Shown piece after piece: positions 1 to 64,000 of a stretch of DNA of 64,000 bases. The DNA comes from Kineosporia sp. A_224 (GTDB lineage: Bacteria > Actinomycetota > Actinomycetes > Actinomycetales > Kineosporiaceae). Both the position numbers and the translations under genes were made by a program. The notes under the pieces are model-generated. The model saw only the letters and a list, made by a program, of their open reading frames with translations. It was not told where the DNA came from and ran no database searches. The stretch covers positions 62,001 to 126,000 of the forward strand of contig NZ_MWLN01000199.1 of the NCBI RefSeq assembly GCF_002198655.1, in the 5' to 3' direction. Each line of letters opens with the position of its first letter. The first letter of the stretch is position 1.

Positions 1-388
1 CCGGCGTCGCGATGAGTCCCTCGCCGTTGACGATCGCCGTGCCGGTGCCGACGACGACGTCGACGCCGTCGAGGGTGTCCGGGTTGCCGGCCCGGCCGAT
101 GGCGGCGACCCGGCCGTCGCGGATGCCGATGCTCGTCTTGCGGATGCCGAGCACCGGGTCGAGCAGGAGGCAGCCGGTGACGACGAGGTCGCACGACTGC
201 GACGGCGGCACGGCCTGCAGGTGCATCCCGTCGCGGGCGGTCTTGCCGTAGCCGATGAGCAGCTCGTCGCCGCGGCGGGCGTCGTCGACCGGGACCTCGA
301 CGACGAGGCCGGTGTCGCCGAGGCGCACCCGGTCCCCGGTCGTCGGGCCGTAGACGCTCGCGTACGTGGCGCGGTCCATGCCGGTCAC
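1..388 (-). CDS. ureC: Urease subunit alpha, N-terminal part (runs off window)
   Basis: Catalytic subunit of urease, which hydrolyses urea to ammonia and carbamate in the cytoplasm with a dinickel centre. Only the first 129 codons are present; the C-terminus lies beyond base 1. The visible N-terminus carries the family signature YGPTTGDRVRLGDT followed by the segment leading to GYGKTARDGM. The nickel ligands and carbamylated lysine lie further downstream and cannot be checked. The GTG at 388 overlaps the TGA of the upstream urease gamma-beta gene by four bases, indicating translational coupling; an in-frame ATG at 379 is an alternative start. It is the last visible gene of the permease-amidohydrolase-urease operon. 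Confidence 0.93.
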   Translation of the reverse strand, partial: MTGMDRATYASVYGPTTGDRVRLGDTGLVVEVPVDDARRGDELLIGYGKTARDGMHLQAVPPSQSCDLVVTGCLLLDPVLGIRKTSIGIRDGRVAAIGRAGNPDTLDGVDVVVGTGTAIVNGEGLIATP

Positions 389-1107
389 CGGCCCTCCCCG
401 TCGGAGTCGTCCGGGGCACCCGCGCCGAGGTAGCCGAACTCCCGGGCCCGTTCCAGGGCGGCCTCCCGGGCGCCGTCGGCGTCGAGCGGGCCGTCGACGA
501 GGCCGGCGAACCCGACGGCGACCCGGGCGCCGCCGATCGGCACGAGCGCCACGGTCGTCGGCGCGCCCGGGTCGAAGCGGACGGCGGACCCGGCCGGGAC
601 GTCGAGCCGGCGGCCGTACGCGGCGGCCCGGTCGAACCGCAGCCGTGGGTTGGCCTCGAAGAAGTGCCAGTGCGAGGTCACCGTGACCGGCAGCGTCGCG
701 GTGTTCGTCACCTCGACCTCCACGACGTCGCGACCTGCTGGGGGAGAGGCGGTCTCGTCGGCACCAGGCAGGACGGCGCCCGGGGCGCCGGCCCCGAGGT
801 GCCCGCCGCCGACCGGGTCCGGGACCACGACGAGCCGGGTGCTGTCGTCGAAGACCGCCTCGACCCGGACCTCGGTGACGACGTCCGCGACCCCCGGCAG
901 GACGTCGTCCGGCCCGAGCAGCGCCCGGGCGGCCTCGACCGCCTCGGCGAGCCGGAGCCCGTCGCGGGCCGCCTCGACGGCGGCGTCCGCGACGAGCGCG
1001 ACCGTCTCGGGCACGTTGAGCCGCAGGCCCCGCTCGCGCCGCCGCCGGGCCACGGCGGCGGCGCCCGCGAGCAGGAGCCGGTCGCGCTCGGCGGGGGTCA
1101 GCCGCAT
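385..1107 (-). CDS. ureAB: Fused urease gamma-beta subunit
   Basis: Non-catalytic urease subunits, here a single 240-residue chain. Residues 1 to about 100 match urease gamma (MRLTPAERDRLLL start, RGLRLNVPE, ARDG motifs). Residues from about 125 onward match urease beta (VTNTATLPVTVTSHWHFFEAN, RLDVPAGSAVRFDPG). The two are joined by a linker rich in Gly, Ala and Pro, as known for some actinobacterial and Helicobacter ureases. The ATG at 1107 has an AGGTGA-like ribosome site about 10 bases upstream. The 3' end overlaps ureC by four bases. The fusion should assemble with UreC as an (alpha, gamma-beta) trimer. No accessory genes (ureEFGD) are seen in the window; they may lie beyond base 1. Confidence 0.95.
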   Translation of the reverse strand: MRLTPAERDRLLLAGAAAVARRRRERGLRLNVPETVALVADAAVEAARDGLRLAEAVEAARALLGPDDVLPGVADVVTEVRVEAVFDDSTRLVVVPDPVGGGHLGAGAPGAVLPGADETASPPAGRDVVEVEVTNTATLPVTVTSHWHFFEANPRLRFDRAAAYGRRLDVPAGSAVRFDPGAPTTVALVPIGGARVAVGFAGLVDGPLDADGAREAALERAREFGYLGAGAPDDSDGEGR

Positions 1108-1143
1108 GTCACTCGGATCACCTGCACGCGGCCATGGTGCCCG

Positions 1144-2874
1144 TCACTGCCCGGTCGCCGCGTGGACGACGCGCCCGGCCGCGACGGTGAGCACCACGGA
1201 CGCGTCGGCGACCGGAACGTACCCGTTGCGCGAGAACGACTCCGCGAAGACGTCCGTGTCGAGCACCGCGAGGTCCGCGCGGGCGCCGACCTCGACCCGC
1301 CCCGCGTCGTCGTCGTGGTTGACGTACGCCGACCCCGCGGTGAACGCGTCGACGGCGACCTGCAGCGGCAGCTTCTCCGACGGCAGGAACGCCGGGACGT
1401 CGCGCGCCCACGACGCGGCCCGGTTCACCGCGACCTCGATCTGCTCGAGCGGGTCGGCGCTGCTCACCGACCAGTCGCTGCCCATCGCGAGGCGGGCGCC
1501 GGCGGCCCGGATGCTCTCGAACGGGTACTGGAAGCCGCCGCGGTCCGGGCCGAGGAACGGCATGGTCAGCTCGTCCATCTGCGCGTCGCTCTGCGCCCAG
1601 AGCGCCTGGCAGTTCGCGACCGCGCCGAGCGCCGCGAACCGCGGCACGTCGTCCGGGTGCACGACCTGGACGTGCGCGACGTGGTGGCGCCGGTCGCCGG
1701 CCCCGTTGGCGCGCAGCGCGGCCTCGACGGCGTCGAGGCTGTTGCGGACGGCGCGGTCGCCGATCGCGTGCATGTGCACCTGGAAGCCGTGCCGGTCGAG
1801 GGTGCTGACGGCCTCGACGAGCAGGTCGTGCTCGACGTACGCGAGCCCGTGGTTGCCGGTGTGCCCGCCGCAGCCGTCGCAGTAGGACTCGAGCAGCGCA
1901 CCGGTGTAGTTCTCCAGCACGCCGTCCGTCATGATCTTGACCGTCGTCGGGTGGAAGCCGGGCACCGGGGCACCGGCCTTCGCGGCGACGTCCAGGGCGT
2001 GCTCGCGCTGGGCGAGCAGGTCGTCGACCTGCTCCAGACCGCGGTGCCGGTCCCACCACAGCGACCCGACGACGCGGCCGGTGAGCCGGCCGTCGGCGGC
2101 GACGGTCTCGTAGGCCCGCAGGGTCGCGGGGGTGACCCAGGCGTCCTGCCAGCCCGTGATGCCGAGCGAGTGCAGGTGCCGCTGCCCCTCGAGGACGGAT
2201 GCCACCCACTCCTCGTGGCTCGGCACCGGGACGACGGTGTCGTTGAACGTGTACGCCGCGCCCTCGTGGAGGGTCCCGGTGGGGGAGCCGTCCGGGTCGC
2301 GCTCGATCCGGCCGTCGGACGGGTCGGGCGTGGCGGCCGTGATGCCGCCCACCTCGAGCGCGCGGGAGTTGACCCAGGCGCCGTGGACGTCCCGGTTGAA
2401 GAGGAACACCGGCCGGTCCGGGACGACGGCGTCGAGGTCCTCCTTGCGGGGTGTCCCGCCGGGGAAGAACTCCATCGCCCAGCCGCCGCCGAGGATCCAC
2501 GGCTCGTCCGGGTTGGCCGCCGCGTACGCCGCGATCGCGTCGAGGTAGGCCTGCTTGCCGTGCAGGTCGTTGAGCCACACCCGCAGCCGGTTGCGGCCGG
2601 CGAACGGCGCGTGCACGTGGCTGTCCTGGAAGCCCGGCAGGACGAGCCCGCCGGCCGCGTCGACCACCCGGGTCGCGGGGCCGACGAGGTCGCGGACGGC
2701 GTCCGCGGCACCGACGAAGACGATGCGGTCGCCGCGGACGGCGACGGCGTCGGCAGGCGGGGCGGCGCCGGGGCCGCCCCCGGCGCGCGGGTGCACCCGC
2801 GCGCCGGTGACGACGAGGTCGGCCGGACCTGTGGACGTCGTGCTGCTGGTCGGGGAGGTCGGCTCAGTGGGCAC
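1144..2874 (-). CDS. YtcJ-like metal-dependent amidohydrolase (amidohydrolase 3 family)
   Basis: A 576-residue enzyme of the amidohydrolase superfamily. It has the usual beta-sandwich N-terminus (ADLVVTGARVHP, DRIVFVGA), the first metal-binding motif GFQDSHVH near residue 80, the later MHAIGDRAV region with a metal-binding His, and GSDWSVSSADP near the C-terminus carrying the catalytic Asp. Family members hydrolyse C-N bonds in diverse amides; the substrate is not readable from sequence. The GTG start at 2874 lies inside the end of the permease gene, with a GAGGAGGGG ribosome site about eight bases upstream. Its place between an NCS1 nucleobase-type permease and urease suggests that it opens an imported nitrogen compound ahead of urea release; that is inference. 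Confidence 0.88.
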   Translation of the reverse strand: MPTEPTSPTSSTTSTGPADLVVTGARVHPRAGGGPGAAPPADAVAVRGDRIVFVGAADAVRDLVGPATRVVDAAGGLVLPGFQDSHVHAPFAGRNRLRVWLNDLHGKQAYLDAIAAYAAANPDEPWILGGGWAMEFFPGGTPRKEDLDAVVPDRPVFLFNRDVHGAWVNSRALEVGGITAATPDPSDGRIERDPDGSPTGTLHEGAAYTFNDTVVPVPSHEEWVASVLEGQRHLHSLGITGWQDAWVTPATLRAYETVAADGRLTGRVVGSLWWDRHRGLEQVDDLLAQREHALDVAAKAGAPVPGFHPTTVKIMTDGVLENYTGALLESYCDGCGGHTGNHGLAYVEHDLLVEAVSTLDRHGFQVHMHAIGDRAVRNSLDAVEAALRANGAGDRRHHVAHVQVVHPDDVPRFAALGAVANCQALWAQSDAQMDELTMPFLGPDRGGFQYPFESIRAAGARLAMGSDWSVSSADPLEQIEVAVNRAASWARDVPAFLPSEKLPLQVAVDAFTAGSAYVNHDDDAGRVEVGARADLAVLDTDVFAESFSRNGYVPVADASVVLTVAAGRVVHAATGQ

Positions 2875-4330
2875 CGGGCAGGATCCCCTCCTCCTCGACG
2901 AGCCGGCGCTCGGCGGCCAGGTCGAGGTCGCGGCACAGGAACATGTAGAGCAGACCGGCGACCGGCAGGCCGATGAAGATCGAGTAGTCGACCGCGCCGA
3001 GCGCCGTCGCGGCGAAGCCCGTGTACGGCGCCGTCACCATGAACGGTGCCATGATGATCAGCGTCACGAGGTAGGCGACGTTGCCGCGCCAGCCCCACCG
3101 GCCGTAGATGCCGTCGGCCTTGAAGATCTCGGCGATGACGTAGTTGCCCTTGCGCACGAAGAAGTAGTCGACGAGGTTGATCGCCGTCCACGGCGTGAAG
3201 AGGTACGCGAGGAAGATGAGGACGTTGCCGTAGAAGGTGTTGAAGCGCTCGATGCCCACGAACTGGGCGATGCCCCACACCATGACGAACATGACGGCGA
3301 TGCCGATCGCGCGCACCCGGACCGTCGGCTTGACCGGCACGAACGAGTCCCGGATCGAGATCATCGACATCATGCCGCCGTACTGGTTGATCGCCATGAC
3401 GGACAGCAGCCCGAGCAGCAGGCCGAGGACAGCGACGAAGCCGAACCCGTTGAACAGCCGGTCGCCGGCGCCCCGGAACGCGAGCACGGGGTCGGACTCG
3501 TCCGGGGACGCGGCGGACATGACGGCGCCGAGCACGAAGACCCAGATGCCCGACAGGCCGCTCGCGAGGTAGGTCCACCAGAACGTCGACCGGACGCCCA
3601 CGTTCGCCGGCAGGTAGCGGGAGTAGTCCGAGACGTACGGCGCCCAGCCGAGCTGGAAGCCGGCGACGATGACGAAGACGGTCATGAACGGCGCGAGCTT
3701 GAACTCGCCGAACGAGAACGCGCCCGCGGCAAGGTTGGAGTCGCTGAACGCCGCGACGGACAGCACCACCATGATCGCCATGAGTGGCCAGTTGAGCCAG
3801 CGGTTGACCCGGTGGATCCAGTGGTAGCCGTAGAGGGCGATGAGGGCGGCGATGCCGGCGGCGATGAAGTAGCCGAGCTCGGTCGGGACCTTGACGAGCG
3901 AGTTGAACGCCGCACCGGACAGGAGCGCGTCGCTCGTGTTGTAGGCGACGTAGTTGACGAGTGCGAAGATCCACACGGTGACGGCGGCGCCGACGTAGCC
4001 GAACTGCGGCCGGGACTGGACGAGCTGCGGGAGCCCGAGCTGCGGGCCCTGCGCCGAGTGGAACGCCATGAAGAACGTGCCGAAGAGCGAGCCGATGACC
4101 GTCGCCACGACGGTCCACATCAGCCCGGCGCCGATGCTCAGGGCGGTGACCCCGGTGGCCATCGCGGTGAGGTTGATGTTGCTCACGAACCACAGCGGGC
4201 CCAGGTGCGACACCTTGCCGTGCCGCTCGGAGCTGGGGACGTAGTCGATGGACCGGGACTCGAGCCCGATCGGCTGGACGGCCTCGGCCTGCGGCTCGAG
4301 GTCGTGCGGGGAGGGGGAGTGCGTCGTCAC
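2864..4330 (-). CDS. NCS1 family purine/pyrimidine/allantoin-type permease
   Basis: Integral membrane symporter of the nucleobase-cation-symport-1 family, 488 residues, about 12 hydrophobic helices. The N-terminus has the typical HGKVSHLGPLWFVSNINLTA motif of cytosine, purine, allantoin and related permeases. The start is placed at GTG 4330 because GGAGG lies six bases upstream; the frame remains open to 4414 but that stretch overlaps the divergent regulator promoter. It is first in a leftward operon with the amidohydrolase (11-base overlap) and urease. Substrate is unknown; the operon suggests a nitrogen-rich heterocycle or ureide. A TTGACT hexamer on this strand within the operator at 4406-4428 could be its -35 box, so TetR binding would block it. 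Confidence 0.9.
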   Translation of the reverse strand: MTTHSPSPHDLEPQAEAVQPIGLESRSIDYVPSSERHGKVSHLGPLWFVSNINLTAMATGVTALSIGAGLMWTVVATVIGSLFGTFFMAFHSAQGPQLGLPQLVQSRPQFGYVGAAVTVWIFALVNYVAYNTSDALLSGAAFNSLVKVPTELGYFIAAGIAALIALYGYHWIHRVNRWLNWPLMAIMVVLSVAAFSDSNLAAGAFSFGEFKLAPFMTVFVIVAGFQLGWAPYVSDYSRYLPANVGVRSTFWWTYLASGLSGIWVFVLGAVMSAASPDESDPVLAFRGAGDRLFNGFGFVAVLGLLLGLLSVMAINQYGGMMSMISIRDSFVPVKPTVRVRAIGIAVMFVMVWGIAQFVGIERFNTFYGNVLIFLAYLFTPWTAINLVDYFFVRKGNYVIAEIFKADGIYGRWGWRGNVAYLVTLIIMAPFMVTAPYTGFAATALGAVDYSIFIGLPVAGLLYMFLCRDLDLAAERRLVEEEGILPGAH

Positions 4331-4405
4331 GGGAGGCCTCCGGGCGTGAACGGTGGGATGGAACGCTGGAGGAGCTGTGATCGAGAGTGTGAGGCTGGTC
4401 ACGGA

Positions 4406-4428
4406 CATAGTCAATGGTTCAGACTATG
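4406..4428. promoter_or_regulatory. Inverted-repeat operator between NCS1 permease and tetR
   Basis: Perfect 7-base arms CATAGTC and GACTATG separated by 9 bases lie in the divergent promoter region, 24 bases before the tetR start and 75 before the permease start. Size and placement fit a TetR-family operator that controls both directions. This is inferred from symmetry and position only. Confidence 0.6.
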
Positions 4429-4452
4429 GAGATCGGAGACGAGGGGGGACGC

Positions 4453-5163
4453 ATGGCGAAGACGGAGCCGGGCGCCGCGACGGGTGCTCGCACGCGCCGG
4501 CCGCGCAACAGCCTCAACCCGGACGCGATCGTCGAGGCCGCCGTCCGGGTCACCGACCGGGACGGTATCGGCGCGCTGACGTTCGAGGCGCTCGGCCGTG
4601 AGCTGGGGTCGCACCCGACCGCCATCTACCGGCACTTCCGCGACAAGGACGAGCTCGTCCGCGCGCTCGTCGACCGGATCAACGCCGAGGCGCAGCTCGA
4701 CGGGCTGCCGCAGACCGACGACTGGCAGGCCGACCTGCGCCGGATCGCGGCGGCGATCCACCGGGCCTTCCTCGCGCACCCGGCCGTCGCCCAGCTGCTG
4801 CCGGCCCGGACGGCGGCCCGCGAGCACGAGTTCGTCACCGTCGAGTACATCGTGTCGTGCATGCGCCGGGCCGGGCTGCCGGACGACGAGGCCGCCGCCT
4901 GCTACCGCGTCTTCGCCGACTTCGTGCTCGCCTACGCCGGGATGGACGCCGCCCTCGCCGCGCTCGCACCGTCGACCCGCGAGGCAGAGCTGCTCACCTG
5001 GGACGTCGACTACCGGCGGCTGCCGCCCGAGCGGTTCCCGCACGCGGCGGCGACCGCCGAGCACTTCCCGCGCCTGGACGACCCGCGCAACTTCGCGCTC
5101 GCCGTCGACCTCATGATCGAGGCGGTCGCGGCCCGGGCTACGGCGCGGCGCGCCGGACGGTGA
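4453..5163 (+). CDS. TetR family transcriptional regulator
   Basis: A 236-residue DNA-binding regulator. Residues 18-65 form the helix-turn-helix (NPDAIVEAAVRVTDRDGIGALTFEALGRELG split across helices, then HPTAIYRHFRDKDEL). The C-terminal region is a helical ligand-binding and dimerisation domain of the type seen in TetR_C proteins. The ATG at 4453 is chosen because it follows GAGGGGGGAC; an ATG-like codon at 4414 would start inside the operator. It is transcribed divergently from the permease-urease operon and probably represses it until a substrate-related ligand binds. Its 3' end overlaps the convergent osmC gene by 26 bases. Confidence 0.9.
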   Translation: MAKTEPGAATGARTRRPRNSLNPDAIVEAAVRVTDRDGIGALTFEALGRELGSHPTAIYRHFRDKDELVRALVDRINAEAQLDGLPQTDDWQADLRRIAAAIHRAFLAHPAVAQLLPARTAAREHEFVTVEYIVSCMRRAGLPDDEAAACYRVFADFVLAYAGMDAALAALAPSTREAELLTWDVDYRRLPPERFPHAAATAEHFPRLDDPRNFALAVDLMIEAVAARATARRAGR

Positions 5164-5680
5164 GCGTCATCGGCTCGCGCAGGCTCTGCCCGACGACGCA
5201 GTAGCGCTCGGCGACCTTCGCGAGCCGCTCCAGGGCGGCGTCGTCCGCGTCGGTGTCGAGCTCGGCGACGACGGCGACGTCCCGGACGCCCACCGGCACC
5301 GCGCGGTCGACGCCGAGGGTGCCGCGGGCATCGAAGGCCGCGGACGCCGTGAGGGTCGCGGACCGGACGTCGAGGCTCATCGCCGTCGCCACGCTGCGCA
5401 GGGTGACACCGGCGCATGCGAGCAGGGCCTGCAGGAGCATGTCGCCCGAGCAGGCGTCGGAGCCGTCGCCCCCGGTCGTCTCGTGGAGGCCGGCGCGGAC
5501 CGGCCCGGCGAAGGTGTCGACGGTGCACGTGACGCCCGGGTCCGCGAAGGTCGCCCGGGCCGACAGTGCGCCCAGGGCGGCGTCCGGGTGCTCGCGGTAG
5601 CGCTCCTTGAGCGGGGCCTGCGCGGCCCGCAGCGCGTCGGCGTCGTCGATGCGGCGGCCCACGGGGAAGGGTGTCGGCAC
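5138..5680 (-). CDS. OsmC family protein
   Basis: A 180-residue OsmC/Ohr-fold protein. Members reduce organic hydroperoxides through two cysteines or have unknown function. Here one Cys sits in the DACSGDMLLQALLACAG segment, where the family usually has its first catalytic cysteine at the start of the central helix, and another in the AERYCVVGQSL segment near the C-terminus, matching the second family cysteine. The GTG at 5680 has GAGGAG six bases upstream; the frame stays open further 5' but without a comparable ribosome site. It faces tetR and may be unrelated to the urease operon. Confidence 0.85.
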   Translation of the reverse strand: MPTPFPVGRRIDDADALRAAQAPLKERYREHPDAALGALSARATFADPGVTCTVDTFAGPVRAGLHETTGGDGSDACSGDMLLQALLACAGVTLRSVATAMSLDVRSATLTASAAFDARGTLGVDRAVPVGVRDVAVVAELDTDADDAALERLAKVAERYCVVGQSLREPMTLTVRRAAP

Positions 5681-5777
5681 GGTCGGCTCCTCACGTCGGC
5701 GGGCGGCCCGGGCATCGTCGCACCCGCGGCAGGACGGCGCCCGCGGGGCTGTCGGGGCACCGTGCTTGACTGCCACG

Positions 5778-6524
5778 GTGCGCCTGATCTTCGTCCGACA
5801 CGGCCAGTCGTCCAACAACGCCGCCTACGCGGCGTCCGCCGACGGGGCGGCCGACACCGCCGCGGGGAAGGCCGCGGAGCGGGACGAGCACTCCGGCTGG
5901 GCGTACCCGGGGCGGGTGCCGGACCCGCCGCTCACCGCCCTCGGGCTGCGGCAGGCCGAGGCGCTCGGCGGGGCACTGCGGCTCGGCCGGGCCCCGTTCC
6001 GGCCGACGCACCTCTACTCGAGCCTGACGACCCGGGCCGCGCAGACCGCCCGCCCGCTCGCCGAGGCGGTCGGGCTGCCCGTCGTCCTGCGGCCGGACCT
6101 CTACGAGGTCGGCGGCATCCACCACTACGACCCCGCGACGCGCACCCGGCAGCCCCGCGAGGGGGCGACCCTCGCGGCGCTGCAGGCGGTCTGCCCGCCG
6201 GCCGTGCCCGGGCCGGGGGTCGACCCGGTCGCGTCGTGGGCGGGCGGGTTCGAGGCGGACGACGCGCTGGCGCTGCCCCGGGCGCGCACGCTGCTGGCCG
6301 ACCTGCGGGCCGCGCACGGCCCGGACGACGTCGTCACCCTCGTGACCCACCAGTACTTCAGCCAGTTCCTCATCGCCGTGCTCATCGGCCTGGAGAGCCC
6401 GCCGTGGCAGCGGTTCCGGGTCGACAACACCGCGCACGTCGCCGTCCGGCTCGAGGGCGGCGCGGTGTCGGTCGACTGGGTCAACCGCGGCGACCACCTC
6501 GCGGCGGCGGACGTCACGAACTGA
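5778..6524 (+). CDS. Histidine phosphatase family protein (phosphoglycerate mutase-like)
   Basis: A 248-residue enzyme of the histidine phosphatase superfamily. The catalytic RHG motif occurs right after the start (LIFVRHGQSSNNA), followed by TRAAQTARPLAEA, which contributes the second active-site arginine, an ExGG-like segment (YEVGGIHHYDP) and the second histidine in LVTHQYFSQF. Substrate is unknown; members range from sugar-phosphate mutases to broad phosphatases. GTG 5778 is used because the conserved strand begins three codons later; there is no strong ribosome site. It is convergent with the following leftward gene. Confidence 0.85.
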   Translation: MRLIFVRHGQSSNNAAYAASADGAADTAAGKAAERDEHSGWAYPGRVPDPPLTALGLRQAEALGGALRLGRAPFRPTHLYSSLTTRAAQTARPLAEAVGLPVVLRPDLYEVGGIHHYDPATRTRQPREGATLAALQAVCPPAVPGPGVDPVASWAGGFEADDALALPRARTLLADLRAAHGPDDVVTLVTHQYFSQFLIAVLIGLESPPWQRFRVDNTAHVAVRLEGGAVSVDWVNRGDHLAAADVTN

Positions 6525-6545
6525 GCCGGCCGGCGCCCTCGCGGC

Positions 6546-7484
6546 TCAGCGCCCGGAGAGCACCCCGAACCGGGAGAAGGCCTGGCCGGTCCGGGCGACG
6601 GCGCGGGCCGCCGCCTGGAGCGCGCCCCCGCCCGGCAGCGACTGGACGGCGTCGAGCGCGGGCACGACCGCGAGCAGGCCGGGCACGTCGCGCAGCCGCA
6701 GCCGGCGGTTGAGCAGCATCGGGACCGGTTGCCGGCGCCCGCTCGCGGCGTCGAGGACGTCGGCCGCCGTGCCCTCGACGGTCGGCCACCCGGTGTCGGC
6801 GAGGCCGCTGCCCCCGAGCCGGACCGTCGTCCAGCTGCCCTCGGCGTCCGTGGCCGTCGCCCACGCGGTGTCCGGGGTCCGCACGAGGAAGGTGACCTCG
6901 AGGCCCTGTCGGGCGGCGAGGCCCGCGGTCACGTCGACGAGGGCGCCGATCGCGGCGTCGGTGAGCGGCGGCGGCACGTCGCCCGGCGGCGCGACGTCGA
7001 GGACGCCCACCGCGAGGTCGTACGTCGCGGCCGCGAGCACGCACGTCAGCGGGAGCGGCCCGACGGCGGACTCGGTCGCCTCGCGGCCGAGCGTCACGGC
7101 GTCGCCGGAGCGCAGGAAGCCCGAGACGACGTCGCCGGCACGGCGGAGCGCCGCGGCCACCTCGGTGTTGTCGGCGTCGTGGTGCGCGGCGACGACGAGC
7201 GCGGACCGGCCGTCCGCGTCGTCCACCTCGTGGACCCGGTCGGCCCGGACGTCGGCGACGAGCGAGACGAACCGCCGGTGCTCCTCCCACGACCCCAGCG
7301 GGACGAGCACCTCCCGGACCGTGCGGCCGGTGAGCCGGGACGGCAGGTCGAGCGGGAGCTGCTCGGCGACCTCGGCGGCGGCGGACCAGGCTCTCCCGAG
7401 CAGGTCGGCGACGTCGTCCGGGTCGGCCGTCGCGAGGCCGCGGTCGCCGACGTCGGGAAGCAGCGGGGGGCGTGTGCCTGACAC
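6546..7484 (-). CDS. Maleylpyruvate isomerase-like (DinB-fold) protein
   Basis: A 312-residue protein resembling the actinobacterial mycothiol-dependent maleylpyruvate isomerase/DinB-like family: an N-terminal helical bundle ([35 protein letters not shown]) and a C-terminal part with an SCP2-like strand pattern ending near [18 protein letters not shown]. In that family a helical bundle binds a metal and mycothiol; clear metal ligands are not obvious here, though an HH pair occurs in [10 protein letters not shown]. The GTG at 7484 gives the compact start; the frame is open to 7526. It is divergent from ahpE, so the two may share regulation. The family assignment is moderate. Confidence 0.55.
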
Positions 7485-7580
7485 ACTGGCATCCTGCCGT
7501 GTCCGGGCACCCGCCCGTGCACGCACCCGTCACCGGACGCCGCCGCGCGGCGTCCGTCCGCGTCCACAGGAAGGTCAGGT

Positions 7581-8045
7581 ATGGCCCTCGAGGTCGGAAC
7601 CCCGGCGCCGGACTTCGCGCTGCCGGACCAGAACGGCGAGACCGTCAGGCTCTCGGACTTCCGCGGCGAGTCGAACGTCGTCCTCGTCTTCTACCCCTTC
7701 GCGTTCTCCGGCATCTGCACCGGTGAGCTGTGCGAGATCCGCGACAACATCTCGGTCTTCGCCGACGAGGACGTCCAGGTCATCGGCGTCTCGTGCGACC
7801 CCAAGTGGAGCCTCAAGGCGTTCGCGGAGGCGGAGAAGTACGACTTCCCGCTGCTGTCGGACTTCTGGCCGCACGGCGCCGTCGCCCAGCAGTACGGCGT
7901 CTTCAACGACCAGATCGGGTTCTCGATCCGGGGCTCGTTCCTCGTCGACACCGAGGGCACGCTGCGCTGGCAGGTCGTCAACGGCCCCGGCGAGGCCCGG
8001 CCGCTGTCGGCCTACCAGGAGGCGCTCGCGGCCCTCAAGGCCTGA
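7581..8045 (+). CDS. ahpE: AhpE-like peroxiredoxin
   Basis: A 154-residue peroxiredoxin that reduces peroxides and peroxynitrite using a reactive cysteine. It closely matches the mycobacterial AhpE pattern ([48 protein letters not shown]). The peroxidatic cysteine is C46. A second cysteine, C51, stands five residues later, the spacing used by E. coli Bcp for its resolving cysteine; whether it resolves here is untested. The ATG at 7581 follows AGGAAGGTC. It sits between a divergent isomerase-like gene and a tRNA. Confidence 0.93.
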
Positions 8046-8090
8046 GCATCTCGTCTAGCCTTCCTTCTCCACGGATCCACCACGTTCCAC

Positions 8091-8127
8091 CGGGCGGGGG
8101 CCTGGTCCCGGACCAGGTCCCCGCCCG
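8091..8127 (+). terminator. Long GC-rich hairpin between ahpE and tRNA-Val
   Basis: Two 18-base arms (starting CGGGCGGGGGCC and ending GTCCCCGCCCG) pair with a single G-T wobble and almost no loop. It starts 46 bases after the ahpE stop and ends five bases before the tRNA. There is no T run, so it may be a rho-independent-like terminator of the U-less actinobacterial kind or an RNA processing signal ahead of the tRNA. Confidence 0.55.
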
Positions 8128-8131
8128 AGCA

Positions 8132-8204
8132 GGGCCTGTAGCTCAGCTGGTAGAGCACCGCGCTTACACCGCGGACGTCGTCGGTTCGAACCCGGCCGGG
8201 CCCA
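8132..8204 (+). tRNA. tRNA-Val (anticodon TAC)
   Basis: A full cloverleaf is visible: 7-bp acceptor stem (GGGCCTG with CGGGCCC, one G-T), D arm GCTC/GAGC, 5-bp anticodon stem CCGCG/CGCGG, loop CTTACAC with anticodon TAC at 8165-8167, 5-base variable loop and a TTCGAAC T loop. The discriminator is A at 8204. The genome continues CCG, so the CCA end is not fully encoded and must be added by tRNA nucleotidyltransferase. Confidence 0.97.
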
Positions 8205-8209
8205 CCGCC

Positions 8210-8231
8210 GGTCACCTCCGCGGGGGTGATC
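8210..8231 (+). terminator. Possible terminator hairpin after tRNA-Val
   Basis: GGTCACCT and GGGTGATC can pair over eight bases with two G-T wobbles and a 6-base loop, starting five bases after the tRNA. It is followed by ACAAAA rather than T residues, so this is only a weak terminator candidate. Confidence 0.35.
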
Positions 8232-8370
8232 ACAAAATGACCACAATCGGGGCAAGACGGTGACGTTCGGTCACTCGCCACGCGATCTTGACTCCAATTC
8301 GTAACGGCTTGGTTGCAGCGTGTGGGCAAAAAGCCTCCGGTTGGGGTCCGGCGTGGGTAGGGTGCGGCGC

Positions 8371-9549
8371 GTGACCAACGAACTACAGCCTGCGACTCTG
8401 GCCCAGGTCGTCGACGTCCTCGACCGGATGTACGACCCGTCGTGGGCGCGCGACTGGGACGCCGTCGGACTCGTCTGCGGCGACCCGTCGGCCCCCGTCC
8501 GCCGGGTGCTCCTCGCCGTCGACCCGGTGCAGACCGTCGTCGACGAGGCGCTCGCCTGGCACGCGGACCTCGTCATCACCCACCACCCCCTGCTCCTCAA
8601 GGGGGTCCACGGGGTGCCGTCGACGACCGCCAAGGGGCGGATCGTCCACCGGCTCATCCGCGGCGGGTGCGGTCTGTACACCGCGCACACCAACGCGGAC
8701 GCCGCGGCCCCCGGCGTCTCGGACGCGCTGGCCCGGGTGCTCGGCCTGACCGACCTCGAGCCGCTGTCGGCCGACCCGGGCAACCCGGTCGACAAGATCG
8801 TGACGTTCGTGCCGGTCGAGGCCGTCGAGGCCGTCGTCGACGCGATGTCGAAGGCGGGCGCCGGGCACGTCGGCGAGTACTCGCGGTGCGCCTTCACGGC
8901 GGCCGGTACCGGCACCTTCGTGCCGGGTGCGCTCGCCTCCCCGGTCGTCGGCCGGGCCGGGGAGCGGACCGACGTCGTCGAGCAGCGCGTCGAGATGGTG
9001 TCCTCGCGGGCCCTGCGCGGCCAGGTCATCGCCGCCCTGCGCGCCGTCCACCCGTACGAGCAGCCCGCGGTGGACGTCTACGAGCTCGCCGCGTGGTCGA
9101 GCCCGCGCGGCATCGGCCGGGTCGGCAGCCTCGCGTCGCCGACGACGCTGCGCGAGTTCGCGATGCTCGTCGCCGAGGCGTTGCCGGCGGCGGTGCAGGG
9201 CGTCCGGATCGCCGGCGACCCGTCGGCCGAGGTCTCCCGGGTCGCCGTCTGCGGCGGCTCCGGCGACGACCTCCTCGACGCCGCGCGGGCCGCGGGCGCC
9301 GACGTCTTCGTCACCTCCGACCTGCGCCACCACCCCGTGAGCGAGCTGCGCGAGGAGGCCGACGAGTTCGGCCCGTTCCTCGTGGACGTCGCGCACTGGG
9401 CCAGCGAGTGGCCCTGGCTCGCGGGTGTCGCGAACCGGCTCGAGGGCGTCCTCGAGGCGGCCGGGACCCCCGTCGAGGTCCACGTCTCCCAGCGTTCCAC
9501 CGACCCCTGGAGCTTCCGTGTGCCGAGTCCCGGCAGCGTCGTCCGCTGA
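8371..9549 (+). CDS. Nif3-like dinuclear metal centre protein (DUF34)
   Basis: A 392-residue member of the NIF3/YbgI/DUF34 family, which forms toroidal hexamers with two metal ions; its role is unsettled, with GTP cyclohydrolase-type and metallochaperone ideas in the literature. Metal-binding pieces visible are DLVITHHPLLLKG near residue 70, the TAHTNADAA segment, and the C-terminal DVAHWASE motif. An insertion of about 130 residues (the PII-like YqfO-type middle domain: KIVTFVPVEAVEAVVDAMSKAGAGHVGEYS) lies in the centre, as in Gram-positive homologues. The GTG at 8371 lies seven bases after a TAGGGT box, so the message is probably leaderless. The Nif3/zinc-ribbon/phosphatase order is the same as in mycobacteria. 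Confidence 0.92.
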   Translation: MTNELQPATLAQVVDVLDRMYDPSWARDWDAVGLVCGDPSAPVRRVLLAVDPVQTVVDEALAWHADLVITHHPLLLKGVHGVPSTTAKGRIVHRLIRGGCGLYTAHTNADAAAPGVSDALARVLGLTDLEPLSADPGNPVDKIVTFVPVEAVEAVVDAMSKAGAGHVGEYSRCAFTAAGTGTFVPGALASPVVGRAGERTDVVEQRVEMVSSRALRGQVIAALRAVHPYEQPAVDVYELAAWSSPRGIGRVGSLASPTTLREFAMLVAEALPAAVQGVRIAGDPSAEVSRVAVCGGSGDDLLDAARAAGADVFVTSDLRHHPVSELREEADEFGPFLVDVAHWASEWPWLAGVANRLEGVLEAAGTPVEVHVSQRSTDPWSFRVPSPGSVVR

Positions 9550-9799
9550 CGACCGCGGGCCGGCGGCCCGGGCCTTCGGGCCCGCTGCCGCCGACCTACG
9601 GCCCGCCCCCTCGCAGTGGTCCGGTCCGGCCACCCCGACGAACGCCGTCCTCGCCGGGACGCGCGGCTGGGTGCTGCGCGGCGCCGTCCCCGTGCGCCGC
9701 CACGTCGTCCGGCCGCGTCCCGCGGCGGACGGCGACCCCGCCGGCCTGCCCGTGCTGAGTCCCGCCGCACAGCCGGCCGCGCACCCCGCCGCCCGCTGA
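9518..9799 (+). CDS. Possible small Pro/Ala-rich protein
   Basis: A 93-codon open frame that begins inside the 3' end of the Nif3 gene and ends 108 bases before the zinc-ribbon gene. Third positions are strongly G/C and the product has a Trp/Arg-rich middle (TRGWVLRGAVPVRRHVVRPRP). No domain is recognised, and in DNA this GC-rich such frames arise by chance. It is kept because it fills a gap of about 250 bases between two conserved genes on the same strand. The start codon is uncertain. Confidence 0.3.
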   Translation: MCRVPAASSADDRGPAARAFGPAAADLRPAPSQWSGPATPTNAVLAGTRGWVLRGAVPVRRHVVRPRPAADGDPAGLPVLSPAAQPAAHPAAR

Positions 9800-9906
9800 G
9801 GCCGCGTCGCGGGCAGGGCCGGGTCGCGTAGGGTGCGGCGTGCCGGTGCACGGCGCTCTCCGGGGCGTGCGAGGCACCGGAAGGCGAACGTGACGGAGGT
9901 ACGACC

Positions 9907-10650
9907 GTGGTGACCGCGGCGCCCCAGGACCAGTGGCGGCTCCTCGACGTCCAGGCGCACGACACGCGCCTGGCGCAGATCGCGCACCGCCGTCGGACCC
10001 TGCCCGAGCTCGCCGAGATCGAGCGGGTCGACGGCCGCCTCAAGCTCGTCGCCGACGACCTCGTCGCGGCCCGCACCGTCGCCTCCGACATCGAGCGCGA
10101 GCTGAAGAAGGCGGAGGCGGACGTCGAGCAGGTGCGTCAGCGCGCCGCCCGCGACCAGGCCCGCCTCGACAGCGGCCAGGGGACCTCGAAGGACCTCACC
10201 GCCCTCCAGCACGAGATCGCCTCGCTCGCCGAGCGCCAGTCCGTGCTCGAGGACGTCGAGCTCGAGGTCATGGAGCGGCTCGAGGCCGCGCAGGTCCGGA
10301 TCGCCGAGGTCGAGGCCGAGCAGGAGCGCCTCACCACTGAGCTCGCCGGCTTCACCGCCGCCCGGGACGCCGCGTTCGCCGAGTTGGACGCGGAGGCCCA
10401 GCGTGAGTCGGCGGACCGGGTCAACGCCGCCGCCGGGGTGCCGGCGGACCTTCTCGCGCTCTACGAGAAGATCCGCGAGCAGGTCGGCGGGGCCGGTGCG
10501 GCCAAGCTGCACCAGCGCCGCTGCGAGGGCTGCCGGCTCGAGCTGAACAACTCCGAGATCGGCCGGTTCCGGACGGCGCCGGACACCGAGGTGCTGCGCT
10601 GCGAGGAGTGCCGGCGCATCCTCGTCCGCACGGGCGACTCCGGGCTGTGA
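9907..10650 (+). CDS. Coiled-coil zinc-ribbon protein (C4-type, DUF164 family)
   Basis: A 247-residue protein: residues 5-175 form a long antiparallel coiled coil rich in Glu, Ala, Arg and Leu, and the C-terminus is a C4 zinc ribbon (CEGC near residue 202 and CEEC near residue 230). The family is found next to Nif3 in many bacteria and has been implicated as a chaperone or docking protein in other phyla; its actinobacterial role is unsettled. GTG 9907 follows CGGAGG with seven bases of spacing. Its TGA overlaps the GTG of the phosphatase gene, so the two are translationally coupled. Confidence 0.9.
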   Translation: MVTAAPQDQWRLLDVQAHDTRLAQIAHRRRTLPELAEIERVDGRLKLVADDLVAARTVASDIERELKKAEADVEQVRQRAARDQARLDSGQGTSKDLTALQHEIASLAERQSVLEDVELEVMERLEAAQVRIAEVEAEQERLTTELAGFTAARDAAFAELDAEAQRESADRVNAAAGVPADLLALYEKIREQVGGAGAAKLHQRRCEGCRLELNNSEIGRFRTAPDTEVLRCEECRRILVRTGDSGL

Positions 10651-11384
10651 GCGACGGCGCCGCCGCGCCGACGACGTCCTACGGCTCGGTCCGGGCCCCG
10701 CGCCGCGACGGCGACCCGGGGGCCCCGACGACGCTCCTCGTCGCCCGGCACGGCCGGACCCCGAACACCGAGGCCGGCCGGTTCGCCGGTCGCGACGGCG
10801 AGGACCCGGCGCTCTCCGCGACGGGCGAGCAGGACGCCGCGCGCCTCGGTGCGGTCGTCGCCGCGTTCGGCGGACCGGGCTCCGTCCTGCCCGACGTGCC
10901 GCGCCCGACGGCGGTCGTCGCCTCGCCGATGCGCCGCACCCGGCAGACGGCGCAGGTCGCCGCCGCCGCGCTCGGCCTGCGCGCGGACGAGGTGACGCTC
11001 GACGACGGCTGGGTCGAGGCGTCGTTCGGCAGCTGGGAGAACCTCACCTACGGCGAGATCGTGGACCGCTTCCCGCAGGACCTCGCCGCCTGGCAGGGCT
11101 CGATGACCGTCGCGCCGCACGGCGGGGACGCGCTGACCGACGTCATGGCGCGGGTCCGTGGCGCACGGCAGCGGCTCGTTGCGGGGCACCCGGGGGAGTG
11201 CGTGCTCGTCGTGACCCACGCGACCTGCGTGCGTGCCGTCGTCCACGAGGCGCTCGGCTGCGGCGACGAGGGCATGTGGCGCACCCGGGTCACGCCCGCG
11301 GCGCTCACCGTCGTGCGGTACTGGCGGGACGGCGGCGTCGAGGTCGCCGCCGTCAACGCGACGGCGCACCTCGCCGGGGCCTGA
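10647..11384 (+). CDS. Histidine phosphatase family protein
   Basis: A 245-residue histidine phosphatase. The active-site RHG lies at residues 35-37 (LLVARHGRTPNTEAGRFAGR), with SPMRRTRQTAQVAA, the catalytic acid region (ASFGSWENLTYGEI) and VVTHATCVRAV carrying the second His. In mycobacteria the gene in this position encodes a bifunctional RNase HI plus acid phosphatase (Rv2228c type); here only the phosphatase domain is present, preceded by about 30 low-complexity residues. GTG 10647 overlaps the stop of the zinc-ribbon gene. The next gene follows after only four bases. Confidence 0.88.
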   Translation: MSDGAAAPTTSYGSVRAPRRDGDPGAPTTLLVARHGRTPNTEAGRFAGRDGEDPALSATGEQDAARLGAVVAAFGGPGSVLPDVPRPTAVVASPMRRTRQTAQVAAAALGLRADEVTLDDGWVEASFGSWENLTYGEIVDRFPQDLAAWQGSMTVAPHGGDALTDVMARVRGARQRLVAGHPGECVLVVTHATCVRAVVHEALGCGDEGMWRTRVTPAALTVVRYWRDGGVEVAAVNATAHLAGA

Positions 11385-11388
11385 GCCG

Positions 11389-12663
11389 ATGCGACGACGT
11401 CCCGACGGGCTCGCCCCCGGCACCCTGCGCGACTCGCTGCGCGACTCCCTGCGCGACTCCTTGCGCCGCAACGGCGCCGGGACCCGCGAGGCGCTCATGC
11501 TCTGGCTCGCGAGCCGGGCGGCGCTCGTCGCGTTCTCGCTCCTCGCGACGTGGCTGCTCGGGCTCTCGGACGCCGCCCGCGGCCGGGTCGGCGGCACCCC
11601 GCTCACCGGGTCGACGGCCTGGGTGCTCGAGCGCTTCACGTGGTGGGACTCGTTCCACTTCCTGCGGATCGCCGACCTCGGCTACCTGCCGCCGGGCCTG
11701 CCCTGCTGCGACCAGGCGTTCCTGCCCGGGTACCCGCTCTCGATCGCCGCTGTCGCGCCGCTCCTCGGCGGTGACCTGGCGCTCGCCGGGTTCGTCGTCT
11801 CCGTCGTCGCGAGCGCGGCCGCCGCCGTCGGGCTGTGGCACCTCGCGGAGCGGGTCGCCGGCGCGGGCGCCGGGCGCGCGGCCGTGCTGCTGCTGGCCGT
11901 CATGCCGTACGGGTTCTTCCTCACCGCGGTCTACAGCGAGGCGCTGTTCCTCGCGCTCGCGCTGGCCGCCTGGCTCGCGGGCCTGCGCCGGCACTGGTGG
12001 CTCGCGGGCGCGCTCGCGGCACTGTCGACCGCCGTCCGGATCAACGGGCTGTTCCTCGCGCTCGGCCTGGCCGTCATGCTCCTCGTGCAACTGCGCCAGG
12101 ACGGGGCGTGGCCGTTCCGGCGCGCTCGGGGGCCGGCCGCGGACGGTCGCGCGGGCCCGCTCGCGACGCTGCGGCAGGCGCTGCCGCTCGGGCTGCCGGC
12201 CCTGACGTACCTGGCCTGGACGCTGTACCTGTGGTGGCGCACCGGCTCGCCGAACGCCTGGCAGGAGGCGCAGCGGCTCGGCTGGGACCGGCACGTCGCC
12301 CCGCCCTGGACCGGGCTCGGCGAGGGGGTCAGCAGCCTGCTCGCCGCCCGGGCGCCGAACATCGTGGTGAGCCGGTTCGCCGACCTGCTCCTCGCCGTCC
12401 TCGGGATCGTGGTCGTCGTCGTCCTGCTCCGCCTGCGGCGGTGGGCCGAGGCGGCCTACATGCTCCCGAGCGTCGCGGTGCTTGTCTGCTCGACGACGCT
12501 CATCTCGACACCGCGGTACGCGGTCCTGTGGTTCCCGGCGTTCCTGCTGCTCGCCGGTGCCGCGCGGACGCGGCCCCGGCTCGTCCCCGCGCTCGCGCTC
12601 CTCGGCGTCCCGTGGCTCGCCCTCGTCGCGCTGTCGTTCAGCGCGCACCTGTGGACGGCCTGA
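11389..12663 (+). CDS. GT-C type integral membrane mannosyltransferase-like protein (PIG-V family)
   Basis: A 424-residue polytopic membrane protein with about 9-10 hydrophobic helices. After a short basic N-terminus the first large loop has FTWWDSFHFLRIADLGY, matching the WDxxH/acidic motif of PIG-V-like GT-C glycosyltransferases that use polyprenyl-phosphate sugars outside the membrane. FLPGYPL and MPYGFFLTAVYSEALFLAL are further family landmarks. The acceptor is unknown; lipoglycan or protein mannosylation is possible. ATG 11389 begins four bases after the phosphatase stop. Residues 12-26 are encoded by a 12-base tandem repeat. Confidence 0.82.
   Translation: MRRRPDGLAPGTLRDSLRDSLRDSLRRNGAGTREALMLWLASRAALVAFSLLATWLLGLSDAARGRVGGTPLTGSTAWVLERFTWWDSFHFLRIADLGYLPPGLPCCDQAFLPGYPLSIAAVAPLLGGDLALAGFVVSVVASAAAAVGLWHLAERVAGAGAGRAAVLLLAVMPYGFFLTAVYSEALFLALALAAWLAGLRRHWWLAGALAALSTAVRINGLFLALGLAVMLLVQLRQDGAWPFRRARGPAADGRAGPLATLRQALPLGLPALTYLAWTLYLWWRTGSPNAWQEAQRLGWDRHVAPPWTGLGEGVSSLLAARAPNIVVSRFADLLLAVLGIVVVVVLLRLRRWAEAAYMLPSVAVLVCSTTLISTPRYAVLWFPAFLLLAGAARTRPRLVPALALLGVPWLALVALSFSAHLWTA
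11423..11468 (+). repeat. 12-bp tandem repeat inside the GT-C gene
   Basis: About 3.8 copies of a CCCTGCGCGACT-like unit start at 11423, 11435, 11447 and 11459, the last degenerate. They encode a repeated LRDS tetrapeptide in the cytoplasmic N-terminus. Copy number could vary by slippage without changing frame. Confidence 0.85.
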
Positions 12664-12680
12664 CGCGAACGACCGAGGAC

Positions 12681-12705
12681 GGCGGCCCCGCAGCACGGGG
12701 ACGCC
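12681..12705. terminator. Hairpin between convergent genes (GT-C and gabT)
   Basis: GGCGGCCCCG and CGGGGACGCC can form a 10-base stem with one mismatch and a CAGCA loop, in the 76-base gap between converging genes. It has no T run on either strand, as is common in this clade, so it is a plausible bidirectional terminator only. Confidence 0.45.
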
Positions 12706-12739
12706 GCCCCGGACGGCGGATCGGAGAGGACCGGGCGGG

Positions 12740-14104
12740 TCAGCCCGCGAACGCGGCCTCGAGGATGTCGAGGCCCTCGCGGAGGAGGTCCTCGCCGATG
12801 ACGAGCGGCGGCAGGAAGCGCAGGACGTTGCCGTAGGTGCCGCAGGTCAGCGTGACGAGGCCGGCCTGGTGGCACGCGGCGCTGACGCGCGAGGTCTCCG
12901 CGGCGTCCGGGTCGGTGGTGCCGGGCTTGACGATCTCGACGGCGATCATCGCGCCGCGGCCGCGGACCTCGCCGATCTGCGGGAACCGCGCCTGCAGCTC
13001 GGTGAGGCGGCCGACCATGATGTTCTCGATGAGCCGGGCCCGGGCCACGAGGTCGTGCTGCTCGATCGTCGCGATGGCGCCCAGCGCCGCCGCGCACGCG
13101 ACCGGGTTGCCGCCGTAGGTGCCGCCGAGGCCGCCGCCGTGAACGGAGTCCATGATCTCGGCGCGGCCGGTGACGGCGGCGAGCGGGAGGCCGCCGGCGA
13201 TGCCCTTGGCGGTCGTCATGAGGTCCGGGACGACACCCTCCTGGTTCACCGCGAACATGTCGCCGGTGCGGGCGAAGCCGGTCTGGATCTCGTCGGCGAT
13301 GAACACGACACCGTTGGCCGTGCACCACTCGGCGATCGCCGGGAGGAAGCCCTCGGCCGGGACGACGAAGCCGCCCTCGCCCTGGATCGGCTCGATGACG
13401 ACGCACGCGACGCGGTCGGCGCCGACCTGCTTCTCGATGACCGAGATGGCGCGCATCGCGGCCTCGGTGCCCTTGATCGAGGCCGGCTCGTGGAACGGGT
13501 AGGACATCGGCGCGCGGTAGACCTCGCCGGCGAACGGGCCGAAGCCGTCCTTGTACGGCATGTTCTTCGCCGTCATGGCCATCGTGAGGTTCGTGCGGCC
13601 GTGGTAGGCGTGGTCGAAGACGACGACCGCGTCGCGGCCGGTGTAGCGGCGGGCGATCTTCACGGCGTTCTCGACGGCCTCGGCGCCGGAGTTGAACAGC
13701 GCCGAGCGCTTGTCGTGGTCGCCGGGGGTGAGCCGGTTCAGCGCCTCGCACACCGCGACGTAGCCCTCGTAGGGCGTGACCATGAAGCAGGTGTGGGTGA
13801 ACTCTGCGACCTGCTGCTGCACCCGGGAGACGACCTCGGGCGCGGCGTTGCCGACGTTGACGACGGCGATGCCCGAGCCGAAGTCGATGAGCTGGTTGCC
13901 GTCGACGTCGACGAGGATGCCGCCGCCGGCCTTCGTCACGTAGACCGGCAGGGTGGTGCCGATGCCGGCGGCGACGGCCGCGGTCTTGCGCGCGTGCAGC
14001 GCCCGGGAGAGCGGGCCCGGCAGGTCGGTCACGAGGACCCTGCGCTGCTCGACGCCACCGGCGCTGCCGAGGGTCTCGAGGTTGGGGTGCAGGGTGTCGG
14101 TCAT
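12740..14104 (-). CDS. gabT: 4-aminobutyrate--2-oxoglutarate transaminase
   Basis: A 454-residue class III PLP aminotransferase that moves the amino group of GABA to 2-oxoglutarate, giving succinate semialdehyde and glutamate. Landmarks are DFGSGIAVVNVGNAAPEV, the cofactor phosphate site SGAEAVENAVKIAR, DHAYHGRTNLTMA, the DEIQTGFARTG motif whose Asp contacts the PLP nitrogen, and the Schiff-base lysine K300 in TTAKGIAGGLP. Length matches the family. No gabD lies beside it. The divergent pucR-type gene 130 bases away is the likely regulator of GABA use. Confidence 0.95.
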   Translation of the reverse strand: MTDTLHPNLETLGSAGGVEQRRVLVTDLPGPLSRALHARKTAAVAAGIGTTLPVYVTKAGGGILVDVDGNQLIDFGSGIAVVNVGNAAPEVVSRVQQQVAEFTHTCFMVTPYEGYVAVCEALNRLTPGDHDKRSALFNSGAEAVENAVKIARRYTGRDAVVVFDHAYHGRTNLTMAMTAKNMPYKDGFGPFAGEVYRAPMSYPFHEPASIKGTEAAMRAISVIEKQVGADRVACVVIEPIQGEGGFVVPAEGFLPAIAEWCTANGVVFIADEIQTGFARTGDMFAVNQEGVVPDLMTTAKGIAGGLPLAAVTGRAEIMDSVHGGGLGGTYGGNPVACAAALGAIATIEQHDLVARARLIENIMVGRLTELQARFPQIGEVRGRGAMIAVEIVKPGTTDPDAAETSRVSAACHQAGLVTLTCGTYGNVLRFLPPLVIGEDLLREGLDILEAAFAG

Positions 14105-14234
14105 CGCTGCTCCAGCGTCGTCGTGGGTGGTCCCTCCACGCTAGAGGTCGCGGGGCGCCGTCGCCGCTCTCCCGGGCGGCGAAACACCAGGTGGCGGCTC
14201 GCCCGGGCGTACACCGAGCGGGCACCATGGGGGC

Positions 14235-15737
14235 ATGACGACGCTGCGCCGGCTGCTCGCCGCCCCGGGACTCGGACTGCGCGTCGTCGCCGGGGCCGGC
14301 TCCGACGCCGCCCTCGACCGGGCGGTCACCTGGGTCGCCGTCTCCGAGCTCCCCGACCCGACGCCGTACCTCGAGGGCGGCGAGCTCGTCCTCCTCACCG
14401 GCGTCACGGTGCGCTTCGGCAACCAGCACGCGCGCGAGTACGTCGACCGACTCGTCGCCCGCGACGTCGCCGCGGTCGGGCTGGGCATGGGGGTCTTCCA
14501 CGAGGAGATGCCGCCCGGGCTCGTCCTCGCCGCGGACGCCGCGGGCCTGCCGCTGCTCGAGGTCGACCGGCCGACGCCGTTCATCGCCGTCGGCAAGGCG
14601 CTCGCCGACCTGCTCGCGGCCGAGCAGACCGAGCGCGGACGGCGCCGGGTCGAGTCGATGCGGACCCTCACGTCCGTGCTCGCCGGGGGCGCCGAGCCGC
14701 TGTCCGCCGTGCGCCGGCTCGCGAGCAGGCTCGACGGCTGGGTGGCCGTCCTCGACGCCCGCGGGGACGTCGTCCTCGCCGCCGGCCGGCCCGAGCGGCC
14801 GGACGCCGCGGCCGGCCTGGCCCGCCAGCTCCGCGGCCGCGGCGGCCACGCGAGCGCCGCGACGTCCGACGAGACCGGGCGCACCGTCGTCCTCCCGCTC
14901 GGCCTCGGCGACCGTGCCCACGGCTACCTCGCCGTGGCGACACCGCCCGGCGCGGAGCCGGACCACAGCCTCGTCGCGTTCGCGGCGTCCCTGCTCACCC
15001 TCGACCGGGAGCGGGCCCGGGGCACCCGGCCGGCGCTGCGCTGGGCCCGGGCCGCGCTCCTCGCCGACCGGGTCGGCCGCCCGGCGCCGCCGCCGCCCGC
15101 GGTGCTGCTCGGGCCGCTCGCCGGCACCGGCCGGGTCGTCGCCGTCCACGTCACCGAGCCGGCCGACAGTGCCGCCCTCCTCGACGCCCTCGACGACGAG
15201 GACCGGGTCGTCGCGCTGCCGACGCCGGGCGGCGCGACGGGTCCGCGCGGCACGCTGCTCGTGACCGCCGAGCACGACGTCGACGAGGTGCTCGTCGCAC
15301 TGGCGGCCGTCGCCGGGCTGCGTGGCGGTGCGAGCCGGCCGACGCCGGTCGAGGCCGTCGCGGACGCCGCCCGGCAGGCGGCCTCGCTGGCCGCGCGGTC
15401 ACGGGGCGGGGTGCTGCGCGCCGAGGAGGCGACGCTGTCGCTGCGCGACCTCGTCGACCCCGCCGCGGCCCTCGCCTTCGCCGACGCCCTGCTGCGCCCG
15501 CTGCGCGAGGCCGGGCCCGCCGAGGAGGCGCTGCTCGTCGAGGCGCTCGGCACCTGGCTCGTCCGCAACGGCGAGACCGGGACGGCGGCCGAGGCGCTCG
15601 GCGTCCACCGGCACACCCTGCGCGAGCGGCTGCGCCGCGCCGGCAAGCTGCTCGGCGCCGACCTCGACGACGCCGCCGTCCGCGCCGACCTGTGGGTCGC
15701 GCTCGGGGCGCGCGGCGCCCTGCCCGGGCTGCCGTGA
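14235..15737 (+). CDS. PucR family transcriptional regulator
   Basis: A 500-residue regulator. The N-terminal PucR domain (DRAVTWVAVSELPDPTPYLEGGELVLLTG) spans roughly residues 20-125, a GGDEF-like central region follows, and the C-terminal PucR-type helix-turn-helix is at about 430-490 (LVEALGTWLVRNGETGTAAEALGVHRHTLRERLRR, read across two helices). PucR-type proteins control purine, GABA or proline catabolism. It is divergent from gabT with no other target nearby, so it is probably a GabR-like activator of gabT. The ATG at 14235 is 11 bases after an upstream ATGG; no strong ribosome site is visible. Confidence 0.9.
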   Translation: MTTLRRLLAAPGLGLRVVAGAGSDAALDRAVTWVAVSELPDPTPYLEGGELVLLTGVTVRFGNQHAREYVDRLVARDVAAVGLGMGVFHEEMPPGLVLAADAAGLPLLEVDRPTPFIAVGKALADLLAAEQTERGRRRVESMRTLTSVLAGGAEPLSAVRRLASRLDGWVAVLDARGDVVLAAGRPERPDAAAGLARQLRGRGGHASAATSDETGRTVVLPLGLGDRAHGYLAVATPPGAEPDHSLVAFAASLLTLDRERARGTRPALRWARAALLADRVGRPAPPPPAVLLGPLAGTGRVVAVHVTEPADSAALLDALDDEDRVVALPTPGGATGPRGTLLVTAEHDVDEVLVALAAVAGLRGGASRPTPVEAVADAARQAASLAARSRGGVLRAEEATLSLRDLVDPAAALAFADALLRPLREAGPAEEALLVEALGTWLVRNGETGTAAEALGVHRHTLRERLRRAGKLLGADLDDAAVRADLWVALGARGALPGLP

Positions 15738-15782
15738 GAGGCTCGTCCTGACACCCCCCAGCGCTGCCCGGAGGACCGAGCC

Positions 15783-16196
15783 ATGCCCTACGCGGGCGAC
15801 CTGAGCCCCACCGACGCCTACCGTCGCGTCGCGGACGGCGACGCCGTCCTCGTCGACGTCCGGACCGCGGCCGAGTGGTCGTACGTGGGGGTCCCCGACC
15901 TGTCGGGCATCGGGCGCGAGCTCGTCCGGATCGAGTGGGTCTCGTTCCCGGACGGCGCGCGGAACCCGGCGTTCCTCGAGCAGCTCGAGGCGGAGGGCGT
16001 CGGCCAGGACACACACGTGCTGTTCCTCTGCCGCTCCGGCGTGCGCTCGGTCGCGGCGGCCGAGGCCGCGACCGCGGCCGGCTGGGCCAACGCCTACAAC
16101 ATCACCGACGGGTTCGAGGGCCCGACGGACGCCGCCGGGCACCGCGGGACGTCGGCAGGCTGGAAGGCCGCGGGCCTGCCCTGGCGGCAGGGGTGA
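15783..16196 (+). CDS. Rhodanese-like domain protein
   Basis: A 137-residue single-domain sulfurtransferase. It has the DVRTAAEWSYVGVPD N-terminal motif and the active-site loop CRSGVRS, whose cysteine would carry the persulfide. The same rhodanese-metZ gene pair occurs in mycobacteria, suggesting a role in supplying or handling sulfur for homocysteine formation; that role is inference. ATG 15783 follows CCGGAGGACCGAGCC. Its TGA overlaps the metZ GTG, so translation is coupled. Confidence 0.92.
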   Translation: MPYAGDLSPTDAYRRVADGDAVLVDVRTAAEWSYVGVPDLSGIGRELVRIEWVSFPDGARNPAFLEQLEAEGVGQDTHVLFLCRSGVRSVAAAEAATAAGWANAYNITDGFEGPTDAAGHRGTSAGWKAAGLPWRQG

Positions 16197-17455
16197 GCGC
16201 ACGCGAGGGCGGGCGGCTCGGCACCGACGGCCCCCGGCAGGGCCCGACCGCCGCCGAGCTCGCGCGCTGGCGGCCGGACACCCTCGCCGTCCGCGGCGGG
16301 GTCGCCCGGTCGAGCTTCGACGAGGTCTCCGAGGCGGTCTTCCTCACCCAGGGGTACGTCTACGCCGACGCGGCCCAGGCCGAGGGCGCCTTCGCCGGCG
16401 ACGTCGACCACTACATGTACTCGCGTTACGGCAACCCGACGATCTCCGTGTTCGAGGAGCGGCTGCGGCTGCTCGAGGGTGCGGACGACTGCTTCGCGAC
16501 GGCGACCGGCATGGCCGCGGTCTTCAACTCGCTCATCGCGTTCCTCAAGGCCGGCGACCGGGTCGTCGCGGCGCGGGCCCTGTTCGGCTCCTGCTTCGTC
16601 ATCCTCGACGAGCTGCTCCCGCGGTGGGGGATCACCTGCGACTTCGTCGACGGGCACGACCTCGACCAGTGGGCGCAGGCGCTGTCCGCGCCCGCGCAGG
16701 CGGTCTTCTTCGAGTCCCCGAGCAACCCGATGCAGGACCTCGTCGACGTCGCCGCCGTCTGTGAGCTCGCCCACGCCGCGGGGGCGAAAGTCGTGGTGGA
16801 CAACGTCTTCGCGACGCCGCTGCTGCAGAAGCCGCTCGACCTCGGGGCGGACGTCGTCGTCTACTCGGCGACCAAGCACATCGACGGCCAGGGGCGGGTG
16901 CTCGGCGGGGCGATCCTCGGCGACCGGGAGTACATCCGGGGCGGCGTCGAGACGCTCATGCGGCACACCGGCCCGTCGATGTCGCCGTTCACCGCGTGGG
17001 TGCTGCTCAAGGGCCTGGAGACGATGGGCCTGCGCGTCGACCGGCAGTGCTCGTCGGCCCTGACCGTCGCCGAGCACCTCGACGCGCACCCGCGGGTGCG
17101 GTCCGTGCGGTACCCCTTCCTGCCGTCGCACCCGCAGCACGACCTCGCGAAGCGGCAGATGCGCGCGGGCGGCACCGTCGTGACGTTCGACGTCGACCCG
17201 GCCGGAACGGGGGAGGACGCCGCCAAGGAGGCCGCGTTCGCCGTCCTCGACGGCCTGCGGATCGTCGACATCTCGAACAACCTCGGCGACGCGAAGTCGC
17301 TCGTCACCCACCCCGCGACGACGACCCACCGGCGGATGACCCGCGAGGCCCGCGCGGCCGCCGGGATCACCGACTCGACGGTGCGGGTCTCGGTCGGGCT
17401 CGAGGACGTCGCGGACCTCGTCGCGGACCTCGACCAGGCCCTCGGCGCGCTGTGA
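16193..17455 (+). CDS. metZ: O-succinylhomoserine sulfhydrylase
   Basis: A 420-residue Cys/Met-metabolism PLP enzyme, closely matching mycobacterial MetZ throughout. It makes homocysteine from O-succinylhomoserine (or the acetyl ester) and sulfide in methionine synthesis. Landmarks are YSRYGNPTISVFEERL, the TGMAAV segment binding PLP phosphate, ESPSNPMQDLVD, and the Schiff-base lysine K228 in VYSATKHIDGQGRVLGG. The GTG at 16193 overlaps the rhodanese stop codon. The 250 bases after the gene hold the regulatory region of amt. Confidence 0.95.
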   Translation: MSAREGGRLGTDGPRQGPTAAELARWRPDTLAVRGGVARSSFDEVSEAVFLTQGYVYADAAQAEGAFAGDVDHYMYSRYGNPTISVFEERLRLLEGADDCFATATGMAAVFNSLIAFLKAGDRVVAARALFGSCFVILDELLPRWGITCDFVDGHDLDQWAQALSAPAQAVFFESPSNPMQDLVDVAAVCELAHAAGAKVVVDNVFATPLLQKPLDLGADVVVYSATKHIDGQGRVLGGAILGDREYIRGGVETLMRHTGPSMSPFTAWVLLKGLETMGLRVDRQCSSALTVAEHLDAHPRVRSVRYPFLPSHPQHDLAKRQMRAGGTVVTFDVDPAGTGEDAAKEAAFAVLDGLRIVDISNNLGDAKSLVTHPATTTHRRMTREARAAAGITDSTVRVSVGLEDVADLVADLDQALGAL

Positions 17456-17491
17456 GAGCGCCCCGACGGCCCGCGAACTGCCCGACTGGAA

Positions 17492-17511
17492 TCTGAACAG
17501 ACTCTGAACAG
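17492..17511. promoter_or_regulatory. 11-bp-spaced direct repeat resembling a PHO box
   Basis: TCTGAACAG occurs at 17492-17500 and again at 17503-17511, exactly 11 bases apart. On the minus strand this reads CTGTTCAGA repeats, similar to the GTTCA-type 11-base units bound by PhoP in streptomycetes. It lies upstream of the GlnR-like box and of amt. Assignment rests on spacing and resemblance. Confidence 0.35.
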
Positions 17512-17589
17512 GTGACGTTGCGTGGACGTTCGTTCAGCGCTTCGTCGTCGGCCCGACCACGGTCCGTGATCGTCTTGCCGCGAACGGTG

Positions 17590-17605
17590 GTTACTGGACG
17601 GTAAC
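17590..17605 (+). promoter_or_regulatory. GlnR-like box upstream of amt
   Basis: GTTAC, six bases, GTAAC matches the GlnR half-site pair gTnAC-n6-GnAAC exactly; a weaker second pair begins at 17612 (GTTTT), keeping the 11-base rhythm. GlnR is the global nitrogen regulator of many actinomycetes and activates ammonium transporter genes, so the site fits its position 101 bases before the amt start. Confidence 0.65.
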
Positions 17606-17649
17606 ATCACTGTTTTCGATGTGATCGCTCCCATCGGGCTCTGAGACTT

Positions 17650-17689
17650 GATCCCGATCACGCCCCCCGCCCGGGGCGTGACAGGGATC
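17650..17689 (+). ncRNA. Stable hairpin in the amt leader
   Basis: Two nested stems, GATCCC/GGGATC outside and TCACGCCCC/GGGGCGTGA inside, separated by symmetric 2-base bulges and closed by a 6-base loop. It ends 17 bases before the amt ATG, just ahead of the ribosome site. It could modulate translation or be an attenuator; it matches no riboswitch known to me. Confidence 0.55.
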
Positions 17690-17706
17690 GAGCAGAGGTC
17701 CGAGCA

Positions 17707-19056
17707 ATGAGCTTCTTCGTGGCCGCCACCACGGGAGCCGGGGGGAGCGTCGACCCCGGCGCGACCGCATGGGTCATCGTCGCCACCGCGCTGGTGATGC
17801 TCATGACCCCCGGTGTGGCGTTCTTCTACAGCGGGATGGTCCGCGCCAAGCACGTCCTCGGCATGCTCATGCAGAGCCTCATGGCGATGGCCGCCGTGAG
17901 CCTGGTGTGGCTGCTCGTCGGCTACACCCTCGCCTTCGGCGAGGGCAACGGCCTCGTCGGCGACCTGCGCTTCGCCGGGCTGACGCACATGGACGAGCCG
18001 GTGCCCGGGTTCTCCGGGGCCGACGCCCTCGTCATCCCGCCGCTGCTCTTCGCGGCGTTCCAGATGATGTTCGCCGTCATCACCCCGGCCCTGGTCACCG
18101 GCGCGACCGCCGACCGCTGGCGCTTCCGGTCCTTCACGCTCTTCGTCGTCGTGTGGACGGTGCTCGTCTACGTGCCGGTCGCGCACTGGGTCTTCTCCCC
18201 GGACGGCTGGGCGGCCCGGCTCGGCGTCCGGGACTTCGCCGGCGGCCTCGTCGTCCACGTCAACGCCGGTGCCGCCGGGCTGGCGATGGCGCTCGTGCTC
18301 GGCCGGCGCACCGGCTGGCTCCGGGAGCCGATGCGCCCGCACAACCTGCCGACCGTGCTGCTCGGGGCCTCGCTGCTCTGGTTCGGCTGGTTCGGCTTCA
18401 ACGGCGGCTCGGCGCTGCGCGCGGACGGCGTCGCGGTCACCGCGATCGTCAACACCCACGTCGCCGCATGCGCGGCGCTCGCGGCCTGGGTCGGCGTCGA
18501 ACGGGTGCGGTACGGCAAGTCGACGACGCTCGGCGCGGCCTCGGGCGCCGTCGCGGGCCTCGTCGCGATCACCCCGGCGGCCGGCTACGTGACGCCGCTG
18601 AGCGCGGCGGTCATCGGGCTGCTCGCCGGGGTGGTGTGCGCGTTCGCGGTCTCGCTCAAGCTCTGGTTCCGGCTCGACGACTCGCTCGACGTCGTCGGCG
18701 TGCACCTCGTCGGTGGGGCGCTCGGCAGCCTCGCGGTCGGGCTGCTCGCGACCGACGGCGTGAGCACGCACGCCGGGAACGGCCTCTTCTACGGCGGCGG
18801 CTACGACCTGCTGCTGGCCCAGGCGGCCGGGCTCGTCGTCGTCGCGGCGTACTCCTTCGGCGTGACCTACGGCATCGGCCGGGTCATCGACCGCTTCGTC
18901 GGCAACCGCGTGCCCCTCGGGCAGGAGCGCAAGGGCCTCGACCTGGCCGTCCACGGCGAGTCCGCGTACGACCTCGACAGCACCACCACGACCTCCACCG
19001 CGCCGGCCGGCGCGGGCAACGACCGGAACGGGGGACCCGTCCATGTCTCGTCCTGA
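17707..19056 (+). CDS. amt: Ammonium transporter (Amt/MEP/Rh family)
   Basis: A 449-residue channel-like membrane protein with 11 hydrophobic helices. Family landmarks include the N-terminal MTPGVAFFYSGMVRAKHVL, the conserved DFAGGLVVHVNAGAAGLAMAL with one pore histidine, and WFGWFGFNGGSAL. It takes up ammonium at the cell membrane. Unusually no glnK or glnD follows; instead the gene overlaps the next gene by 14 bases and leads a seven-gene run ending at the conservon GTPase. The GlnR-like box and leader hairpin upstream suggest nitrogen control of the whole run. Confidence 0.96.
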   Translation: MSFFVAATTGAGGSVDPGATAWVIVATALVMLMTPGVAFFYSGMVRAKHVLGMLMQSLMAMAAVSLVWLLVGYTLAFGEGNGLVGDLRFAGLTHMDEPVPGFSGADALVIPPLLFAAFQMMFAVITPALVTGATADRWRFRSFTLFVVVWTVLVYVPVAHWVFSPDGWAARLGVRDFAGGLVVHVNAGAAGLAMALVLGRRTGWLREPMRPHNLPTVLLGASLLWFGWFGFNGGSALRADGVAVTAIVNTHVAACAALAAWVGVERVRYGKSTTLGAASGAVAGLVAITPAAGYVTPLSAAVIGLLAGVVCAFAVSLKLWFRLDDSLDVVGVHLVGGALGSLAVGLLATDGVSTHAGNGLFYGGGYDLLLAQAAGLVVVAAYSFGVTYGIGRVIDRFVGNRVPLGQERKGLDLAVHGESAYDLDSTTTTSTAPAGAGNDRNGGPVHVSS

Positions 19057-20248
19057 GACGTCTCGTCCTGAGACCGCTCGCCCTGAGCCCCGCCAGCAGG
19101 GCCGGCGGGTGCGCCGCCGGGTCGCGGCGGGCCTCGCCGCCGTCGCGGTGCTCGTCCCGTACGTCGTGACGCTCGCGCTCTTCGCGCAGCGGCAGACCGC
19201 GGACCTCACCTTCGCCCGCGACGAGCGGGACGGCGTGACGTACGCGCGGGCACTCGTCCGGCTCGTCGCGGCCACCGCCGACGGCCAGAGCGCCGCGGTC
19301 GCGGGCCGGCCCGTCGACACCGGCCGGCTCACCGAGGCGCGGACCGCGGTCGAGGCCGTCGACGCCCGGCTCGGGGACAGCCTCGGGACGGGCAAGCGGT
19401 GGGACGACCTCGGCGTCGCGCTCGACGCCGTCCTCGACCGGGGCCCGACCGGCACCGCCGCCTACGACGCGTGGGGCCAGGTCGTCGACCTCGAGCTCGC
19501 CCTCACCGCGGCCGTGGGCGACTCGTCGAACCTCATCCTCGACCCCGAGCTCGACACCTACTACGTCATCGACGCCGCGCTCACCCGGCTGCCCCGGGTC
19601 ATCGCCCTGTCCGGCCGGGTCAGCGACCTCGCCCGGCTCTCCGGGGCGGCGGAGCACGACGCCCCCGGGCTCACCGAGGCGCAGCGTGCGGCGGCGGGTG
19701 CCGGCGAGCGGGTCCGCTCCGAGTTCGCGAACGAGGCCGCCGCGCTCGACCGCAGCCTGCGCGTCGCCTTCGGCACAACCCGCAGCCGCACCCTCGGGCC
19801 GGCGCTGCTCACCCGGCTCGACCGGCTCCGGGACGCCTCGAACACCCTCGCGCCGCCCGGTGACGCCCTCGGAGTCGAGCTCGGGTCGACCGGGGTGGCG
19901 CAGGACCAGGCGGCCCGGGTCCAGGTCCGGGACGCGGCGGTCTCGCTCGCGGCCTCGGCGAGCGGGGAGATCGACACGCTGCTGGGCACCCGGATCGACA
20001 GCCTCACGCAGCAGTACCGGCTCGCGGTCCTGCTCGCCGTGCTCGCCGCGGTCGGGGTCCTCGCCGCAGCCTGGGTCGCCGCCGGCCCGCGCCGCCGCCA
20101 CGAGGAGGCGGACGACGCCCCGGGGGCGGACGACGCCGGCGACGGCGCAGCCGTCGACGACCTCGTCCTCGAGGCCGAGGAGCTCCTCGCCGGGCGCCGC
20201 CTCGTGCGCTCCGGACGCGCGCTGTCCAGCAGCCGGGACGCCGTCTGA
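19043..20248 (+). CDS. Membrane sensor protein with MCP-like helical ligand-binding domain, no output domain
   Basis: A 401-residue protein with a transmembrane helix near residues 32-50, an extracytoplasmic all-helical region of about 280 residues, a second transmembrane helix near 330-352 and a short acidic cytoplasmic tail. The SSNLILDPELDTYYVID segment is typical of the four-helix sensory domains of methyl-accepting chemotaxis proteins and some kinases, but no signalling, HAMP or kinase domain follows. ATG 19043 overlaps amt by 14 bases, and its TGA shares one base with the kinase ATG. It is probably an accessory receptor for the kinase encoded next; that is inference. Confidence 0.75.
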   Translation: MSRPETSRPETARPEPRQQGRRVRRRVAAGLAAVAVLVPYVVTLALFAQRQTADLTFARDERDGVTYARALVRLVAATADGQSAAVAGRPVDTGRLTEARTAVEAVDARLGDSLGTGKRWDDLGVALDAVLDRGPTGTAAYDAWGQVVDLELALTAAVGDSSNLILDPELDTYYVIDAALTRLPRVIALSGRVSDLARLSGAAEHDAPGLTEAQRAAAGAGERVRSEFANEAAALDRSLRVAFGTTRSRTLGPALLTRLDRLRDASNTLAPPGDALGVELGSTGVAQDQAARVQVRDAAVSLAASASGEIDTLLGTRIDSLTQQYRLAVLLAVLAAVGVLAAAWVAAGPRRRHEEADDAPGADDAGDGAAVDDLVLEAEELLAGRRLVRSGRALSSSRDAV

Positions 20249-22224
20249 TGCTCAACCGCCTCCAGGTCCGCGAGAAGCTCACGCTGCTCGTCGTCGTCCC
20301 GCTCGTCGCGGTCGCGCTGCTGCTCGTCCCGCTGCTCGCCGGCCGTCTCGACGTCGCCCGCTCCGCCGGGGCGACGGCCCGGACGGCGACCCTCGCGCGC
20401 GACGCGGGCGTGCTCGTCGAGGGCCTGCAGTCCGTGCGCCTGCTCGCCGTCGCGTACCTCTCGGTGCCGGACGCCGCACCGGGTGAGCTCACGCTCGCCG
20501 TCGCCGATGTCGAGGCCCGCCGGGTCGCGCTCGCGCAGGAGGCCCGCGACGCCGGGCAGGACGACCTCGCAGCCCGGCTCGACGGCCTCGCACCGGTCGG
20601 GGAGCTGGGCCGGCGGGTCCTGGCCCGGGAGGCGACGCAGGACGCGGTCGTCACGGCGACGTCCGAGGCCGTCGGCTCCGTCGTCGACGGTCTCGGCCTC
20701 ACGGCCGCGACCGGGGAGGGAGCCGGCCGGCTCACCGCTCTCGACACGCTGCTGAGGGCCGACGAGTCGTCGGCCCGCTCCGGCGTCCTCGTGCTCGTCG
20801 CGGCGACCTCGACCGGTGCCCGACGGCAGGAGGCCCTCGCGGCCGCCCGGGACGCCTCGGCCTCGGCCACGGCGCTCGGCAGCCAGTTCGCCCGGCTCGC
20901 TCCCGGGGCCGTCGCCGAGCTGTTCGGCCAGGCGACCGGCGGTCCGAGCGCCGCGCGGCTCGCGGCGTCGCGGGCCGCGCTCGAGCGGGCCGGCGCCGAC
21001 CGGGTCGCCGACCGGGCCGCCGTCGAGGTGTACGGCGCCGTCCGGTCGGAGAACGCGGCCCGCCAGCTCGTCCAGACCCGGGTCGCCCAGGAGGTCGCCG
21101 TCACCGCCAGTGACGCGGCGTCCGCGGCCACCCTCGCGGTGAGCGTCGTCGCGGCCGTCGTCGTCGTGCTGTTCCTCCTCGTCGTCGCCCTGACCGTCGT
21201 CGTCGGCCGCTCGGTCTCCCGGCCGCTGCGCCGCCTCACCGGCGCCGCCGGCCGCGTCGCCGACCTCGCGCAGGCCGAGCTCCGGCGGGTCGCCGACGAG
21301 GACGACGCACAGGACGTCACGCCGCGGCTCGCCGCCGTCGAGGTCGGTACCGACGACGAGATCGGCGAGCTCGCCGAGGCGTTCAACCGGGTGCAGGCCA
21401 GCGCGGCCCTGCTCCTGCAGCGGCAGGTCGTGAGCCGCCGCAACGTCGCGACGATGTTCGCGGGCGTCGGGCGACGCACCTCAAACCTGGTCGGCCGCCA
21501 GCTCTCGCTCATCGACCGGCTCGAGCGCACCGAGGACGACCCGGACACGCTCGCGATGCTCTACCGGCTCGACCACGTCTCGACCCGGTTGCGCCGCAAC
21601 GCCTCCAGCCTCGTCGTGCTCTCCGGGTCGACCGAGAGCTCGGGGGAGAGCCGGCCGGTCGCCATCGCGGACGCCGTCCGCGGTGCCCTCGGTACCGTCG
21701 AGGAGTACCAGCGGGTCATGATCGGCCGGCTGCCGGCGGTGTTCCTCGCACCCGGCGCGGCGTCCGACCTCGTCCTCCTGCTCGCCGAGCTCATGGAGAA
21801 CGCAGTCCTGTTCTCGCCGCCATCGAGCACCGTCGAGGTCACCGCGGAGCGGTCGGCGGACGGTGTCTGCGTGCTGTCCGTCGTCGACCACGGCCTCGGC
21901 ATGTCGCCCGACCGGTTCGCCGTCGAGAACGCCCGGCTCAAGCAGCGCGAGCGCCTCGACCTGGCCCCGACCGACGTCCTCGGCCTGTTCGTCGTCGGCC
22001 GGATCGCGCGCCGGCACGGCCTGGACGTCCGGCTCGAGCCGACCGCCGACCAGGGCGTCACCGCGGTCGTCACGCTGCCGCCCGCGCTGCTCGTCGACGC
22101 GCCGGTGCTGCCCCCGGCGCAGGTCGAGTCCCGGCGCTCCCGGCAGCAGCGGCCGCAGACCGAGCGGGTCCCCGTGGCCGCGGCCGACGCCGCCCCGGCG
22201 GCGGGAGGTCCACGGGCGCAGTGA
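20248..22224 (+). CDS. Conservon-type sensor histidine kinase (CvnA-like, NIT/HAMP/HATPase)
   Basis: A 658-residue kinase. TM1 spans about residues 13-33, an extracytoplasmic helical region of the nitrate/nitrite-sensing type follows to about 290, TM2 is at 294-318, then a HAMP linker, a dimerisation region with RLDHVSTRLRRN holding the likely phospho-acceptor H443, and a HATPase domain with N box ELMENAVLFSPP near 513 and a DHGLGMSP G1 box. In conservons such a kinase works with roadblock, DUF742 and a GTPase like a bacterial G-protein-coupled receptor. It is coupled by a one-base overlap to the sensor gene and four bases to the next gene. The C-terminal 50 residues are disordered. Confidence 0.92.
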   Translation: MLNRLQVREKLTLLVVVPLVAVALLLVPLLAGRLDVARSAGATARTATLARDAGVLVEGLQSVRLLAVAYLSVPDAAPGELTLAVADVEARRVALAQEARDAGQDDLAARLDGLAPVGELGRRVLAREATQDAVVTATSEAVGSVVDGLGLTAATGEGAGRLTALDTLLRADESSARSGVLVLVAATSTGARRQEALAAARDASASATALGSQFARLAPGAVAELFGQATGGPSAARLAASRAALERAGADRVADRAAVEVYGAVRSENAARQLVQTRVAQEVAVTASDAASAATLAVSVVAAVVVVLFLLVVALTVVVGRSVSRPLRRLTGAAGRVADLAQAELRRVADEDDAQDVTPRLAAVEVGTDDEIGELAEAFNRVQASAALLLQRQVVSRRNVATMFAGVGRRTSNLVGRQLSLIDRLERTEDDPDTLAMLYRLDHVSTRLRRNASSLVVLSGSTESSGESRPVAIADAVRGALGTVEEYQRVMIGRLPAVFLAPGAASDLVLLLAELMENAVLFSPPSSTVEVTAERSADGVCVLSVVDHGLGMSPDRFAVENARLKQRERLDLAPTDVLGLFVVGRIARRHGLDVRLEPTADQGVTAVVTLPPALLVDAPVLPPAQVESRRSRQQRPQTERVPVAAADAAPAAGGPRAQ

Positions 22225-23174
22225 CGGGCGGCCCGACCGGCGGCGCGGCCGAGGTCACCGGGGTGCCGCGCCGGGTGCCGGGGGCGCACTTCGTCCGGGG
22301 CGACGTCGCACCGCCGGCTCCGGCCGCGCGGAGGACGGGGCCGGACGCCGACCGGGCCCGCAGCGACGTCGACGACCTCGAGGCCGGCGTCGAACGGGCT
22401 GCGCAGGAGCAGCGGGACGCGCGGTACGGCGTCCCCGGCCGGACCGCACCCGCAGCACCGGCGGCAGCGCCCGCGGCAGCCGGTCCGGCCGGTCCGGCGG
22501 GTGTCCGCCGCCGCGTGCCGGGGCGGGCGCTGGACGCGTTCGACACGACACCGGCCGCCGTCGCCAGCCCGAGCAGCGTCGACGCCGACGAGGTCCGGGC
22601 AGCCCTGGACGGGGTCGGCGAGGCCGTCAACCAGGCGCTGCTCGCGCCTCCCGAGCGCACCGTCCGGACCCGCCGCCGCGAGGCCGAGCGGGACGCCGCC
22701 GCCCCGGAGCCGCTGCGGGTGGGCGACGCGCTCGCCCAGCAGGCCCGGGCCCGGGCCGCGGCACTGCCGGACACCGTGCCGGTGACTGCGGCCGACCCGG
22801 CTACCGGGCCGGATCCCGGGACGGAGCCAGGGACGGAGCCCGGGACCGGCGGAGCCGGCCCGACCCTCGCCCGGCGGCGCCCGGGCCAGGCCCTCGCGGC
22901 GCTCGAGGAGACCGAGCGGGAGAGCCTCGAGGCCCGCGCGGTGCCCCGCGGCCCGCAGCCCGTCGCCGCCACGCCGGAGCGCCCGGAGGAGGTGCTCGCC
23001 TGGGCCGACGACCTGGAGTCCGCGATGGCCCGGGTGGACGACGTCCTCGCCACGGCGGAGGCGGACGCCGGCACCGCGGCGAGCACCGGCAGCGACACGA
23101 GCACCGGCAGCGACACGAGCACCGGCAGCGACACGAGCACCGAACCAGACCCCGAGACCGGAGAGCTCCGATGA
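22221..23174 (+). CDS. Disordered Ala/Pro/Arg-rich conservon linker protein
   Basis: A 317-residue low-complexity protein with no recognised fold. It carries scattered short motifs (GVRRRVPGRALDAFDTTP, a matching VPRRVPGAHFVRGD near the start, and RRRPGQALAALEETERESLEARAVPRGP) and an Asp/Thr/Ser/Gly repeat at the C-terminus. Many conservon kinases have a similar tail fused to them, so this may be a split-off C-terminal extension of the kinase; the GTG at 22221 overlaps the kinase stop by four bases. Its stop overlaps the roadblock ATG by four bases. Coding is supported by the unbroken coupling on both sides. Confidence 0.7.
   Translation: MTGGPTGGAAEVTGVPRRVPGAHFVRGDVAPPAPAARRTGPDADRARSDVDDLEAGVERAAQEQRDARYGVPGRTAPAAPAAAPAAAGPAGPAGVRRRVPGRALDAFDTTPAAVASPSSVDADEVRAALDGVGEAVNQALLAPPERTVRTRRREAERDAAAPEPLRVGDALAQQARARAAALPDTVPVTAADPATGPDPGTEPGTEPGTGGAGPTLARRRPGQALAALEETERESLEARAVPRGPQPVAATPERPEEVLAWADDLESAMARVDDVLATAEADAGTAASTGSDTSTGSDTSTGSDTSTEPDPETGELR
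23081..23142 (+). repeat. 18-bp tandem repeat in the disordered protein gene
   Basis: Three perfect copies of GAGCACCGGCAGCGACAC at 23081, 23099 and 23117, plus eight bases of a fourth, encode the hexapeptide STGSDT repeated near the C-terminus. Perfect identity suggests recent expansion and possible copy-number variation between strains. Confidence 0.9.
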
Positions 23175-23602
23175 CCGAGACCTTCCACCTCAGCGAGGCC
23201 GCGCAGGACTTCACCTGGCTCCTCGACAAGTTCGCCGACGAGACGTCGGGTGTCGTCGACGTCATCGCGGTGTCGGCGGACGGCCTGCTCATGGCCGCCG
23301 CGGGCGAGGCCGACCACGCGAGCAGCGACCGGCTCGCGGCGATCGTCTCGGGCATGGTGAGCCTGGCGGCCGGCGCGGGCCTCAGCTACGGTCTCGGGGC
23401 GCTCAACAAGGTCATCGTCGACGCGGACGGCGGGTACGTCGTCATCATGGCGATGGGGGCCGGTGCGCTCCTCGGCGTCGTCGCCGAGCGCACCGCCTCG
23501 CTCGGCACCGTGGCCTACGAGATGGCGCTGTTCATCAACCGCACCAACGCGATCCTCAGCCCCCGGCTCATCGAGGAGCTGAAGAACTCGGTGGGCGCGT
23601 GA
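23171..23602 (+). CDS. Roadblock/LC7 domain protein (CvnB-like)
   Basis: A 143-residue roadblock/LC7 protein. It shows the family strand-helix pattern: DFTWLLDKFADETSGVVDVIAVSADGLLMAAAG, then ASSDRLAAIVSGMVSLAAGAG and VIVDADGGYVVIMAMGAGALLGVV. In conservons it bridges the kinase and the GTPase at the membrane and may act on nucleotide state of the GTPase. The ATG at 23171 lies in an ATGA overlap with the preceding stop; the stop overlaps the DUF742 GTG by four bases. Confidence 0.94.
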   Translation: MTETFHLSEAAQDFTWLLDKFADETSGVVDVIAVSADGLLMAAAGEADHASSDRLAAIVSGMVSLAAGAGLSYGLGALNKVIVDADGGYVVIMAMGAGALLGVVAERTASLGTVAYEMALFINRTNAILSPRLIEELKNSVGA

Positions 23603-24072
23603 CCGACGACCACGACCGGCACCACCCGGGCGAGGACGACGTCGGCGGCCTCTGGTCGGTCCGGCCGTTCCTCGACCGGACCGCGCGGGTGCAGCCGCCG
23701 GCCGCGCCGGCCGCGCCGGCCGCGCCCGACGAGGACGCCGCGACCACCGTGCGGCCGTTCGTCGTCACCCGCGGCCGGACGGCGGAGGAGACCGACCTCG
23801 CCGTCGAGGCGCAGGTGGTCACGACGAAGCTCGGCCAGGCCTCGGTGGACGAGCTGTCCTTCGAGTACCGCGACATCGTCGACCTCTGCGTCGAACCGCT
23901 CGCCGTCGCCGAGGTCTCGGCGCGGCTGCGTCTCCAGCTCGGGGTCGCACAGGTCCTCCTGCGGGACCTGACGCGCTCCGGGCACGTCACGACGTTCGAA
24001 CCCGGCGTCGGGCTCTCCGACGACGTCCACACGATCCTGAGGGTGATCGATGGCCTCCGACAGCTCTCCTGA
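23599..24072 (+). CDS. DUF742 protein (CvnC-like)
   Basis: A 157-residue DUF742 protein with the family start SVRPFLDRT / TTVRPFVVTRGRT, a winged-helix-like core (IVDLCVEPLAVAEVSARLRLQLGVAQVLLRDLTRSGHV) and the ending common before conservon GTPases. DUF742 proteins are thought to be part of the receptor complex and may bind DNA or partner proteins. A short Ala-Pro repeat sits near residues 33-42. It overlaps the roadblock gene by four bases and the GTPase gene by 23. Confidence 0.94.
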   Translation: MTDDHDRHHPGEDDVGGLWSVRPFLDRTARVQPPAAPAAPAAPDEDAATTVRPFVVTRGRTAEETDLAVEAQVVTTKLGQASVDELSFEYRDIVDLCVEPLAVAEVSARLRLQLGVAQVLLRDLTRSGHVTTFEPGVGLSDDVHTILRVIDGLRQLS

Positions 24073-24682
24073 GACCGGCCCGGTCGCGACCGGGCCGCGA
24101 CGCACGCCGCCCGTGCCCGTGAAGATCCTCGTCGCGGGCGGGTTCGGCGTCGGCAAGACGACGACCGTGGCGACGGTGTCCGAGATCGCGCCGCTGACGA
24201 CCGAGGCGCGGATGACGTCCGCCGGCATCGGGGTCGACGACAACGCCCTCGTGCCCGGCAAGACGACGACGACCGTCGCCATGGACTTCGGCCGGATCAC
24301 CATCGACGACAGCCTCAAGCTGTACATCTTCGGGACGCCCGGCCAGGACCGTTTCGGCTTCATGTGGAACGACCTCGCCAAGGGCGCCCTCGGCGCGCTC
24401 GTCCTCGTCGACGACCGCCGGCTCGACGACTGCTTCGCCGCGGTCGACTACTTCGAGCGGATGGGGCTGCCGTTCGTCGTCGGCGTCAACCGGTTCGACG
24501 GCGGCCACGAGCACGACGTCGACACGATCCGGTGGGCGCTCGCGATCAACCCCGAGGTGCCGATCGTCGAGCTCGACGCGCGCAAGTTCCTCTCGGTGCG
24601 CGACGCGATCCTCGTCATGCTCCACAAGGCGCTCGAGGCGGCGCAGGCCCGCGCCGGCAGGCCGGACGCCGCGGCGTCCTGA
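24050..24682 (+). CDS. Conservon small GTPase (CvnD-like, ATP/GTP-binding protein)
   Basis: A 210-residue MglA/Rab-like GTPase. Walker A GGFGVGKT is at residues 30-37, the DxxG-equivalent switch II reads FGTPGQDR, and the guanine-specificity motif reads VNRFD (NKxD type). It is the output of the conservon and should cycle between GTP and GDP under control of the upstream receptor proteins. Gene order kinase, roadblock, DUF742, GTPase is the canonical conservon. A GC-rich hairpin four bases after the stop probably ends the operon. Confidence 0.95.
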   Translation: MASDSSPETGPVATGPRRTPPVPVKILVAGGFGVGKTTTVATVSEIAPLTTEARMTSAGIGVDDNALVPGKTTTTVAMDFGRITIDDSLKLYIFGTPGQDRFGFMWNDLAKGALGALVLVDDRRLDDCFAAVDYFERMGLPFVVGVNRFDGGHEHDVDTIRWALAINPEVPIVELDARKFLSVRDAILVMLHKALEAAQARAGRPDAAAS

Positions 24683-24685
24683 CGA

Positions 24686-24709
24686 CCCGGGCACCAGGGG
24701 ACGCCCGGG
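24686..24709. terminator. Hairpin closing the conservon operon
   Basis: CCCGGGC and GCCCGGG form a 7-base stem around a 10-base loop in the 34-base gap between the rightward GTPase gene and the leftward orphan gene, so it could end transcription from both sides. No T run is present. Confidence 0.45.
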
Positions 24710-24716
24710 ACGGCGT

Positions 24717-26990
24717 TCAGGGCGTCCGGAGCATCCAGTGCCCGTCGGTGGACCAGCCGAGGAACCGCTCCGGGATCGCGGCGCGGGTCACCCGGACGCC
24801 TCGACGGTGCGGCTCGTCGTGGGCTGGTGCCGACCGTGCGCCCCGCAGCCCGGCGAGCAGGGGGAGCAGTCGGCGCCGGTCGACGTCCGGTCGGGCCGCC
24901 ACCTGCGACCCGGCGAGGTCGAGGAAGCGGTCGGTGGCACCTGCGGGGGAGACGGACAGGAAGAACAGCGTCTGCCGCCACGCGTAGGCGGCGTCCTTGA
25001 CCGTCGGCAGCGGGCGCTTGTCGCCGGGGAGCCGACCGACGAGCGTGACGACCCGGCCGAAAGCCTCCTGTGCCAGGGGTTCCCAGCCGTTCTCCGGTCG
25101 CACGCCGAGACCGGCGACGAGCGCGGCGAGGTTGTGGGTCGTCAGCACCTGGGCCTGCTCGACGACGGTGCCGTTGGTCGCGACGGACCACCACCCGCGA
25201 CCGTCGACGTCGACCCCCGCGCGCTGCGCGGCGAGCAGGGCGAGGCCGCCCCGGTGCGGGCCGCGCACGGCGCTGACCCCGTCGGACAGAGCCAGCAGGG
25301 CGTCGGTGTCGATGCCGTAGTAGCGCGCGTAGGGCGTCCCGGCGAGCACCTCGGCGGCGAGCTTGGCGGCCCGGCTGAACTTCGCCGAGAAGGCGCCCAT
25401 GAAGATGTCCGCCGCCAGCTCCTCGGTGAGCGGCAGGTCGACCCCGGCGGCCCGCAGCAGCGTGTCGAGCTCGGCGACGAGCGGGTTCGGCAGGATCGTC
25501 CCCGGGAAGGCCGTCAGGGCCAGCCCGGCGACGCGGACCGCTGTGCGGCGTTGGACGTCGGCGGCCCCGCCCGCCGTCCGGTGCGGTGCGAGCGCGGCCA
25601 CCCAGGGCAGCTCGCCGAACCCGACCTGCCGGGCCAGGTCGAGCAGGAGCAGTGAGCGGCGGTGCCGGAAGGCGCCGTAGGCCGCCGCGACGAGGGTGCG
25701 CAGCCGGGGGTCGGTCCAGCTCTCCGCGAGGACGCCCGCCGTGATCTGCGGGACGAGCCCGGCGAGCACCTCGGACGACGGGACGACACCGAGTGCGACG
25801 AGCCGCTCGACGGTGGCGGCGGTCGACCGGCGCACCGTCCGCTCGACGCCTGCCGGCACCGGGTGCCCGTCGACCGGGGCGAGCAGGGCGTCCGGCGCGT
25901 AGATGCCGGTGTCGGCCGGGTGCTCGCGGACCCGGTCGGCGACCGCCCGGGCGAGGACGTCGTGCGTCGGCAGGGCGACGACACCGGCCTGGACCTCGCG
26001 GAGCGTGGCATGACGGTCCGTCCCCGGGACCCCGCGCTTGGCGAGCATCCCGTCGACGGCCGTCTGCAGCCGGCCGCGGTCACGGGCGGTGAGCGGGTGC
26101 CCCTCGACCGCACCGACGAGCGCGGAGCGCAGGGTCGCGAGGTTCTCCTTCGGGTTCAGGTGCTTGCGGCACAGCCGGTGCTCCGCCGCGAGCGCCCGGT
26201 ACCTGTCGAGGAGTGCCGCCGCGCGGTCGCCCCAGCCGTCCGGCACCAGCGCCGCGACCCGGCCGCCGTCGACGGTCTCGAGCCACAGGGTCAGCAGGTC
26301 GTCGCCGAACGGGGCCCAGACCTCGAGCGCCTCGCGCATCGCCTCGACGCGCGGGTTCGGCCGACGGGCCCGGAGCGTGGCCGCGGTCTCGCCGGCCGTG
26401 GCCCGCCACACCACCTCCGGTGCGGGTGCGGGGCGGGCCGCGGGGCGGGGCAGGAACCGCAGCCGGTCGGCGAACGGCGCCACGGTCGTGACGAGGGTCT
26501 GGGCGCCGGCCACGTCGCCCGCGTCGACGAGCCACGCGACCGTGAGGAGCACGGCCTCCTCGGGGACCGTCACGCGGTAGGTGCCCGCGTCGAGCAGCGC
26601 CGCGAGGTCGGCGAGGCCGGCCGGTCCGAGGTGGTGCCGGAAGAGGTCCAGCCGGGTCGCCGGCACGCCGGCGGCCGCGGCCGTCGCGACCTCGTCGGGC
26701 TCCAGCGGCCCGCCCGCGGCGGGGTCACCGGTCGCGAAACCACCGCGGACCACGGTCGGCGTCACCCAGGCCGGCAGACCCTCGACGGGCGTGCGGGAGC
26801 CGATCCGCAAGGTCCCCGTGAGCATGCCGGACAGCACCTTGCCCCACTGCCGGGCGCGGTGCTCGGCCCGGGTGCGGACCGCCGGGTCCTCGTGGGTGAG
26901 CGCGGTGACGAACGCCGTGGTCAGCTGCGCCGCCGCGTAGCCGCTGCTCGCCCCGACCCCGGTCGTGCCGTCGTCCCCCTGGTGCGTCAT
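24717..26990 (-). CDS. Large orphan protein of unknown function behind tRNA-like RNAs
   Basis: A 757-residue, probably soluble, mostly helical protein. I do not recognise a family. Visible features are AWVTPTVVRGGFATGDPAAGG near residue 70, a helical middle (WAPFGDDLLTLWLETVDGG, YRALAAEHRLCRKHLNPKENLATLRSALVGA), and a C-terminal half of repeated helix pairs compatible with HEAT- or ARM-like architecture (SFRHRRSLLLLDLARQ-type segments, LAADIFMGAFSAKFSRAAKLAAEVLAG). There is no transmembrane helix, nuclease motif or Walker motif that I can see. The ATG at 26990 begins two bases after the acceptor stem of a tRNA-like RNA; the frame stays open through both RNA copies to 27149, so the true start is uncertain. 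Candidate RNA-binding partner of those RNAs, by position only. Confidence 0.8.
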   Translation of the reverse strand: MTHQGDDGTTGVGASSGYAAAQLTTAFVTALTHEDPAVRTRAEHRARQWGKVLSGMLTGTLRIGSRTPVEGLPAWVTPTVVRGGFATGDPAAGGPLEPDEVATAAAAGVPATRLDLFRHHLGPAGLADLAALLDAGTYRVTVPEEAVLLTVAWLVDAGDVAGAQTLVTTVAPFADRLRFLPRPAARPAPAPEVVWRATAGETAATLRARRPNPRVEAMREALEVWAPFGDDLLTLWLETVDGGRVAALVPDGWGDRAAALLDRYRALAAEHRLCRKHLNPKENLATLRSALVGAVEGHPLTARDRGRLQTAVDGMLAKRGVPGTDRHATLREVQAGVVALPTHDVLARAVADRVREHPADTGIYAPDALLAPVDGHPVPAGVERTVRRSTAATVERLVALGVVPSSEVLAGLVPQITAGVLAESWTDPRLRTLVAAAYGAFRHRRSLLLLDLARQVGFGELPWVAALAPHRTAGGAADVQRRTAVRVAGLALTAFPGTILPNPLVAELDTLLRAAGVDLPLTEELAADIFMGAFSAKFSRAAKLAAEVLAGTPYARYYGIDTDALLALSDGVSAVRGPHRGGLALLAAQRAGVDVDGRGWWSVATNGTVVEQAQVLTTHNLAALVAGLGVRPENGWEPLAQEAFGRVVTLVGRLPGDKRPLPTVKDAAYAWRQTLFFLSVSPAGATDRFLDLAGSQVAARPDVDRRRLLPLLAGLRGARSAPAHDEPHRRGVRVTRAAIPERFLGWSTDGHWMLRTP

Positions 26991-26992
26991 GC

Positions 26993-27062
26993 CGACGTGG
27001 CAGGTGCTGCCCCTGCGCCCTCCGGGTCCCAGCCCGGTGCTCTGCTGCTGAGCTACACGTCG
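26993..27062 (-). ncRNA. tRNA-like RNA, copy A (anticodon-like GGG)
   Basis: On the minus strand these 70 bases fold as a cloverleaf: a perfect 7-bp acceptor stem CGACGTG/CACGTCG, U8-A9, D stem GCTC/GAGC with loop AGCAGCA, anticodon stem CCGGG/CCCGG with a 6-base loop CTGGGA, 5-base variable region, and T stem GCAGG/CCTGC with loop GGCAGCA. It departs from real tRNA in having a 6-base anticodon loop, no GG in the D loop and no TTC in the T loop. The base after the stem is G at 26992, then C, then the ATG of the orphan gene. Function unknown; a mimic, decoy, target or guide is possible. Confidence 0.65.
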
Positions 27063-27066
27063 CGGC

Positions 27067-27136
27067 CGACGTGGCAGGTGCTGCCCCTGCGCCCTCCGGG
27101 TAGCAGCCCGGTGCTCTGCTGCTGAGCTACACGTCG
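27067..27136 (-). ncRNA. tRNA-like RNA, copy B (anticodon-like GCT)
   Basis: A second 70-base copy lies 74 bases upstream of copy A, separated by four bases. It is identical to copy A in all four stems and in the D, T and variable loops. The only two differences fall at positions 35 and 36, changing the anticodon-like triplet from GGG to GCT while keeping T33 and A37. A TATCGT hexamer about 12 bases before its 5' end on the minus strand is a possible -10 box, so both RNAs and the orphan gene may be one transcript. Confidence 0.65.
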
Positions 27137-27286
27137 ACGGAGCGATCACGATAGGACGTCGGGGACCGGCCGCCGATGGAGTTTCGCGATCACCCTGCCC
27201 AGCCCGGCCGGCCGCCGCGACACGCTGGACACCTGTTCGAACGATCCGCTTCCTCTGTGGGCCCCTCTCGGGGGATGCTGGGACCC

Positions 27287-28531
27287 GTGACGGCGCAGAC
27301 GGTACGGGGGGCGCAGCGGGGTGCCTCGTCGTCCGCCGCGTCGCCCGGGCGAGCGCCGTCGGAGCCGCCGTTGCTCGTCGTCCTCGACGGCGACGGCCTG
27401 CTCCACCGGGCGTACCACGGCATGGCGGGCGACGACGAGCGGGACGCCCTGGGCCGCCCGACGTGGGCGCTGCGCGGCCTCGTCACCGCGCTCGCGCAGG
27501 CTGCGGCCCGGCTGCGGCCGGACGCCGTCCTCGTCGCCCTCGACTCGCACGAGCAGTCGGTCCGGGCCGGCCGGCACGCGGCGTACAAGGCGCACCGGCC
27601 GGAGAAGGACCACGACCTGCAGGTGCAGCTCGACCTCGCGCCCGACCTGCTCGGAGCGGCCGGGGTGCCGTTCGCGTGCGTGCGCGGGTACGAGGGGGAC
27701 GACGTCATGGCCTCCGGGGCGGCGCTCGCCCGGGACGCGGGCTGGCGCAGCGTCCTCGTGACGAGCGACCGGGACACCTTCGCCCTCGTCGACGACACGA
27801 CGTCCGTGCTCCGGGTCGGCGACGGCGGCGTCGAGGCCGGCTCGCTCGTCACCCCGACGCAGGTCCGTACCGCGTACGGCGTCCTGCCCGCGCACTACCG
27901 GGACCTCGCGGCGCTGCGCGGCGACCCGAGCGACAACCTGCCGGGGGTCGCCGGGATCGGGGAGAAGACCGCCGCCCGGCTGCTCGGCGCCTTCGGGTCG
28001 CTCGACGCGGCGCTGCACGCGCTCGACGACGACCGTGCCGCGGAGGTGGAGGCCGTCGTGGGGGCGGCCTGCGCCGCCGCCCTCGCCGACCCGGACACCC
28101 GGGACGTCGTCGAGCTCAACCGGCACCTCATGACGATGCACGACGACCTGCCGCTGCCCGACCTCGACGAGCTCATGCTGCCGCTCGAGCCGTCCCGGCT
28201 CATCGCGGCGCTGCGGGCGCGCGGGATCCGGCTCGGCCGCTCGCTGTGGGCGCTCGTCGGCGGTGAGCCGCCGCCGTGGGCGCCGAACGGCTACGACACG
28301 GTGCCCAAGGCGCTGCGGCTCGCGGAGGAGCCCGCGCCGTGGGAGGTCCGCGTGGTCCCGACGCTCGCCGAGCTCGCCGACCTGCGGGAGGCGACCGCAC
28401 GGGCGGTCGGCCAGGCCGTCGAGCAGGCCGCCCGGGCGGCGGTGGCGACCGTCGACCTCACGACCGCCGCGGTCGGACGGCGGCGAGGCCGCCCGGTCGC
28501 CGCCTGCGAGGACCAGCTCGAGCTGTTCTGA
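27287..28531 (+). CDS. 5'-3' exonuclease (Pol I N-terminal type, stand-alone)
   Basis: A 414-residue FEN-like nuclease related to the 5'-nuclease domain of DNA polymerase I. Motifs are LLVVLDGDGLLHRAYHG, AAYKAHRPEKDHDLQVQL, the metal-binding YEGDDVMASGAAL and LVTSDRDTFALVDD, and the helix-hairpin-helix DPSDNLPGVAGIGEKTAARLL. Such free-standing nucleases act on flaps and RNA primers in replication and repair. The C-terminal 120 residues are an Ala/Arg-rich extension ending DQLELF. GTG 27287 is chosen just before the conserved core; the frame is open from 27176. It is divergent from the tRNA-like RNAs. Confidence 0.92.
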   Translation: MTAQTVRGAQRGASSSAASPGRAPSEPPLLVVLDGDGLLHRAYHGMAGDDERDALGRPTWALRGLVTALAQAAARLRPDAVLVALDSHEQSVRAGRHAAYKAHRPEKDHDLQVQLDLAPDLLGAAGVPFACVRGYEGDDVMASGAALARDAGWRSVLVTSDRDTFALVDDTTSVLRVGDGGVEAGSLVTPTQVRTAYGVLPAHYRDLAALRGDPSDNLPGVAGIGEKTAARLLGAFGSLDAALHALDDDRAAEVEAVVGAACAAALADPDTRDVVELNRHLMTMHDDLPLPDLDELMLPLEPSRLIAALRARGIRLGRSLWALVGGEPPPWAPNGYDTVPKALRLAEEPAPWEVRVVPTLAELADLREATARAVGQAVEQAARAAVATVDLTTAAVGRRRGRPVAACEDQLELF

Positions 28532-28585
28532 CCCGTGCCCGATGGCGGGCAACGCCGACCGTTCGGACGGCGTCCAGGAGGCATG

Positions 28586-29038
28586 ATGCGAACGGTGCGG
28601 ACCCTCGTGCGCGGCGCGTGGCCGGGAGTGGCCGCGGCCGCCCTCGTCCTTCTCGTCGCCGGCTGCGGCGCGGCGTCCGGCGCCGCGGACGGGGCGGGCG
28701 GCTCGGCGGGTTCGGCGAGCGCGTCCCCGAACGTCACCGGTGTCGTCCTCGTCGGGCCGAGGTGCCCGGTCCAGACGGTGGAGAACCCGTGCCCGGACAC
28801 CCCGGCGGCGGCGGGGGTCGTCGTCCGGTTCGTCGGCGACGGTGCCGGCGCCCCTGTCCGGACGGCGACCACGGGCGCCGACGGCCGGTTCGCCCTGTCG
28901 TTGGCGCCCGGCGGCTACGTCGCGCAGCCGGTGGCGGACCCGGGTAGGGGCGTCATGTCCGCGCCGCCGCAGGACGTCATGGTTCCCGGCACCGGCACGG
29001 TCGACCTCGAGCTCAGGGCCGACACCGGGATCCGCTGA
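28586..29038 (+). CDS. Lipoprotein with carboxypeptidase-regulatory-like domain
   Basis: A 150-residue secreted lipoprotein. The signal peptide ends in the lipobox VAGC with C27 as lipidation site. The mature part has a short Ser/Gly/Ala linker then a beta-sandwich resembling carboxypeptidase-regulatory/transthyretin-like domains (GVVVRFVGDG, ATTGADGRFALSLAPGGYV). Two cysteines (GPRCPV and NPCPD) could pair. AGGAGG lies four bases before ATG 28586; the ATG at 28583 is an alternative. Function is unknown; it may bind the envelope. Confidence 0.75.
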   Translation: MRTVRTLVRGAWPGVAAAALVLLVAGCGAASGAADGAGGSAGSASASPNVTGVVLVGPRCPVQTVENPCPDTPAAAGVVVRFVGDGAGAPVRTATTGADGRFALSLAPGGYVAQPVADPGRGVMSAPPQDVMVPGTGTVDLELRADTGIR

Positions 29039-29054
29039 CGACGGTCGAGGAGGG

Positions 29055-30113
29055 TCAGCCGGCGGCCGCCTCGAGATGCGCGAAGAACATCTCGGTCCAG
29101 GCGGCCTCGTTGTCGAACACCGGGCCGTGGCCGGAGCCGGCGAGCATCTCCATCCGCACCGAGCCGCCCTTGTCGGCGTAGGCGGTGAAGACGTCGCGGA
29201 GCTGGGTGACCATGAGCTGCGGCGGCATGACGTCGGCCCCGGGCCAGCCGGGCACGTGCCCGGCGGCGCCGAGGGTGCCCATCTCCCAGGCGGAGCCGTC
29301 GGCGACGACGATGTCGGCCTCGCCGTGGGTCCACAGGATCGGCGGCTTCGGGTCGAGGTCGACGATCGCGGACCAGTTGCAGTACTTGGGGGAGAGGGCG
29401 TTGAGGATGCCCTTGGTGCCCGGCGCGACGCCGGGCCAGTTCTCGGACGTCGTCGTGTCACCGGGGTAGCCGCCGTCGCCGATGAGCGACTTGAGCACCT
29501 CGTCGACGAGCATGTCCTCGCGCTCGGGGTCGACGGTGTGCGTGCTCGCCCAGTAGGACGTCCGCATGACGTTGCGCGGCGAGAACGGCGAGTCGGTGCC
29601 GCGGTCGCCGTCGCGCAGGCGGGCGACGAAGTCCGGGCTGCCGGTGCCGCCGCCGGAGCCGGCGTGGTCGGGGAAGGACGGCGTGCCGTCCCGGTGGACG
29701 CCGCCGAACCCGTACGGGGACACCGGGTCGATGTACGTCAGCGAGGCGACGCCGCCGTGGTCCAGGGCGTAGTGCGAGATCGCCGCGCCGCCGGTCGACC
29801 AGCCCGCGAGGTGGATCGGTGCGGTGATGCCGAGGTGGTCGACGAGGGCCTTGACGTCGTCCGACCAGTCGCGGAGCCCCCGGGTCGCGTCGAGGTCGGC
29901 CTTCTCGCTGTCCCCGAAGCCGCGCATGTCGGGGGCGATGAACCGGAACCGCCCCGGGGCGCCCGGGAGCACGTGCTCGTAGAACCGCCCCGTCGAGAGG
30001 TTGCCGTGCACGAGGACCACGGGGACGCCGTCCTGCGGCCCGGACTCGATCCAGTGCGTGGTCAGGCGCGCGGTCTGCGCGGTGTGCGACGTGACTCCGG
30101 ACGGAAGATCCAC
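29055..30113 (-). CDS. Alpha/beta hydrolase
   Basis: A 352-residue alpha/beta-hydrolase fold enzyme. The oxyanion motif VLVHGN lies near residue 35, the PDMRGFGDSEK strand follows, and the nucleophile elbow reads GWSTGG. The late His is in GSGHGPVFDN and an acid is likely in ILWTHGEADIVV. It would act on an ester, lactone, epoxide or similar substrate in the cytoplasm. GTG 30113 has GAGGAG seven bases upstream. Convergent with the lipoprotein gene and divergent from the DUF4389 gene. Confidence 0.88.
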   Translation of the reverse strand: MDLPSGVTSHTAQTARLTTHWIESGPQDGVPVVLVHGNLSTGRFYEHVLPGAPGRFRFIAPDMRGFGDSEKADLDATRGLRDWSDDVKALVDHLGITAPIHLAGWSTGGAAISHYALDHGGVASLTYIDPVSPYGFGGVHRDGTPSFPDHAGSGGGTGSPDFVARLRDGDRGTDSPFSPRNVMRTSYWASTHTVDPEREDMLVDEVLKSLIGDGGYPGDTTTSENWPGVAPGTKGILNALSPKYCNWSAIVDLDPKPPILWTHGEADIVVADGSAWEMGTLGAAGHVPGWPGADVMPPQLMVTQLRDVFTAYADKGGSVRMEMLAGSGHGPVFDNEAAWTEMFFAHLEAAAG

Positions 30114-30312
30114 GGGGCGCTCCTCGGGATGGGGGACGACATCGGCGTCGCGGCATCTACGCACCGGCAGGACGCGGTGTCAAGGACGGTGCAGCGGCCC
30201 GGCCCCAGACCGGCAGCACGAGCACGGCAGATCCGTGACAAACGCCCTGAACCACGGCGTTCCGGGCCGACGAGGATGGAGGCCCACCCCGAAAGAGAAG
30301 TGGTGATTCACC

Positions 30313-31788
30313 ATGTCCTCCGTGCAGGCCTACCCGGCCAAGGTGGACGCGGTCCTGGACGCTCCGCTGTCCCGATGGCTGTGGCTCGTCAAGTGGCTCC
30401 TGCTCGTGCCGCACTACATCTGTCTCGCGTTCCTCTGGGTCGCGTTCTGCGTCATGACCGTCGTGGCGTTCTTCGCGATCCTCTTCACCGGCCGCTACCC
30501 GCGGGCGGTCTTCGACTTCAACGTCGGCGTCATGCGCTGGGGCTGGCGGGTCGCGTACTACGGCAGCGGCGCCTTCGGCACCGACCGGTACCCGCCGTTC
30601 ACGCTCGCTGACGTCCCCGACTACCCGGCCCGGTTCGACGTCGAGTACCCGCAGCGGCTCTCGCGCGGCCTCGTCCTCGTCAAGTGGTGGCTGCTCGCCA
30701 TCCCGCACTACATCGTCGTCGGCATCCTCGTCGGCGGTGGCGCCTGGGCGGCGTCGTCCGACCGCGGCGACGACTGGCAGTGGGGCAGCGGCGGTCTCGT
30801 CGGCATCCTCGTGCTCGTCGCGGGCGTCGTCCTGCTCGTCCGCGGTGCCTACCCGAAGCCGCTCTTCGAGATCGTCCTCGGGCTCGACCGCTGGGTGCTC
30901 CGGGTCGCCGCGTACAGCGCGCTCATGACCGACGTGTACCCGCCGTTCCGCCTCGACCTCGGCGGCACCGACCCCGGCACGCCGGCCGGTCCCGGCGGGG
31001 AGCCGGCAGCGCCCGGCACCGTCTCCGTCGCCCCCGGGTCGACGAACGCCGGGACCAGCGGCGGCGGCTGGGGTGCCGGCCGGGTCGCTCTCGTCGTCGT
31101 CGGCAGCCTGCTCGCGCTGTTCTCCACCGGGCCCCTCATCACGGGTGCGGCCCTCGGCGGTGCCGACCGGTTCGCCCGGGACGGCGCCTACCTCACGTCG
31201 GGCGACGCCACGTTCGCGACGTCCGGTGCAGCGGTGACGACCGACAGCCTGCTGCTCGAGGGGCGCGACGCCGACTGGGCGCTGTCCCGCGTGCTCGGCA
31301 CCGTCCGGGTCCGGGTGGCGCCGCAGGACGCCGCCGACCAGGTCTTCGTCGGGATCGCCCCGACCGCGGACGTCACCCGCTACCTCTCCGGCACCGCGTA
31401 CGCCACGGTGCGCAGCATCGAGAACGGGCGGACGACGTACACCGAGACCCTCGGGACCGGGACGCCGGCCGCACCGGCCGCCCAGTCGTTCTGGGTCGCC
31501 TCCGCGACCGGACCGGGGGAGCAGTCCCTGACCTGGGACGCGACCTCCGGTGACTGGACGCTCGTCGTCCTCAACGCCGACGGGAGCCCGGGCGTCGCCG
31601 TCCGCGCCGACGTCGCCGCGACCGCCCCGGTCCTCGGTGCCGTCGCCCTCGGCCTGATCGTCCTGGGCCTCGTGGGTCTCGGGGCCGGTGTCGTGCTCCT
31701 CGTCGTCGGGGTGCGCAGCAGCGGCCGGCCGGCCGGTCCGGCCACCGCCGGCCCGTCGTCCACCCGGGTGCCGACGCTCACGAGCTGA
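30313..31788 (+). CDS. DUF4389 membrane protein
   Basis: A 491-residue membrane protein with two tandem DUF4389-type units: WLWLVKWLLLVPHYICLAFLW with FTGRYPRAVFDFNVGVMRW and RYPPFTL, then a second VLVKWWLLAIPHYIVVGILVG with YPKPLFEIVLGLDRWVLR and VYPPFRLDLGG. A Gly/Ala/Pro linker leads to a third membrane helix, an extracellular beta-rich region of about 180 residues and a final C-terminal helix. Function is unknown in the family. ATG 30313 lies in a good context after GAGAAGTGGTG. Confidence 0.9.
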   Translation: MSSVQAYPAKVDAVLDAPLSRWLWLVKWLLLVPHYICLAFLWVAFCVMTVVAFFAILFTGRYPRAVFDFNVGVMRWGWRVAYYGSGAFGTDRYPPFTLADVPDYPARFDVEYPQRLSRGLVLVKWWLLAIPHYIVVGILVGGGAWAASSDRGDDWQWGSGGLVGILVLVAGVVLLVRGAYPKPLFEIVLGLDRWVLRVAAYSALMTDVYPPFRLDLGGTDPGTPAGPGGEPAAPGTVSVAPGSTNAGTSGGGWGAGRVALVVVGSLLALFSTGPLITGAALGGADRFARDGAYLTSGDATFATSGAAVTTDSLLLEGRDADWALSRVLGTVRVRVAPQDAADQVFVGIAPTADVTRYLSGTAYATVRSIENGRTTYTETLGTGTPAAPAAQSFWVASATGPGEQSLTWDATSGDWTLVVLNADGSPGVAVRADVAATAPVLGAVALGLIVLGLVGLGAGVVLLVVGVRSSGRPAGPATAGPSSTRVPTLTS

Positions 31789-31797
31789 GCGCGGGGA

Positions 31798-33237
31798 TCA
31801 CCGGCCGGGCGGGGCCGACGCACGGCGCAGCAGGTCCCACAGCGCCGCGACGTCGGCCCGCTCGGTCGCCTCGGCACCGATCGACACCCGGACCATCCAC
31901 CGGCCGTCGAGCAGGGACGGCGTGACGAACGCCGCCCCCGAGTCGTTGACCGCCGCGGCCCAGGCGAGCGTGTGCTCGTCGAGGGCCTGCGCGGTCAGCG
32001 GCCCGCCGTCCGGCCCCGTCGGCTCGTGCCGCAGGCAGACCGTCTGCAGGTCGACCGGTGCCAGCACCCGCCAGCCCGGCTCCGCGCGCACCTGCTCGGC
32101 GAGCCACTGCGCGTTCGCGAGGTCGCGCCGCAGCCGGGCCCGGATCGCCTCGACGCCGTCCAGGCGCAGGTGGAACCAGAGCTTGAGCGCGCGGAACCGG
32201 CGCCCGAGCGGGACGCCCCAGTCCTTGTACTGGGTGACCTCGCCGTCGGCCGCCGACCGCAGGTACGACGGGTTCGTCGACATGACCCGCACGAGGTGCT
32301 CGACGTCGCGCACGTAGAGCAGCGAGCAGTCGAGGATCGTGCCCATCCACTTGTGCGGGTTCCACGAGAGCGAGTCGGCGCCCTCGACGCCGTCGACGAG
32401 GTGCCGGCACTCCGGCAGCAGGAGCGCCGAGCCTGCCATCGCGGCGTCGACGTGCACCCAGGCGCCGTGCACCCGGGCGGCGTCGACGATCGCGCCGACC
32501 GGGTCCGTGGCGGTGGTGCCCGTCGTCCCGACGGCGGCGACGACGGCGGCCGGACGGCGGCCCGCCGCGGCGTCGTCCGCCATCGCCGTCGCGAGCGCCT
32601 CGGGGCGCATCGCGTAGGTCGCCGGGTCCACGTCGACGAGGCGCAGGTTGTCCTTGCCGAACCCGGCGAGCAGGGCCGCCTTGGCGACGGAGGAGTGCGC
32701 GTGCGGCGAGGTGTAGACGACGAGCGGCGCCGGCTCCGCCTGCAGGCCGCCGCGGCTCTCGGAGTAGTCGCTGGCGCGCTCACGGGCGGCGAGCAGCGCG
32801 ACGAGGCACGCCGTCGAGGCGGTGTCGTGGATCGCGCCCTTCCACGCCGGGGACAGGCCGGTCAGGTCCCGCAGCCAGTCGGTGACGACCTCCTCGACCT
32901 CGGTGAGCGCGGGCGCGGACTGCCACGTGATGCCGAGGGCCGCGACGCCGGACGACGCGAAGTCCCCGAGGACGGACGCGAGCGAGGCGTTCGAGGGGAA
33001 CCAGCCGAAGAACGCCGGGTGCTGGGTCTGGGTGATGCCGGGGACGACGACCCGGTCGAGGTCGGCGAGGACCGCCTCGAACACCTCGGGAGTCTCGGGC
33101 GCGTGAGCGGGGAGCGCGGCCGCGACCTCGCCCGGCCGCGTCGTCGCCTGCACGGGCAGGTCGGGGATCCGGGTGCGGTGGTCGGCGATCCAGTCGACGA
33201 GCGCGTGGCCCGCCACGCGGAACTCCTCGGGCGTCAT
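31798..33237 (-). CDS. PLP-dependent aromatic-L-amino-acid decarboxylase family protein
   Basis: A 479-residue group II decarboxylase. It has the N-terminal MTPEEFRVAGHALVDWIADH, HPAFFGWFPSNASLASVLGD, the substrate-side segment GITWQSAPALTEVE, HVDAAMAG, and the PLP lysine K296 in SWNPHKWMGT. Homologues decarboxylate DOPA, tryptophan, tyrosine, phenylalanine or related amino acids; the substrate is not certain. Length fits the family. ATG 33237 precedes the conserved start directly. It is convergent with the DUF4389 gene, with only nine bases between. Confidence 0.93.
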   Translation of the reverse strand: MTPEEFRVAGHALVDWIADHRTRIPDLPVQATTRPGEVAAALPAHAPETPEVFEAVLADLDRVVVPGITQTQHPAFFGWFPSNASLASVLGDFASSGVAALGITWQSAPALTEVEEVVTDWLRDLTGLSPAWKGAIHDTASTACLVALLAARERASDYSESRGGLQAEPAPLVVYTSPHAHSSVAKAALLAGFGKDNLRLVDVDPATYAMRPEALATAMADDAAAGRRPAAVVAAVGTTGTTATDPVGAIVDAARVHGAWVHVDAAMAGSALLLPECRHLVDGVEGADSLSWNPHKWMGTILDCSLLYVRDVEHLVRVMSTNPSYLRSAADGEVTQYKDWGVPLGRRFRALKLWFHLRLDGVEAIRARLRRDLANAQWLAEQVRAEPGWRVLAPVDLQTVCLRHEPTGPDGGPLTAQALDEHTLAWAAAVNDSGAAFVTPSLLDGRWMVRVSIGAEATERADVAALWDLLRRASAPPGR

Positions 33238-33273
33238 GGGGTCACGGTATTGCCCGGCCCCGGGCGGCCTCCC

Positions 33274-34050
33274 TCAGGCCTGGACGACGACGTCCACGGT
33301 CCACGGCCGGCCCGGCTTCGGCGGGCGGTGCAGCTCGACGTCCCAGCGGTCCGCGAGCGCCTCGGCGAGCCCTTCGACGGTCCGCGGGTCGGCGCCGGAC
33401 TCGAGCAGGTGCCGGGCGACCTCGCCGCGGGTGTGCTTGGCCATGTGGCTCACGACGCTGCGTCGGCCCGCCTCGTCGCGGAGCACCCGGACCTCGACGG
33501 TGCGGGAGCCGAGCGCGGGGACGCGGCCCATCGCCAGGTAGCTGGACGACCGGCAGTCGACGACGACGCCCTTGGGGCCGGCGGCCTCGGCGAGGACGGC
33601 GGGGAGCACCTCGCGCCAGGCGGGCTCCAGGGTGCCCAGGCCCACGAGGCGGGCGCAGACGTTGCAGCGGTAGGCGGGGATCCGGTCCGTCGGGCGGACG
33701 GCGCCCCACAGGCCCGAGACGATGACGAGCCGGGTGTTCGCACGCCGCTTGGCGCCGGGGGAGAGGGTCTTCGCGTCGAGGGCGTCGTAGAGGACGCCGT
33801 TGTAGACCTCGAGCGCGGGCCTCGCGGGCAGCTCGGGCAGCCGGGTGTTGCGCTCGACCTCGGCGGCCAGCGACGGGCCGACGTCGAGACGGGCGAACGC
33901 GTCGTCCCGCCCGCTCGTCTCGACAAGGGCGTCGAGCACCTGGGCCCGCAGCGCCGTCAGCGCGGGGAACGAGAGCTTCGCGAGGTCGACGGGGGTGCCG
34001 CGGCGCGGCGGCGGGTTCTTCGACTCCGATGGTGGCAGGAGGATGAGCAC
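33274..34050 (-). CDS. yaaA: YaaA family peroxide-stress protein (DUF328)
   Basis: A 258-residue YaaA/UPF0246 protein. In E. coli YaaA lowers free iron during peroxide stress. The family start LILLPPSESKNPP, the central ALEVYNGVLYDALDA, LVIVSGLWGAVRPTDRIPAYR and the C-terminal SHMAKHTRGEVARHLLESG are all present. GTG 34050 precedes LILLPPSESK directly, so the start is secure. It lies 11 bases downstream of the tetR-type gene on the same strand and may be co-transcribed with it. Confidence 0.93.
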   Translation of the reverse strand: MLILLPPSESKNPPPRRGTPVDLAKLSFPALTALRAQVLDALVETSGRDDAFARLDVGPSLAAEVERNTRLPELPARPALEVYNGVLYDALDAKTLSPGAKRRANTRLVIVSGLWGAVRPTDRIPAYRCNVCARLVGLGTLEPAWREVLPAVLAEAAGPKGVVVDCRSSSYLAMGRVPALGSRTVEVRVLRDEAGRRSVVSHMAKHTRGEVARHLLESGADPRTVEGLAEALADRWDVELHRPPKPGRPWTVDVVVQA

Positions 34051-34061
34051 GGGTCCGGAGA

Positions 34062-34790
34062 CTAACGGCGCGGGCGGGTGCGCCGCGCGGCATGCGGCCG
34101 CGGGTCGTCCGGCCGGTCGTCCTGCCGGTCGTCGAGAAGCAGCCGGACCATCGTGTCGGCGAGCCAGTCCCGGAAGGTGTCCTCGGCCCAGCCCTGGTGC
34201 TCGACGAGGCCGACGAAGAGGTCCGGGTCGTTGAGGGTCCACAGCACGTCGCCGGCGGTGGCCGGGGTGAGCCCGGGGCGCAGGGCCGCGCGGACGACGT
34301 CCCGTTCGACGACCATCGCGGCACCGGCACGCCGGCCGCGCAGCCAGCCCTCCCAGAGGTCGGAGACCTCGGGCGCGGAGTCCGTCGCGCGCCGGACGAC
34401 CTCGACGACGTGCCCGGCGCGACGCCCGATGAGCAGGCACACGTCGGCGTAGGCACGCAGGGCGTCGGGAGCCGTCGCCGCACCCCAGACCGGGGCGAAC
34501 CACGGCCGGTCGCGGACCGGCACCGGCTCGTCGTCCCCGGCCAGCGCCTCGTCGAGGACCCGTTTCAGCAGAGCGGGTTTGGTCCCGAACGCGGCGACGA
34601 CGGTGGGGCGGGCGACGCCGGCGCGGACGGCGACGTCCGCGAGCGACGCGCCGCCGTACCCGTGCTCGAGGAAGAGGTCGTGCGCGGCCCGGACGACGGC
34701 CGCGCGGGTGCGCCGTGCGGACTCGGCGCGCACCGCGGAGCTGTAGGGCCGCCGCGCGCCGTCGGCCGGGGGCTTGACGTCCTTCGCCAC
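34062..34790 (-). CDS. TetR family transcriptional regulator
   Basis: A 242-residue regulator. Helix-turn-helix at about residues 29-70 (TRAAVVRAAHDLFLEHGYGGASLADVAVRAGVARPTVVAAFGTKPALL read across three helices). The C-terminal part is the usual helical ligand-binding domain and ends in a basic tail. The GTG at 34790 is divergent from the cupin gene; the 40 bases of AT-rich repeats between them are the likely operator, so the cupin gene is the probable target. Confidence 0.9.
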   Translation of the reverse strand: MAKDVKPPADGARRPYSSAVRAESARRTRAAVVRAAHDLFLEHGYGGASLADVAVRAGVARPTVVAAFGTKPALLKRVLDEALAGDDEPVPVRDRPWFAPVWGAATAPDALRAYADVCLLIGRRAGHVVEVVRRATDSAPEVSDLWEGWLRGRRAGAAMVVERDVVRAALRPGLTPATAGDVLWTLNDPDLFVGLVEHQGWAEDTFRDWLADTMVRLLLDDRQDDRPDDPRPHAARRTRPRR

Positions 34791-34795
34791 GTCGT

Positions 34796-34835
34796 CATAC
34801 TAGCGATCTATTCACCATACTGACTATCTAGTGAA
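34796..34835. promoter_or_regulatory. 20-bp direct repeats between tetR and cupin genes
   Basis: CATACT, four bases, ATCTA occurs at 34796-34810 and again at 34816-34830, an exact 20-base period in an unusually AT-rich stretch. It spans the divergent promoters, with TAGTAT on the minus strand and TATCTA on the plus as possible -10 boxes. Likely binding site for the adjacent TetR protein. Confidence 0.5.
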
Positions 34836-34846
34836 AGTGGCCCGCC

Positions 34847-35338
34847 ATGACCGAGCCGGTCGTCGCCGCGTCCCCCTACCTGCTCCGCCCCGACGAGGGG
34901 GAGGCGCTGTGGTTCCTCGACAACCTCGTGACGCTCAAGGCGACCGGGGCGGTGACCGGGGGTGCTCTCACGGTCGCCCACTTCGTCAACCCGGCGGGCT
35001 TCGCGCCGCCGCTGCACCGGCACCTCGTCGAGGACGAGATGTTCTACGTCCTCTCCGGGGCGGCCGAGTTCCTGTGCGCCGGCAGCCGGCTGGCCGCCGG
35101 GCCCGGGGACTTCGTGCTCCTGCCGAAGGGCGAGCCGCACACGTTCCGGGTGGGCGCCGACGCCCCGCTCGTCGCGCTGCAGCTCACCACCCCCGCCGGG
35201 TTCGAGGACTTCGCCGCGGCGGTCGGCGTCCCCGCGGCGGAGCGCCGGCTGCCCGACCCCGGCCCGGTCGACCCGGCGGCGCTCGGGCACGCCGCCGCGC
35301 TGCACCGCATCGAGATCCTCGGACCTCCGCCGCGGTGA
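34847..35338 (+). CDS. Cupin domain protein
   Basis: A 163-residue single-domain cupin. Cupin motif 1 is PPLHRHLVEDEMFYVLSG (two His and one Glu metal ligands) and motif 2 is PGDFVLLPKGEPHTF with the third His. It resembles quercetin 2,3-dioxygenase-like small cupins; enzymatic activity is not proven by sequence. ATG 34847 begins 12 bases after the repeat region. Probably controlled by the divergent TetR. Confidence 0.9.
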   Translation: MTEPVVAASPYLLRPDEGEALWFLDNLVTLKATGAVTGGALTVAHFVNPAGFAPPLHRHLVEDEMFYVLSGAAEFLCAGSRLAAGPGDFVLLPKGEPHTFRVGADAPLVALQLTTPAGFEDFAAAVGVPAAERRLPDPGPVDPAALGHAAALHRIEILGPPPR

Positions 35339-35351
35339 CGCCGCGGGGCGG

Positions 35352-35939
35352 TCAGCGGCGGCGCAGGGCCCAGCGGGCGAAGGCCCAGGCGGCCAGGGCC
35401 AGCACCGACGTCCAGGCTGCCCAGGAGGCGACGCTCTTCACGAGCGAGCCGGCCCGGAACACCGGGCCGACCCAGTCGGGGGCCGCGGCGCCGGCCCGGA
35501 CGACGGCCCAGGCCGCCACGTTCTCGGTGTAGTCGCCGACGGCCGCGAGCACCGGTGCGAGCGCGAGCAGGGCGGGCCTGACGGTGGTCCGCCGGCCGAG
35601 CAGCAGGGCCAGGCCGGTGAGCAGCAGGGCGGTGACTGCGGGGTAGAGCAGGTCGACGACCTGCAGGTCGCGGTACGCGGCCAGGCCCTGCGCCCCGCAG
35701 GTGCGGGCGAACTCGCGGACGGCGACCGGGGCCGGGGCGAACCTGACGTCGGGTGCCGGGCCTGCGCACGCGGCCTCCACGGCGGCGAGCGAGAACCGCC
35801 CGGTGCCGGCGAAGAGCAGCCCGGCCAGGGCGGCCCAGGCTGCGGTGACGGGCAGCAGGACCGCGGGCCGGGACGGCATCGGGCGCGTCGTCGCGGGGGT
35901 GGTCGTCGTGCCCGCGGTCGTCGGGGTCGTGAGGGTCAT
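35352..35939 (-). CDS. Four-helix membrane protein of unknown function
   Basis: A 195-residue membrane protein. After a Thr/Pro-rich cytoplasmic start there are four hydrophobic segments (about residues 27-46, 105-127, 134-155 and 166-190); a loop of about 55 residues between the first two contains two cysteines. No family is recognised. ATG 35939 follows GGAGAG with a 4-base gap. Its 3' end faces the cupin gene. Divergent from marR, with a shared intergenic inverted repeat, so it is the likely MarR target. Confidence 0.75.
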   Translation of the reverse strand: MTLTTPTTAGTTTTPATTRPMPSRPAVLLPVTAAWAALAGLLFAGTGRFSLAAVEAACAGPAPDVRFAPAPVAVREFARTCGAQGLAAYRDLQVVDLLYPAVTALLLTGLALLLGRRTTVRPALLALAPVLAAVGDYTENVAAWAVVRAGAAAPDWVGPVFRAGSLVKSVASWAAWTSVLALAAWAFARWALRRR

Positions 35940-35968
35940 GACGCTCTCCATTTAATGCGATCTCGTAA

Positions 35969-35981
35969 TACTTAGAAAGTA
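35969..35981. promoter_or_regulatory. Inverted repeat between membrane protein gene and marR
   Basis: TACTT and AAGTA flank AGA in an AT-rich stretch, and ATCTC/GAGAT lie farther out. Position in the divergent promoter fits a MarR operator. The short arms make this tentative. Confidence 0.4.
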
Positions 35982-36009
35982 CGACTTCGCAGGAGATATC
36001 GTCAAGGGC

Positions 36010-36453
36010 ATGGTGGACGACGCATCGGGGACCAACGTTCTCTTCGACCTGTGGCTGGCCTCGCGGGCCGCGACCTCGGCGCTCGACGAGGCCCTGCGGC
36101 CGGCCGGGCTGACGGCCGACGAGTTCGCCGTCTACTCGGTGCTCTCCGCCGCTCCGCTGACACCGGGCGAGCTCGCGTCGTGGATGGCCGCGCCGCCGAC
36201 GACCGTGTCGAGCTACGTCCGGCGGTTCGAGGCGCGCGGGCACGTGCGCCGCCTGCCGCACCCGGACGACGGCCGCTCGTACCGGGTCGAGCTGACCCGG
36301 GAGGGGCGCCGGGCCCACCAGCGGGCCGGCGCCCTGTTCCTGCCCGTGCTCCGCGACGTCGAGGAGCGGCTCGGCCGGTCGACGGCTGCCGTCCGCGGGG
36401 CGCTGGCCCGCACGCGCGCGGCTCTCGACGTGGTGCGGCCGGGCGGCGCGTGA
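36010..36453 (+). CDS. MarR family transcriptional regulator
   Basis: A 147-residue winged-helix regulator: FDLWLASRAATSALDEAL helix, LTADEFAVYSVLSAAP, the recognition helix region LASWMAAPPTTVSSYVRRFEARGHVRRLPHPDDGRSYRVELT with the DDGRS wing, then a C-terminal dimerisation helix. Such proteins usually repress a neighbouring transporter or enzyme and respond to small aromatic ligands or redox. It is divergent from the four-helix membrane protein gene and lies 17 bases ahead of the RNB ribonuclease gene. Confidence 0.92.
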   Translation: MVDDASGTNVLFDLWLASRAATSALDEALRPAGLTADEFAVYSVLSAAPLTPGELASWMAAPPTTVSSYVRRFEARGHVRRLPHPDDGRSYRVELTREGRRAHQRAGALFLPVLRDVEERLGRSTAAVRGALARTRAALDVVRPGGA

Positions 36454-36470
36454 GTGCGTAGGGTGCCGCC

Positions 36471-37943
36471 ATGGTTCGTCGATCGATCAGGGTCCGTGGC
36501 GACGACGCCGCGTCGGTGGCCGCGCTGACCCGGCGGTTCGGGCGCATCCGCGACGACCTCGGGGTGCCGGGTGCGTTCCCCGGGCCGGTCGTCGACGCGG
36601 CGGCCGAGGCGGCCGCGACGGCCGGGGCCGGCGACGGCCGGGCCGACCTGCGGGACGTCCCGTTCGCGACCGTCGACCCGGTCGGCTCGACGGACCTCGA
36701 CCAGGCGATGGCGCTGTCCCGACGCGACGGCGGCGGCTGGCACGTCGACTACGCGATCGCCGACGTCCCGGCGTTCCTCGCGCCGGGCGGCCCGGTCGAC
36801 GCCGAGGCGCGGCGCCGCGGCCAGACCCTCTACGCGCCCGACCGGCGCACCCCGCTGCACCCCGAGGTGCTCAGCGAGGACGCCGCGAGCCTGCTCCCGG
36901 ACGTCGACCGGCCCGCGTTCGTCTGGCGGTTCGACCTCGCCCCCGACGGCGCGGTGGAGCACCTCGACCTCGTGCGGGCCGTCGTCCGCTCCCGGGCCCG
37001 GCTCGACTACGGCCAGGTGCAGGCGGCGGCCGACGCGCACCCGCAGGCCGGTGCGAGCCCGGACGACGAGGTCGCCGCGCTCGCCGTGCTGCTGCGCGAG
37101 ATCGGGACGGTGCGCCAGGCGCAGGAGCGCGCCCGCGGCGGGGCGAGCCTGCCGCTGCCGGAGCAGGACGTGGTCGCGCAGGACGGCCGCTACCGGGTCG
37201 TCCTGCGGCCGGCGCTGCCGTCGGAGGACTGGAACGCCCAGCTCTCACTCATGACCGGGATGGCCGCGGCGGACCTCATGCTCCGCGCCGGTGTCGGGCT
37301 GCTCCGGACGCTGCCCGCGCCCGAGCCGCACGCCGTCGAGCGGTACCGGCGGCAGGTCAAGGCGCTCGGCGTCCCGTGGGCCCGCGACGAGCCGTACGGC
37401 GAGTTCCTGCGCCGCCTCGACCGCGACGTCCCCGCGCACCTCGCGGCGATGCACGAGGCCGGCGCGCTGTTCCGCGGCGCCGGGTACACGCCGTTCGACG
37501 GCGCCGCACCGCCGGTCCGCACGCACGCCGCGGTCGCCGCGCCGTACGCGCACGTCACCGCCCCGCTGCGCCGGCTCGTCGACCGCTTCGGGCTGCTCGT
37601 GAGCCACGCGGTCGTGTCCGGAGGCGAGGTCCCGGGCTGGGTCCGGGAGGCGCTGCCGGCGCTGCCCGAGGCGATGGCGGCGTCGGACCGGCTCGCCGGT
37701 GAGCTCGAGCGGCGCTGCGTCGACGTCGTGGAGGCCGCCGTCCTCGCCGACCGGGTCGGCCAGGTCTTCGACGCCGTCGCGGTCGACGTCGGCAAGGACG
37801 GCGCGAGCGGCAAGGTCCAGATGCTCGACCCGGCGGTGCTCGTCCGTGCGCAGGGCCCGCTCACGGTCGGCACGGCGCTCAAGGTGCGGCTCGAGGCCGT
37901 GGACGTCGAGGCGGGGTCGGTGCGCGTCGTCCCGGTGGGGTGA
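36471..37943 (+). CDS. RNB domain ribonuclease (RNase II/R family)
   Basis: A 490-residue exoribonuclease with the catalytic RNB domain: DPVGSTDLDQAMAL with the metal-binding aspartates, WHVDYAIADVPAFL, RRGQTLYAPDRRTPLHPEVLSEDAASLL, and the RRLVDRFG segment. It lacks the cold-shock and C-terminal S1 domains of E. coli RNase R as normally arranged, although the last 60 residues are beta-rich. It degrades RNA 3' to 5'. ATG 36471 stands six bases after TAGGGT (36459-36464), so the message is probably leaderless. rnpB follows 20 bases after the stop. Confidence 0.92.
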   Translation: MVRRSIRVRGDDAASVAALTRRFGRIRDDLGVPGAFPGPVVDAAAEAAATAGAGDGRADLRDVPFATVDPVGSTDLDQAMALSRRDGGGWHVDYAIADVPAFLAPGGPVDAEARRRGQTLYAPDRRTPLHPEVLSEDAASLLPDVDRPAFVWRFDLAPDGAVEHLDLVRAVVRSRARLDYGQVQAAADAHPQAGASPDDEVAALAVLLREIGTVRQAQERARGGASLPLPEQDVVAQDGRYRVVLRPALPSEDWNAQLSLMTGMAAADLMLRAGVGLLRTLPAPEPHAVERYRRQVKALGVPWARDEPYGEFLRRLDRDVPAHLAAMHEAGALFRGAGYTPFDGAAPPVRTHAAVAAPYAHVTAPLRRLVDRFGLLVSHAVVSGGEVPGWVREALPALPEAMAASDRLAGELERRCVDVVEAAVLADRVGQVFDAVAVDVGKDGASGKVQMLDPAVLVRAQGPLTVGTALKVRLEAVDVEAGSVRVVPVG

Positions 37944-37963
37944 CCGGGGGACTAGGCTGGCCC

Positions 37964-38344
37964 GCGGACGAGCCGGACGGGCGGTCGCGTCGGTGGCCGT
38001 GAGGTCGCCGCCGAGGAAAGTCCGGACTCCGAAGGGCAGGGTGGTGGGTAACACCCACCCGGGGTGACCCGCGGGACAGTGCCACAGAGAACAGACCGCC
38101 GGGCGGCGCGAGCCGGCCGGTAAGGGTGAAACGGTGGTGTAAGAGACCACCAGCGTGCCGGGTGACCGGTGCGGCTCGGTAAACCCCACCCGGAGCAAGA
38201 CCGAACAGGGAGCGCTCGAGGGCTGCCCGCCCGAGCTCCCGGGTAGGTCGCTGGAGGGCGTCGGCAACGGCGCCCCGAGATGGATGGCCGCCGCCTCCGG
38301 TCCGCCGGAGGCACAGGATCCGGCTTACAGTCCGGCTCGTCCGC
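37964..38344 (+). ncRNA. rnpB: RNase P RNA, bacterial class A
   Basis: The catalytic RNA of RNase P, which cuts tRNA 5' leaders. The P1 helix pairs GCGGACGAGCCG at the 5' end with CGGCTCGTCCGC at the 3' end. Hallmark conserved segments are GAGGAAAGTCCGGACTCC near 38010, ACAGAGAACAGACCGCC, GGTAAGGGTGAAACGGTG, GTAAGAGACCACCAGC and the 3' CGGCTTACAG. TAGGCT at 37953-37958 is well placed as the -10 box. Ends are set from P1 and could be a few bases longer. Confidence 0.97.
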
Positions 38345-38349
38345 CCGCA

Positions 38350-38383
38350 GTGCTCACGGACCTCGCACGAGGTCCGTCAGCAC
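38350..38383 (+). terminator. Terminator hairpin of rnpB
   Basis: GTGCT-C-ACGGACCTCG pairs with CGAGGTCCGT-C-AGCAC: a 10-bp inner and 5-bp outer stem separated by one C-C mismatch, six bases after the RNase P RNA. There is no T run but the stem is very stable. Confidence 0.65.
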
Positions 38384-38406
38384 GCCTGCCGCCCGACTGG
38401 ATACTG

Positions 38407-38438
38407 TGGATATCGAAGAAAGGCGTCTAGGATATCCA
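38407..38438. promoter_or_regulatory. Operator of the vapBC module
   Basis: TGGATATC (38407-38414) and GATATCCA (38431-38438) are perfect 8-base inverted arms, 16 bases apart, just upstream of vapB. A further half site TGGATA begins at 38397. TAGGAT at 38428 may be the -10 box. This fits autoregulation by the VapB-VapC complex. Confidence 0.6.
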
Positions 38439-38464
38439 GGGAGCCCACGCTCAGGAGGCGCACG

Positions 38465-38683
38465 ATGGCGATGACCAAGACCCCGATCGAGATCGACGAC
38501 GAGGCACTCGCCGCTGCGGCCGAGGTGCTGGGGACCAAGACGAAGAAGGACACCGTCAACGCGGCCCTGCGCGAGGTCAGCGAGCGGCTGGTCCGGCTGC
38601 GGGCGCTGGAGCATCTCGGTGAGATGGCGGACCGCGGTGACTTCGACGAGTTCATCGCCGACAAGACCGCCTACCGTCGGTGA
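38465..38683 (+). CDS. vapB: VapB-type antitoxin
   Basis: A 72-residue antitoxin of the VapB/DUF2191 kind. The N-terminal ribbon-helix-helix DNA-binding part (TPIEIDDEALAAAAEVLGT, KKDTVNAALREVSER) is followed by a C-terminal toxin-binding tail (LGEMADRGDFDEFIADKTAYRR). It should neutralise the next protein and repress the operon through the inverted repeat upstream. ATG 38465 follows CAGGAGGCGCACG. Its TGA overlaps the vapC GTG by four bases. Confidence 0.93.
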   Translation: MAMTKTPIEIDDEALAAAAEVLGTKTKKDTVNAALREVSERLVRLRALEHLGEMADRGDFDEFIADKTAYRR

Positions 38684-39081
38684 GCCGCGCCCTCTTCCTG
38701 ATCGACACGTCCGCGCTGTTCCGGATCCTCACCACGCCGCTGCGCGACGTGTGGGCGGACCACCTGGCCTCCGGCGTCATCTGCGTGTGCCCTGCCGTGG
38801 AGCTCGAGTTCCTCTACTCGGCGCGGTCTCTCGCCGACCGTCTCGACAAGCAGCGGACGCTGCGGCTCGTCTTCGGGTGGGTGCCCATGGCGGACGGCGG
38901 GTTCGAGCGGGCGGCGGAGGTCCAGGAGGCGCTCACGCTGACCGGACGTCATCGCTCCGCAGGTCCGGTGGACCTGCTCGTCGCAGCCACCGCGGAGCGG
39001 GAACGTCTGACGCTGCTCACCGCCGACAAGGACTTCGAGGTCGTCGCCTCGGTCACGGGCCAACCGGTCCGGATGATCTGA
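38680..39081 (+). CDS. vapC: VapC-type PIN-domain toxin (ribonuclease)
   Basis: A 133-residue PIN-domain endoribonuclease. The acidic metal site is intact: D9 in FLIDTSAL, E41 in PAVELEFLYS, D98 in GPVDLLVAATA, and D116 in LTADKDFE. VapC toxins cut tRNA or rRNA and halt growth when the antitoxin is lost. Start GTG 38680 overlaps vapB. The module lies directly behind rnpB. Confidence 0.94.
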   Translation: MSRALFLIDTSALFRILTTPLRDVWADHLASGVICVCPAVELEFLYSARSLADRLDKQRTLRLVFGWVPMADGGFERAAEVQEALTLTGRHRSAGPVDLLVAATAERERLTLLTADKDFEVVASVTGQPVRMI

Positions 39082-39177
39082 CCTGGTCGAGGAGTGGAGG
39101 ACAATCGGTCGCATGACCATCGAAGGGCCGCCGGCCCGCCGCGAGGTCCTCGGCCGGTCCAAGGGAGGAGCCCCGAA

Positions 39178-39570
39178 GTGTGGGAGTGGGAGACGGCCGT
39201 CGTCGTCATCACCGACGACTCACGGCGGGTGCTTCTTGTGCACCAGAACTACGGCCACCGGTTCTTCGGGCTCCCGGGCGGTGTCGTCGACGACGGCGAG
39301 ACCGCGCCCGCAGCTGCGGTGCGGGAGGCCCTCGAGGAGACCGGTCTGACCGTGACGGTCGGCGACGCGCTCGCTGTCGAGGACCTCGTGTACCCCGGCA
39401 CGGGGCAGCGCTACCGCGCGCACGTGTTCTGGGCGACGTCGGTGCGCGGGACGGCGGCGGTTCAGGACGCCGAGGAGATCTCTGCCATCGCCTGGTACGA
39501 CCTCGACGACCTGCCGGCGCCGCTCACGCCGTCGGCCGGGGCAGCGCTCGCAAGACTGCGAGAGGTCTAG
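39178..39570 (+). CDS. Nudix hydrolase
   Basis: A 130-residue Nudix enzyme that hydrolyses a nucleoside diphosphate linked to another group. The Nudix box is complete: GGVVDDGETAPAAAVREALEETGLT, with REALEETG matching REUxEExGU. The C-terminus EEISAIAWYDLDDLPAPLTP is typical. GTG 39178 is preceded by GGGAGGAG with seven bases spacing. An ATG at 39114 opens a different frame and is not the start. It overlaps the convergent ATPase gene by four bases. Confidence 0.9.
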   Translation: MWEWETAVVVITDDSRRVLLVHQNYGHRFFGLPGGVVDDGETAPAAAVREALEETGLTVTVGDALAVEDLVYPGTGQRYRAHVFWATSVRGTAAVQDAEEISAIAWYDLDDLPAPLTPSAGAALARLREV

Positions 39571-40199
39571 AAGAACCGGACGTGCCGCAGCCCGACAGCA
39601 GCGCGTTGGAGTACGCCACGGCCCCGGCCGTCCGTGTTCGGCAGGAGTGTCAGACCGCAGGACGCCGCGATCCGGTCGGCGACCTCGCGGACACCACCTG
39701 CCTCTGTGTCGACGTGCTCGGCGAACGTCGCGCCGCGCAACGACTCCAGCGCGTCGTCCAGCCGGCTGACGGCGAAGGACTCGCCGCGCAGCAGTCGCTC
39801 GCGACCGAGGACGGCGCGGGCGAGGTGCCCGAGGCCGCGCTCGGTGAGCCGGTCGAGGATCACCTCCCGGCGCGCGAGCAGACTGAAGTGCCGGACGTCG
39901 TGCCCCAGGTCGCGCAGCCGGCCGACGGTCTGCGCGAAGTAGGTCGGCTCGGTGACCGTCATCGGGGCGAGCACGACGCCGTCGTGGCGCGTCAGTGCGA
40001 GGTCGAGCGTCTCGACGACGCCGTCCCGCCACGCGCGCAGGTCCTGGAAGTCGCTGCGGAGCGCTGGTGGCAGCACCCGGTGCAGGCCGTAGCCGATCTC
40101 CTCGGGGTCGCAGACGACGCTGCCGGGAAGCCGCCGGTGCAGCTCGAACGCCGTCTGCGTCTTGCCGACGCCGAACGGGCCGTTGATCCAGACGAGCAC
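39567..40199 (-). CDS. TmrB-like P-loop ATPase/kinase
   Basis: A 210-residue P-loop protein with Walker A GPFGVGKTQT at residues 7-16 and a kinase-like body (RLPGSVVCDPEEIGYGL, DGVVLAPMTVTEPTYFAQTVGRLRDLGHDVRHFSLLA read in parts). It resembles Bacillus TmrB (tunicamycin resistance) and related zeta-toxin/shikimate-kinase-like proteins. The substrate is unknown. GTG 40199 lies six bases after a TAGGTT box (40206-40211), so it may be leaderless. It overlaps the convergent Nudix gene. Confidence 0.75.
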   Translation of the reverse strand: MLVWINGPFGVGKTQTAFELHRRLPGSVVCDPEEIGYGLHRVLPPALRSDFQDLRAWRDGVVETLDLALTRHDGVVLAPMTVTEPTYFAQTVGRLRDLGHDVRHFSLLARREVILDRLTERGLGHLARAVLGRERLLRGESFAVSRLDDALESLRGATFAEHVDTEAGGVREVADRIAASCGLTLLPNTDGRGRGVLQRAAVGLRHVRFF

Positions 40200-40500
40200 C
40201 TGTCGAACCTAGCCCGGACATGGTTGCGGCGCCCTCGACACGGGGGACGTCGAGGGCGCCGCGAGAACAGACGCTACGGCTGCGCAGGGCGGCTTCCGGG
40301 GGGCTTGACACGAAGATCGACCATTCGGCGGAGACTGGTTGCGGCGGTTCTGTGACATTGCGTGGTGATATTCAGAGCGTCACATGACGACTCCGTTACG
40401 TCGTGGTGTGGCTCTGCGCGGGGGAGGGGGCGCCGTCCGAGCGGGTGGGCCGGGGCCGCGCCCGCTTGCCATCGGGCCCCGCAGTGGGTTGCCTGGACCC
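40200..40500. other. Intergenic region with a 14-bp perfect hairpin
   Basis: No convincing gene. GCGGCGCCCTCGAC at 40226-40239 pairs perfectly with 40249-40262 around a 9-base loop. TTGACA at 40305 is a possible -35 box without a clear -10. TGTGAC at 40351 and GTCACA at 40379 form a weak inverted repeat. GGTTGCGGCG appears twice (40222 and 40338). Confidence 0.6.
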
Positions 40501-40788
40501 ATGTCCACGATCGAGCGTCGCGAAGCTGCCCGGGCCAACCAGCGCGCCGCCGCGTTCATCCGCTTCCAGGTGCTCAGCGACCACGAGGCGATGCACTTCA
40601 TCCTCACCGAGGCCCAGGAGAGCGACACCGCGCGCCTCGCGTTCACCACCGCGCTCGCCTCGATCGCCGGCTCGCTCGCGACGTCGTCCATGGGGCGGGA
40701 GCAGGCGCTCGCGTACCTGCAGTCCGTCGCCGAGAGCAGCGCGGCCCTGTCGGACGCCGACGACATCGACCGCTACTTCGAGGGCTGA
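40501..40788 (+). CDS. Small helical protein of unknown function
   Basis: A 95-residue acidic, helical protein (STIERREAARANQRAAAFIRF, HEAMHFILTEAQESDTARL, REQALAYLQSVAESSAAL). No family is recognised; the composition and helix pattern look genuine rather than random. ATG 40501 is used, although the frame is open from 40384. The following gene, a P-type ATPase, starts 87 bases later on the same strand. Confidence 0.6.
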   Translation: MSTIERREAARANQRAAAFIRFQVLSDHEAMHFILTEAQESDTARLAFTTALASIAGSLATSSMGREQALAYLQSVAESSAALSDADDIDRYFEG

Positions 40789-40874
40789 CCTTCCTCCGGG
40801 ACTGACGGCACGCCCGCGGCCCGCGGGGACGTAGTACCCCCGCTGCGCGAGGCGCCGCGGACGAGGCTGGCGGT

Positions 40875-43523
40875 ATGCCCGGCCTCACCTCTGCGGAGGC
40901 CGCCTTCCGGCTGCGGACCGACGGCCCGAACCTCATGCCCGTCGCCCGGGGTCCGTCCGCGGCGCGGCTGCTGCTGCGGCAGATGGTGCACTTCTTCGCC
41001 CTGCTGCTCTGGGGCGCCGCCGCGCTCGCGGCCGTCGCGGGGATGCCGCAGCTCGCCGTCGCGATCGCGGTCGTCGTCGTCCTCAACGGGTTCTTCGCCT
41101 TCGCCCAGGAGTGGCGCGCGGACCGGGCGGGGGCCCGGCTGCGCGAGATGCTCCCGGCCCGGGTCGTCGTCGTGCGGGACGGCCGCCGGACGACGGTCGA
41201 CGCCGCCGACCTCGTCGTCGGGGACCTCATGGTCGTCGAGGCGGGGGACCGGCTCAGCGCGGACGGCGTCCTCGTCGACGCCGCGGACCTCGCCGTCGAC
41301 GAGTCGAGCCTCACCGGCGAGAGCGTCCCGGCCCGGCGCGGCACCGGCGAGAAGGTCAGCGCGGGCTCGTTCGTCGTCACCGGCGACGCCTCCTGCACCG
41401 TCACCGGGACCGGCGCGTCGACCCGGCTCGCGGCCGTCGCGCACCTCACCGAGGGCGGCCACCGCCCGCCGAGCCCGCTCGCCCGCCGGCTGGACCGCGT
41501 CGTCACCGTCGTGGCCGTCCTCGCGGTCGGCGTGGGCGTCGCCTTCTTCGGGCTCGCACTCCTGCTCGGCACGTCGCCGTCCGACGGCTTCCTCTTCGCG
41601 ATCGGTGTCACCGTCGCACTCGTCCCCGAGGGGCTGCTCCCGACGGTCACGCTGTCGCTCGCGCGGTCCGCGCAGCTCATGGCCGGCCGGCACGCGCTCG
41701 TCCGCCACCTCGAGGCCGTCGAGACGCTCGGGTCGACGACGTTCATCTGCACCGACAAGACCGGCACCCTGACCCGCAACGAGATGACCGCCGTCCGGGT
41801 CTGGACGCCGGACGGCGAGGTGCGGGTCGTCGGGGACGGCTGGTCCCCGGTCGGCCGGCTCACCGGGCCGGACGCCGCGCTCGCCCGCGTCGCGCCGCTC
41901 GCGCTCGCCGCGACCCGCTGCTCGTCGGGCCGGCTCGTCCGGGTCGCGGGCCGCTGGCGGCCGCAGGGCGACCCGATGGAGGTCGCTCTCCACGTGCTCG
42001 CGCTGCGTGCCGGTGCGGACGTCGAGACCGACGAGCGGGAGCGGCCGCTGCTGCGACGCCGGCCGTTCGACCCGCAGCGGCGGCGGATGTCCGTCGTGCT
42101 GCCCGGCGAGGTCGTCGTCAAGGGCGGCGCGGACGCCGTCCTGCCGCTCTGCGGGGCCGCCGCGGACCCGGCGCACCCGGCGTGGGCCGCGCTCGAGACG
42201 CTCAGCGCGCAGGGGCTGCGGGTGCTCGCCGTGGCGCGGGCCGGTCGCCCCGACGAGCAGGTCACGGACGAGCCGGTCACGGACGAGCCGATCACGGACG
42301 ACGAGCACGGCCTCGAGCTGCTCGGCCTCGTCGGGCTCGAGGACCCGCCGCGGGACGACGTCGCCGAGGCCCTCGCGCTGTGCCGGCACGCCGGGATCCG
42401 GGTCGCGATGGTCACCGGGGACCACCCGGCGACGGCGCTCGCGATCGCCCGGGAGACCGGGCTCGTGCCGCACGGCGTCGAGGCGCTCGTCGTCGCCGGC
42501 GCGGACCTGCCGGCCGACGTCGCGGCCCTCGGTGCACTGCTCGACCGGGACGGCGTCGTCGTCGCCCGGGTCACCCCGGAGGACAAGCTGCGGATCGCCG
42601 CCGCGCTGCAGGCGCGCGGGCACGTCGTCGCGATGACCGGGGACGGCGTCAACGACGGTCCGGCGCTGCGGGCCGCGGACGTCGGGGTCGCGATGGGCGC
42701 CTCCGGCACGGACGTCGCTCGCGAGGCCGCCGACCTCGTGCTGCTCGACGACCGGTTCGCGACGATCGTCGCGGCGGTCGCGCTCGGCCGGGCCACGTAC
42801 AGCAACGTCCGGCGCTTCCTCACGTACCACCTGACCGACAACGTCGCCGAGCTCGCGCCGTTCGTCGCGTGGGCCCTCACCGGCGGCCGCTACCCGCTCG
42901 CCCTCGCCGTCCTCCAGGTGCTCGCGCTCGACATCGGCACCGACCTGCTCCCGGCGCTCGCCCTCGGGTCCGAGCCGCCGAGCCCGCGCGTCCTCGACGG
43001 CCCGGCCCGCACCGGCGAGCTCGTCGACCGGCAGGTCATGCTGCGGGTCTTCGGCGTCCTCGGGCCCGCCGAGGCGGTCGTGGAGCTCGCCGCCTTCACG
43101 GCCGTGCTCGTCGCGGGCGGCTGGGTCTGGGCCGCGACACCGGACGCCGCCCTGCTCGCGACGGCGTCCGGCACCGCCTTCGCGGCCGTCGTCCTCGGGC
43201 AGCTCGCGAACGCCTTCGCCTGCCGCAGCGCCGCCCGGCCCGTGGGCCTGTGGTCGCTGCGCGGCAACCGGCTGCTTCTCGGTGCGGTCGCCGCCGAGCT
43301 CGGCGCGCTCGCGCTCTTCCTCTGGGTGCGGCCGCTCGCGGACGTCCTCGGCGGGTCCCCGCCGAGCCTGCTGGGCTGGCTCGTCGCCGCCTGCGCGATC
43401 CCGGCGGTGCTCCTCGCGGACGCCGTCCAGAAGGTGGTGGCGGTCCGCTCCCGGCCCTCGGTCCCCGCACCCGTTCCCGTAGCCGCCCCCGCCCCTGCCC
43501 GACACCCGGAGGTGTCGTCATGA
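40875..43523 (+). CDS. P2-type cation-transporting ATPase, Na,K-ATPase-like motifs
   Basis: An 882-residue P-type pump. In order: N-terminal cation-ATPase segment (LTSAEAAFRLRTDGPNLMP), actuator motif TGES, TM4 with VPEGLLPTVT, phosphorylation site DKTGTLT with D294, nucleotide domain with KGGAD, hinge TGDGVNDGPAL, then TM5-TM10. TM5-TM6 read NVAELAPF and DIGTDLLPAL, much like the Na,K/H,K-ATPase group (DLGTDMVPA). The transported ion is not proven. A short acidic repeat interrupts the nucleotide domain near residue 465. ATG 40875; the TGA overlaps the next ATG, so a beta-CASP nuclease is coupled to it. Confidence 0.92.
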   Translation: MPGLTSAEAAFRLRTDGPNLMPVARGPSAARLLLRQMVHFFALLLWGAAALAAVAGMPQLAVAIAVVVVLNGFFAFAQEWRADRAGARLREMLPARVVVVRDGRRTTVDAADLVVGDLMVVEAGDRLSADGVLVDAADLAVDESSLTGESVPARRGTGEKVSAGSFVVTGDASCTVTGTGASTRLAAVAHLTEGGHRPPSPLARRLDRVVTVVAVLAVGVGVAFFGLALLLGTSPSDGFLFAIGVTVALVPEGLLPTVTLSLARSAQLMAGRHALVRHLEAVETLGSTTFICTDKTGTLTRNEMTAVRVWTPDGEVRVVGDGWSPVGRLTGPDAALARVAPLALAATRCSSGRLVRVAGRWRPQGDPMEVALHVLALRAGADVETDERERPLLRRRPFDPQRRRMSVVLPGEVVVKGGADAVLPLCGAAADPAHPAWAALETLSAQGLRVLAVARAGRPDEQVTDEPVTDEPITDDEHGLELLGLVGLEDPPRDDVAEALALCRHAGIRVAMVTGDHPATALAIARETGLVPHGVEALVVAGADLPADVAALGALLDRDGVVVARVTPEDKLRIAAALQARGHVVAMTGDGVNDGPALRAADVGVAMGASGTDVAREAADLVLLDDRFATIVAAVALGRATYSNVRRFLTYHLTDNVAELAPFVAWALTGGRYPLALAVLQVLALDIGTDLLPALALGSEPPSPRVLDGPARTGELVDRQVMLRVFGVLGPAEAVVELAAFTAVLVAGGWVWAATPDAALLATASGTAFAAVVLGQLANAFACRSAARPVGLWSLRGNRLLLGAVAAELGALALFLWVRPLADVLGGSPPSLLGWLVAACAIPAVLLADAVQKVVAVRSRPSVPAPVPVAAPAPARHPEVSS
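42261..42305 (+). repeat. 15-bp tandem repeat in the P-type ATPase gene
   Basis: GTCACGGACGAGCCG occurs twice perfectly (42261, 42276), followed by a third diverged copy at 42291. It encodes the repeated pentapeptide VTDEP in a surface loop of the nucleotide-binding domain. Confidence 0.9.
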
Positions 43524-44944
43524 CCGCTCCCACGTCCATGACCTTCCTCGGCGGCGCCGGCACGGTGACCGGGAGCAAGACGCTCCTCGTCCACGGCGTG
43601 CACCGGCTGCTCGTCGACTGCGGGCTCTTCCAGGGCACCCGCGAGCTGCGCCGGCAGAACTGGGCGCCGCTGCCGGTCGCCCCCGCGGGGATCGACGCGG
43701 TCGTCCTCAGCCACGCCCACCTCGACCACTGCGGCTACCTGCCCGCGCTGGTCCGGCAGGGTTTCGACGGGCGGGTGCTCTGCACCGCGGGCACCGCCGA
43801 GCTCGCGGCGATCGTGCTGCGCGACAGCGCGAAGCTCGCCGAGGAGGAGGCGCGGGACGCCCGCTCCGGCGGCTGGTCGCGGCACAGCGCGCCGCAGCCG
43901 CTGTACGACGAGGCGGACGCCGAGAAGGCGATCGCGCTGCTCGAGGTCGTCCCGGAGGACCACCCCGTCGAGGCCGTCCCCGGGGTCGTCGTCGAGCTGC
44001 CGCCGGCGGGCCACATCCTCGGTTCGGCGATGCCCGTCGTCCGGGTCGAGTGCGGCCCGGCCGACCGGCGTCCCGGCCCGGCCGTCGTCGCGTTCTCCGG
44101 CGACCTCGGCCGCCCGGGCCACCCGCTGCTCCTGCCGCCCGGCCCGCCGCCGTCCGCGGACGCGCTCGTCGTCGAGTCGACGTACGGCGACCGCCGGCAC
44201 CCGGAGCCCTCGACGGCCGTCCTGGCGGACGTCGTCCGGCGCACCGCGGCGCGCGACGGCGTGCTCGTCGTCCCGGCGTTCGCCGTCGACCGGACCGAGG
44301 TCGTCCTGCTCGCCCTGGCGGACCTCATGCGGTCCGGCGCCGTCCCGACCCTGCCGGTGTACCTCGACAGCCCGATGGCCCTCGCGGCCCTGCGGGTCTA
44401 CCGGCAGGCGCTGTCCGCGGGGGCGGGCGGCCTGCGGCCCGGGCCGGTGGCGGACGTGCACGCGGGCTTCGACCCGTTCGACACCGGCGACCTGCGGGAG
44501 GCCCGCAGCGCCGAGGAGTCGATGCGGCTCAACAGCCCCGGCAGCCCGTGCGTCATCCTGTCGGCGTCCGGGATGGCGTCCGGCGGGCGGGTCGTCCACC
44601 ACCTCGCGCACCTGCTGCCGGACCGCCGCAACACGGTGCTGCTCGTCGGCTACCAGGCCGTCGGCACCCGCGGGCGGGCGCTCGTCGAGGGCGCCACCGA
44701 GGTGAAGATCCACGGCAAGTACGTGCCGGTCCGGGCCGAGGTCGTCGCGCTCGACGAGTTCTCCGTGCACGCGGACGCCGACGACATCCTCGCCTGGCTG
44801 CGGTCCGCGCCGCGCGAGCCCGAGGTCTGCTACCTCGTCCACGGCGAGCCGGAGGCGGCCGCGACGCTCGCCGCGCGGGTGCGCGCCGAGCTCGGGTGGT
44901 GCGCCGTGGTGCCGCGGCCGGGGGAGCGGGTGCTCGTCGGCTGA
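43520..44944 (+). CDS. Metallo-beta-lactamase/beta-CASP ribonuclease family protein
   Basis: A 474-residue CPSF73-like MBL-fold hydrolase. The zinc motif is SHAHLDHCGYLP, with FSGDLGRPGHPLL, then the beta-CASP domain (DALVVESTYGDR, VVPAFAVDRTEVVLL, PVYLDSPMA), SASGMASGGRVVHHL and LVGYQAVGTRGR, and a C-terminal RNA-binding KH-like tail with EFSVHADADDI. Such enzymes cleave or trim RNA. ATG 43520 sits in an ATGA overlap with the pump gene and has CGGAGG eight bases before it. The pairing of an ion pump with an RNA nuclease is unexpected. Confidence 0.92.
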   Translation: MTAPTSMTFLGGAGTVTGSKTLLVHGVHRLLVDCGLFQGTRELRRQNWAPLPVAPAGIDAVVLSHAHLDHCGYLPALVRQGFDGRVLCTAGTAELAAIVLRDSAKLAEEEARDARSGGWSRHSAPQPLYDEADAEKAIALLEVVPEDHPVEAVPGVVVELPPAGHILGSAMPVVRVECGPADRRPGPAVVAFSGDLGRPGHPLLLPPGPPPSADALVVESTYGDRRHPEPSTAVLADVVRRTAARDGVLVVPAFAVDRTEVVLLALADLMRSGAVPTLPVYLDSPMALAALRVYRQALSAGAGGLRPGPVADVHAGFDPFDTGDLREARSAEESMRLNSPGSPCVILSASGMASGGRVVHHLAHLLPDRRNTVLLVGYQAVGTRGRALVEGATEVKIHGKYVPVRAEVVALDEFSVHADADDILAWLRSAPREPEVCYLVHGEPEAAATLAARVRAELGWCAVVPRPGERVLVG

Positions 44945-44967
44945 GGCCGTGCGGACCCGTCGGGCTC

Positions 44968-45019
44968 AGCTGCCGAGGTCAGCTGCCGAGGTCAGCTGCC
45001 GAGGTCAGCTGCCGAGCTC
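44968..45019. repeat. 13-bp tandem repeat at the ppgK 3' end
   Basis: AGCTGCCGAGGTC is repeated at 44968, 44981 and 44994 without change and at 45007 with one mismatch (AGCTGCCGAGCTC). The last units lie inside the ppgK coding end, including its stop codon, so slippage could add new stop-proximal sequence. Units are contiguous, so it is not CRISPR. Confidence 0.92.
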
Positions 45020-45772
45020 GGCAGCGGCGACGGCCGCGCCGACGATCCCGCCGTCGTTGAGCAGCCCGGCGGGCACGATCGGGGCGCGGAGCTTGAGCAG
45101 CGGGAGGAACTTCGCGCTCTTCTTGCTCACCCCGCCGCCGACGACGATGAGGTCGGGCCAGAAGAGGTTCTCCACCGTCGAGAAGTACCTCTGGAGCCGC
45201 TTGGCCCAGTGCTCCCAGGTGAGGTCCTCGGCGTCCCGGACGCTGTCCGCGGCCCGGGACTCGGCGTCCTTGCCGTCGATCTCGAGGTGCCCGAGCTCGG
45301 TGTTGGGGACGAGCTGGCCGTCGACGATGAGTGCGCTGCCGATGCCGGTGCCGAGGGTCGCGAGGAAGACCACGCCCTTGACCCCCTTGGCGGCGCCGTA
45401 GCGTGCCTCGGCCAGGCCCGCGGCGTCCGCGTCGTTGATGACGTGGACGGCGCGACCGAGCTTGGCCGTCATGAGCGCGTCGACGTCGGTGTCGACCCAG
45501 GCCTTGTCGACGTTCGCGGCGGTGCGGGCGACGCCGTGCTGGATGACCGCCGGAAAGGTCACACCGATCGGCCGGGTGCCCGACGCACGCCCGAACGAGG
45601 ACACGATCTGGCCGACGACCTCGGCGACCGCGTCCGGCGTGGACGGGGAGGGGGTGGGGATCCGCAGCCGCTCGGCGCTGAACGCCCCCGCCGCGAAGTC
45701 GACCGGAGCGCCCTTGATGCCGCTCCCGCCGATGTCGATGCCGAAACCGATCCCACGTGTCACGCGTGCCAT
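45005..45772 (-). CDS. ppgK: Polyphosphate glucokinase
   Basis: A 255-residue ROK-fold kinase that phosphorylates glucose using polyphosphate or ATP, typical of actinomycetes. Landmarks are [15 protein letters not shown] (phosphate site), [38 protein letters not shown], and the family-specific [34 protein letters not shown] region (read across segments). ATG 45772 lies four bases after the ldh stop, so the genes are co-transcribed. The C-terminal codons AELGS come from the 13-bp tandem repeat. Confidence 0.95.
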
Positions 45773-45776
45773 ACGC

Positions 45777-46712
45777 CTACAGTCCCAGATCCCGGGCCAC
45801 CGCCGCGACCGCCCCCGCCGAGGCGTGCAGCGCGGCGCTCTCGCCCGCGTCCAGGGGCGTGGGGAGCACGGCCTCGACGCCGTCGCGCCCCACGACCGAC
45901 GGCATCGAGAGGCAGACCCCGCCGATCCCGTGCACGTCGTCGAGCATCGAGCTCACCGGGAGCACCCGGTTCTCGTCCTTGAGGACGGCCTCCAGGATCC
46001 GGGAGACGGCCAGCCCGATCGCCAGGCTCGTCGCGCCCTTGCCCGCGATGATCTCGTAGGCGGCGCCGACGACGCGCTCGTGGATCGCCGTCCGGGTCGC
46101 GGCGTCGAGCCGGCCGTTCGCGCCGTCCCAGTCGGTGACCGGGATGCCGCCGATCGTCGCGGTCGACCACAGCGGGACCTCGGAGTCGCCGTGCTCACCG
46201 GCGATGTACGCGTGGACGTTCTGGACGGCGACCCCGGTGTGCTGAGCGATGAGGAAGCGCAGCCGGGACGAGTCGAGCACCGTCCCCGAGCCGAAGACCC
46301 GGTTCGCCGGGAGGCCGGAGAACTTCAGCGCGGCCATCGTCACGACGTCCACCGGGTTCGTCACGACGAGCAGGTGCGCGGCCGGGGCGAGGCCGACCAG
46401 ACGGGGGACGAGCGTGCGGCACATCTCGACGTTCGCGGCCGCCAGGTCCAGCCGGGTCTGGCCCGGGTGCTGCTTGGCGCCGGCGGTGATGACGACGACG
46501 TCGGCGTCGCGGCAGACCTCGAGGTCGTCGCCGCCGGTGATCTGCGCCATCGGCGTGAACTGCATGCCGTGGTTGAGGTCGAGCACCTCGGCGCGGACCT
46601 TCTGGGCGTTCAGGTCGTACAGCGCGAGCTGCCGGCACACGCCCCGGATCTGCGCCGCGTACGCGATGGCGGCGCCGACGGCGCCCGCCCCGATGATCGC
46701 CACTTTCGTCAC
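45777..46712 (-). CDS. ldh: L-lactate dehydrogenase
   Basis: A 311-residue LDH/MDH family enzyme interconverting pyruvate and lactate with NADH. The dinucleotide fold starts [16 protein letters not shown]. The substrate loop reads [14 protein letters not shown], with Gln at the position that favours lactate over malate. The catalytic segment is [15 protein letters not shown] with the catalytic His, and TNPVDVVT precedes it. GTG 46712 lies six bases after TAGGGT (46719-46724 on the minus strand), so the ldh-ppgK message is likely leaderless. Linking glucose phosphorylation with lactate formation suits fermentative growth. Confidence 0.93.
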
Positions 46713-46742
46713 GCGTCGACCCTACGGGGCGCCGGGCCGCCG

Positions 46743-47531
46743 TCAGGACGTCGTCAGCACGACCTCGAAGCCGGCGTGCGTGCGCAGCGTCACCGGGCCG
46801 GTGTGGTCGCCCGGCAGCGAGCCGTCGGGGGCCACGACGACGTGGACGGCGTGGAAGCCGTGGCGGCCGGACTCGCGGGTGATCCGGGCGAGACGTTCGG
46901 GGGAGCCGGCGCCGAAGGTGAGCCGGCCCTGGATGCCGACGGGGGCGTCCCACGGGCGGACGGCGATCCGCAGCAGGACGGCGCCGGCGCGCCAGCCGAT
47001 GCCGTCGTCCCCGGCCGCCGGGTGCCAGCCGAGGCGGGCGAGCAGCCAGGTGAGGGAGTCGGCGGTGTCGGGGTCGGCGACGCCGACGACGATCTCCTGG
47101 AGCGCGCCGCGGTGCGGGCCGGGACGCCGTCCGCTCACCTCGGCCTCGACCTCCTCGACCTCCTCGCCGACGTGCTCGACCTGGTGCTCGACCTGCCGGA
47201 CGGCCTCCTCGAGCCGGGTCGCGAGCCGGCCGGCGAACGCGTAGGCGACGATCGCGGCGACGGCGCCGATGATCGCGACCCCCGCGGCCATGATGCAGAC
47301 GGCGACGAGGCGCCCCAACAGCGTCACCGGGTAGTGCTCGCCGTACCCCACCGTCGTCAGGGTCGTCACCGCCCACCAGGCCGCGTCGCCCCAGTGCCGC
47401 AGGTTGCCGCCGGAGGCGTGCCGCTCGGCGAGCCAGACCAGGGTGCCGCCGGTGAGGACGACGGCCGTCGTGAAGACGGAGACGAGCGCACCCCAGCGCA
47501 GCAGGTGCTGCGTCCACGGCTGCTGTCGCAC
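46743..47531 (-). CDS. Two-TM potassium channel with C-terminal VOC-like domain
   Basis: A 262-residue channel. TM1 is about residues 9-32, the pore helix and selectivity filter read [14 protein letters not shown], and TM2 is about 75-105. A coiled coil rich in Glu and Val ([22 protein letters not shown]) follows, and the last 120 residues ([24 protein letters not shown] to THAGFEVVL) look like a glyoxalase/VOC-type alpha-beta fold instead of the usual RCK domain; that part is inference. GTG 47531 has GGGAGAGG five bases upstream; a GTG eleven codons earlier is possible. Confidence 0.8.
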
Positions 47532-47664
47532 GCGGGCCTCTCCCGCGCGGGCGCTTCCCACGCTGGCATTCTCGGCGTCCCGCGGGCCGGCCGTGAGGGA
47601 TCTACGACCTCCGCAGGGGCGCGGGGCGGGGTGTCGACCCGGCAGGAACGGGCATAGTCGACGT

Positions 47665-48327
47665 ATGGGTGCTCTCGTGCGCTGGAAGGACCTCGTCACC
47701 GACACGACCGACCCCGCGGGGACCGGCCGGTTCTGGGCCGGGCTGCTCGGCCGCCTCGTGACCCGGGACGAGGACGGCGACGTGCGCGTCGACGGGTCGT
47801 CGGACGCCGAGCGGATCTGGGTGGACCGGGTGCCCGAGCGCCGCACCGTCAAGGACCGCGTGCACCTCGACCTCGTGGGCGACGTGCCCGCGCTCCGGCG
47901 GACCGTCGAGCGGCTCGGCGGCCGGCACGTCGCCGACCGCGGGCGCTGGACCGTCGTCGCCGACCCGGAGGGCGGCGAGTTCTGCCTCTTCCCCGCGACG
48001 GAGGTGACGGGCCTCGTCGTCGACGCGCGACGGCCGGTCGAGATCGCCCGCTGGTGGGCGGAGGCGTTCGGTGCCACGCCGCGGACCGGTCCCGACGGGC
48101 TGCCCCGCTGGCTCCCGGTGCCCGGCGCCCCGTTCGACGTCATGAAGTTCGTCGCGGTGGCCGAGCCGAAGACGGCGAAGAACCGCCGGCACTGGGACGT
48201 CTGGTGCGAAGACGTCCCGGCCCTCGTCGGGCGCGGCGCGACCGTGCTGCGGGAGCCGGACGACGAGATCGGCTGGACGGTGCTCGCGGACCCGGAGGGC
48301 AACGAGTTCTGCGCGTTCACGCCGTAG
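47665..48327 (+). CDS. VOC family protein, two glyoxalase-like domains
   Basis: A 220-residue protein with two vicinal-oxygen-chelate units: residues 1-110 (VRWKDLVTDTTDPAGTGRFWAGLLG to VADPEGGEFCLFP) and 111-220 (LVVDARRPVEIARWWAEAFGA to LADPEGNEFCAFTP). Each ends with the DPEGxEFC motif. Many such actinobacterial proteins bind hydrophobic ligands or have unknown activity. ATG 47665 stands four bases after TAGTCG, so a leaderless message is possible. It is divergent from the channel gene. Confidence 0.88.
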   Translation: MGALVRWKDLVTDTTDPAGTGRFWAGLLGRLVTRDEDGDVRVDGSSDAERIWVDRVPERRTVKDRVHLDLVGDVPALRRTVERLGGRHVADRGRWTVVADPEGGEFCLFPATEVTGLVVDARRPVEIARWWAEAFGATPRTGPDGLPRWLPVPGAPFDVMKFVAVAEPKTAKNRRHWDVWCEDVPALVGRGATVLREPDDEIGWTVLADPEGNEFCAFTP

Positions 48328-48341
48328 GGCGTGGGGCCCTT

Positions 48342-48890
48342 TCAATCCTTCGCGGAGTCGACGTCCCAGGGGAGATCGAGTCGGTCGATGCGCGCCAACG
48401 CCTCGCCGGTGCGGCCTGCGACGAGGATCGCGACGGTGGTGTCGGGTCCGACGAGGTCGCCCGGGAGCTCCTCGGCGAAGCTGAGAGCCAGTGCCCCGTC
48501 GCGGTACCAGAGGGCGTGGAGCGGTCCGGGCCAGCGCCACGGCTTGACCATCAGGCGTTCCCAGCCGTCGAAGAAGCGCCGGTGCTGGTCCAGGGTCGCG
48601 TCGTTGACCACCAGGCAGCGGTCGGACGTCAGCACCGTCTCGAACAGGAGGAAGTGCCACAGATACTCCAGGAGCGACTCTCCCGTCGACGTCCACAGCG
48701 CGTGAGCCTCGTTCTCCCGCTCCACGACCATCTGGTCTCTCAGACCCCACAGCCAGACACCCTGGTTCTCGACACCGATCAGGAGGACATCGCCGGTGTG
48801 CTCGGCGTCGGTGGGAATGGTGTTCTGCCGGGCGGCGGTCGCGTCCCAGCAGGCGACGGTCAGCTGCCAGCGCACGACCTCTGCGGGCAT
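48342..48890 (-). CDS. Hypothetical protein, 5' end possibly frameshifted
   Basis: A 182-residue protein from the first ATG, with a Trp-rich middle (VENQGVWLWGLRD, LLEYLWHFLLFETVL). No function is known to me; the VENQGVW motif recalls hypothetical proteins of the SMI1/KNR4-like immunity kind. The same frame continues upstream to 48980 with natural-looking sequence (NPASFLSAWYGPPDRGPAP) but has no start codon before a TGA at 48981-48983; a plausible ATG (minus-strand MDHDVRPAL) is in another frame. So the gene may be frameshifted or start at a non-standard codon. Confidence 0.6.
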   Translation of the reverse strand: MPAEVVRWQLTVACWDATAARQNTIPTDAEHTGDVLLIGVENQGVWLWGLRDQMVVERENEAHALWTSTGESLLEYLWHFLLFETVLTSDRCLVVNDATLDQHRRFFDGWERLMVKPWRWPGPLHALWYRDGALALSFAEELPGDLVGPDTTVAILVAGRTGEALARIDRLDLPWDVDSAKD

Positions 48891-49076
48891 CGTGGAGCCG
48901 GGGTCGACGGGGGCAGGACCACGGTCCGGTGGTCCGTACCAGGCGCTCAGGAAGCTGGCGGGGTTGGCCGTCGTCGAGACTCAGGGCAGGCCGGACGTCA
49001 TGGTCCATGCGGTGATCGTGCCGTATGCGGGTCGCCTGCTCCCCGGTGAGCCAGACGTGCCGTCTGACGCGGAGCG

Positions 49077-50909
49077 CTAGAACGGTGGCGGCTCGTCCTC
49101 CGCGGGCGGTGCCTCGGGCGGGCAAGCGTGCGGGAGGTGGGTGCGGGGCAGCGGGACGTGAGGGAGCGCGGTGTAGGCGCGTCCGGTGCGGGTGGTCCAG
49201 GTGGTCGTGCCGGGTGGGTCGCCGGGGTTGTCCCGTTGTTCGGGGATGAGCAGCCCGGCGGTCTTGAGCCGATGGCACGCGCGGCAGAGCGGGCGGATAT
49301 TGCACTCACACGTGGGTCCGCCTTCTGCGAAGGGCTTCTGGTGGTCCGCGTCGCAGCGCCAGGACGCCTTGCTGCACAGCGGAGCGGTGCAGGTCGGGAA
49401 CGCGTGCTCCACCAACAGCTTCAGTCGTTCGCTCGCGACGTACCCCGGGCTGAAGGTGTTCTTCCCGACCCCGAGGACGGTGCCGTGCTCGCCGTCGACG
49501 ACCAGGCACCGGAAGACGCCGTTCGTGACGAGGTCGCGGACAGCGTCGGCGGGGATCGGGCCGTAGCCCTGCAGGGTGCCGGGGTCGTTCACCAGCCCCA
49601 TGAGGGTCTCGGCGGAGACGGTGACGTTCACGCTGACGTGGACGTCCGGCCAGGTCGTGGTGAACCACTCCGGCGCGGACGGCTCGTCGGTGCTGCCGTT
49701 CGGGTCGGCGGCGGCGGCGGGCGTGGCGGCCGTCGGCGCACTGGTGTCGGTCGGGACGCAGCCGGCCGGGACCGGGAGGACGTCGGCGGGGACCGGGAGG
49801 TAGCCGCTGGTGCAGCCGGTGACGAACAGGTCGTGCCGGAGCTGGTCCAGGGTCCGCGGGTCGCCGTTGGCTCTCAGGTAGCGGGCGGCGGCGTCGAGGC
49901 CGTTGTAGGCGGCGGTGATCGCCTCACCGGGGCCGACCGCGGTGAACAGGGCGGCGCCGTCGTCGGTGGTCTGGATGCTGACCCGGCGGCCCTTGCGGTT
50001 GCGCTCGCGGCGCTTGGCCTCGGCGTCGGCGTCGACCGCGAGGACCGCAGCGGTGAGGGCCTTCTCGAACCGGTGGGTGCCGCCGTCCAGCACACCCGGC
50101 GTCGCGTACACGAGGGCCTCCACCGCTTGTGCGGCCTCGGGTGTCAGGGCCCGGGTACGGCCCAGGACGAGACGCAGCCGGGGCCAGTCCACCCGGCCCG
50201 CCTGCAGCGCCTGCGCGGTGAGCGGCAGCTTCTCGTCGATGATCATGGCCTGGGCAGCCTCGACGAGGTAGTCGGCCCTGCTCAGCGTGATCCCGGCAGC
50301 ACAGGCGATCTCCACGGCGACGGAGCCATCGACCAGGGCGTCCTCGTGGTCCATCTGCGTGCGCCCCGACCGGGCCTTGCGGGGCAGCGACGGGGTGTTC
50401 CCGGTCCGGGCGGTGACGATCCGCTCGGCGTGGGCGACCTGCAACCAGAGTGTGCAGTTCTCCAGCCGGCGCAGGGCCGCGGCGCCGGAGAGCGACGCGT
50501 CCTGCAGCACGTCGACGAACCCCTCCACGGCAGCCTGCTGCGCGGTCCACGCCTGCGCTCCGCCAAGCACCTCCAATGCCGCTGCGAGCGACTCGAGCCC
50601 GGGCGACCCGTCGAGTGCCGCCCGCCGATCGACCGCGTCCCGCCGGTCGTCCGCGGCGATCTGCGCGTACAGCTCGGCGAGCTCTGCGTCCCAGTCCTGC
50701 TGCGCCGCAACCGGATCCACCCACCACTCGTCGACCAGCCGCTCCGCGTGAGCGTCGGCGAGCGCCCGCTGCAGTTCCTCGTCCGCTCCGGGGCAGGCCG
50801 CCAGATCCGCTGCACTCCAACGGATCTCGCCACCGAGCGGGTCGACCGGCAGGTCGTCGTCGGCGACGTCGATCACATCGCCGACCTTGGTCGAAAGCCT
50901 CACCGTCAT
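49077..50909 (-). CDS. DUF222 and HNH endonuclease domain protein (13E12-repeat type)
   Basis: A 610-residue protein with a long helical DUF222 region (about residues 120-430) and a C-terminal HNH nuclease: CDADHQKPFAEGGPTCECN followed by PLCRACHRLKTAG, holding the HNH histidines and zinc cysteines. The family is multi-copy in mycobacteria and related actinomycetes, often mobile and DNA-damage inducible. ATG 50909 lies six bases after a TAGGAT -10 box (50916-50921, minus strand), so it is probably leaderless, and a perfect LexA box overlaps the -35 region. The C-terminus is Pro-rich. Confidence 0.92.
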   Translation of the reverse strand: MTVRLSTKVGDVIDVADDDLPVDPLGGEIRWSAADLAACPGADEELQRALADAHAERLVDEWWVDPVAAQQDWDAELAELYAQIAADDRRDAVDRRAALDGSPGLESLAAALEVLGGAQAWTAQQAAVEGFVDVLQDASLSGAAALRRLENCTLWLQVAHAERIVTARTGNTPSLPRKARSGRTQMDHEDALVDGSVAVEIACAAGITLSRADYLVEAAQAMIIDEKLPLTAQALQAGRVDWPRLRLVLGRTRALTPEAAQAVEALVYATPGVLDGGTHRFEKALTAAVLAVDADAEAKRRERNRKGRRVSIQTTDDGAALFTAVGPGEAITAAYNGLDAAARYLRANGDPRTLDQLRHDLFVTGCTSGYLPVPADVLPVPAGCVPTDTSAPTAATPAAAADPNGSTDEPSAPEWFTTTWPDVHVSVNVTVSAETLMGLVNDPGTLQGYGPIPADAVRDLVTNGVFRCLVVDGEHGTVLGVGKNTFSPGYVASERLKLLVEHAFPTCTAPLCSKASWRCDADHQKPFAEGGPTCECNIRPLCRACHRLKTAGLLIPEQRDNPGDPPGTTTWTTRTGRAYTALPHVPLPRTHLPHACPPEAPPAEDEPPPF

Positions 50910-50940
50910 GATCCGATCCTAGCGCAGATCGAGCCAGGAA

Positions 50941-50956
50941 TCGAACATGGGTTCGA
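50941..50956. promoter_or_regulatory. LexA (SOS) box upstream of the HNH nuclease
   Basis: TCGAACATGGGTTCGA matches the mycobacterial SOS box TCGAAC-n4-GTTCGA exactly. It covers the -35 position relative to the TAGGAT box of the nuclease gene, so LexA would repress the gene until DNA damage. Confidence 0.8.
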
Positions 50957-51001
50957 ATGAGAATGGTTGCGACGTAACGAGATCGCCCCGCAACGGGTCG
51001 G

Positions 51002-51361
51002 CTACGGTCGCTCTGTCGCGTCCACGTCCGCAACAACCAGTCGTCCCTCGAGCACCGCGAGCGGCCGCACCGTCAACGCCCGCTCGGCCGGCCCGAGCAG
51101 CACCTCGCCGGTCCGCAGGTCGAACTCGCTCCCGTGACAGTTACAGGCCAGCACATACCCGTCGAAGACCTCGCCGTCGGCACCGAACGGGCACGCCGCG
51201 TGGGTGCACTCGTCGTCGACCGCGACCCACCCGCCCTCGTGCCGGACGACCGTCACGGGCAGCCCGTCGAGCTCGGCGGAGACGACCGTCCCGACCGACG
51301 CCGACGTGTCGACGTCCGCCACCGCCGTCCGGCCGGCACCGCCACCAGGCAGGGCGCTCAC
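51002..51361 (-). CDS. Rieske [2Fe-2S] ferredoxin
   Basis: A 119-residue Rieske protein. The cluster ligands are in CTHAACPFG (CxH) and ACNCHGSEFDLRTG (CxxH), about 20 residues apart. There is no membrane anchor, so it should be a soluble ferredoxin. GTG 51361 overlaps the P450 stop codon by four bases, so it is the probable electron donor of that P450. A reductase gene is not present nearby. Confidence 0.93.
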   Translation of the reverse strand: MSALPGGGAGRTAVADVDTSASVGTVVSAELDGLPVTVVRHEGGWVAVDDECTHAACPFGADGEVFDGYVLACNCHGSEFDLRTGEVLLGPAERALTVRPLAVLEGRLVVADVDATERP

Positions 51362-52614
51362 GCGTCCCACGCCAGCGGCAGCGTCGTCGCCCCGCGGGTC
51401 GCCCAGCCGTGCACGACGGGCTCGACGTCCGGGTCGAGACGCAGGTTGGGCAGCCGGGCGAACATCTCCTCGAGCACGACCTGGCCGAGCACCTTGGCGA
51501 CCGAGTTCCCGATGCAGAAGTGCGTGCCGTAGCCGAACGCGACGTGCGTCCGGGCCGGGCGGTCGAGGTCGAACTCGTCGGGGCGGTCGGGCCACCGCTC
51601 AGGATCCCGGTTGGCCGAGCCGATCATCAGCCCGACCTCGGTGCCGGCCGGGAACCGCAGGCCGCCGAGGACGGCGTCCGACACCGTCACCTTCTCGGTG
51701 ATCCCGAAGGGCGACAGCCAGCGCAGCCCCTCCTCGACGCAGCGTGCGACCCAGGCCGCCGGGTCGGTGCGCAGCCGGTCGGCCTGACCGCCCGCCCCCG
51801 GCGCGGCGTCGGGCCGCCCGAGGACGCCGAGCAGGGTGTTCGCGGCGCCGTGCGCGGGCTCCTGGAACCCGCCGACCACGAGCACGCCGATGCTGCCGAT
51901 GAGGTCCTCGACAGGGCGGACCTGCCCCTCCGGCAGCCCGTCGTGGAGCATGTGCGACAGCGCGCTGCCGTCCGGGGCGGCGGCGAGCGCGCCGAGCCGC
52001 CCGTCGAGGTACGCGAGCAGGTCCGTCTTCGCCCGGCGTCCGCGCTCGGCGACGTCGGAGCTGCGGCCGAAGTCGACGAGGTAGGCGGCGTAGTCGTGGA
52101 ACCAGCGGCCCAGGGTCGCGTCGTCGACGTCCGTGAACCCGAGGACGTCGCCCACGGCGCGCTGGCTGATCGGCTCCAGGAGGGCGGACGTCGCCTCGCA
52201 GCGCCCGAGCGGCGCGACGGCGTCGACGTACCGTGCCGCGGTCGCGCGCAGCAGGGTCTCCCGGTACCCGGCGACGGCGCGCGGCCGGAACGGCGGGTTG
52301 ATCGCGTTGCGCAGGTCCCGGTGCGCGGACCCGTTGAGGCTGATGACGTTCGGCTCGCCGTAGACGTCGTTGAAGATGCCCTTCGCCGGTTCGAAGACGG
52401 TGTCGTCCACCCCGGCCTGCTCGCACAGCGCGTACGTGGTGACGAGCACCCGGCCCGACGCGGGCACGTACGCGACGGGCGCGTTCTCGCGCAGCCAGGC
52501 GTACGTCGGGTACGGGTCGGCCTCGAGCACCTCGAGCGAGAGGTCGACGACGACGTCCGTGGCGAGGTCGCTGCCGGGCGTGCGGTCGACGTGCAGGGGC
52601 AGGGGAGCGGTCAC
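51358..52614 (-). CDS. Cytochrome P450
   Basis: A 418-residue class I-type bacterial P450. The ExxR motif is EEGLRW, the heme loop is FGYGTHFCIG with Cys367 as thiolate ligand, and the I-helix reads VVGGFQEPAHGAAN. The I-helix position usually occupied by an acid-Thr pair is E252-P253, so oxygen activation may differ. PFRPRAVAGYRE and SANRDPERW are ordinary P450 landmarks. Substrate is unknown. GTG 52614 starts the gene; the Rieske ferredoxin gene overlaps its 3' end. Confidence 0.93.
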   Translation of the reverse strand: MTAPLPLHVDRTPGSDLATDVVVDLSLEVLEADPYPTYAWLRENAPVAYVPASGRVLVTTYALCEQAGVDDTVFEPAKGIFNDVYGEPNVISLNGSAHRDLRNAINPPFRPRAVAGYRETLLRATAARYVDAVAPLGRCEATSALLEPISQRAVGDVLGFTDVDDATLGRWFHDYAAYLVDFGRSSDVAERGRRAKTDLLAYLDGRLGALAAAPDGSALSHMLHDGLPEGQVRPVEDLIGSIGVLVVGGFQEPAHGAANTLLGVLGRPDAAPGAGGQADRLRTDPAAWVARCVEEGLRWLSPFGITEKVTVSDAVLGGLRFPAGTEVGLMIGSANRDPERWPDRPDEFDLDRPARTHVAFGYGTHFCIGNSVAKVLGQVVLEEMFARLPNLRLDPDVEPVVHGWATRGATTLPLAWDA

Positions 52615-52714
52615 GCGGCGATGCTGCCAGAGCGGACGTCGCGTGCCCAGGGTCGTGCGGGCGGATCGGTCGTGCGGGCGGATCGGCCGTGCGGATGGTC
52701 AGCCGTGCGGACGG

Positions 52715-53023
52715 TCAGGCGCGGCGGCGGCGCCGGGCCGCGCCGCCGCCGCGGCCGGAGCTGCCGAAGATCATGGACACCCCGACCATGAAGCCGAAGT
52801 CGTACCAGCCGCCGTTGTTGCGCACCTCGTAGATGCCCACGCCGTCCTTGAACAGCGAGACGACGAACGTCACCGGGCTGATGAACCCGTGCCACAGCCC
52901 GAGCCAGAAGCCCGCGGCGTCCGGTCCGGCGACCGAGGCCGTGTTCGGGCCGGCCGCGCAGGCGGTGAGCGCGAGCGCGCCGACGATCAGTGCGAGGGCG
53001 ATCCCGATGCGCCTCATGGTCAT
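52715..53023 (-). CDS. Small conserved lipoprotein
   Basis: A 102-residue protein with an N-terminal signal and lipobox LTAC. The mature part has GFWLGLWHGFISPVTFVVSLF, IYEVRNNGGWYDFGFMVG and a Gly/Arg-rich tail. Similar short lipoproteins are widespread but uncharacterised. The first ATG is at 53023, with a second at 53017. It stands between the P450 and an oxidoreductase gene without clear functional ties. Confidence 0.78.
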   Translation of the reverse strand: MTMRRIGIALALIVGALALTACAAGPNTASVAGPDAAGFWLGLWHGFISPVTFVVSLFKDGVGIYEVRNNGGWYDFGFMVGVSMIFGSSGRGGGAARRRRRA

Positions 53024-53129
53024 CCCGCTTCCCGTGGCCGCGGTCGGGCGCCGGCGTGGCGTCCCGGGCCGGCCACCCCACCAGCCAACGCCACCGCGGG
53101 CCGGCCGGCGCGGTGCGGACGTCCCGCGG

Positions 53130-53801
53130 TCACGATGCGGCGACGAGCACCCGGCTGCCCGCGCCGTCCGACAGGGCCGTGGCGACCAGCAGGTCGGCGA
53201 CGTCCTCCCGGGAGACCCTGGGGTTGCCGCGCAGCGGGCGACCGGTCGCGTCGGCGGGCAGACCGGTGCCCGGGGCGTCCGTGAGTGTCACGGCGCGGAC
53301 GACGGTGACGGGCAGGTGCCCGGCGAGGGCGAGCCGCTCGGCACGGTCGAGGTTCTCGTACGAGTGCCGCAGGGCGCTGAGCCGGACGACGAGGCGGAAG
53401 ACCGCGGGGAGCGCCGGGCGGCTGTCGCCCGCGCCGAAGGCGCTCAGCAGGACGAGCCGCGGCGCCCCGGGGGCGGCGGCCAGGACCGCCGACACCGCGG
53501 TCGGGACGACGTCCGCGGGGCCGTCGAGGCCCTTGAACGGGTTGCCCGCGCGGTACCGGACGCCGACCGCGCTGACGACGGCCGTGCTGCCGTCGAGCGC
53601 CGTCCGCATCGCCGCACCGTCGTCGAGGGTGCCGCGGACGACGGTGAGGCCGGGGGCGGCGGCGAGGTCCGCGGGCAGCCGGGCCGGGTCGCGGACCAGG
53701 GCGACGACGCGGACGCCGCGGGCCAGGGCGCGCCGGGCGACCAGGGAGCCGACCTTGCCGGTCGCGCCGAGGACGGTGATCTGGTGGGTGGTGCCGGTCA
53801 T
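53130..53801 (-). CDS. NAD(P)-binding NmrA/SDR-like oxidoreductase
   Basis: A 223-residue Rossmann protein of the NmrA-like atypical SDR group. The cofactor motif VLGATGKVGSLVARRAL starts at residue 9, with RDPARLPADL in the position of the 2'-phosphate contact and SAFGAG near the middle. It lacks a canonical YxxxK. It could be an NAD(P)H-dependent quinone or stress-related oxidoreductase. ATG 53801 has a promoter with a 19-bp spacer under control of the divergent MerR regulator. Confidence 0.85.
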   Translation of the reverse strand: MTGTTHQITVLGATGKVGSLVARRALARGVRVVALVRDPARLPADLAAAPGLTVVRGTLDDGAAMRTALDGSTAVVSAVGVRYRAGNPFKGLDGPADVVPTAVSAVLAAAPGAPRLVLLSAFGAGDSRPALPAVFRLVVRLSALRHSYENLDRAERLALAGHLPVTVVRAVTLTDAPGTGLPADATGRPLRGNPRVSREDVADLLVATALSDGAGSRVLVAAS

Positions 53802-53850
53802 GGCTGCTCCAGGTGGGTGCGGGCCGCCGCTGCTCGGCGGGCTTGCAGCC

Positions 53851-53881
53851 AGGGCACACCTTCGAGTTGACTCGAAGTCAA
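53851..53881 (-). promoter_or_regulatory. MerR-type promoter with palindromic 19-bp spacer
   Basis: On the minus strand TTGACT (53876-53881) and TGCCCT (53851-53856) are separated by 19 bases. The spacer contains the palindrome seen on the plus strand as CTTCGAGTTGACTCGAAG at 53860-53877. An over-long spacer with a central dyad is characteristic of promoters activated by MerR proteins, here for the NmrA-like gene. Confidence 0.7.
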
Positions 53882-53901
53882 GCCGTGCCCGAGGAGGTCC
53901 C

Positions 53902-54336
53902 GTGACCGAGCCCGACGCCGTCCCCGACCTGCCCTGGACCGTGGCGGCGTTCGCCGCCCGCAGCGGCGTGCCCCCGACGACGCTGCGGTACTGGGACGAC
54001 GAGGGGCTGCTCCCCGCCCACCGGCTCGACAACGGCCACCGCCGCTACGGCCCGGACGACCTGCCGCGCCTGGAGATGGTGCGGATGTGCCAGGGCCTCG
54101 GCTGCACGATGGACGAGGTGCGGCTCGTCCTCGACGCGCCCGACCCCGCCGCGCGGGCCCGGTTCGCGGCGGAGAAGCTGCCCGAGGTGCTCGGGCGGAT
54201 CGAGCTGCTCCGGGTCGCGGCCGATGTCCTGCGGCACGTCGCGGTGTGCGAGCACACGGACGCGACGTCGTGCGGCGCGTGGATGCGCTCGGTGCTCGAA
54301 CCGCCGGGGGAGCGGCCGGACCTCAGGGCAGGGTGA
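53902..54336 (+). CDS. MerR family transcriptional regulator
   Basis: A 144-residue regulator: N-terminal winged helix [26 protein letters not shown] with [11 protein letters not shown], then a dimerisation helix. Two cysteines occur late ([11 protein letters not shown]), so thiol or metal sensing is conceivable but unproven. GTG 53902 follows GAGGAGG with four bases spacing. Divergent from the NmrA-like gene it probably activates. The 3' end overlaps the convergent map gene by 14 bases. Confidence 0.93.
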
Positions 54337-55219
54337 GGATCTCGGCGCCGGTCTCGGTGACGAGCACCGTGTGCTCGAACTGCGCGGACCGCTTGCGGTC
54401 CTTGGTGACGACGGTCCAGCCGTCGGCCCACATGTCCCACTCGAAGGTGCCGAGCGTCAGCATCGGCTCGACGGTGAAGGTCATGCCGGGCTCGATGACC
54501 GTCGCGTGGTCCGGGGCCGCGTCGTAGTGCGGGACGACGAGGCCCGAGTGGAACGCCGTCCCGATGCCGTGGCCGGTGAAGTCGCGCACGACGCCGTACC
54601 CGAAGCGCTTCGCGTACGCCTCGATGACCCGGCCGATGACGTTCACCTGCCGCCCCGGGGCGATCGCCTTGATGCCGCGCATCATCGCCTCGTGCGTGCG
54701 CTCGACGAGCAGCCGGGACTCCTCGTCGACGTCGCCGACGAGGTAGGTCGCGTCGGTGTCGCCGTGCACGCCGAGGCCGTCGACGGTGAGGAAGGCGGTG
54801 ATGTCGATGTTGACGATGTCGCCGTCCTGCAGGACGGTCGAGTCCGGGATCCCGTGGCAGATGACCTCGTTGACGCTGGTGCACAACGACTTCGGGAAGC
54901 TGCGGTAGCCGAGCGTCGACGGGTACGCGTGGTGGTCGAGGAGGTACTCGTGGCCGATCCGGTCGAGCTCGTCGGTCGTCACACCGGGGGTGATCGCCTT
55001 CGCGACCTCGGCCATCGCACGGGCCGCGAGCCGGCCCGCCTCGCGCATCGCCGCGATCGTCGCGGCGTCCTTGACCTCCGGGCCGGTGTAGCGGGCGGGG
55101 GAGGGCCTGTCCACGTACTCGGGCCGGGGGATGGACGCCGGGACGGGGCGCCGGGGGCTGACCTGCCCGGGCTCGAGGGTGCCGATGGGCGCGACGGAGC
55201 CGCCGGTGGTCGTGGACAT
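54323..55219 (-). CDS. map: Methionine aminopeptidase, type I
   Basis: A 298-residue metalloprotease removing initiator methionine from new proteins. After a 48-residue N-terminal extension containing the PxPxY-like [15 protein letters not shown] segment seen in actinobacterial MapA, the core carries [48 protein letters not shown] and VEPMLTLG, holding the five metal ligands. ATG 55219 lies seven bases after TAGACT (55227-55232, minus strand), suggesting a leaderless message. Confidence 0.95.
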
Positions 55220-55305
55220 GGCGTCGAGTCTACGGTCGGTGCGCCCGTGACTCGCGTCGGCGGCTCGCCTTGACGGGGATGTGTGACGGGGCGACCCTGT
55301 GGCCC

Positions 55306-55572
55306 GTGGCCCACCCGCCGCCCTCCGAGCCCGACCAGCCCGCGCCGTCCACGGGCCGCCCCCCGCTGCCCCGTGCCGACCGGATCACCGCGGCCGACCG
55401 GCTGCGGAGCGGGCTGCGCCGATCGGTGGCGCGGGTGCGCTGCCGGTTCGGGCTCCACGACTGGGCCTACCGGCGCAACCCGGACGTCGGCGGGGCCTCG
55501 GCCGTGTTCCACCAGTGCCGGCGCTGCGGGCGCGAGTACTCGCCGCCCGACCCGCGGCAGACCTGGTTCTGA
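55306..55572 (+). CDS. Small cysteine-containing protein
   Basis: An 88-residue protein from GTG 55306 (the frame also offers ATG 55279 and TTG 55270). The first half is Pro/Arg-rich; the second half has [15 protein letters not shown] and [14 protein letters not shown], a short CxxC motif that could bind zinc with the earlier Cys and His. Function is unknown. It sits between the divergent map gene and the convergent chaA gene. Confidence 0.65.
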
Positions 55573-55592
55573 CGCGTCCCGGGCCTCGCGGA

Positions 55593-56723
55593 TCAGGGGC
55601 TGACGGCGAGGAACAGGAACGCGGCGAGCAGCACGAGGTGGACGGCGGCCTGCAGCCGGGTCGCCCGGCCCGGGACGACGGTGAGCACCGCCGCGACGAT
55701 GGTCACCGCGAGCAGGGTGATCTGGGTCGGGTCGAGGCCGAGCAGGAGCGGGCCGTCGAGCCAGATCGAGGCCACGGCGATCGCCGGGATCGTCAGGCCG
55801 ATGCTCGCCATCGCCGAGCCGAGCGCGAGGTTGAGGCTGATCTGGATCCGCTCGCGCTGCGCCGCCCGGACGGCCGCCAGGGTCTCGGGCAGGAGGACGA
55901 GCAGGGCGATGACGACGCCGACGAACGACGGCGGGAACCCGACGCCCGCGACGGCCTTCTCGATCGCCGGCGACTCGACCTTCGCGAGCCCGACGACCGC
56001 GACGAGCGAGGCGAGGAGCAGCCCGAGGCTGATGTACGCCGTCCGGTTCGTCGGCGGGTCGGCGTGGACGTCCTCGTCGAGGGTGCCCGAGCCGTCCGTG
56101 GCCACGGGGAGGAAGAAGTCGCGGTGCCGCACCGTCTGGGTGAGCACGAACGCGATCCAGAGGGTGAGCGAGGCGATGGCCGCGAACACGAGCTGGCCGG
56201 ACGAGAGCTCCGGGCCGGGCCGGCTCGTCGTGAAGGTGGGGAGGACGAGGCAGAGCGTCGCGAGCGTCACGACGGTCGCGAGCGCGCCGCCGGTGCCCTC
56301 GGCGTTGAACGCCGGGATGCCGTGGCGCAGCGCCCCGACGAGCAGGGAGACGCCGACGATGCCGTTGACGGTGATCATCACGGCGGCGAAGACGGTGTCC
56401 CGGGCGAGGGACTGGGTCTCCGGCCCGCCGGAGATCATGAGCGTGAGGATGAGCGCGACCTCGATGACCGTCACGGCGACGGCGAGCACGAGCGACCCGA
56501 ACGGCTCGCCGACCCGGTGCGCGACGACCTCGGCGTGGTGGACGGCGGCGAGCACGGCCGCACCGAGGACGACCGCGACGAGCGTCACGACGACGGCCCC
56601 TGTGGTGCCGTCGAACTTTCGGCCCCAGGTGAGGGCGAGGACGACGACCGCGAGCGGCGGGACCACGGTCGTCCAGGTCAGGGCGGGCAGACGGGAGCGG
56701 GTCGCGCGGGTGTCGGTGGTCAT
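55593..56723 (-). CDS. chaA: Calcium/cation:proton antiporter ChaA
   Basis: A 376-residue CaCA-superfamily antiporter with about 11 hydrophobic helices. The two alpha repeats are visible: AEVVAHRVGEPFGSLVLAVAVTVIEVALI and, in the second half, ALGSAMASIGLTIPAIAVAS, preceded by the loop LLPETLAAVRAA. ChaA exports Ca2+, Na+ or K+ in exchange for protons. ATG 56723 is chosen after GGTGGGG; the frame opens at 56735. Convergent with the small cysteine protein gene. Confidence 0.92.
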   Translation of the reverse strand: MTTDTRATRSRLPALTWTTVVPPLAVVVLALTWGRKFDGTTGAVVVTLVAVVLGAAVLAAVHHAEVVAHRVGEPFGSLVLAVAVTVIEVALILTLMISGGPETQSLARDTVFAAVMITVNGIVGVSLLVGALRHGIPAFNAEGTGGALATVVTLATLCLVLPTFTTSRPGPELSSGQLVFAAIASLTLWIAFVLTQTVRHRDFFLPVATDGSGTLDEDVHADPPTNRTAYISLGLLLASLVAVVGLAKVESPAIEKAVAGVGFPPSFVGVVIALLVLLPETLAAVRAAQRERIQISLNLALGSAMASIGLTIPAIAVASIWLDGPLLLGLDPTQITLLAVTIVAAVLTVVPGRATRLQAAVHLVLLAAFLFLAVSP

Positions 56724-56792
56724 CCCCACCACCATTTCAGTGCAGATGCCCGTGCGCAGATCGAGATGCCGTCGCCGGGCGGTGATGCATCC

Positions 56793-57161
56793 TCAGCCCG
56801 TCGGGGTGAGAACCTCGATCCGGTTGCCGTTCGGGTCCTCGGTGTAGAACCGCCGCATCCCGGGGAAGTCGTCGTCGAACGTCACCGGTGCGCCCGCCTC
56901 CTCGAGCCGGGCGGCCCAGGCGTCGAGGTCGCCGACGAGGAGCCCCGGGTGCGCCTTGCGCGCCGGCCGGAAGTCCGCCTCCACGCCCAGATGCAGCTCG
57001 ACGCCGTCCCGCCGGAACCAGCAGCCGCCTCGGGCGGCGAGGGCGGGCGGCTTCGGCACCTCCTCGAAGCCGAGGACGCCGAGGTAGAAGGCGCGCAGCG
57101 CGTCCTCGGTGCCGGGCGGGCAGGCGAGCTGGACGTGGTGGACGACGGCGTCCCGGGTCAT
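56793..57161 (-). CDS. VOC family protein (glyoxalase-like)
   Basis: A 122-residue single VOC domain: VVHHVQLACPPGTEDALRAFYLGVLGFEEV at the start, ELHLGVEADFRPARKAHPGLLV in the middle and FYTEDPNGNRIEVL at the end. A pair of metal ligands (His near residue 9 and Glu in IEVL) is present, so it may be an active dioxygenase or glyoxalase-like enzyme. ATG 57161 follows GGAGGCCGCC. Divergent from the membrane protein gene. Confidence 0.88.
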   Translation of the reverse strand: MTRDAVVHHVQLACPPGTEDALRAFYLGVLGFEEVPKPPALAARGGCWFRRDGVELHLGVEADFRPARKAHPGLLVGDLDAWAARLEEAGAPVTFDDDFPGMRRFYTEDPNGNRIEVLTPTG

Positions 57162-57181
57162 GGCGGCCTCCTTCGGTGATG

Positions 57182-57195
57182 TCTTGATGTCAAGA
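57182..57195. promoter_or_regulatory. Palindrome between VOC gene and membrane protein gene
   Basis: TCTTGA-TG-TCAAGA is a perfect 6-base inverted repeat in the 59-base divergent promoter region, the size and kind of a regulator operator. No regulator gene is adjacent, so a regulator elsewhere in the genome would bind it. Confidence 0.5.
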
Positions 57196-57220
57196 TACTC
57201 CGTCGTGCCATGATCTCCCC

Positions 57221-57649
57221 GTGGACGAGGCTCGCGTGCAGACGACTCCCGGTCGTGCGACGCGCTGGTGGGTCGTGCTGCCCTGGGCGGTGGGCGGTCT
57301 CGTGTTCTTCGGGCGGGTCTGGTCGCACTGGCACAGCAGTGACGCATGGGACTGGGTCTCGACGTTCGGGGTGGTCATCATCGTCGCCGGCGTCGTGATG
57401 CTGTGGCGGGGCCCCGGGACGGTGCGCTCCCGCCAGGCCGCGGGGCTGTTCGTGGCCGCCGGCGCACTGATGTGGTTCCTCGATGTCAACGTCGACCGGT
57501 TGGACCCGGGGCAGCCGCATCGCACGTCCTGGCTCCTGCTCACGGTGGCGCTCTTCGGGGGCATCGCCGGGTGCCTGACCGTCGCGTTCGCGCGCGTTCG
57601 GGCCGAGCGCGAGCTCTGGCAACCAACGGGCTTCCTCGGCCGGCAGTGA
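57221..57649 (+). CDS. Membrane protein of unknown function
   Basis: A 142-residue protein with four hydrophobic segments (about residues 17-31, 45-62, 71-86 and 103-123), several tryptophans and a short basic C-terminus. No family is recognised. GTG 57221 is used because conserved-looking hydrophobic sequence begins soon after. The VOC gene starts 13 bases after its stop. Confidence 0.72.
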   Translation: MDEARVQTTPGRATRWWVVLPWAVGGLVFFGRVWSHWHSSDAWDWVSTFGVVIIVAGVVMLWRGPGTVRSRQAAGLFVAAGALMWFLDVNVDRLDPGQPHRTSWLLLTVALFGGIAGCLTVAFARVRAERELWQPTGFLGRQ

Positions 57650-57662
57650 GCAGAATGGCGCC

Positions 57663-58013
57663 ATGGACGACGCCCGCGCCGTAGCCGTTCTCCGCGTCAC
57701 CGACGCCGAGGCCTCCGCCGAGTGGTACCGGCGCCTCGGGTTCACCGAGGAGTTCCGCCACCAGTTCGAGCCGGGGATGCCCTGGTACATCGGGATCCGG
57801 GGCGGGGAGGCCGCCCGGCTGCACCTGTCCGAGCACCGCGGTGACGCCCGTCCGGACACGCTCGTCTACCTCTACGTGCCTGACGTGGACGCCGTCGCCG
57901 CGGCCTGCGGCGTCACGCACATCCACGACAACCCGTGGGCGCGCGAGTTCGAGGTCAAGGACCCCGACGGCAACCGGATCCGGGTGGGGACGGTGCCCGC
58001 GTCGCGTCGGTAG
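57663..58013 (+). CDS. VOC family protein (bleomycin-resistance-like)
   Basis: A 116-residue protein resembling bleomycin-resistance/glyoxalase proteins: VLRVTDAEASAEWYRRLGFTEEFRHQF, LHLSEHRGDARPDTLVYLYV, and EVKDPDGNRIRVG. Such proteins bind and sequester glycopeptide antibiotics or act on small metabolites; resistance is not proven. ATG 57663. The TAG stop is also the first half of a TAGGGT -10 box for the next gene. Confidence 0.85.
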   Translation: MDDARAVAVLRVTDAEASAEWYRRLGFTEEFRHQFEPGMPWYIGIRGGEAARLHLSEHRGDARPDTLVYLYVPDVDAVAAACGVTHIHDNPWAREFEVKDPDGNRIRVGTVPASRR

Positions 58014-58024
58014 GGTCGCCGGTC

Positions 58025-58495
58025 ATGACCCCGCCCGATGTCCTGACCGGTCGAAGCCTGCTCGTCGCGGCGTCGTACGTCGTCCTGCGCCGCGGCGACG
58101 AGGTGCTCCTCCAGCTGCGGCGGGACACCGGCTACATGGACGGGTTCTGGGCCAGTCTCGCCGGGCACGTCGACCCGTACGAGTCGGCGCAGGAGGCCGC
58201 CGTCCGGGAGGCGCGCGAGGGGGCCGGCGTCACGATCGACGCCGGCGACCTGCGTGCGCTGACGACGCTGCACCGGGTCGAGGTCGGCGGCCCGCCGGTC
58301 GAGCAGCGCTGCGACTTCTTCTTCGAGGTGACCCGGTGGGCCGGGGAGCCGACCGTGCTCGAGCCCACGAAATGTGCTGCCATGCAGTGGTTCGACCTCG
58401 ACGCGCTGCCGGCGGACGTCGTCCCGCACGAGCGGCTCGTGCTCGACGGGCTGCGCTCGGGCGACCTGCCGCCGGTCGTCAGCCTGCTGCGCTGA
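58025..58495 (+). CDS. Nudix family protein with altered catalytic box
   Basis: A 156-residue Nudix-fold protein. The box reads GHVDPYESAQEAAVREAREGAGV: the G, first E and RE are kept, but the EE pair that binds the metal reads EG. Activity may be reduced or altered. The rest (VVLRRGDEVLLQLRRDTGYMDGFWASL, AMQWFDLDALP) is typical of small Nudix hydrolases. ATG 58025 lies eight bases after TAGGGT, so a leaderless message is likely. Confidence 0.85.
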   Translation: MTPPDVLTGRSLLVAASYVVLRRGDEVLLQLRRDTGYMDGFWASLAGHVDPYESAQEAAVREAREGAGVTIDAGDLRALTTLHRVEVGGPPVEQRCDFFFEVTRWAGEPTVLEPTKCAAMQWFDLDALPADVVPHERLVLDGLRSGDLPPVVSLLR

Positions 58496-58504
58496 GCCCG
58501 CCCC

Positions 58505-58897
58505 TCAGAGGCTGCTCAGCGACGTGATGTTCGCCTTCTCGAGGAAGGTCTTGTAGTCGTCCGGGCAGAGCGCGCCCACCGCGGCGTCGTCCATCGCGCT
58601 CTTCAGCTCGGCGGGCGGGACGTCGGTGCTCGTCATCGTCAGCACCATCTGCGCCTGGTAGCCGGCGTCGACGGCGTCCTGGCCCTCGAGCCCGGCGAGC
58701 GTGTTCTTGAGTGCCTTGCAGACGACGGGCGCGTACTTGGCTCCCGCCCCGGCGTCGCCCGCGCCGGGCTGCGCCGCGGACGACGAGGCCGCCGCCGGGG
58801 CGGACGAGGCGGCGGGTGCGGCCGACGTGCTGCTCGCACCGCCGCACGCGGTCAGGAGGCCGACGGTGAGCGCTGCCAGGAGCACGGGGGTTCGCAT
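58505..58897 (-). CDS. Small lipoprotein (DUF732-like)
   Basis: A 130-residue lipoprotein: signal peptide with lipobox LTAC, then a 35-residue Ala/Ser/Gly linker, then a helical domain of about 75 residues with two cysteines (VVCKALKN and ALCPDDYKTFLEK) that may pair, similar in layout to mycobacterial DUF732 proteins. Function is unknown. ATG 58897. Convergent with the Nudix gene. Confidence 0.75.
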   Translation of the reverse strand: MRTPVLLAALTVGLLTACGGASSTSAAPAASSAPAAASSSAAQPGAGDAGAGAKYAPVVCKALKNTLAGLEGQDAVDAGYQAQMVLTMTSTDVPPAELKSAMDDAAVGALCPDDYKTFLEKANITSLSSL

Positions 58898-58996
58898 CTT
58901 GTGACGCTAGTGGTCCGGGAGGCTCGGCATACGGACAAGCCGGAGGCGGACCGCACGTCCTGGCGGGGCGGTCGAGGGTCGCCTAGCCTGCCGTCC

Positions 58997-59065
58997 ATGA
59001 CCGAGCAGCCGCAGTTCTGGTTCTACTGCCGGAAGCGGTGCATCTGCGCAGGTCAGACGGCCTGA
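58997..59065 (+). pseudogene. Interrupted 5' end of a host gene
   Basis: ATG 58997 follows a TAGCCT box by seven bases, the usual leaderless start pattern of this genome, and begins MTEQPQFWFYCRK before an early stop at 59065. The natural-looking start is cut off where the integrase remnant begins, so it appears to be the start of a gene interrupted by the mobile element. What the full gene was cannot be told. Confidence 0.4.
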
Positions 59066-59411
59066 TCCTCGGCCGGGGGCACACCGGGGGCACACCACGC
59101 GTCGTCGACAGCCCGGCGCGTGCGGTCCTCGGAGTCCGGCATGAGGTGACCGTAGGTGCTCAAGACGAGGCCGGCGTTCTCGTGCCCGAGCCGCTCGGCG
59201 ACCGCCACGACGGACTCGCCGGCGGCCAGGAGCAGCGAGGCGTAGTGGTGCCGGAGGTCATGGCTCGACGTCCCGGCCGGCAGCGTGGTGAGGGCGACCC
59301 GTTGCCGGAACAGGCCGTCGTAGTAGTCGCTGCGGTAGTGGTTTCCGTGCGTCGTCGCGAACAGGCTCCCGTCGGCCCCGTTGCCGAACTCCGCGAGGTG
59401 CTGGGCGGTGC
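59053..59411 (-). pseudogene. int: C-terminal fragment of tyrosine recombinase (AICE integrase)
   Basis: About 119 codons of a tyrosine recombinase: HLAEFGNGADGSLFAT, then SHDLRHHYASLLLAAGESVVAVAERLGHENAGLVLSTYGHL with the catalytic Arg, His, His and Tyr, ending APGVPPAEDQAV. The N-terminal SAM-like and the first catalytic part are missing. Upstream at about 59411 the sequence switches, out of frame, to a rep fragment, so an internal deletion of an actinomycete integrative element joined the two. Confidence 0.85.
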
Positions 59412-59771
59412 CAGGTCGGGCTCGACGTCCAGGTGCCAACCCTCCCGGCACTGTGCCGCGCGCAGTGCACGGGCCTTCTTCGCGCAGGGCGGGCACACCG
59501 TCTGCCGGGTGGAGCCGCAGGGCTGCTCGACCACCTCTGTGGCTCCGGTGTCGAGGTCGACCCGGCGGAGCAGGACCGGCCGGACGCAGACCCCGAACTC
59601 GACAGCGACCTTGCGGAGCACCTGCGCCGCACGAGGCTGCCGAGCACGGTCCAGCCGGGAGCCGGGACGCACCCACCCCGAGGCGAGACCCGCCAGCGCC
59701 AGCGGATCGACCGGCACAGCACCGACCGCGACGGCGCGGCTCGAAGCATCGAGGACGACGGTCATGCTCAT
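59412..59771 (-). pseudogene. N-terminal fragment of RepSA-like replication initiator
   Basis: About 120 codons matching the start of replication initiators of pSAM2-type actinomycete elements: CVRPVLLRRVDLDTG, EVVEQPCGSTRQTVCPPCAKKARALR and CREGWHLDVEP, including a CxxC zinc-like motif. The frame then runs into the integrase fragment out of frame and stops at 59160. ATG 59771 is the likely original start. The rest of rep, and the transfer and excisionase genes, have been lost. Confidence 0.85.
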
Positions 59772-60114
59772 CCACCCCTGACACGACAGAGGGCGTGCCG
59801 GGGATGCTGGACCACACCCCGACACGCCCAGCCTGTGGGATGGCCGAACAGTCAGAACCGCTGCGACACGTTGGTAGGCAACGGAATGGTCGCTCGTGTC
59901 CAGCCGAACGACCAGCGCCAATGCGCACAAGTGAACGAGGAGAGTGTCGTAGACGGTGACCCTGGCCGGCCCCTAGGGGCCGAGGCGTCGACTTCGGCGA
60001 GTGGCAACCATCCCGCCGGCGGATTCGTTGAGTGGCACTCAGCGGATCACCGTGAAACCCACTCTGCCACACCCCACCGACAACCGGGAAGCGGTAGTCA
60101 GCGGGCAGAACCGT
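59772..60114. other. Former rep upstream region
   Basis: No gene seen. GGGCGTGCCGGGG at 59791-59803 pairs with CCCCGACACGCCC at 59817-59829 (12 of 13 bases) just upstream of the rep start, a possible leader or copy-control hairpin. A perfect 16-base palindrome CGGCCCCTAGGGGCCG lies at 59967-59982. GAGTGGCA occurs at 60000 and 60031. Confidence 0.5.
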
Positions 60115-60522
60115 TCAGGACCAGACTCCCAGGCCACCGCCGGGCAGAGAGATGCACCGGAACGCACCTGGACCTGTGACACCCCACGCCTCATAGTCCT
60201 GAGAGACGGGCACGTAGACGTGAACGCCGGAAGAGAAGACGAGTCGAAGACTCCCCGATCGGAAGGCGACGGATGAGAGCACGGTCGTCCCTACCAAGTC
60301 GGCAGCCGGACCGGTGTCTCCACTCGATGGCTCGATGGGGATGCGCACTGCACCCGGCGCCTGCAACGGGCCATGAGACAACGTGGCCGCCGTCTCGATC
60401 ACGAGCTCGGACACCGATCCGACCGACAGCACGAGCCGAAAGTCCGACGTTACGGACTCGATCCGCTCATCCCGAAACGGCAACAGGATGCGGTCGTCCA
60501 GATACCTCGGCTCACCGGTCAC
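60115..60522 (-). CDS. Hypothetical protein (DUF6188-like)
   Basis: A 135-residue beta-rich protein: DRILLPFRDERIESVTSDFRLVLSVGSVSELVIET early, and VHVYVPVSQDYEAWGVTGPGAFRCISLPGGGLGVWS at the end. This looks like a family of small orphan proteins in which I recall the DUF6188 label; members often sit in mobile or polymorphic-toxin contexts, so an immunity role is possible. Codon use is less GC-biased than in the core genes, consistent with transfer. Start GTG 60522. Confidence 0.7.
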   Translation of the reverse strand: MTGEPRYLDDRILLPFRDERIESVTSDFRLVLSVGSVSELVIETAATLSHGPLQAPGAVRIPIEPSSGDTGPAADLVGTTVLSSVAFRSGSLRLVFSSGVHVYVPVSQDYEAWGVTGPGAFRCISLPGGGLGVWS

Positions 60523-60557
60523 GAAGCGAATCCTCCCCGACTCCTTGACTCCGGAGG

Positions 60558-60599
60558 CGGAAGGAGGACACGGAAGGAGGCGGACAACGGAAGGAGGCG
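60558..60599. repeat. Three CGGAAGGAGG repeats, one copy matched beyond the IS
   Basis: CGGAAGGAGG lies at 60558, 60571 and 60588. The third is part of ACAACGGAAGGAGGCG at 60584-60599, which is repeated in direct orientation at 63168-63183 on the other side of the IS481-type element. It may be the scar of insertion or recombination. Confidence 0.7.
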
Positions 60600-60749
60600 T
60601 GTGATCCGTCAGTAGAGGTGCGCCAGATTCCCGTCACCTGATGTGCGACAGGTGTCCTAGGAAGCTGAGGATGCCGTCCGCGGCCGGCACGACGAGGCTA
60701 GACGGCCGGCAGACGGATGAGTAGACGCGGTCGCAGTCCCGGAGGTGCG

Positions 60750-61097
60750 TCAGCCTTGGTCGGGAAGGTAGTGGTGCGGGCTTCGCTCCCAGGGCTGTCC
60801 TGGCCCTGGCCGTTCTGCCATCCAGCCGGGGGCGAGGTCGGCAAGGTCCTTGAGGCTCGAGTTCAGGGCTACGGCGTGCGCGATGTGCGTAGCTACGCAG
60901 GCGTTCGGTTGGTTGGGGTCAGTCCGCCCGTCGCCTACGAGCCAGTTGTTGTCCGAGTCGTGGATCACCAATCGTGCTGGGGACTGCCCTGAGAGCACCG
61001 TCCGTTGGACAACTGCACCCAGGCCGTGCGGGAACCTGTTGTCGGTGAAGGGCCACGGCAGCTGCTGGAACATCTCATCGGCGTCGCGCTCGGTCAC
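60750..61097 (-). CDS. Orphan protein inside the IS481-type unit, immunity-like
   Basis: A 115-residue protein: TVLSGQSPARLVIHDSDNNWLVGDG, ACVATHIAHAV, and LKDLADLAPGWMAERPGPGQPWERSP. The VIHDxDxxW and LADLxPGW pattern recalls small DUF2185-like proteins found near toxin or immunity loci; that link is memory-based. It lies between the left inverted repeat and the transposase, and is on the same strand as the transposase. GTG 61097 is used. A possible passenger gene. Confidence 0.65.
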   Translation of the reverse strand: MTERDADEMFQQLPWPFTDNRFPHGLGAVVQRTVLSGQSPARLVIHDSDNNWLVGDGRTDPNQPNACVATHIAHAVALNSSLKDLADLAPGWMAERPGPGQPWERSPHHYLPDQG

Positions 61098-61168
61098 CGG
61101 CTTAGTATCGCTCGGCGCCTCGGGCGGCCAGAGCGTGTGAGCCCTTTCATCGAAGCGGAGCGCAACGG

Positions 61169-63052
61169 CTACGTCAGAGGGCGGCGGGGGCGTTGTCGGG
61201 GTCGGGCAGCCGGATGCTGCGGCTTGTGGTTCCGCACCGCGTCGGTCGTGGTGCGTCGCACGATGTGGACTTCGCCGTCGTTGAGCTCGATCGCCAAGGT
61301 GTTCTCCGAAATGGCGATGGTGACCGTCTTACCGGCATGGACGCGGCCGAGGGCGACCTTCTGCCCGACGACCATGACGACGCCGCTGTTCGAGGCGCGA
61401 CGCTGCACCCGGACCGGTTCAGTGTCCGGTCGCGGCGGGGGGCCGGCGGGTCGCGCGCCCCGAAGTGCTCGGGCTTGCTGGACGGTCAGGGGGTTGGGGC
61501 GGGTACGTAGTAGCTCTCGGGTGTGGACGTCGAAGAATGACAGCGTGGAGCCCTCGATGCGGATCCCGATCGAGCGGCCGGCCAGGATCTCCGCGGCGGC
61601 GATCGAGTGCCCGCCGAGCAGGACCCGACCGTTGCGGCCCACGCAGCGTTCCACCTCGACCGCCGTCGTGCTCGGATCCGAGGACGGCAGGGGCGGTGGA
61701 CCGGCTGGCCACGCGCCCTGGGCGGCCAGCCGGGCCAGGTCGTTGACGGACAGGTGAGAGCGCAGGGTCTTCACCCGGGCGCCGTTGATGGACAGGTGCA
61801 GCATGTCCGTGTCCGCCCAGAACTTGACGGTCTTGCCCGCGCGGAGCGGGCCGAGCCAGAACTGGCGACCGGCGACGAACAGGTTCCCGCTGGCAGGCAC
61901 GACCCGGTCGAACTCGACCGGACCGCCCGACCACACCGGAGAGACCCGGTAGCCCGGTCCATCCGTCTGTCCGAGCGGCAGCGACTTCGCTGTCGTCGGC
62001 AAGGCAGCCACCGGAGCCGAAGGGTCATCACCCGGCAGAGTCGGAACGGCGGGAGTCGGGGTCAACGCGTCGGGAACCCACAGCGGCACCACGTCCCGCT
62101 CGGTGTCCGGTCGTGGTCGGAACCGGTCCGCAGGCACCACGGGGACCCGGTTGTCGAGGCCTTGGTGCGGGCGGTCGTGGTTGTACTCCCGGACCCACGC
62201 ATCGACTGCGGCCTGGGCCTCGACAATGCTGGTGAACGGTCCCGCGTCGGTGAGGAAGTCCGGGCCGAGAGTGCCGTGGAACCTCTCCACCTTGCCGTTC
62301 TGGTTCGGCGACGCGGGCTGGGTCAGCCGGTGGCTGATCCCGTTGTGCCGGCAGATCTTGTCGAACAGCACCTCCCCGCCCTTACCAAACCGGTCGGTGA
62401 ACTGCTTCCCGTTGTCGGTGATCACCTCTGCCGGGACACCGAACCGGGCCAGCGCCGTCGCGAACGCCAGACACACGGCACGACCGGTCGCTCGTTCCAC
62501 GACCGAGGCCATCACGCAGTACCGGGAATGGTCATCGACCCCGGTCACCACCTTCACGACCCGGACCTCGCCGGTCCGCACATCGACCAGCTCGACGCCG
62601 TCGACGATGTCGATGCCCCACAGCTGCATCGGCTCCGGGCGCTCGAACCGCGTGTAGGACGACCGCGGACGCTTCCGGGGACGATGGACCAGCAGCCCCT
62701 GCCGGTACAGGATCCGGTCGATCGTCCGCTCTGACGGCACCACGACGCCGGCCACCGGCTTGCGGAGCAGCTCGAGCCGGATCCGGGTCGACCCCCACCG
62801 CGGATGGGCGCGTCGCATCTCCGCGACCGTCGCCTCCACCTCTGGTGACACCTGATGCGGGCACGACTTCGGCCGATGCGACCGGTCGGCCAGCCCCGGC
62901 AGCTGCGAGGTCAGATACCTGCCCACCCACCGGTGCAGCGTGGACCGGGACACCCCGACCGACTCAGCGACCTCCGTCACTGCCGCTCCGGCCAACACCG
63001 CCCGGACAGCGTCCAACCGCTGCTCGACCATCGACAACACGACCAGTGCCAA
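61169..63052 (-). CDS. IS481 family transposase, long C-terminal form
   Basis: A 627-residue transposase. The N-terminus has a helix-turn-helix (VTEVAESVGVSRSTLHRWVGRYL) and HTH_29-like PGLADRSHRP; the integrase core holds D148 (LWGIDIVDG), D213 (VITDNGKQF) and E256 (NGKVERFHGT). The 290 C-terminal residues contain repeated beta segments (GRQFWLGPLRAGKTVKFW, LLGGHSIAAAEILAG, VGQKVALGRVHAGKTVTI) like the Mu-type C-terminal domain of long actinobacterial IS481 transposases. The frame is intact, so it may be active. The start may be one of several near 63052. Confidence 0.93.
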   Translation of the reverse strand: MALVVLSMVEQRLDAVRAVLAGAAVTEVAESVGVSRSTLHRWVGRYLTSQLPGLADRSHRPKSCPHQVSPEVEATVAEMRRAHPRWGSTRIRLELLRKPVAGVVVPSERTIDRILYRQGLLVHRPRKRPRSSYTRFERPEPMQLWGIDIVDGVELVDVRTGEVRVVKVVTGVDDHSRYCVMASVVERATGRAVCLAFATALARFGVPAEVITDNGKQFTDRFGKGGEVLFDKICRHNGISHRLTQPASPNQNGKVERFHGTLGPDFLTDAGPFTSIVEAQAAVDAWVREYNHDRPHQGLDNRVPVVPADRFRPRPDTERDVVPLWVPDALTPTPAVPTLPGDDPSAPVAALPTTAKSLPLGQTDGPGYRVSPVWSGGPVEFDRVVPASGNLFVAGRQFWLGPLRAGKTVKFWADTDMLHLSINGARVKTLRSHLSVNDLARLAAQGAWPAGPPPLPSSDPSTTAVEVERCVGRNGRVLLGGHSIAAAEILAGRSIGIRIEGSTLSFFDVHTRELLRTRPNPLTVQQARALRGARPAGPPPRPDTEPVRVQRRASNSGVVMVVGQKVALGRVHAGKTVTIAISENTLAIELNDGEVHIVRRTTTDAVRNHKPQHPAARPRQRPRRPLT

Positions 63053-63214
63053 TCCCGGCCCCTCCAGCCCAGACGTCCCACGGAGACGACTGGCCAGACT
63101 GGCCGATCATGAACCACTGTCGCGCATCACCTGACGCTCACCTGTCGCACATCACCCGACGCAGGACACAACGGAAGGAGGCGCTGTTGCTGAATCTGCC
63201 AATGACATATCAAG

Positions 63215-63235
63215 GGCGGCCGCTCCGCGGCCGCC
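63215..63235. terminator. Perfect 9-bp hairpin
   Basis: GGCGGCCGC-TCC-GCGGCCGCC forms a perfect stem with a 3-base loop, about 100 bases downstream of the broken cold-shock gene on the minus strand. Terminator role is a guess. Confidence 0.4.
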
Positions 63236-63334
63236 GGCGCCGCGCCTTGCCCTCCCGCTCCGCTCCGGGCCGGCGCGCGCGGTGGGACTCGATGTGGTGG
63301 CAGGGAGCGGTAGCGGCCTGTCGACGAAGATGGG

Positions 63335-63515
63335 TCAGAGGACGGCGCTCAGAGCCTGGTAGCGGCGGTAGCCGTACTGTTCGCCAGCTTCCCACTCCAC
63401 GGTGACAGCCTCACCGGCCTGCAGCTGGCGGTAGCCGTCCATCCTTTACACGGACCAGTGGACCCTGCAGCCGCCCGGCAGCTCCGGCGCGTCGAGGACA
63501 CCCCAGCCGATTTCA
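63335..63515 (-). pseudogene. Broken cold-shock domain gene
   Basis: On the minus strand, one frame reads EIGWGVLDAPELPGGCRVHWSV then stops; after a shift near 63436 a second frame reads DGYRQLQAGEAVTVEWEAGEQYGYRRY and ends at 63335. Together these match a cold-shock domain protein of the actinomycete type. The first eight to ten codons are missing, cut off exactly where the ISL3-type element begins. So both a frameshift and a truncation have inactivated it. Confidence 0.7.
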
Positions 63516-64000
63516 GGCTCTGCTGACTGATCCGTGGGTCATGTCCGGCCGGGAAGTGCGGGGCGGTGGCCGCCGAGGTTGAGCATGGCCAGGGCGATGA
63601 GGGCGTCGGGGCTGGCGAAGCCGAACGCCATCCGGGTGATGAGTCGGATCTTTGTGTTGACGGACTCGATGAGTCCGTTGGACAGGTGGTGCTCGATCGA
63701 GGCGAGGATCGTGTCGCGGTGCTCGACGATGGTCCGCTGGAGTTTGACGAAGCGTGGGATCCGGCAGCGGCGGGCCCAGCTGATCCAGGCGTCGAGGGCG
63801 GGGACGGCCTCGTCGAAGGGCAGTTGGAACACCAGCCGTAGTCCTTCCTTGAGCAGGTAGGCGCGGTGCAGGCGGGGTTCGGCCTTGGTGATCCAGTCGA
63901 GCTTGGCTTGTTGCCGGGTGGTGAGGTGCTCGGGGTTCTTCCAGAGCGCGAACCGGGCGCCCTTCAACGCTTTCGCGTGCCCGGCGGCCTCCACCCGCAG
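63516..64000. mobile_element. ISL3-family element, one end (runs off window)
   Basis: GGCTCTGCTGACTGATCCGT at 63516 looks like an ISL3-type terminal repeat beginning GGCTCT, followed after 20 bases by the transposase stop. It abuts the truncated cold-shock gene. The other end lies beyond base 64000. Confidence 0.7.
63539..64000 (-). CDS. ISL3 family transposase, C-terminal part
   Basis: About 154 codons of a DDE transposase of the ISL3 family; the 5' part is outside the window. Landmarks are FALWKNPEHLTTRQQAKLDWI, AYLLKEGLRLVFQLP, and the end SNGLIESVNTKIRLITRMAFGFASPDALIALAMLNLGG, with the catalytic Glu in GLIESVNTKI. No stop occurs in the visible part. The in-frame GTG at 63994 is not the true start, since family members are about 400 residues or longer. 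Confidence 0.9.
   Translation of the reverse strand: MRVEAAGHAKALKGARFALWKNPEHLTTRQQAKLDWITKAEPRLHRAYLLKEGLRLVFQLPFDEAVPALDAWISWARRCRIPRFVKLQRTIVEHRDTILASIEHHLSNGLIESVNTKIRLITRMAFGFASPDALIALAMLNLGGHRPALPGRT

What the first reader, a model, noticed from the sequence alone, without database searches (positions are those of the whole stretch)
26993..27136. Two tandem tRNA-like RNAs differing only in the anticodon position, abutting the start codon of a large orphan gene
Seen directly: two 70-base minus-strand copies with a 74-base period, each able to form all four tRNA stems with correct lengths (7, 4, 5 and 5 bp). 68 of 70 bases are identical, and the two differences are both at positions 35-36, giving GGG versus GCT. 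They lack the D-loop GG, the T-loop TTC and a 7-base anticodon loop, so they are not ordinary tRNAs. The ATG of the 757-residue unknown protein begins two bases after copy A. By analogy with bacterial Y RNAs (tRNA-like modules bound by Ro60 homologues), this may be an RNA-protein system: tRNA mimics acting as decoys, sensors or guides, or as processing sites that free the mRNA at its start codon.
Basis: partly seen in the sequence, partly recalled or inferred. Interest (0 to 1): 0.88.

Follow-up and report, generated by a model that had tools for sequence, protein, structure and literature searches.

The report
tRNA-mimic RNA paired with unknown protein
Many unrelated bacteria carry a compact cassette in which one to four tRNA-shaped RNAs, nearly identical in body but freely switching their "anticodon", sit directly in front of a large protein of unknown fold; the pair is found almost only together and, in the papers I could search, has not been described.

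Summary
Two minus-strand 70-nt cloverleaves (26993-27062, 27067-27136) differ only at positions 35-36 and end two bases before the ATG of a 757-aa protein. Homologues of that protein occur in about 15% of Streptomyces, 12% of one actinomycete family, 10% of Myxococcota and 4% of Pseudomonas species sampled. Almost all have one to four tRNA-like RNAs just upstream on the same strand, with 14 of 21 stem pairs showing compensatory change and covarying tertiary contacts. In 296 Streptomyces genomes, 38 of 40 with the RNA also have the protein; the two exceptions look like relics. The anticodon triplet switched at least 62 times on the protein tree while the body stayed fixed. In actinobacteria the ATG lies 2-4 nt past the acceptor stem in 78 of 79, and a promoter sits about 16 nt before the RNA. 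The protein is all-helical, with no Pfam, NCBIfam, PADLOC, PDB-fold or neighbour clue. So the two-part system is well supported; its function is inferred. Best guess: the protein holds a tRNA mimic whose anticodon loop is bait or sensor. Rivals: cis-acting leader, RNA antitoxin. It is not Ro60/Y RNA.

The parts
24683..27201 (-). whole cassette (promoter, two tRNA-likes, ORF); a congener has other DNA between the same flanking genes
   Evidence: flanks 93-94% identical in congener G002 on both sides; 2.9 kb of unrelated TetR/ABC DNA between them there
24717..26990 (-). 757-aa all-helical protein P0001, unknown family
   Evidence: no Pfam/NCBIfam/PADLOC hit; 51 relatives; AlphaFold pLDDT 87.7
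26993..27062 (-). tRNA-like copy A, triplet GGG
   Evidence: RF00005 44.4 bits; model R1 84.0 bits
27027..27032 (-). 6-nt anticodon loop of copy A (CUGGGA)
27067..27136 (-). tRNA-like copy B, triplet GCU
   Evidence: RF00005 44.9 bits; model R1 83.5 bits
27101..27106 (-). 6-nt anticodon loop of copy B (CUGCUA)
27148..27153 (-). -10-like TATCGT at -17 from the RNA 5' end, the position conserved in relatives (window -35 is weak)
   Evidence: the consensus scan alone finds none

Best explanation
A self-contained RNA-protein cassette. SHOWN by comparison: a conserved promoter position places the predicted transcript start within a few nt of an RNA with tRNA secondary and tertiary constraints; the RNA body is fixed; the anticodon triplet switches freely but stays tRNA-like (C32, U33, almost never A34); the RNA travels with one all-helical protein. 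INFERRED: (1) the RNA is excised at tRNA-like ends, which in actinobacteria would leave a leaderless mRNA; (2) the protein binds the RNA through its constant body; (3) the exposed anticodon loop is bait for enzymes that act on tRNA anticodons (anticodon nucleases of rival toxins, toxin-antitoxin modules or phages), and damage to the bait changes the protein's state and triggers a response.
For: Pairing; 38 of 40 Streptomyces with the RNA have the protein. Structure: 99.7% of cells paired, 14 of 21 pairs compensated, covariation 0.447 vs 0.120 shuffled and under 0.09 slid; 15-48 G-C 112, A-U 8; G19-C56 in 122 of 124; 54-58 changes jointly U-A 35, G-G 88. Anticodon: 32 triplets on one type of body; at least 62 switches, 34-37 averaging 32.5 changes per column vs 6.1 elsewhere; proteins 93-96% identical differ in it. 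Natural-like: A34 1 of 57; positions 37-38 match the window host's tRNA of the same triplet 13 of 32 vs 5.8 shuffled, 0 of 5000; G37 follows purine 36 only. Discriminator follows clade more than anticodon. Patchy, often decayed gene. Precedent for sensing tRNAs broken in the anticodon arm: RtcR (PMC7790460).
Against: No binding, cleavage or expression data. Anticodon divergence is only about equal to, or up to about twice, that of fourfold-degenerate sites, and T-loop 59 changes as often (30), so drift at a loop whose identity does not matter is not excluded. No effector domain or defence-island neighbours. Myxococcaceae keep the protein without a detectable RNA.
Confidence: 0.35

Rival explanations
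1. Cis-acting leader: the tRNA fold acts only in its own mRNA, by setting processing to a leaderless message or by helping or gating ribosome binding, perhaps with the protein binding it for self-regulation. Anticodon identity is irrelevant and drifts.
For: ATG 2-4 nt after position 72 in 78 of 79 actinobacterial cases; transcript predicted to begin at the RNA; tRNAs placed in cis before a Shine-Dalgarno raise translation 2- to 6.3-fold in vitro (PMC9142559); anticodon divergence near the fourfold rate.
Against: Tandem arrays of up to four copies, spacing not kept in Pseudomonas and Myxococcota, A34 avoidance and 36-37 rule, retention of tRNA ends and tertiary contacts.
Confidence: 0.25
2. RNA antitoxin: the protein is a toxin acting on tRNAs or the ribosome, and the tRNA mimic occupies its tRNA-binding site.
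For: Two-gene standalone cassette, RNA first, frequent decay of the protein with the RNA still recognisable (L101, L126, L127).
Against: Anticodon changes without matching protein change; protein kept without RNA in a Myxococcaceae clade; no known toxin fold.
Confidence: 0.15
3. Translation-active non-canonical tRNA with a dedicated helper: the RNA is charged through its constant body and inserts one amino acid at variable codons, or reads stops (UCA, CUA cases).
For: Pseudomonas copies are near-canonical with encoded CCA; natural-like anticodons.
Against: 6-nt loops in some and no U54/U55 in most actinobacterial copies; no synthetase domain; no codon bias in the ORF towards the cognate codon (p 0.85); window host already has Pro-GGG.
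Confidence: 0.12
4. Bacterial Y RNA-like scaffold for an RNA quality-control protein.
For: tRNA-like fold next to a protein gene; weak permuted YrlA match 23.5 bits.
Against: No TROVE domain; the YrlA score is below gathering and spans two copies.
Confidence: 0.05
5. Ordinary or relic tRNA genes that happen to lie there.
For: RF00005 matches; skipped locus tags before the protein on two plasmids suggest that annotators call an RNA gene there.
Against: Cross-phylum linkage, one type of body with 32 triplets, 38 of 40 co-occurrence.
Confidence: 0.02

Closest known systems
Elongator tRNA (Rfam RF00005)
   Same: Cloverleaf lengths, Levitt 15-48 pair, G19-C56, C32/U33, RF00005 above gathering
   Different: One type of body with dozens of anticodons; G54/G55 T-loop in most actinobacterial copies; some 6-nt loops; regular protein partner
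Ro60/Rsr with Y RNA (YrlA, RF02553)
   Same: tRNA-like RNA beside a protein gene
   Different: No TROVE domain; single cloverleaf per copy, hypervariable anticodon; YrlA below gathering
yjdF riboswitch (PMC9142559)
   Same: tRNA-like fold upstream of an ORF in a bacterial mRNA
   Different: That is a ligand-binding leader; here acceptor ends are tRNA-like, arrays occur and the anticodon varies
allo-tRNAs and tRNA-like polycistrons (PMC7609411)
   Same: Non-canonical bacterial tRNA-like genes, some suspected to belong to mobile or toxin-antitoxin systems
   Different: Those described are 8/4 or 9/3 tRNAs; here 7/5 with a 5-nt variable region and a specific protein
Bacillus cereus tRNA-Other (PMC3399842)
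   Same: Pseudo-tRNA with a role outside translation, part of a larger RNA
   Different: Single case with a Trp anticodon near a genomic island, no partner protein family described
RtcR/RtcBA RNA repair operon (PMC7790460)
   Same: Precedent for a bacterial protein that senses tRNAs cut near the anticodon
   Different: CARF-domain sensor of real tRNA halves; no dedicated mimic

Membership tests
Elongator tRNA | cloverleaf with 7/4/5/5 stems and tRNA tertiary pairs | tested here: met
Elongator tRNA | 7-nt anticodon loop and TTC T-loop | tested here: not met
   window copies: 6-nt loops, GGCAGCA; Pseudomonas copies do meet it
Elongator tRNA | acceptor and discriminator identity agree with the anticodon | tested here: not met
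   G73 in 89 of 95 copies of the main actinobacterial group, C73 in 8 of 9 Pseudomonas-type copies, whatever the anticodon
Elongator tRNA | aminoacylated and used by ribosomes | not testable with these tools
   -
Ro60/Y RNA | TROVE/Ro60 protein | tested here: not met
   no Pfam match in P0001, none shared by the 28 relatives
Ro60/Y RNA | YrlA covariance model above gathering | tested here: not met
   23.5 vs 69 bits
Known anti-phage defence system | protein matches a PADLOC family | tested here: not met
   no match; library of 2023
Known anti-phage defence system | sits in defence islands | tested here: not met
   133 neighbour proteins, at most two matches to any PADLOC family; a rough test
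Type III toxin-antitoxin | RNA neutralises the adjacent protein toxin | not testable with these tools
   -
Aminoacyl-tRNA synthetase with dedicated tRNA (PylRS-type) | synthetase catalytic domain | tested here: not met
   no Pfam or PDB-sequence match
Alpha-solenoid (HEAT/ARM) proteins | fold match over most of a domain | tested here: inconclusive
   best Z 7.8 over 83 residues in the C-terminal part

The most novel reading that the evidence does not exclude
A conflict or surveillance system that displays interchangeable anticodons on a constant tRNA-shaped scaffold held by a dedicated protein, so that enzymes attacking tRNA anticodons are sensed or absorbed; copying the scaffold and changing the triplet widens its range.
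Probability: 0.3. Interest if true: 0.95.

Novelty: categorically new. Interest (0 to 1): 0.86.

Why it matters
It pairs an RNA that annotation pipelines probably file as a tRNA with a protein filed as hypothetical, in several phyla. If the RNP is real it is a new kind of tRNA mimicry, and the freely changing anticodon on a fixed body poses a sharp testable question: what in the cell reads it? It could also be a new route by which bacteria detect tRNA damage.

Tried and rejected
Folding energy as proof (z about -1.4, same as a real tRNA). Rfam beyond RF00005. Protein identity by Pfam, NCBIfam, PADLOC, PDB sequence, Foldseek PDB and BFVD, VIA-align, whole protein and residues 388-757: no relative; best Z 6.7 and 7.8, within what common helical arrangements give. 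Conserved neighbours or operons: none beyond local synteny. Phages, viral contigs, E. coli: no relatives, though the viral and E. coli scans are of limited reach. Anticodon filling a missing host tRNA: the window's host has Pro-GGG. Anticodon read by the ORF's own codons: no bias. Positive selection on the anticodon: not proven, near fourfold rate. An RNA in the Myxococcaceae loci without filters: nothing. Literature: nine full-text searches found no description; subscription papers and preprints are not covered.

Full report
WHAT IS THERE. The minus strand of the window carries, from 27153 down, a -10-like TATCGT, two 70-nt cloverleaves (27136-27067 and 27062-26993), two bases, and the ATG (26990) of a 757-aa ORF ending at 24717. 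The copies differ at two bases, both in the anticodon (GCU and GGG). Each lacks the TTC T-loop, has AG for GG in the D-loop and a 6-nt anticodon loop. Rfam's tRNA model accepts both (44.9 and 44.4 bits), ARAGORN neither. The pair occurs once in this genome; the other 27 matches of the RNA model score at most 62.2 bits against 84.0 and 83.5 for the pair, and those checked are ordinary tRNAs. A congener (G002) keeps both flanks at 93-94% DNA identity but has TetR/ABC-transporter DNA in between, so the cassette here is about 24683-27201 and nothing more.

IT IS A CONSERVED PAIR. tblastn-confirmed relatives of the protein were found at 51 loci in Actinomycetota, Pseudomonas, Achromobacter, an alphaproteobacterium, Myxococcota, and metagenome bins labelled Planctomycetota, Melainabacteria and Armatimonadota. 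ARAGORN and Rfam and a structure scan found tRNA-like RNAs just upstream on the same strand in nearly all; L029, L036, L038 (contig edge) and L055 (partial gene) lack one. A separate scan of the same 296 Streptomyces with the RNA model alone gave 40 genomes, of which 38 have the protein; the other two hold a remnant at a contig edge and a decayed copy. A divergent second protein clade (L154-L156, L158-L161) also has the RNA, mostly with triplet GCA. A Myxococcaceae group has the protein and no RNA that the model sees, even with filters off.

IT IS TRNA-SHAPED. On the MAFFT alignment, with the structure taken from the window, 99.7% of cells pair, 14 of 21 pairs show changes on both sides, and the covariation score is 0.447 against 0.120 in shuffles and at most 0.087 when slid. 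The alignment holds sequences picked by tRNA-type searches, which favours pairing, but not the identity of the covarying pairs. Tertiary contacts hold too: Levitt pair 15-48 is G-C 112 and A-U 8 of 124; G19-C56 122 of 124; 54 and 58 change together (U-A 35, G-G 88). The odd T-loop of the window is thus a concerted clade-specific elbow, not decay.

THE ANTICODON MOVES, THE BODY STAYS. 125 distinct RNAs carry 32 triplets. On the protein tree (113 tips) the triplet changes at least 62 times; columns 34-37 average 32.5 changes, all others 6.1. Among proteins at least 60% identical, 34-37 diverges about 6-9 times faster than the body. Proteins 93-96% identical can have different triplets. Multi-copy arrays usually combine different triplets, though identical copies occur (L014, L117, L135). 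The loop is not random: C32 and U33 nearly invariant, A34 1 of 57 distinct loops (p 0.001 against A at 35-36), G37 only after a purine 36 (20 of 26 vs 0 of 22), and 37-38 agree with the window host's own tRNA of the same triplet 13 of 32 times vs 5.8 expected, 0 of 5000 shuffles. These counts treat loops as independent, which related sequences are not. The discriminator base follows the clade much more than the triplet, so synthetase identity does not track the anticodon. Caution: 34-36 diverges at about 1.2 to 2.3 times the fourfold-degenerate rate at 70-90% protein identity and less than it above 90%, and T-loop 59 changes about as often (30), so indifference to identity, rather than selection for change, is possible.

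TRANSCRIPTION AND PROCESSING. In 70 of 84 actinobacterial upstream regions TAnnnT begins 13-19 nt before the RNA (0-5 in shifted windows), with TTG 18 nt before it; Pseudomonas has GACAAT at the same place. The predicted start is therefore within a few nt of the RNA; no start site was measured. In 78 of 79 actinobacterial cases the ATG follows position 72 by 2-4 nt with no Shine-Dalgarno between; most Pseudomonas-type cases have 28-29 nt, and 16 of 19 have a Shine-Dalgarno-like motif. Cleavage after base 73, as RNase Z does on tRNAs without encoded CCA (established knowledge, not tested), would leave a leaderless mRNA in actinobacteria. This is inference.

THE PROTEIN. AlphaFold2 on 29 sequences gives a confident, almost all-helical model (pLDDT 87.7, pTM 0.84) with many invariant Arg, Tyr, Trp and Phe and motifs such as AADIFMG, EQxQ and RYY. 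No family, sequence or fold match; the C-terminal half alone gives none either. RNA binding is inferred from the pairing, not shown.

MECHANISM. I rate as established by comparison that this is a two-part cassette whose RNA is under tRNA-shape constraint. What the RNA does is open. I favour an RNP in which the constant body is held by the protein and the natural-looking but exchangeable anticodon is bait for anticodon-directed enzymes (0.35), because an exchangeable yet natural anticodon on a fixed body is awkward for the other models, and because bacteria are known to sense tRNAs cut there (RtcR, PMC7790460). The strongest rival is a cis-acting leader (0.25), since tRNAs in cis can raise translation (PMC9142559) and anticodon drift would then be free.

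NOVELTY. The RNA fold is known; the pairing and behaviour are not, as far as the searched papers show. 'Categorically new' refers to the two-part system and rests on absence of a description in an incomplete library.

Noticed in passing
L154-L156, L158-L161: A divergent second protein clade in Streptomyces (about 560-700 aa frames) with its own tRNA-like RNA, mostly loop CUGCACA (triplet GCA); L160 has a degenerate loop.
   Followed up: partly
L064, L138-L142, L144-L146: Myxococcaceae-type homologues with no detectable tRNA-like RNA; a subgroup shares a different conserved upstream block (GTCGGGTTTTCGTCCGGCGCGTCCTGGG).
   Followed up: partly
L014:3652-3961; L117; L125; L173: Arrays of three or four tRNA-likes; in L014 copy 3 is followed by a duplicate of the ORF start (GCTATGAACGAC), showing tandem duplication of RNA plus start codon.
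   Followed up: partly
L101, L126, L127, L166, L157: Decayed protein genes with a recognisable tRNA-like RNA still in front.
   Followed up: no
L009, L026, L039, L122: tRNA-likes with stop-reading triplets (UCA three times, CUA once).
   Followed up: no
window 37969-38343 +: Class A RNase P RNA gene (288 bits), about 11 kb from the tRNA-likes.
   Followed up: no
window 27176-28528 +: Divergently transcribed protein with 5'-3' exonuclease domains (Pfam 5_3_exonuc_N and 5_3_exonuc) next to the cassette; also present in genomes without the cassette.
   Followed up: partly
L211 (G002:C255:42000-52000): In the congener the same intergenic spot holds a TetR regulator and an ABC exporter, so the site may be an exchange spot.
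   Followed up: partly
L170, L169 plasmids: The cassette also sits on large Curtobacterium and Streptomyces plasmids; locus tags skip one number just before the protein, so an RNA gene is probably annotated there.
   Followed up: partly
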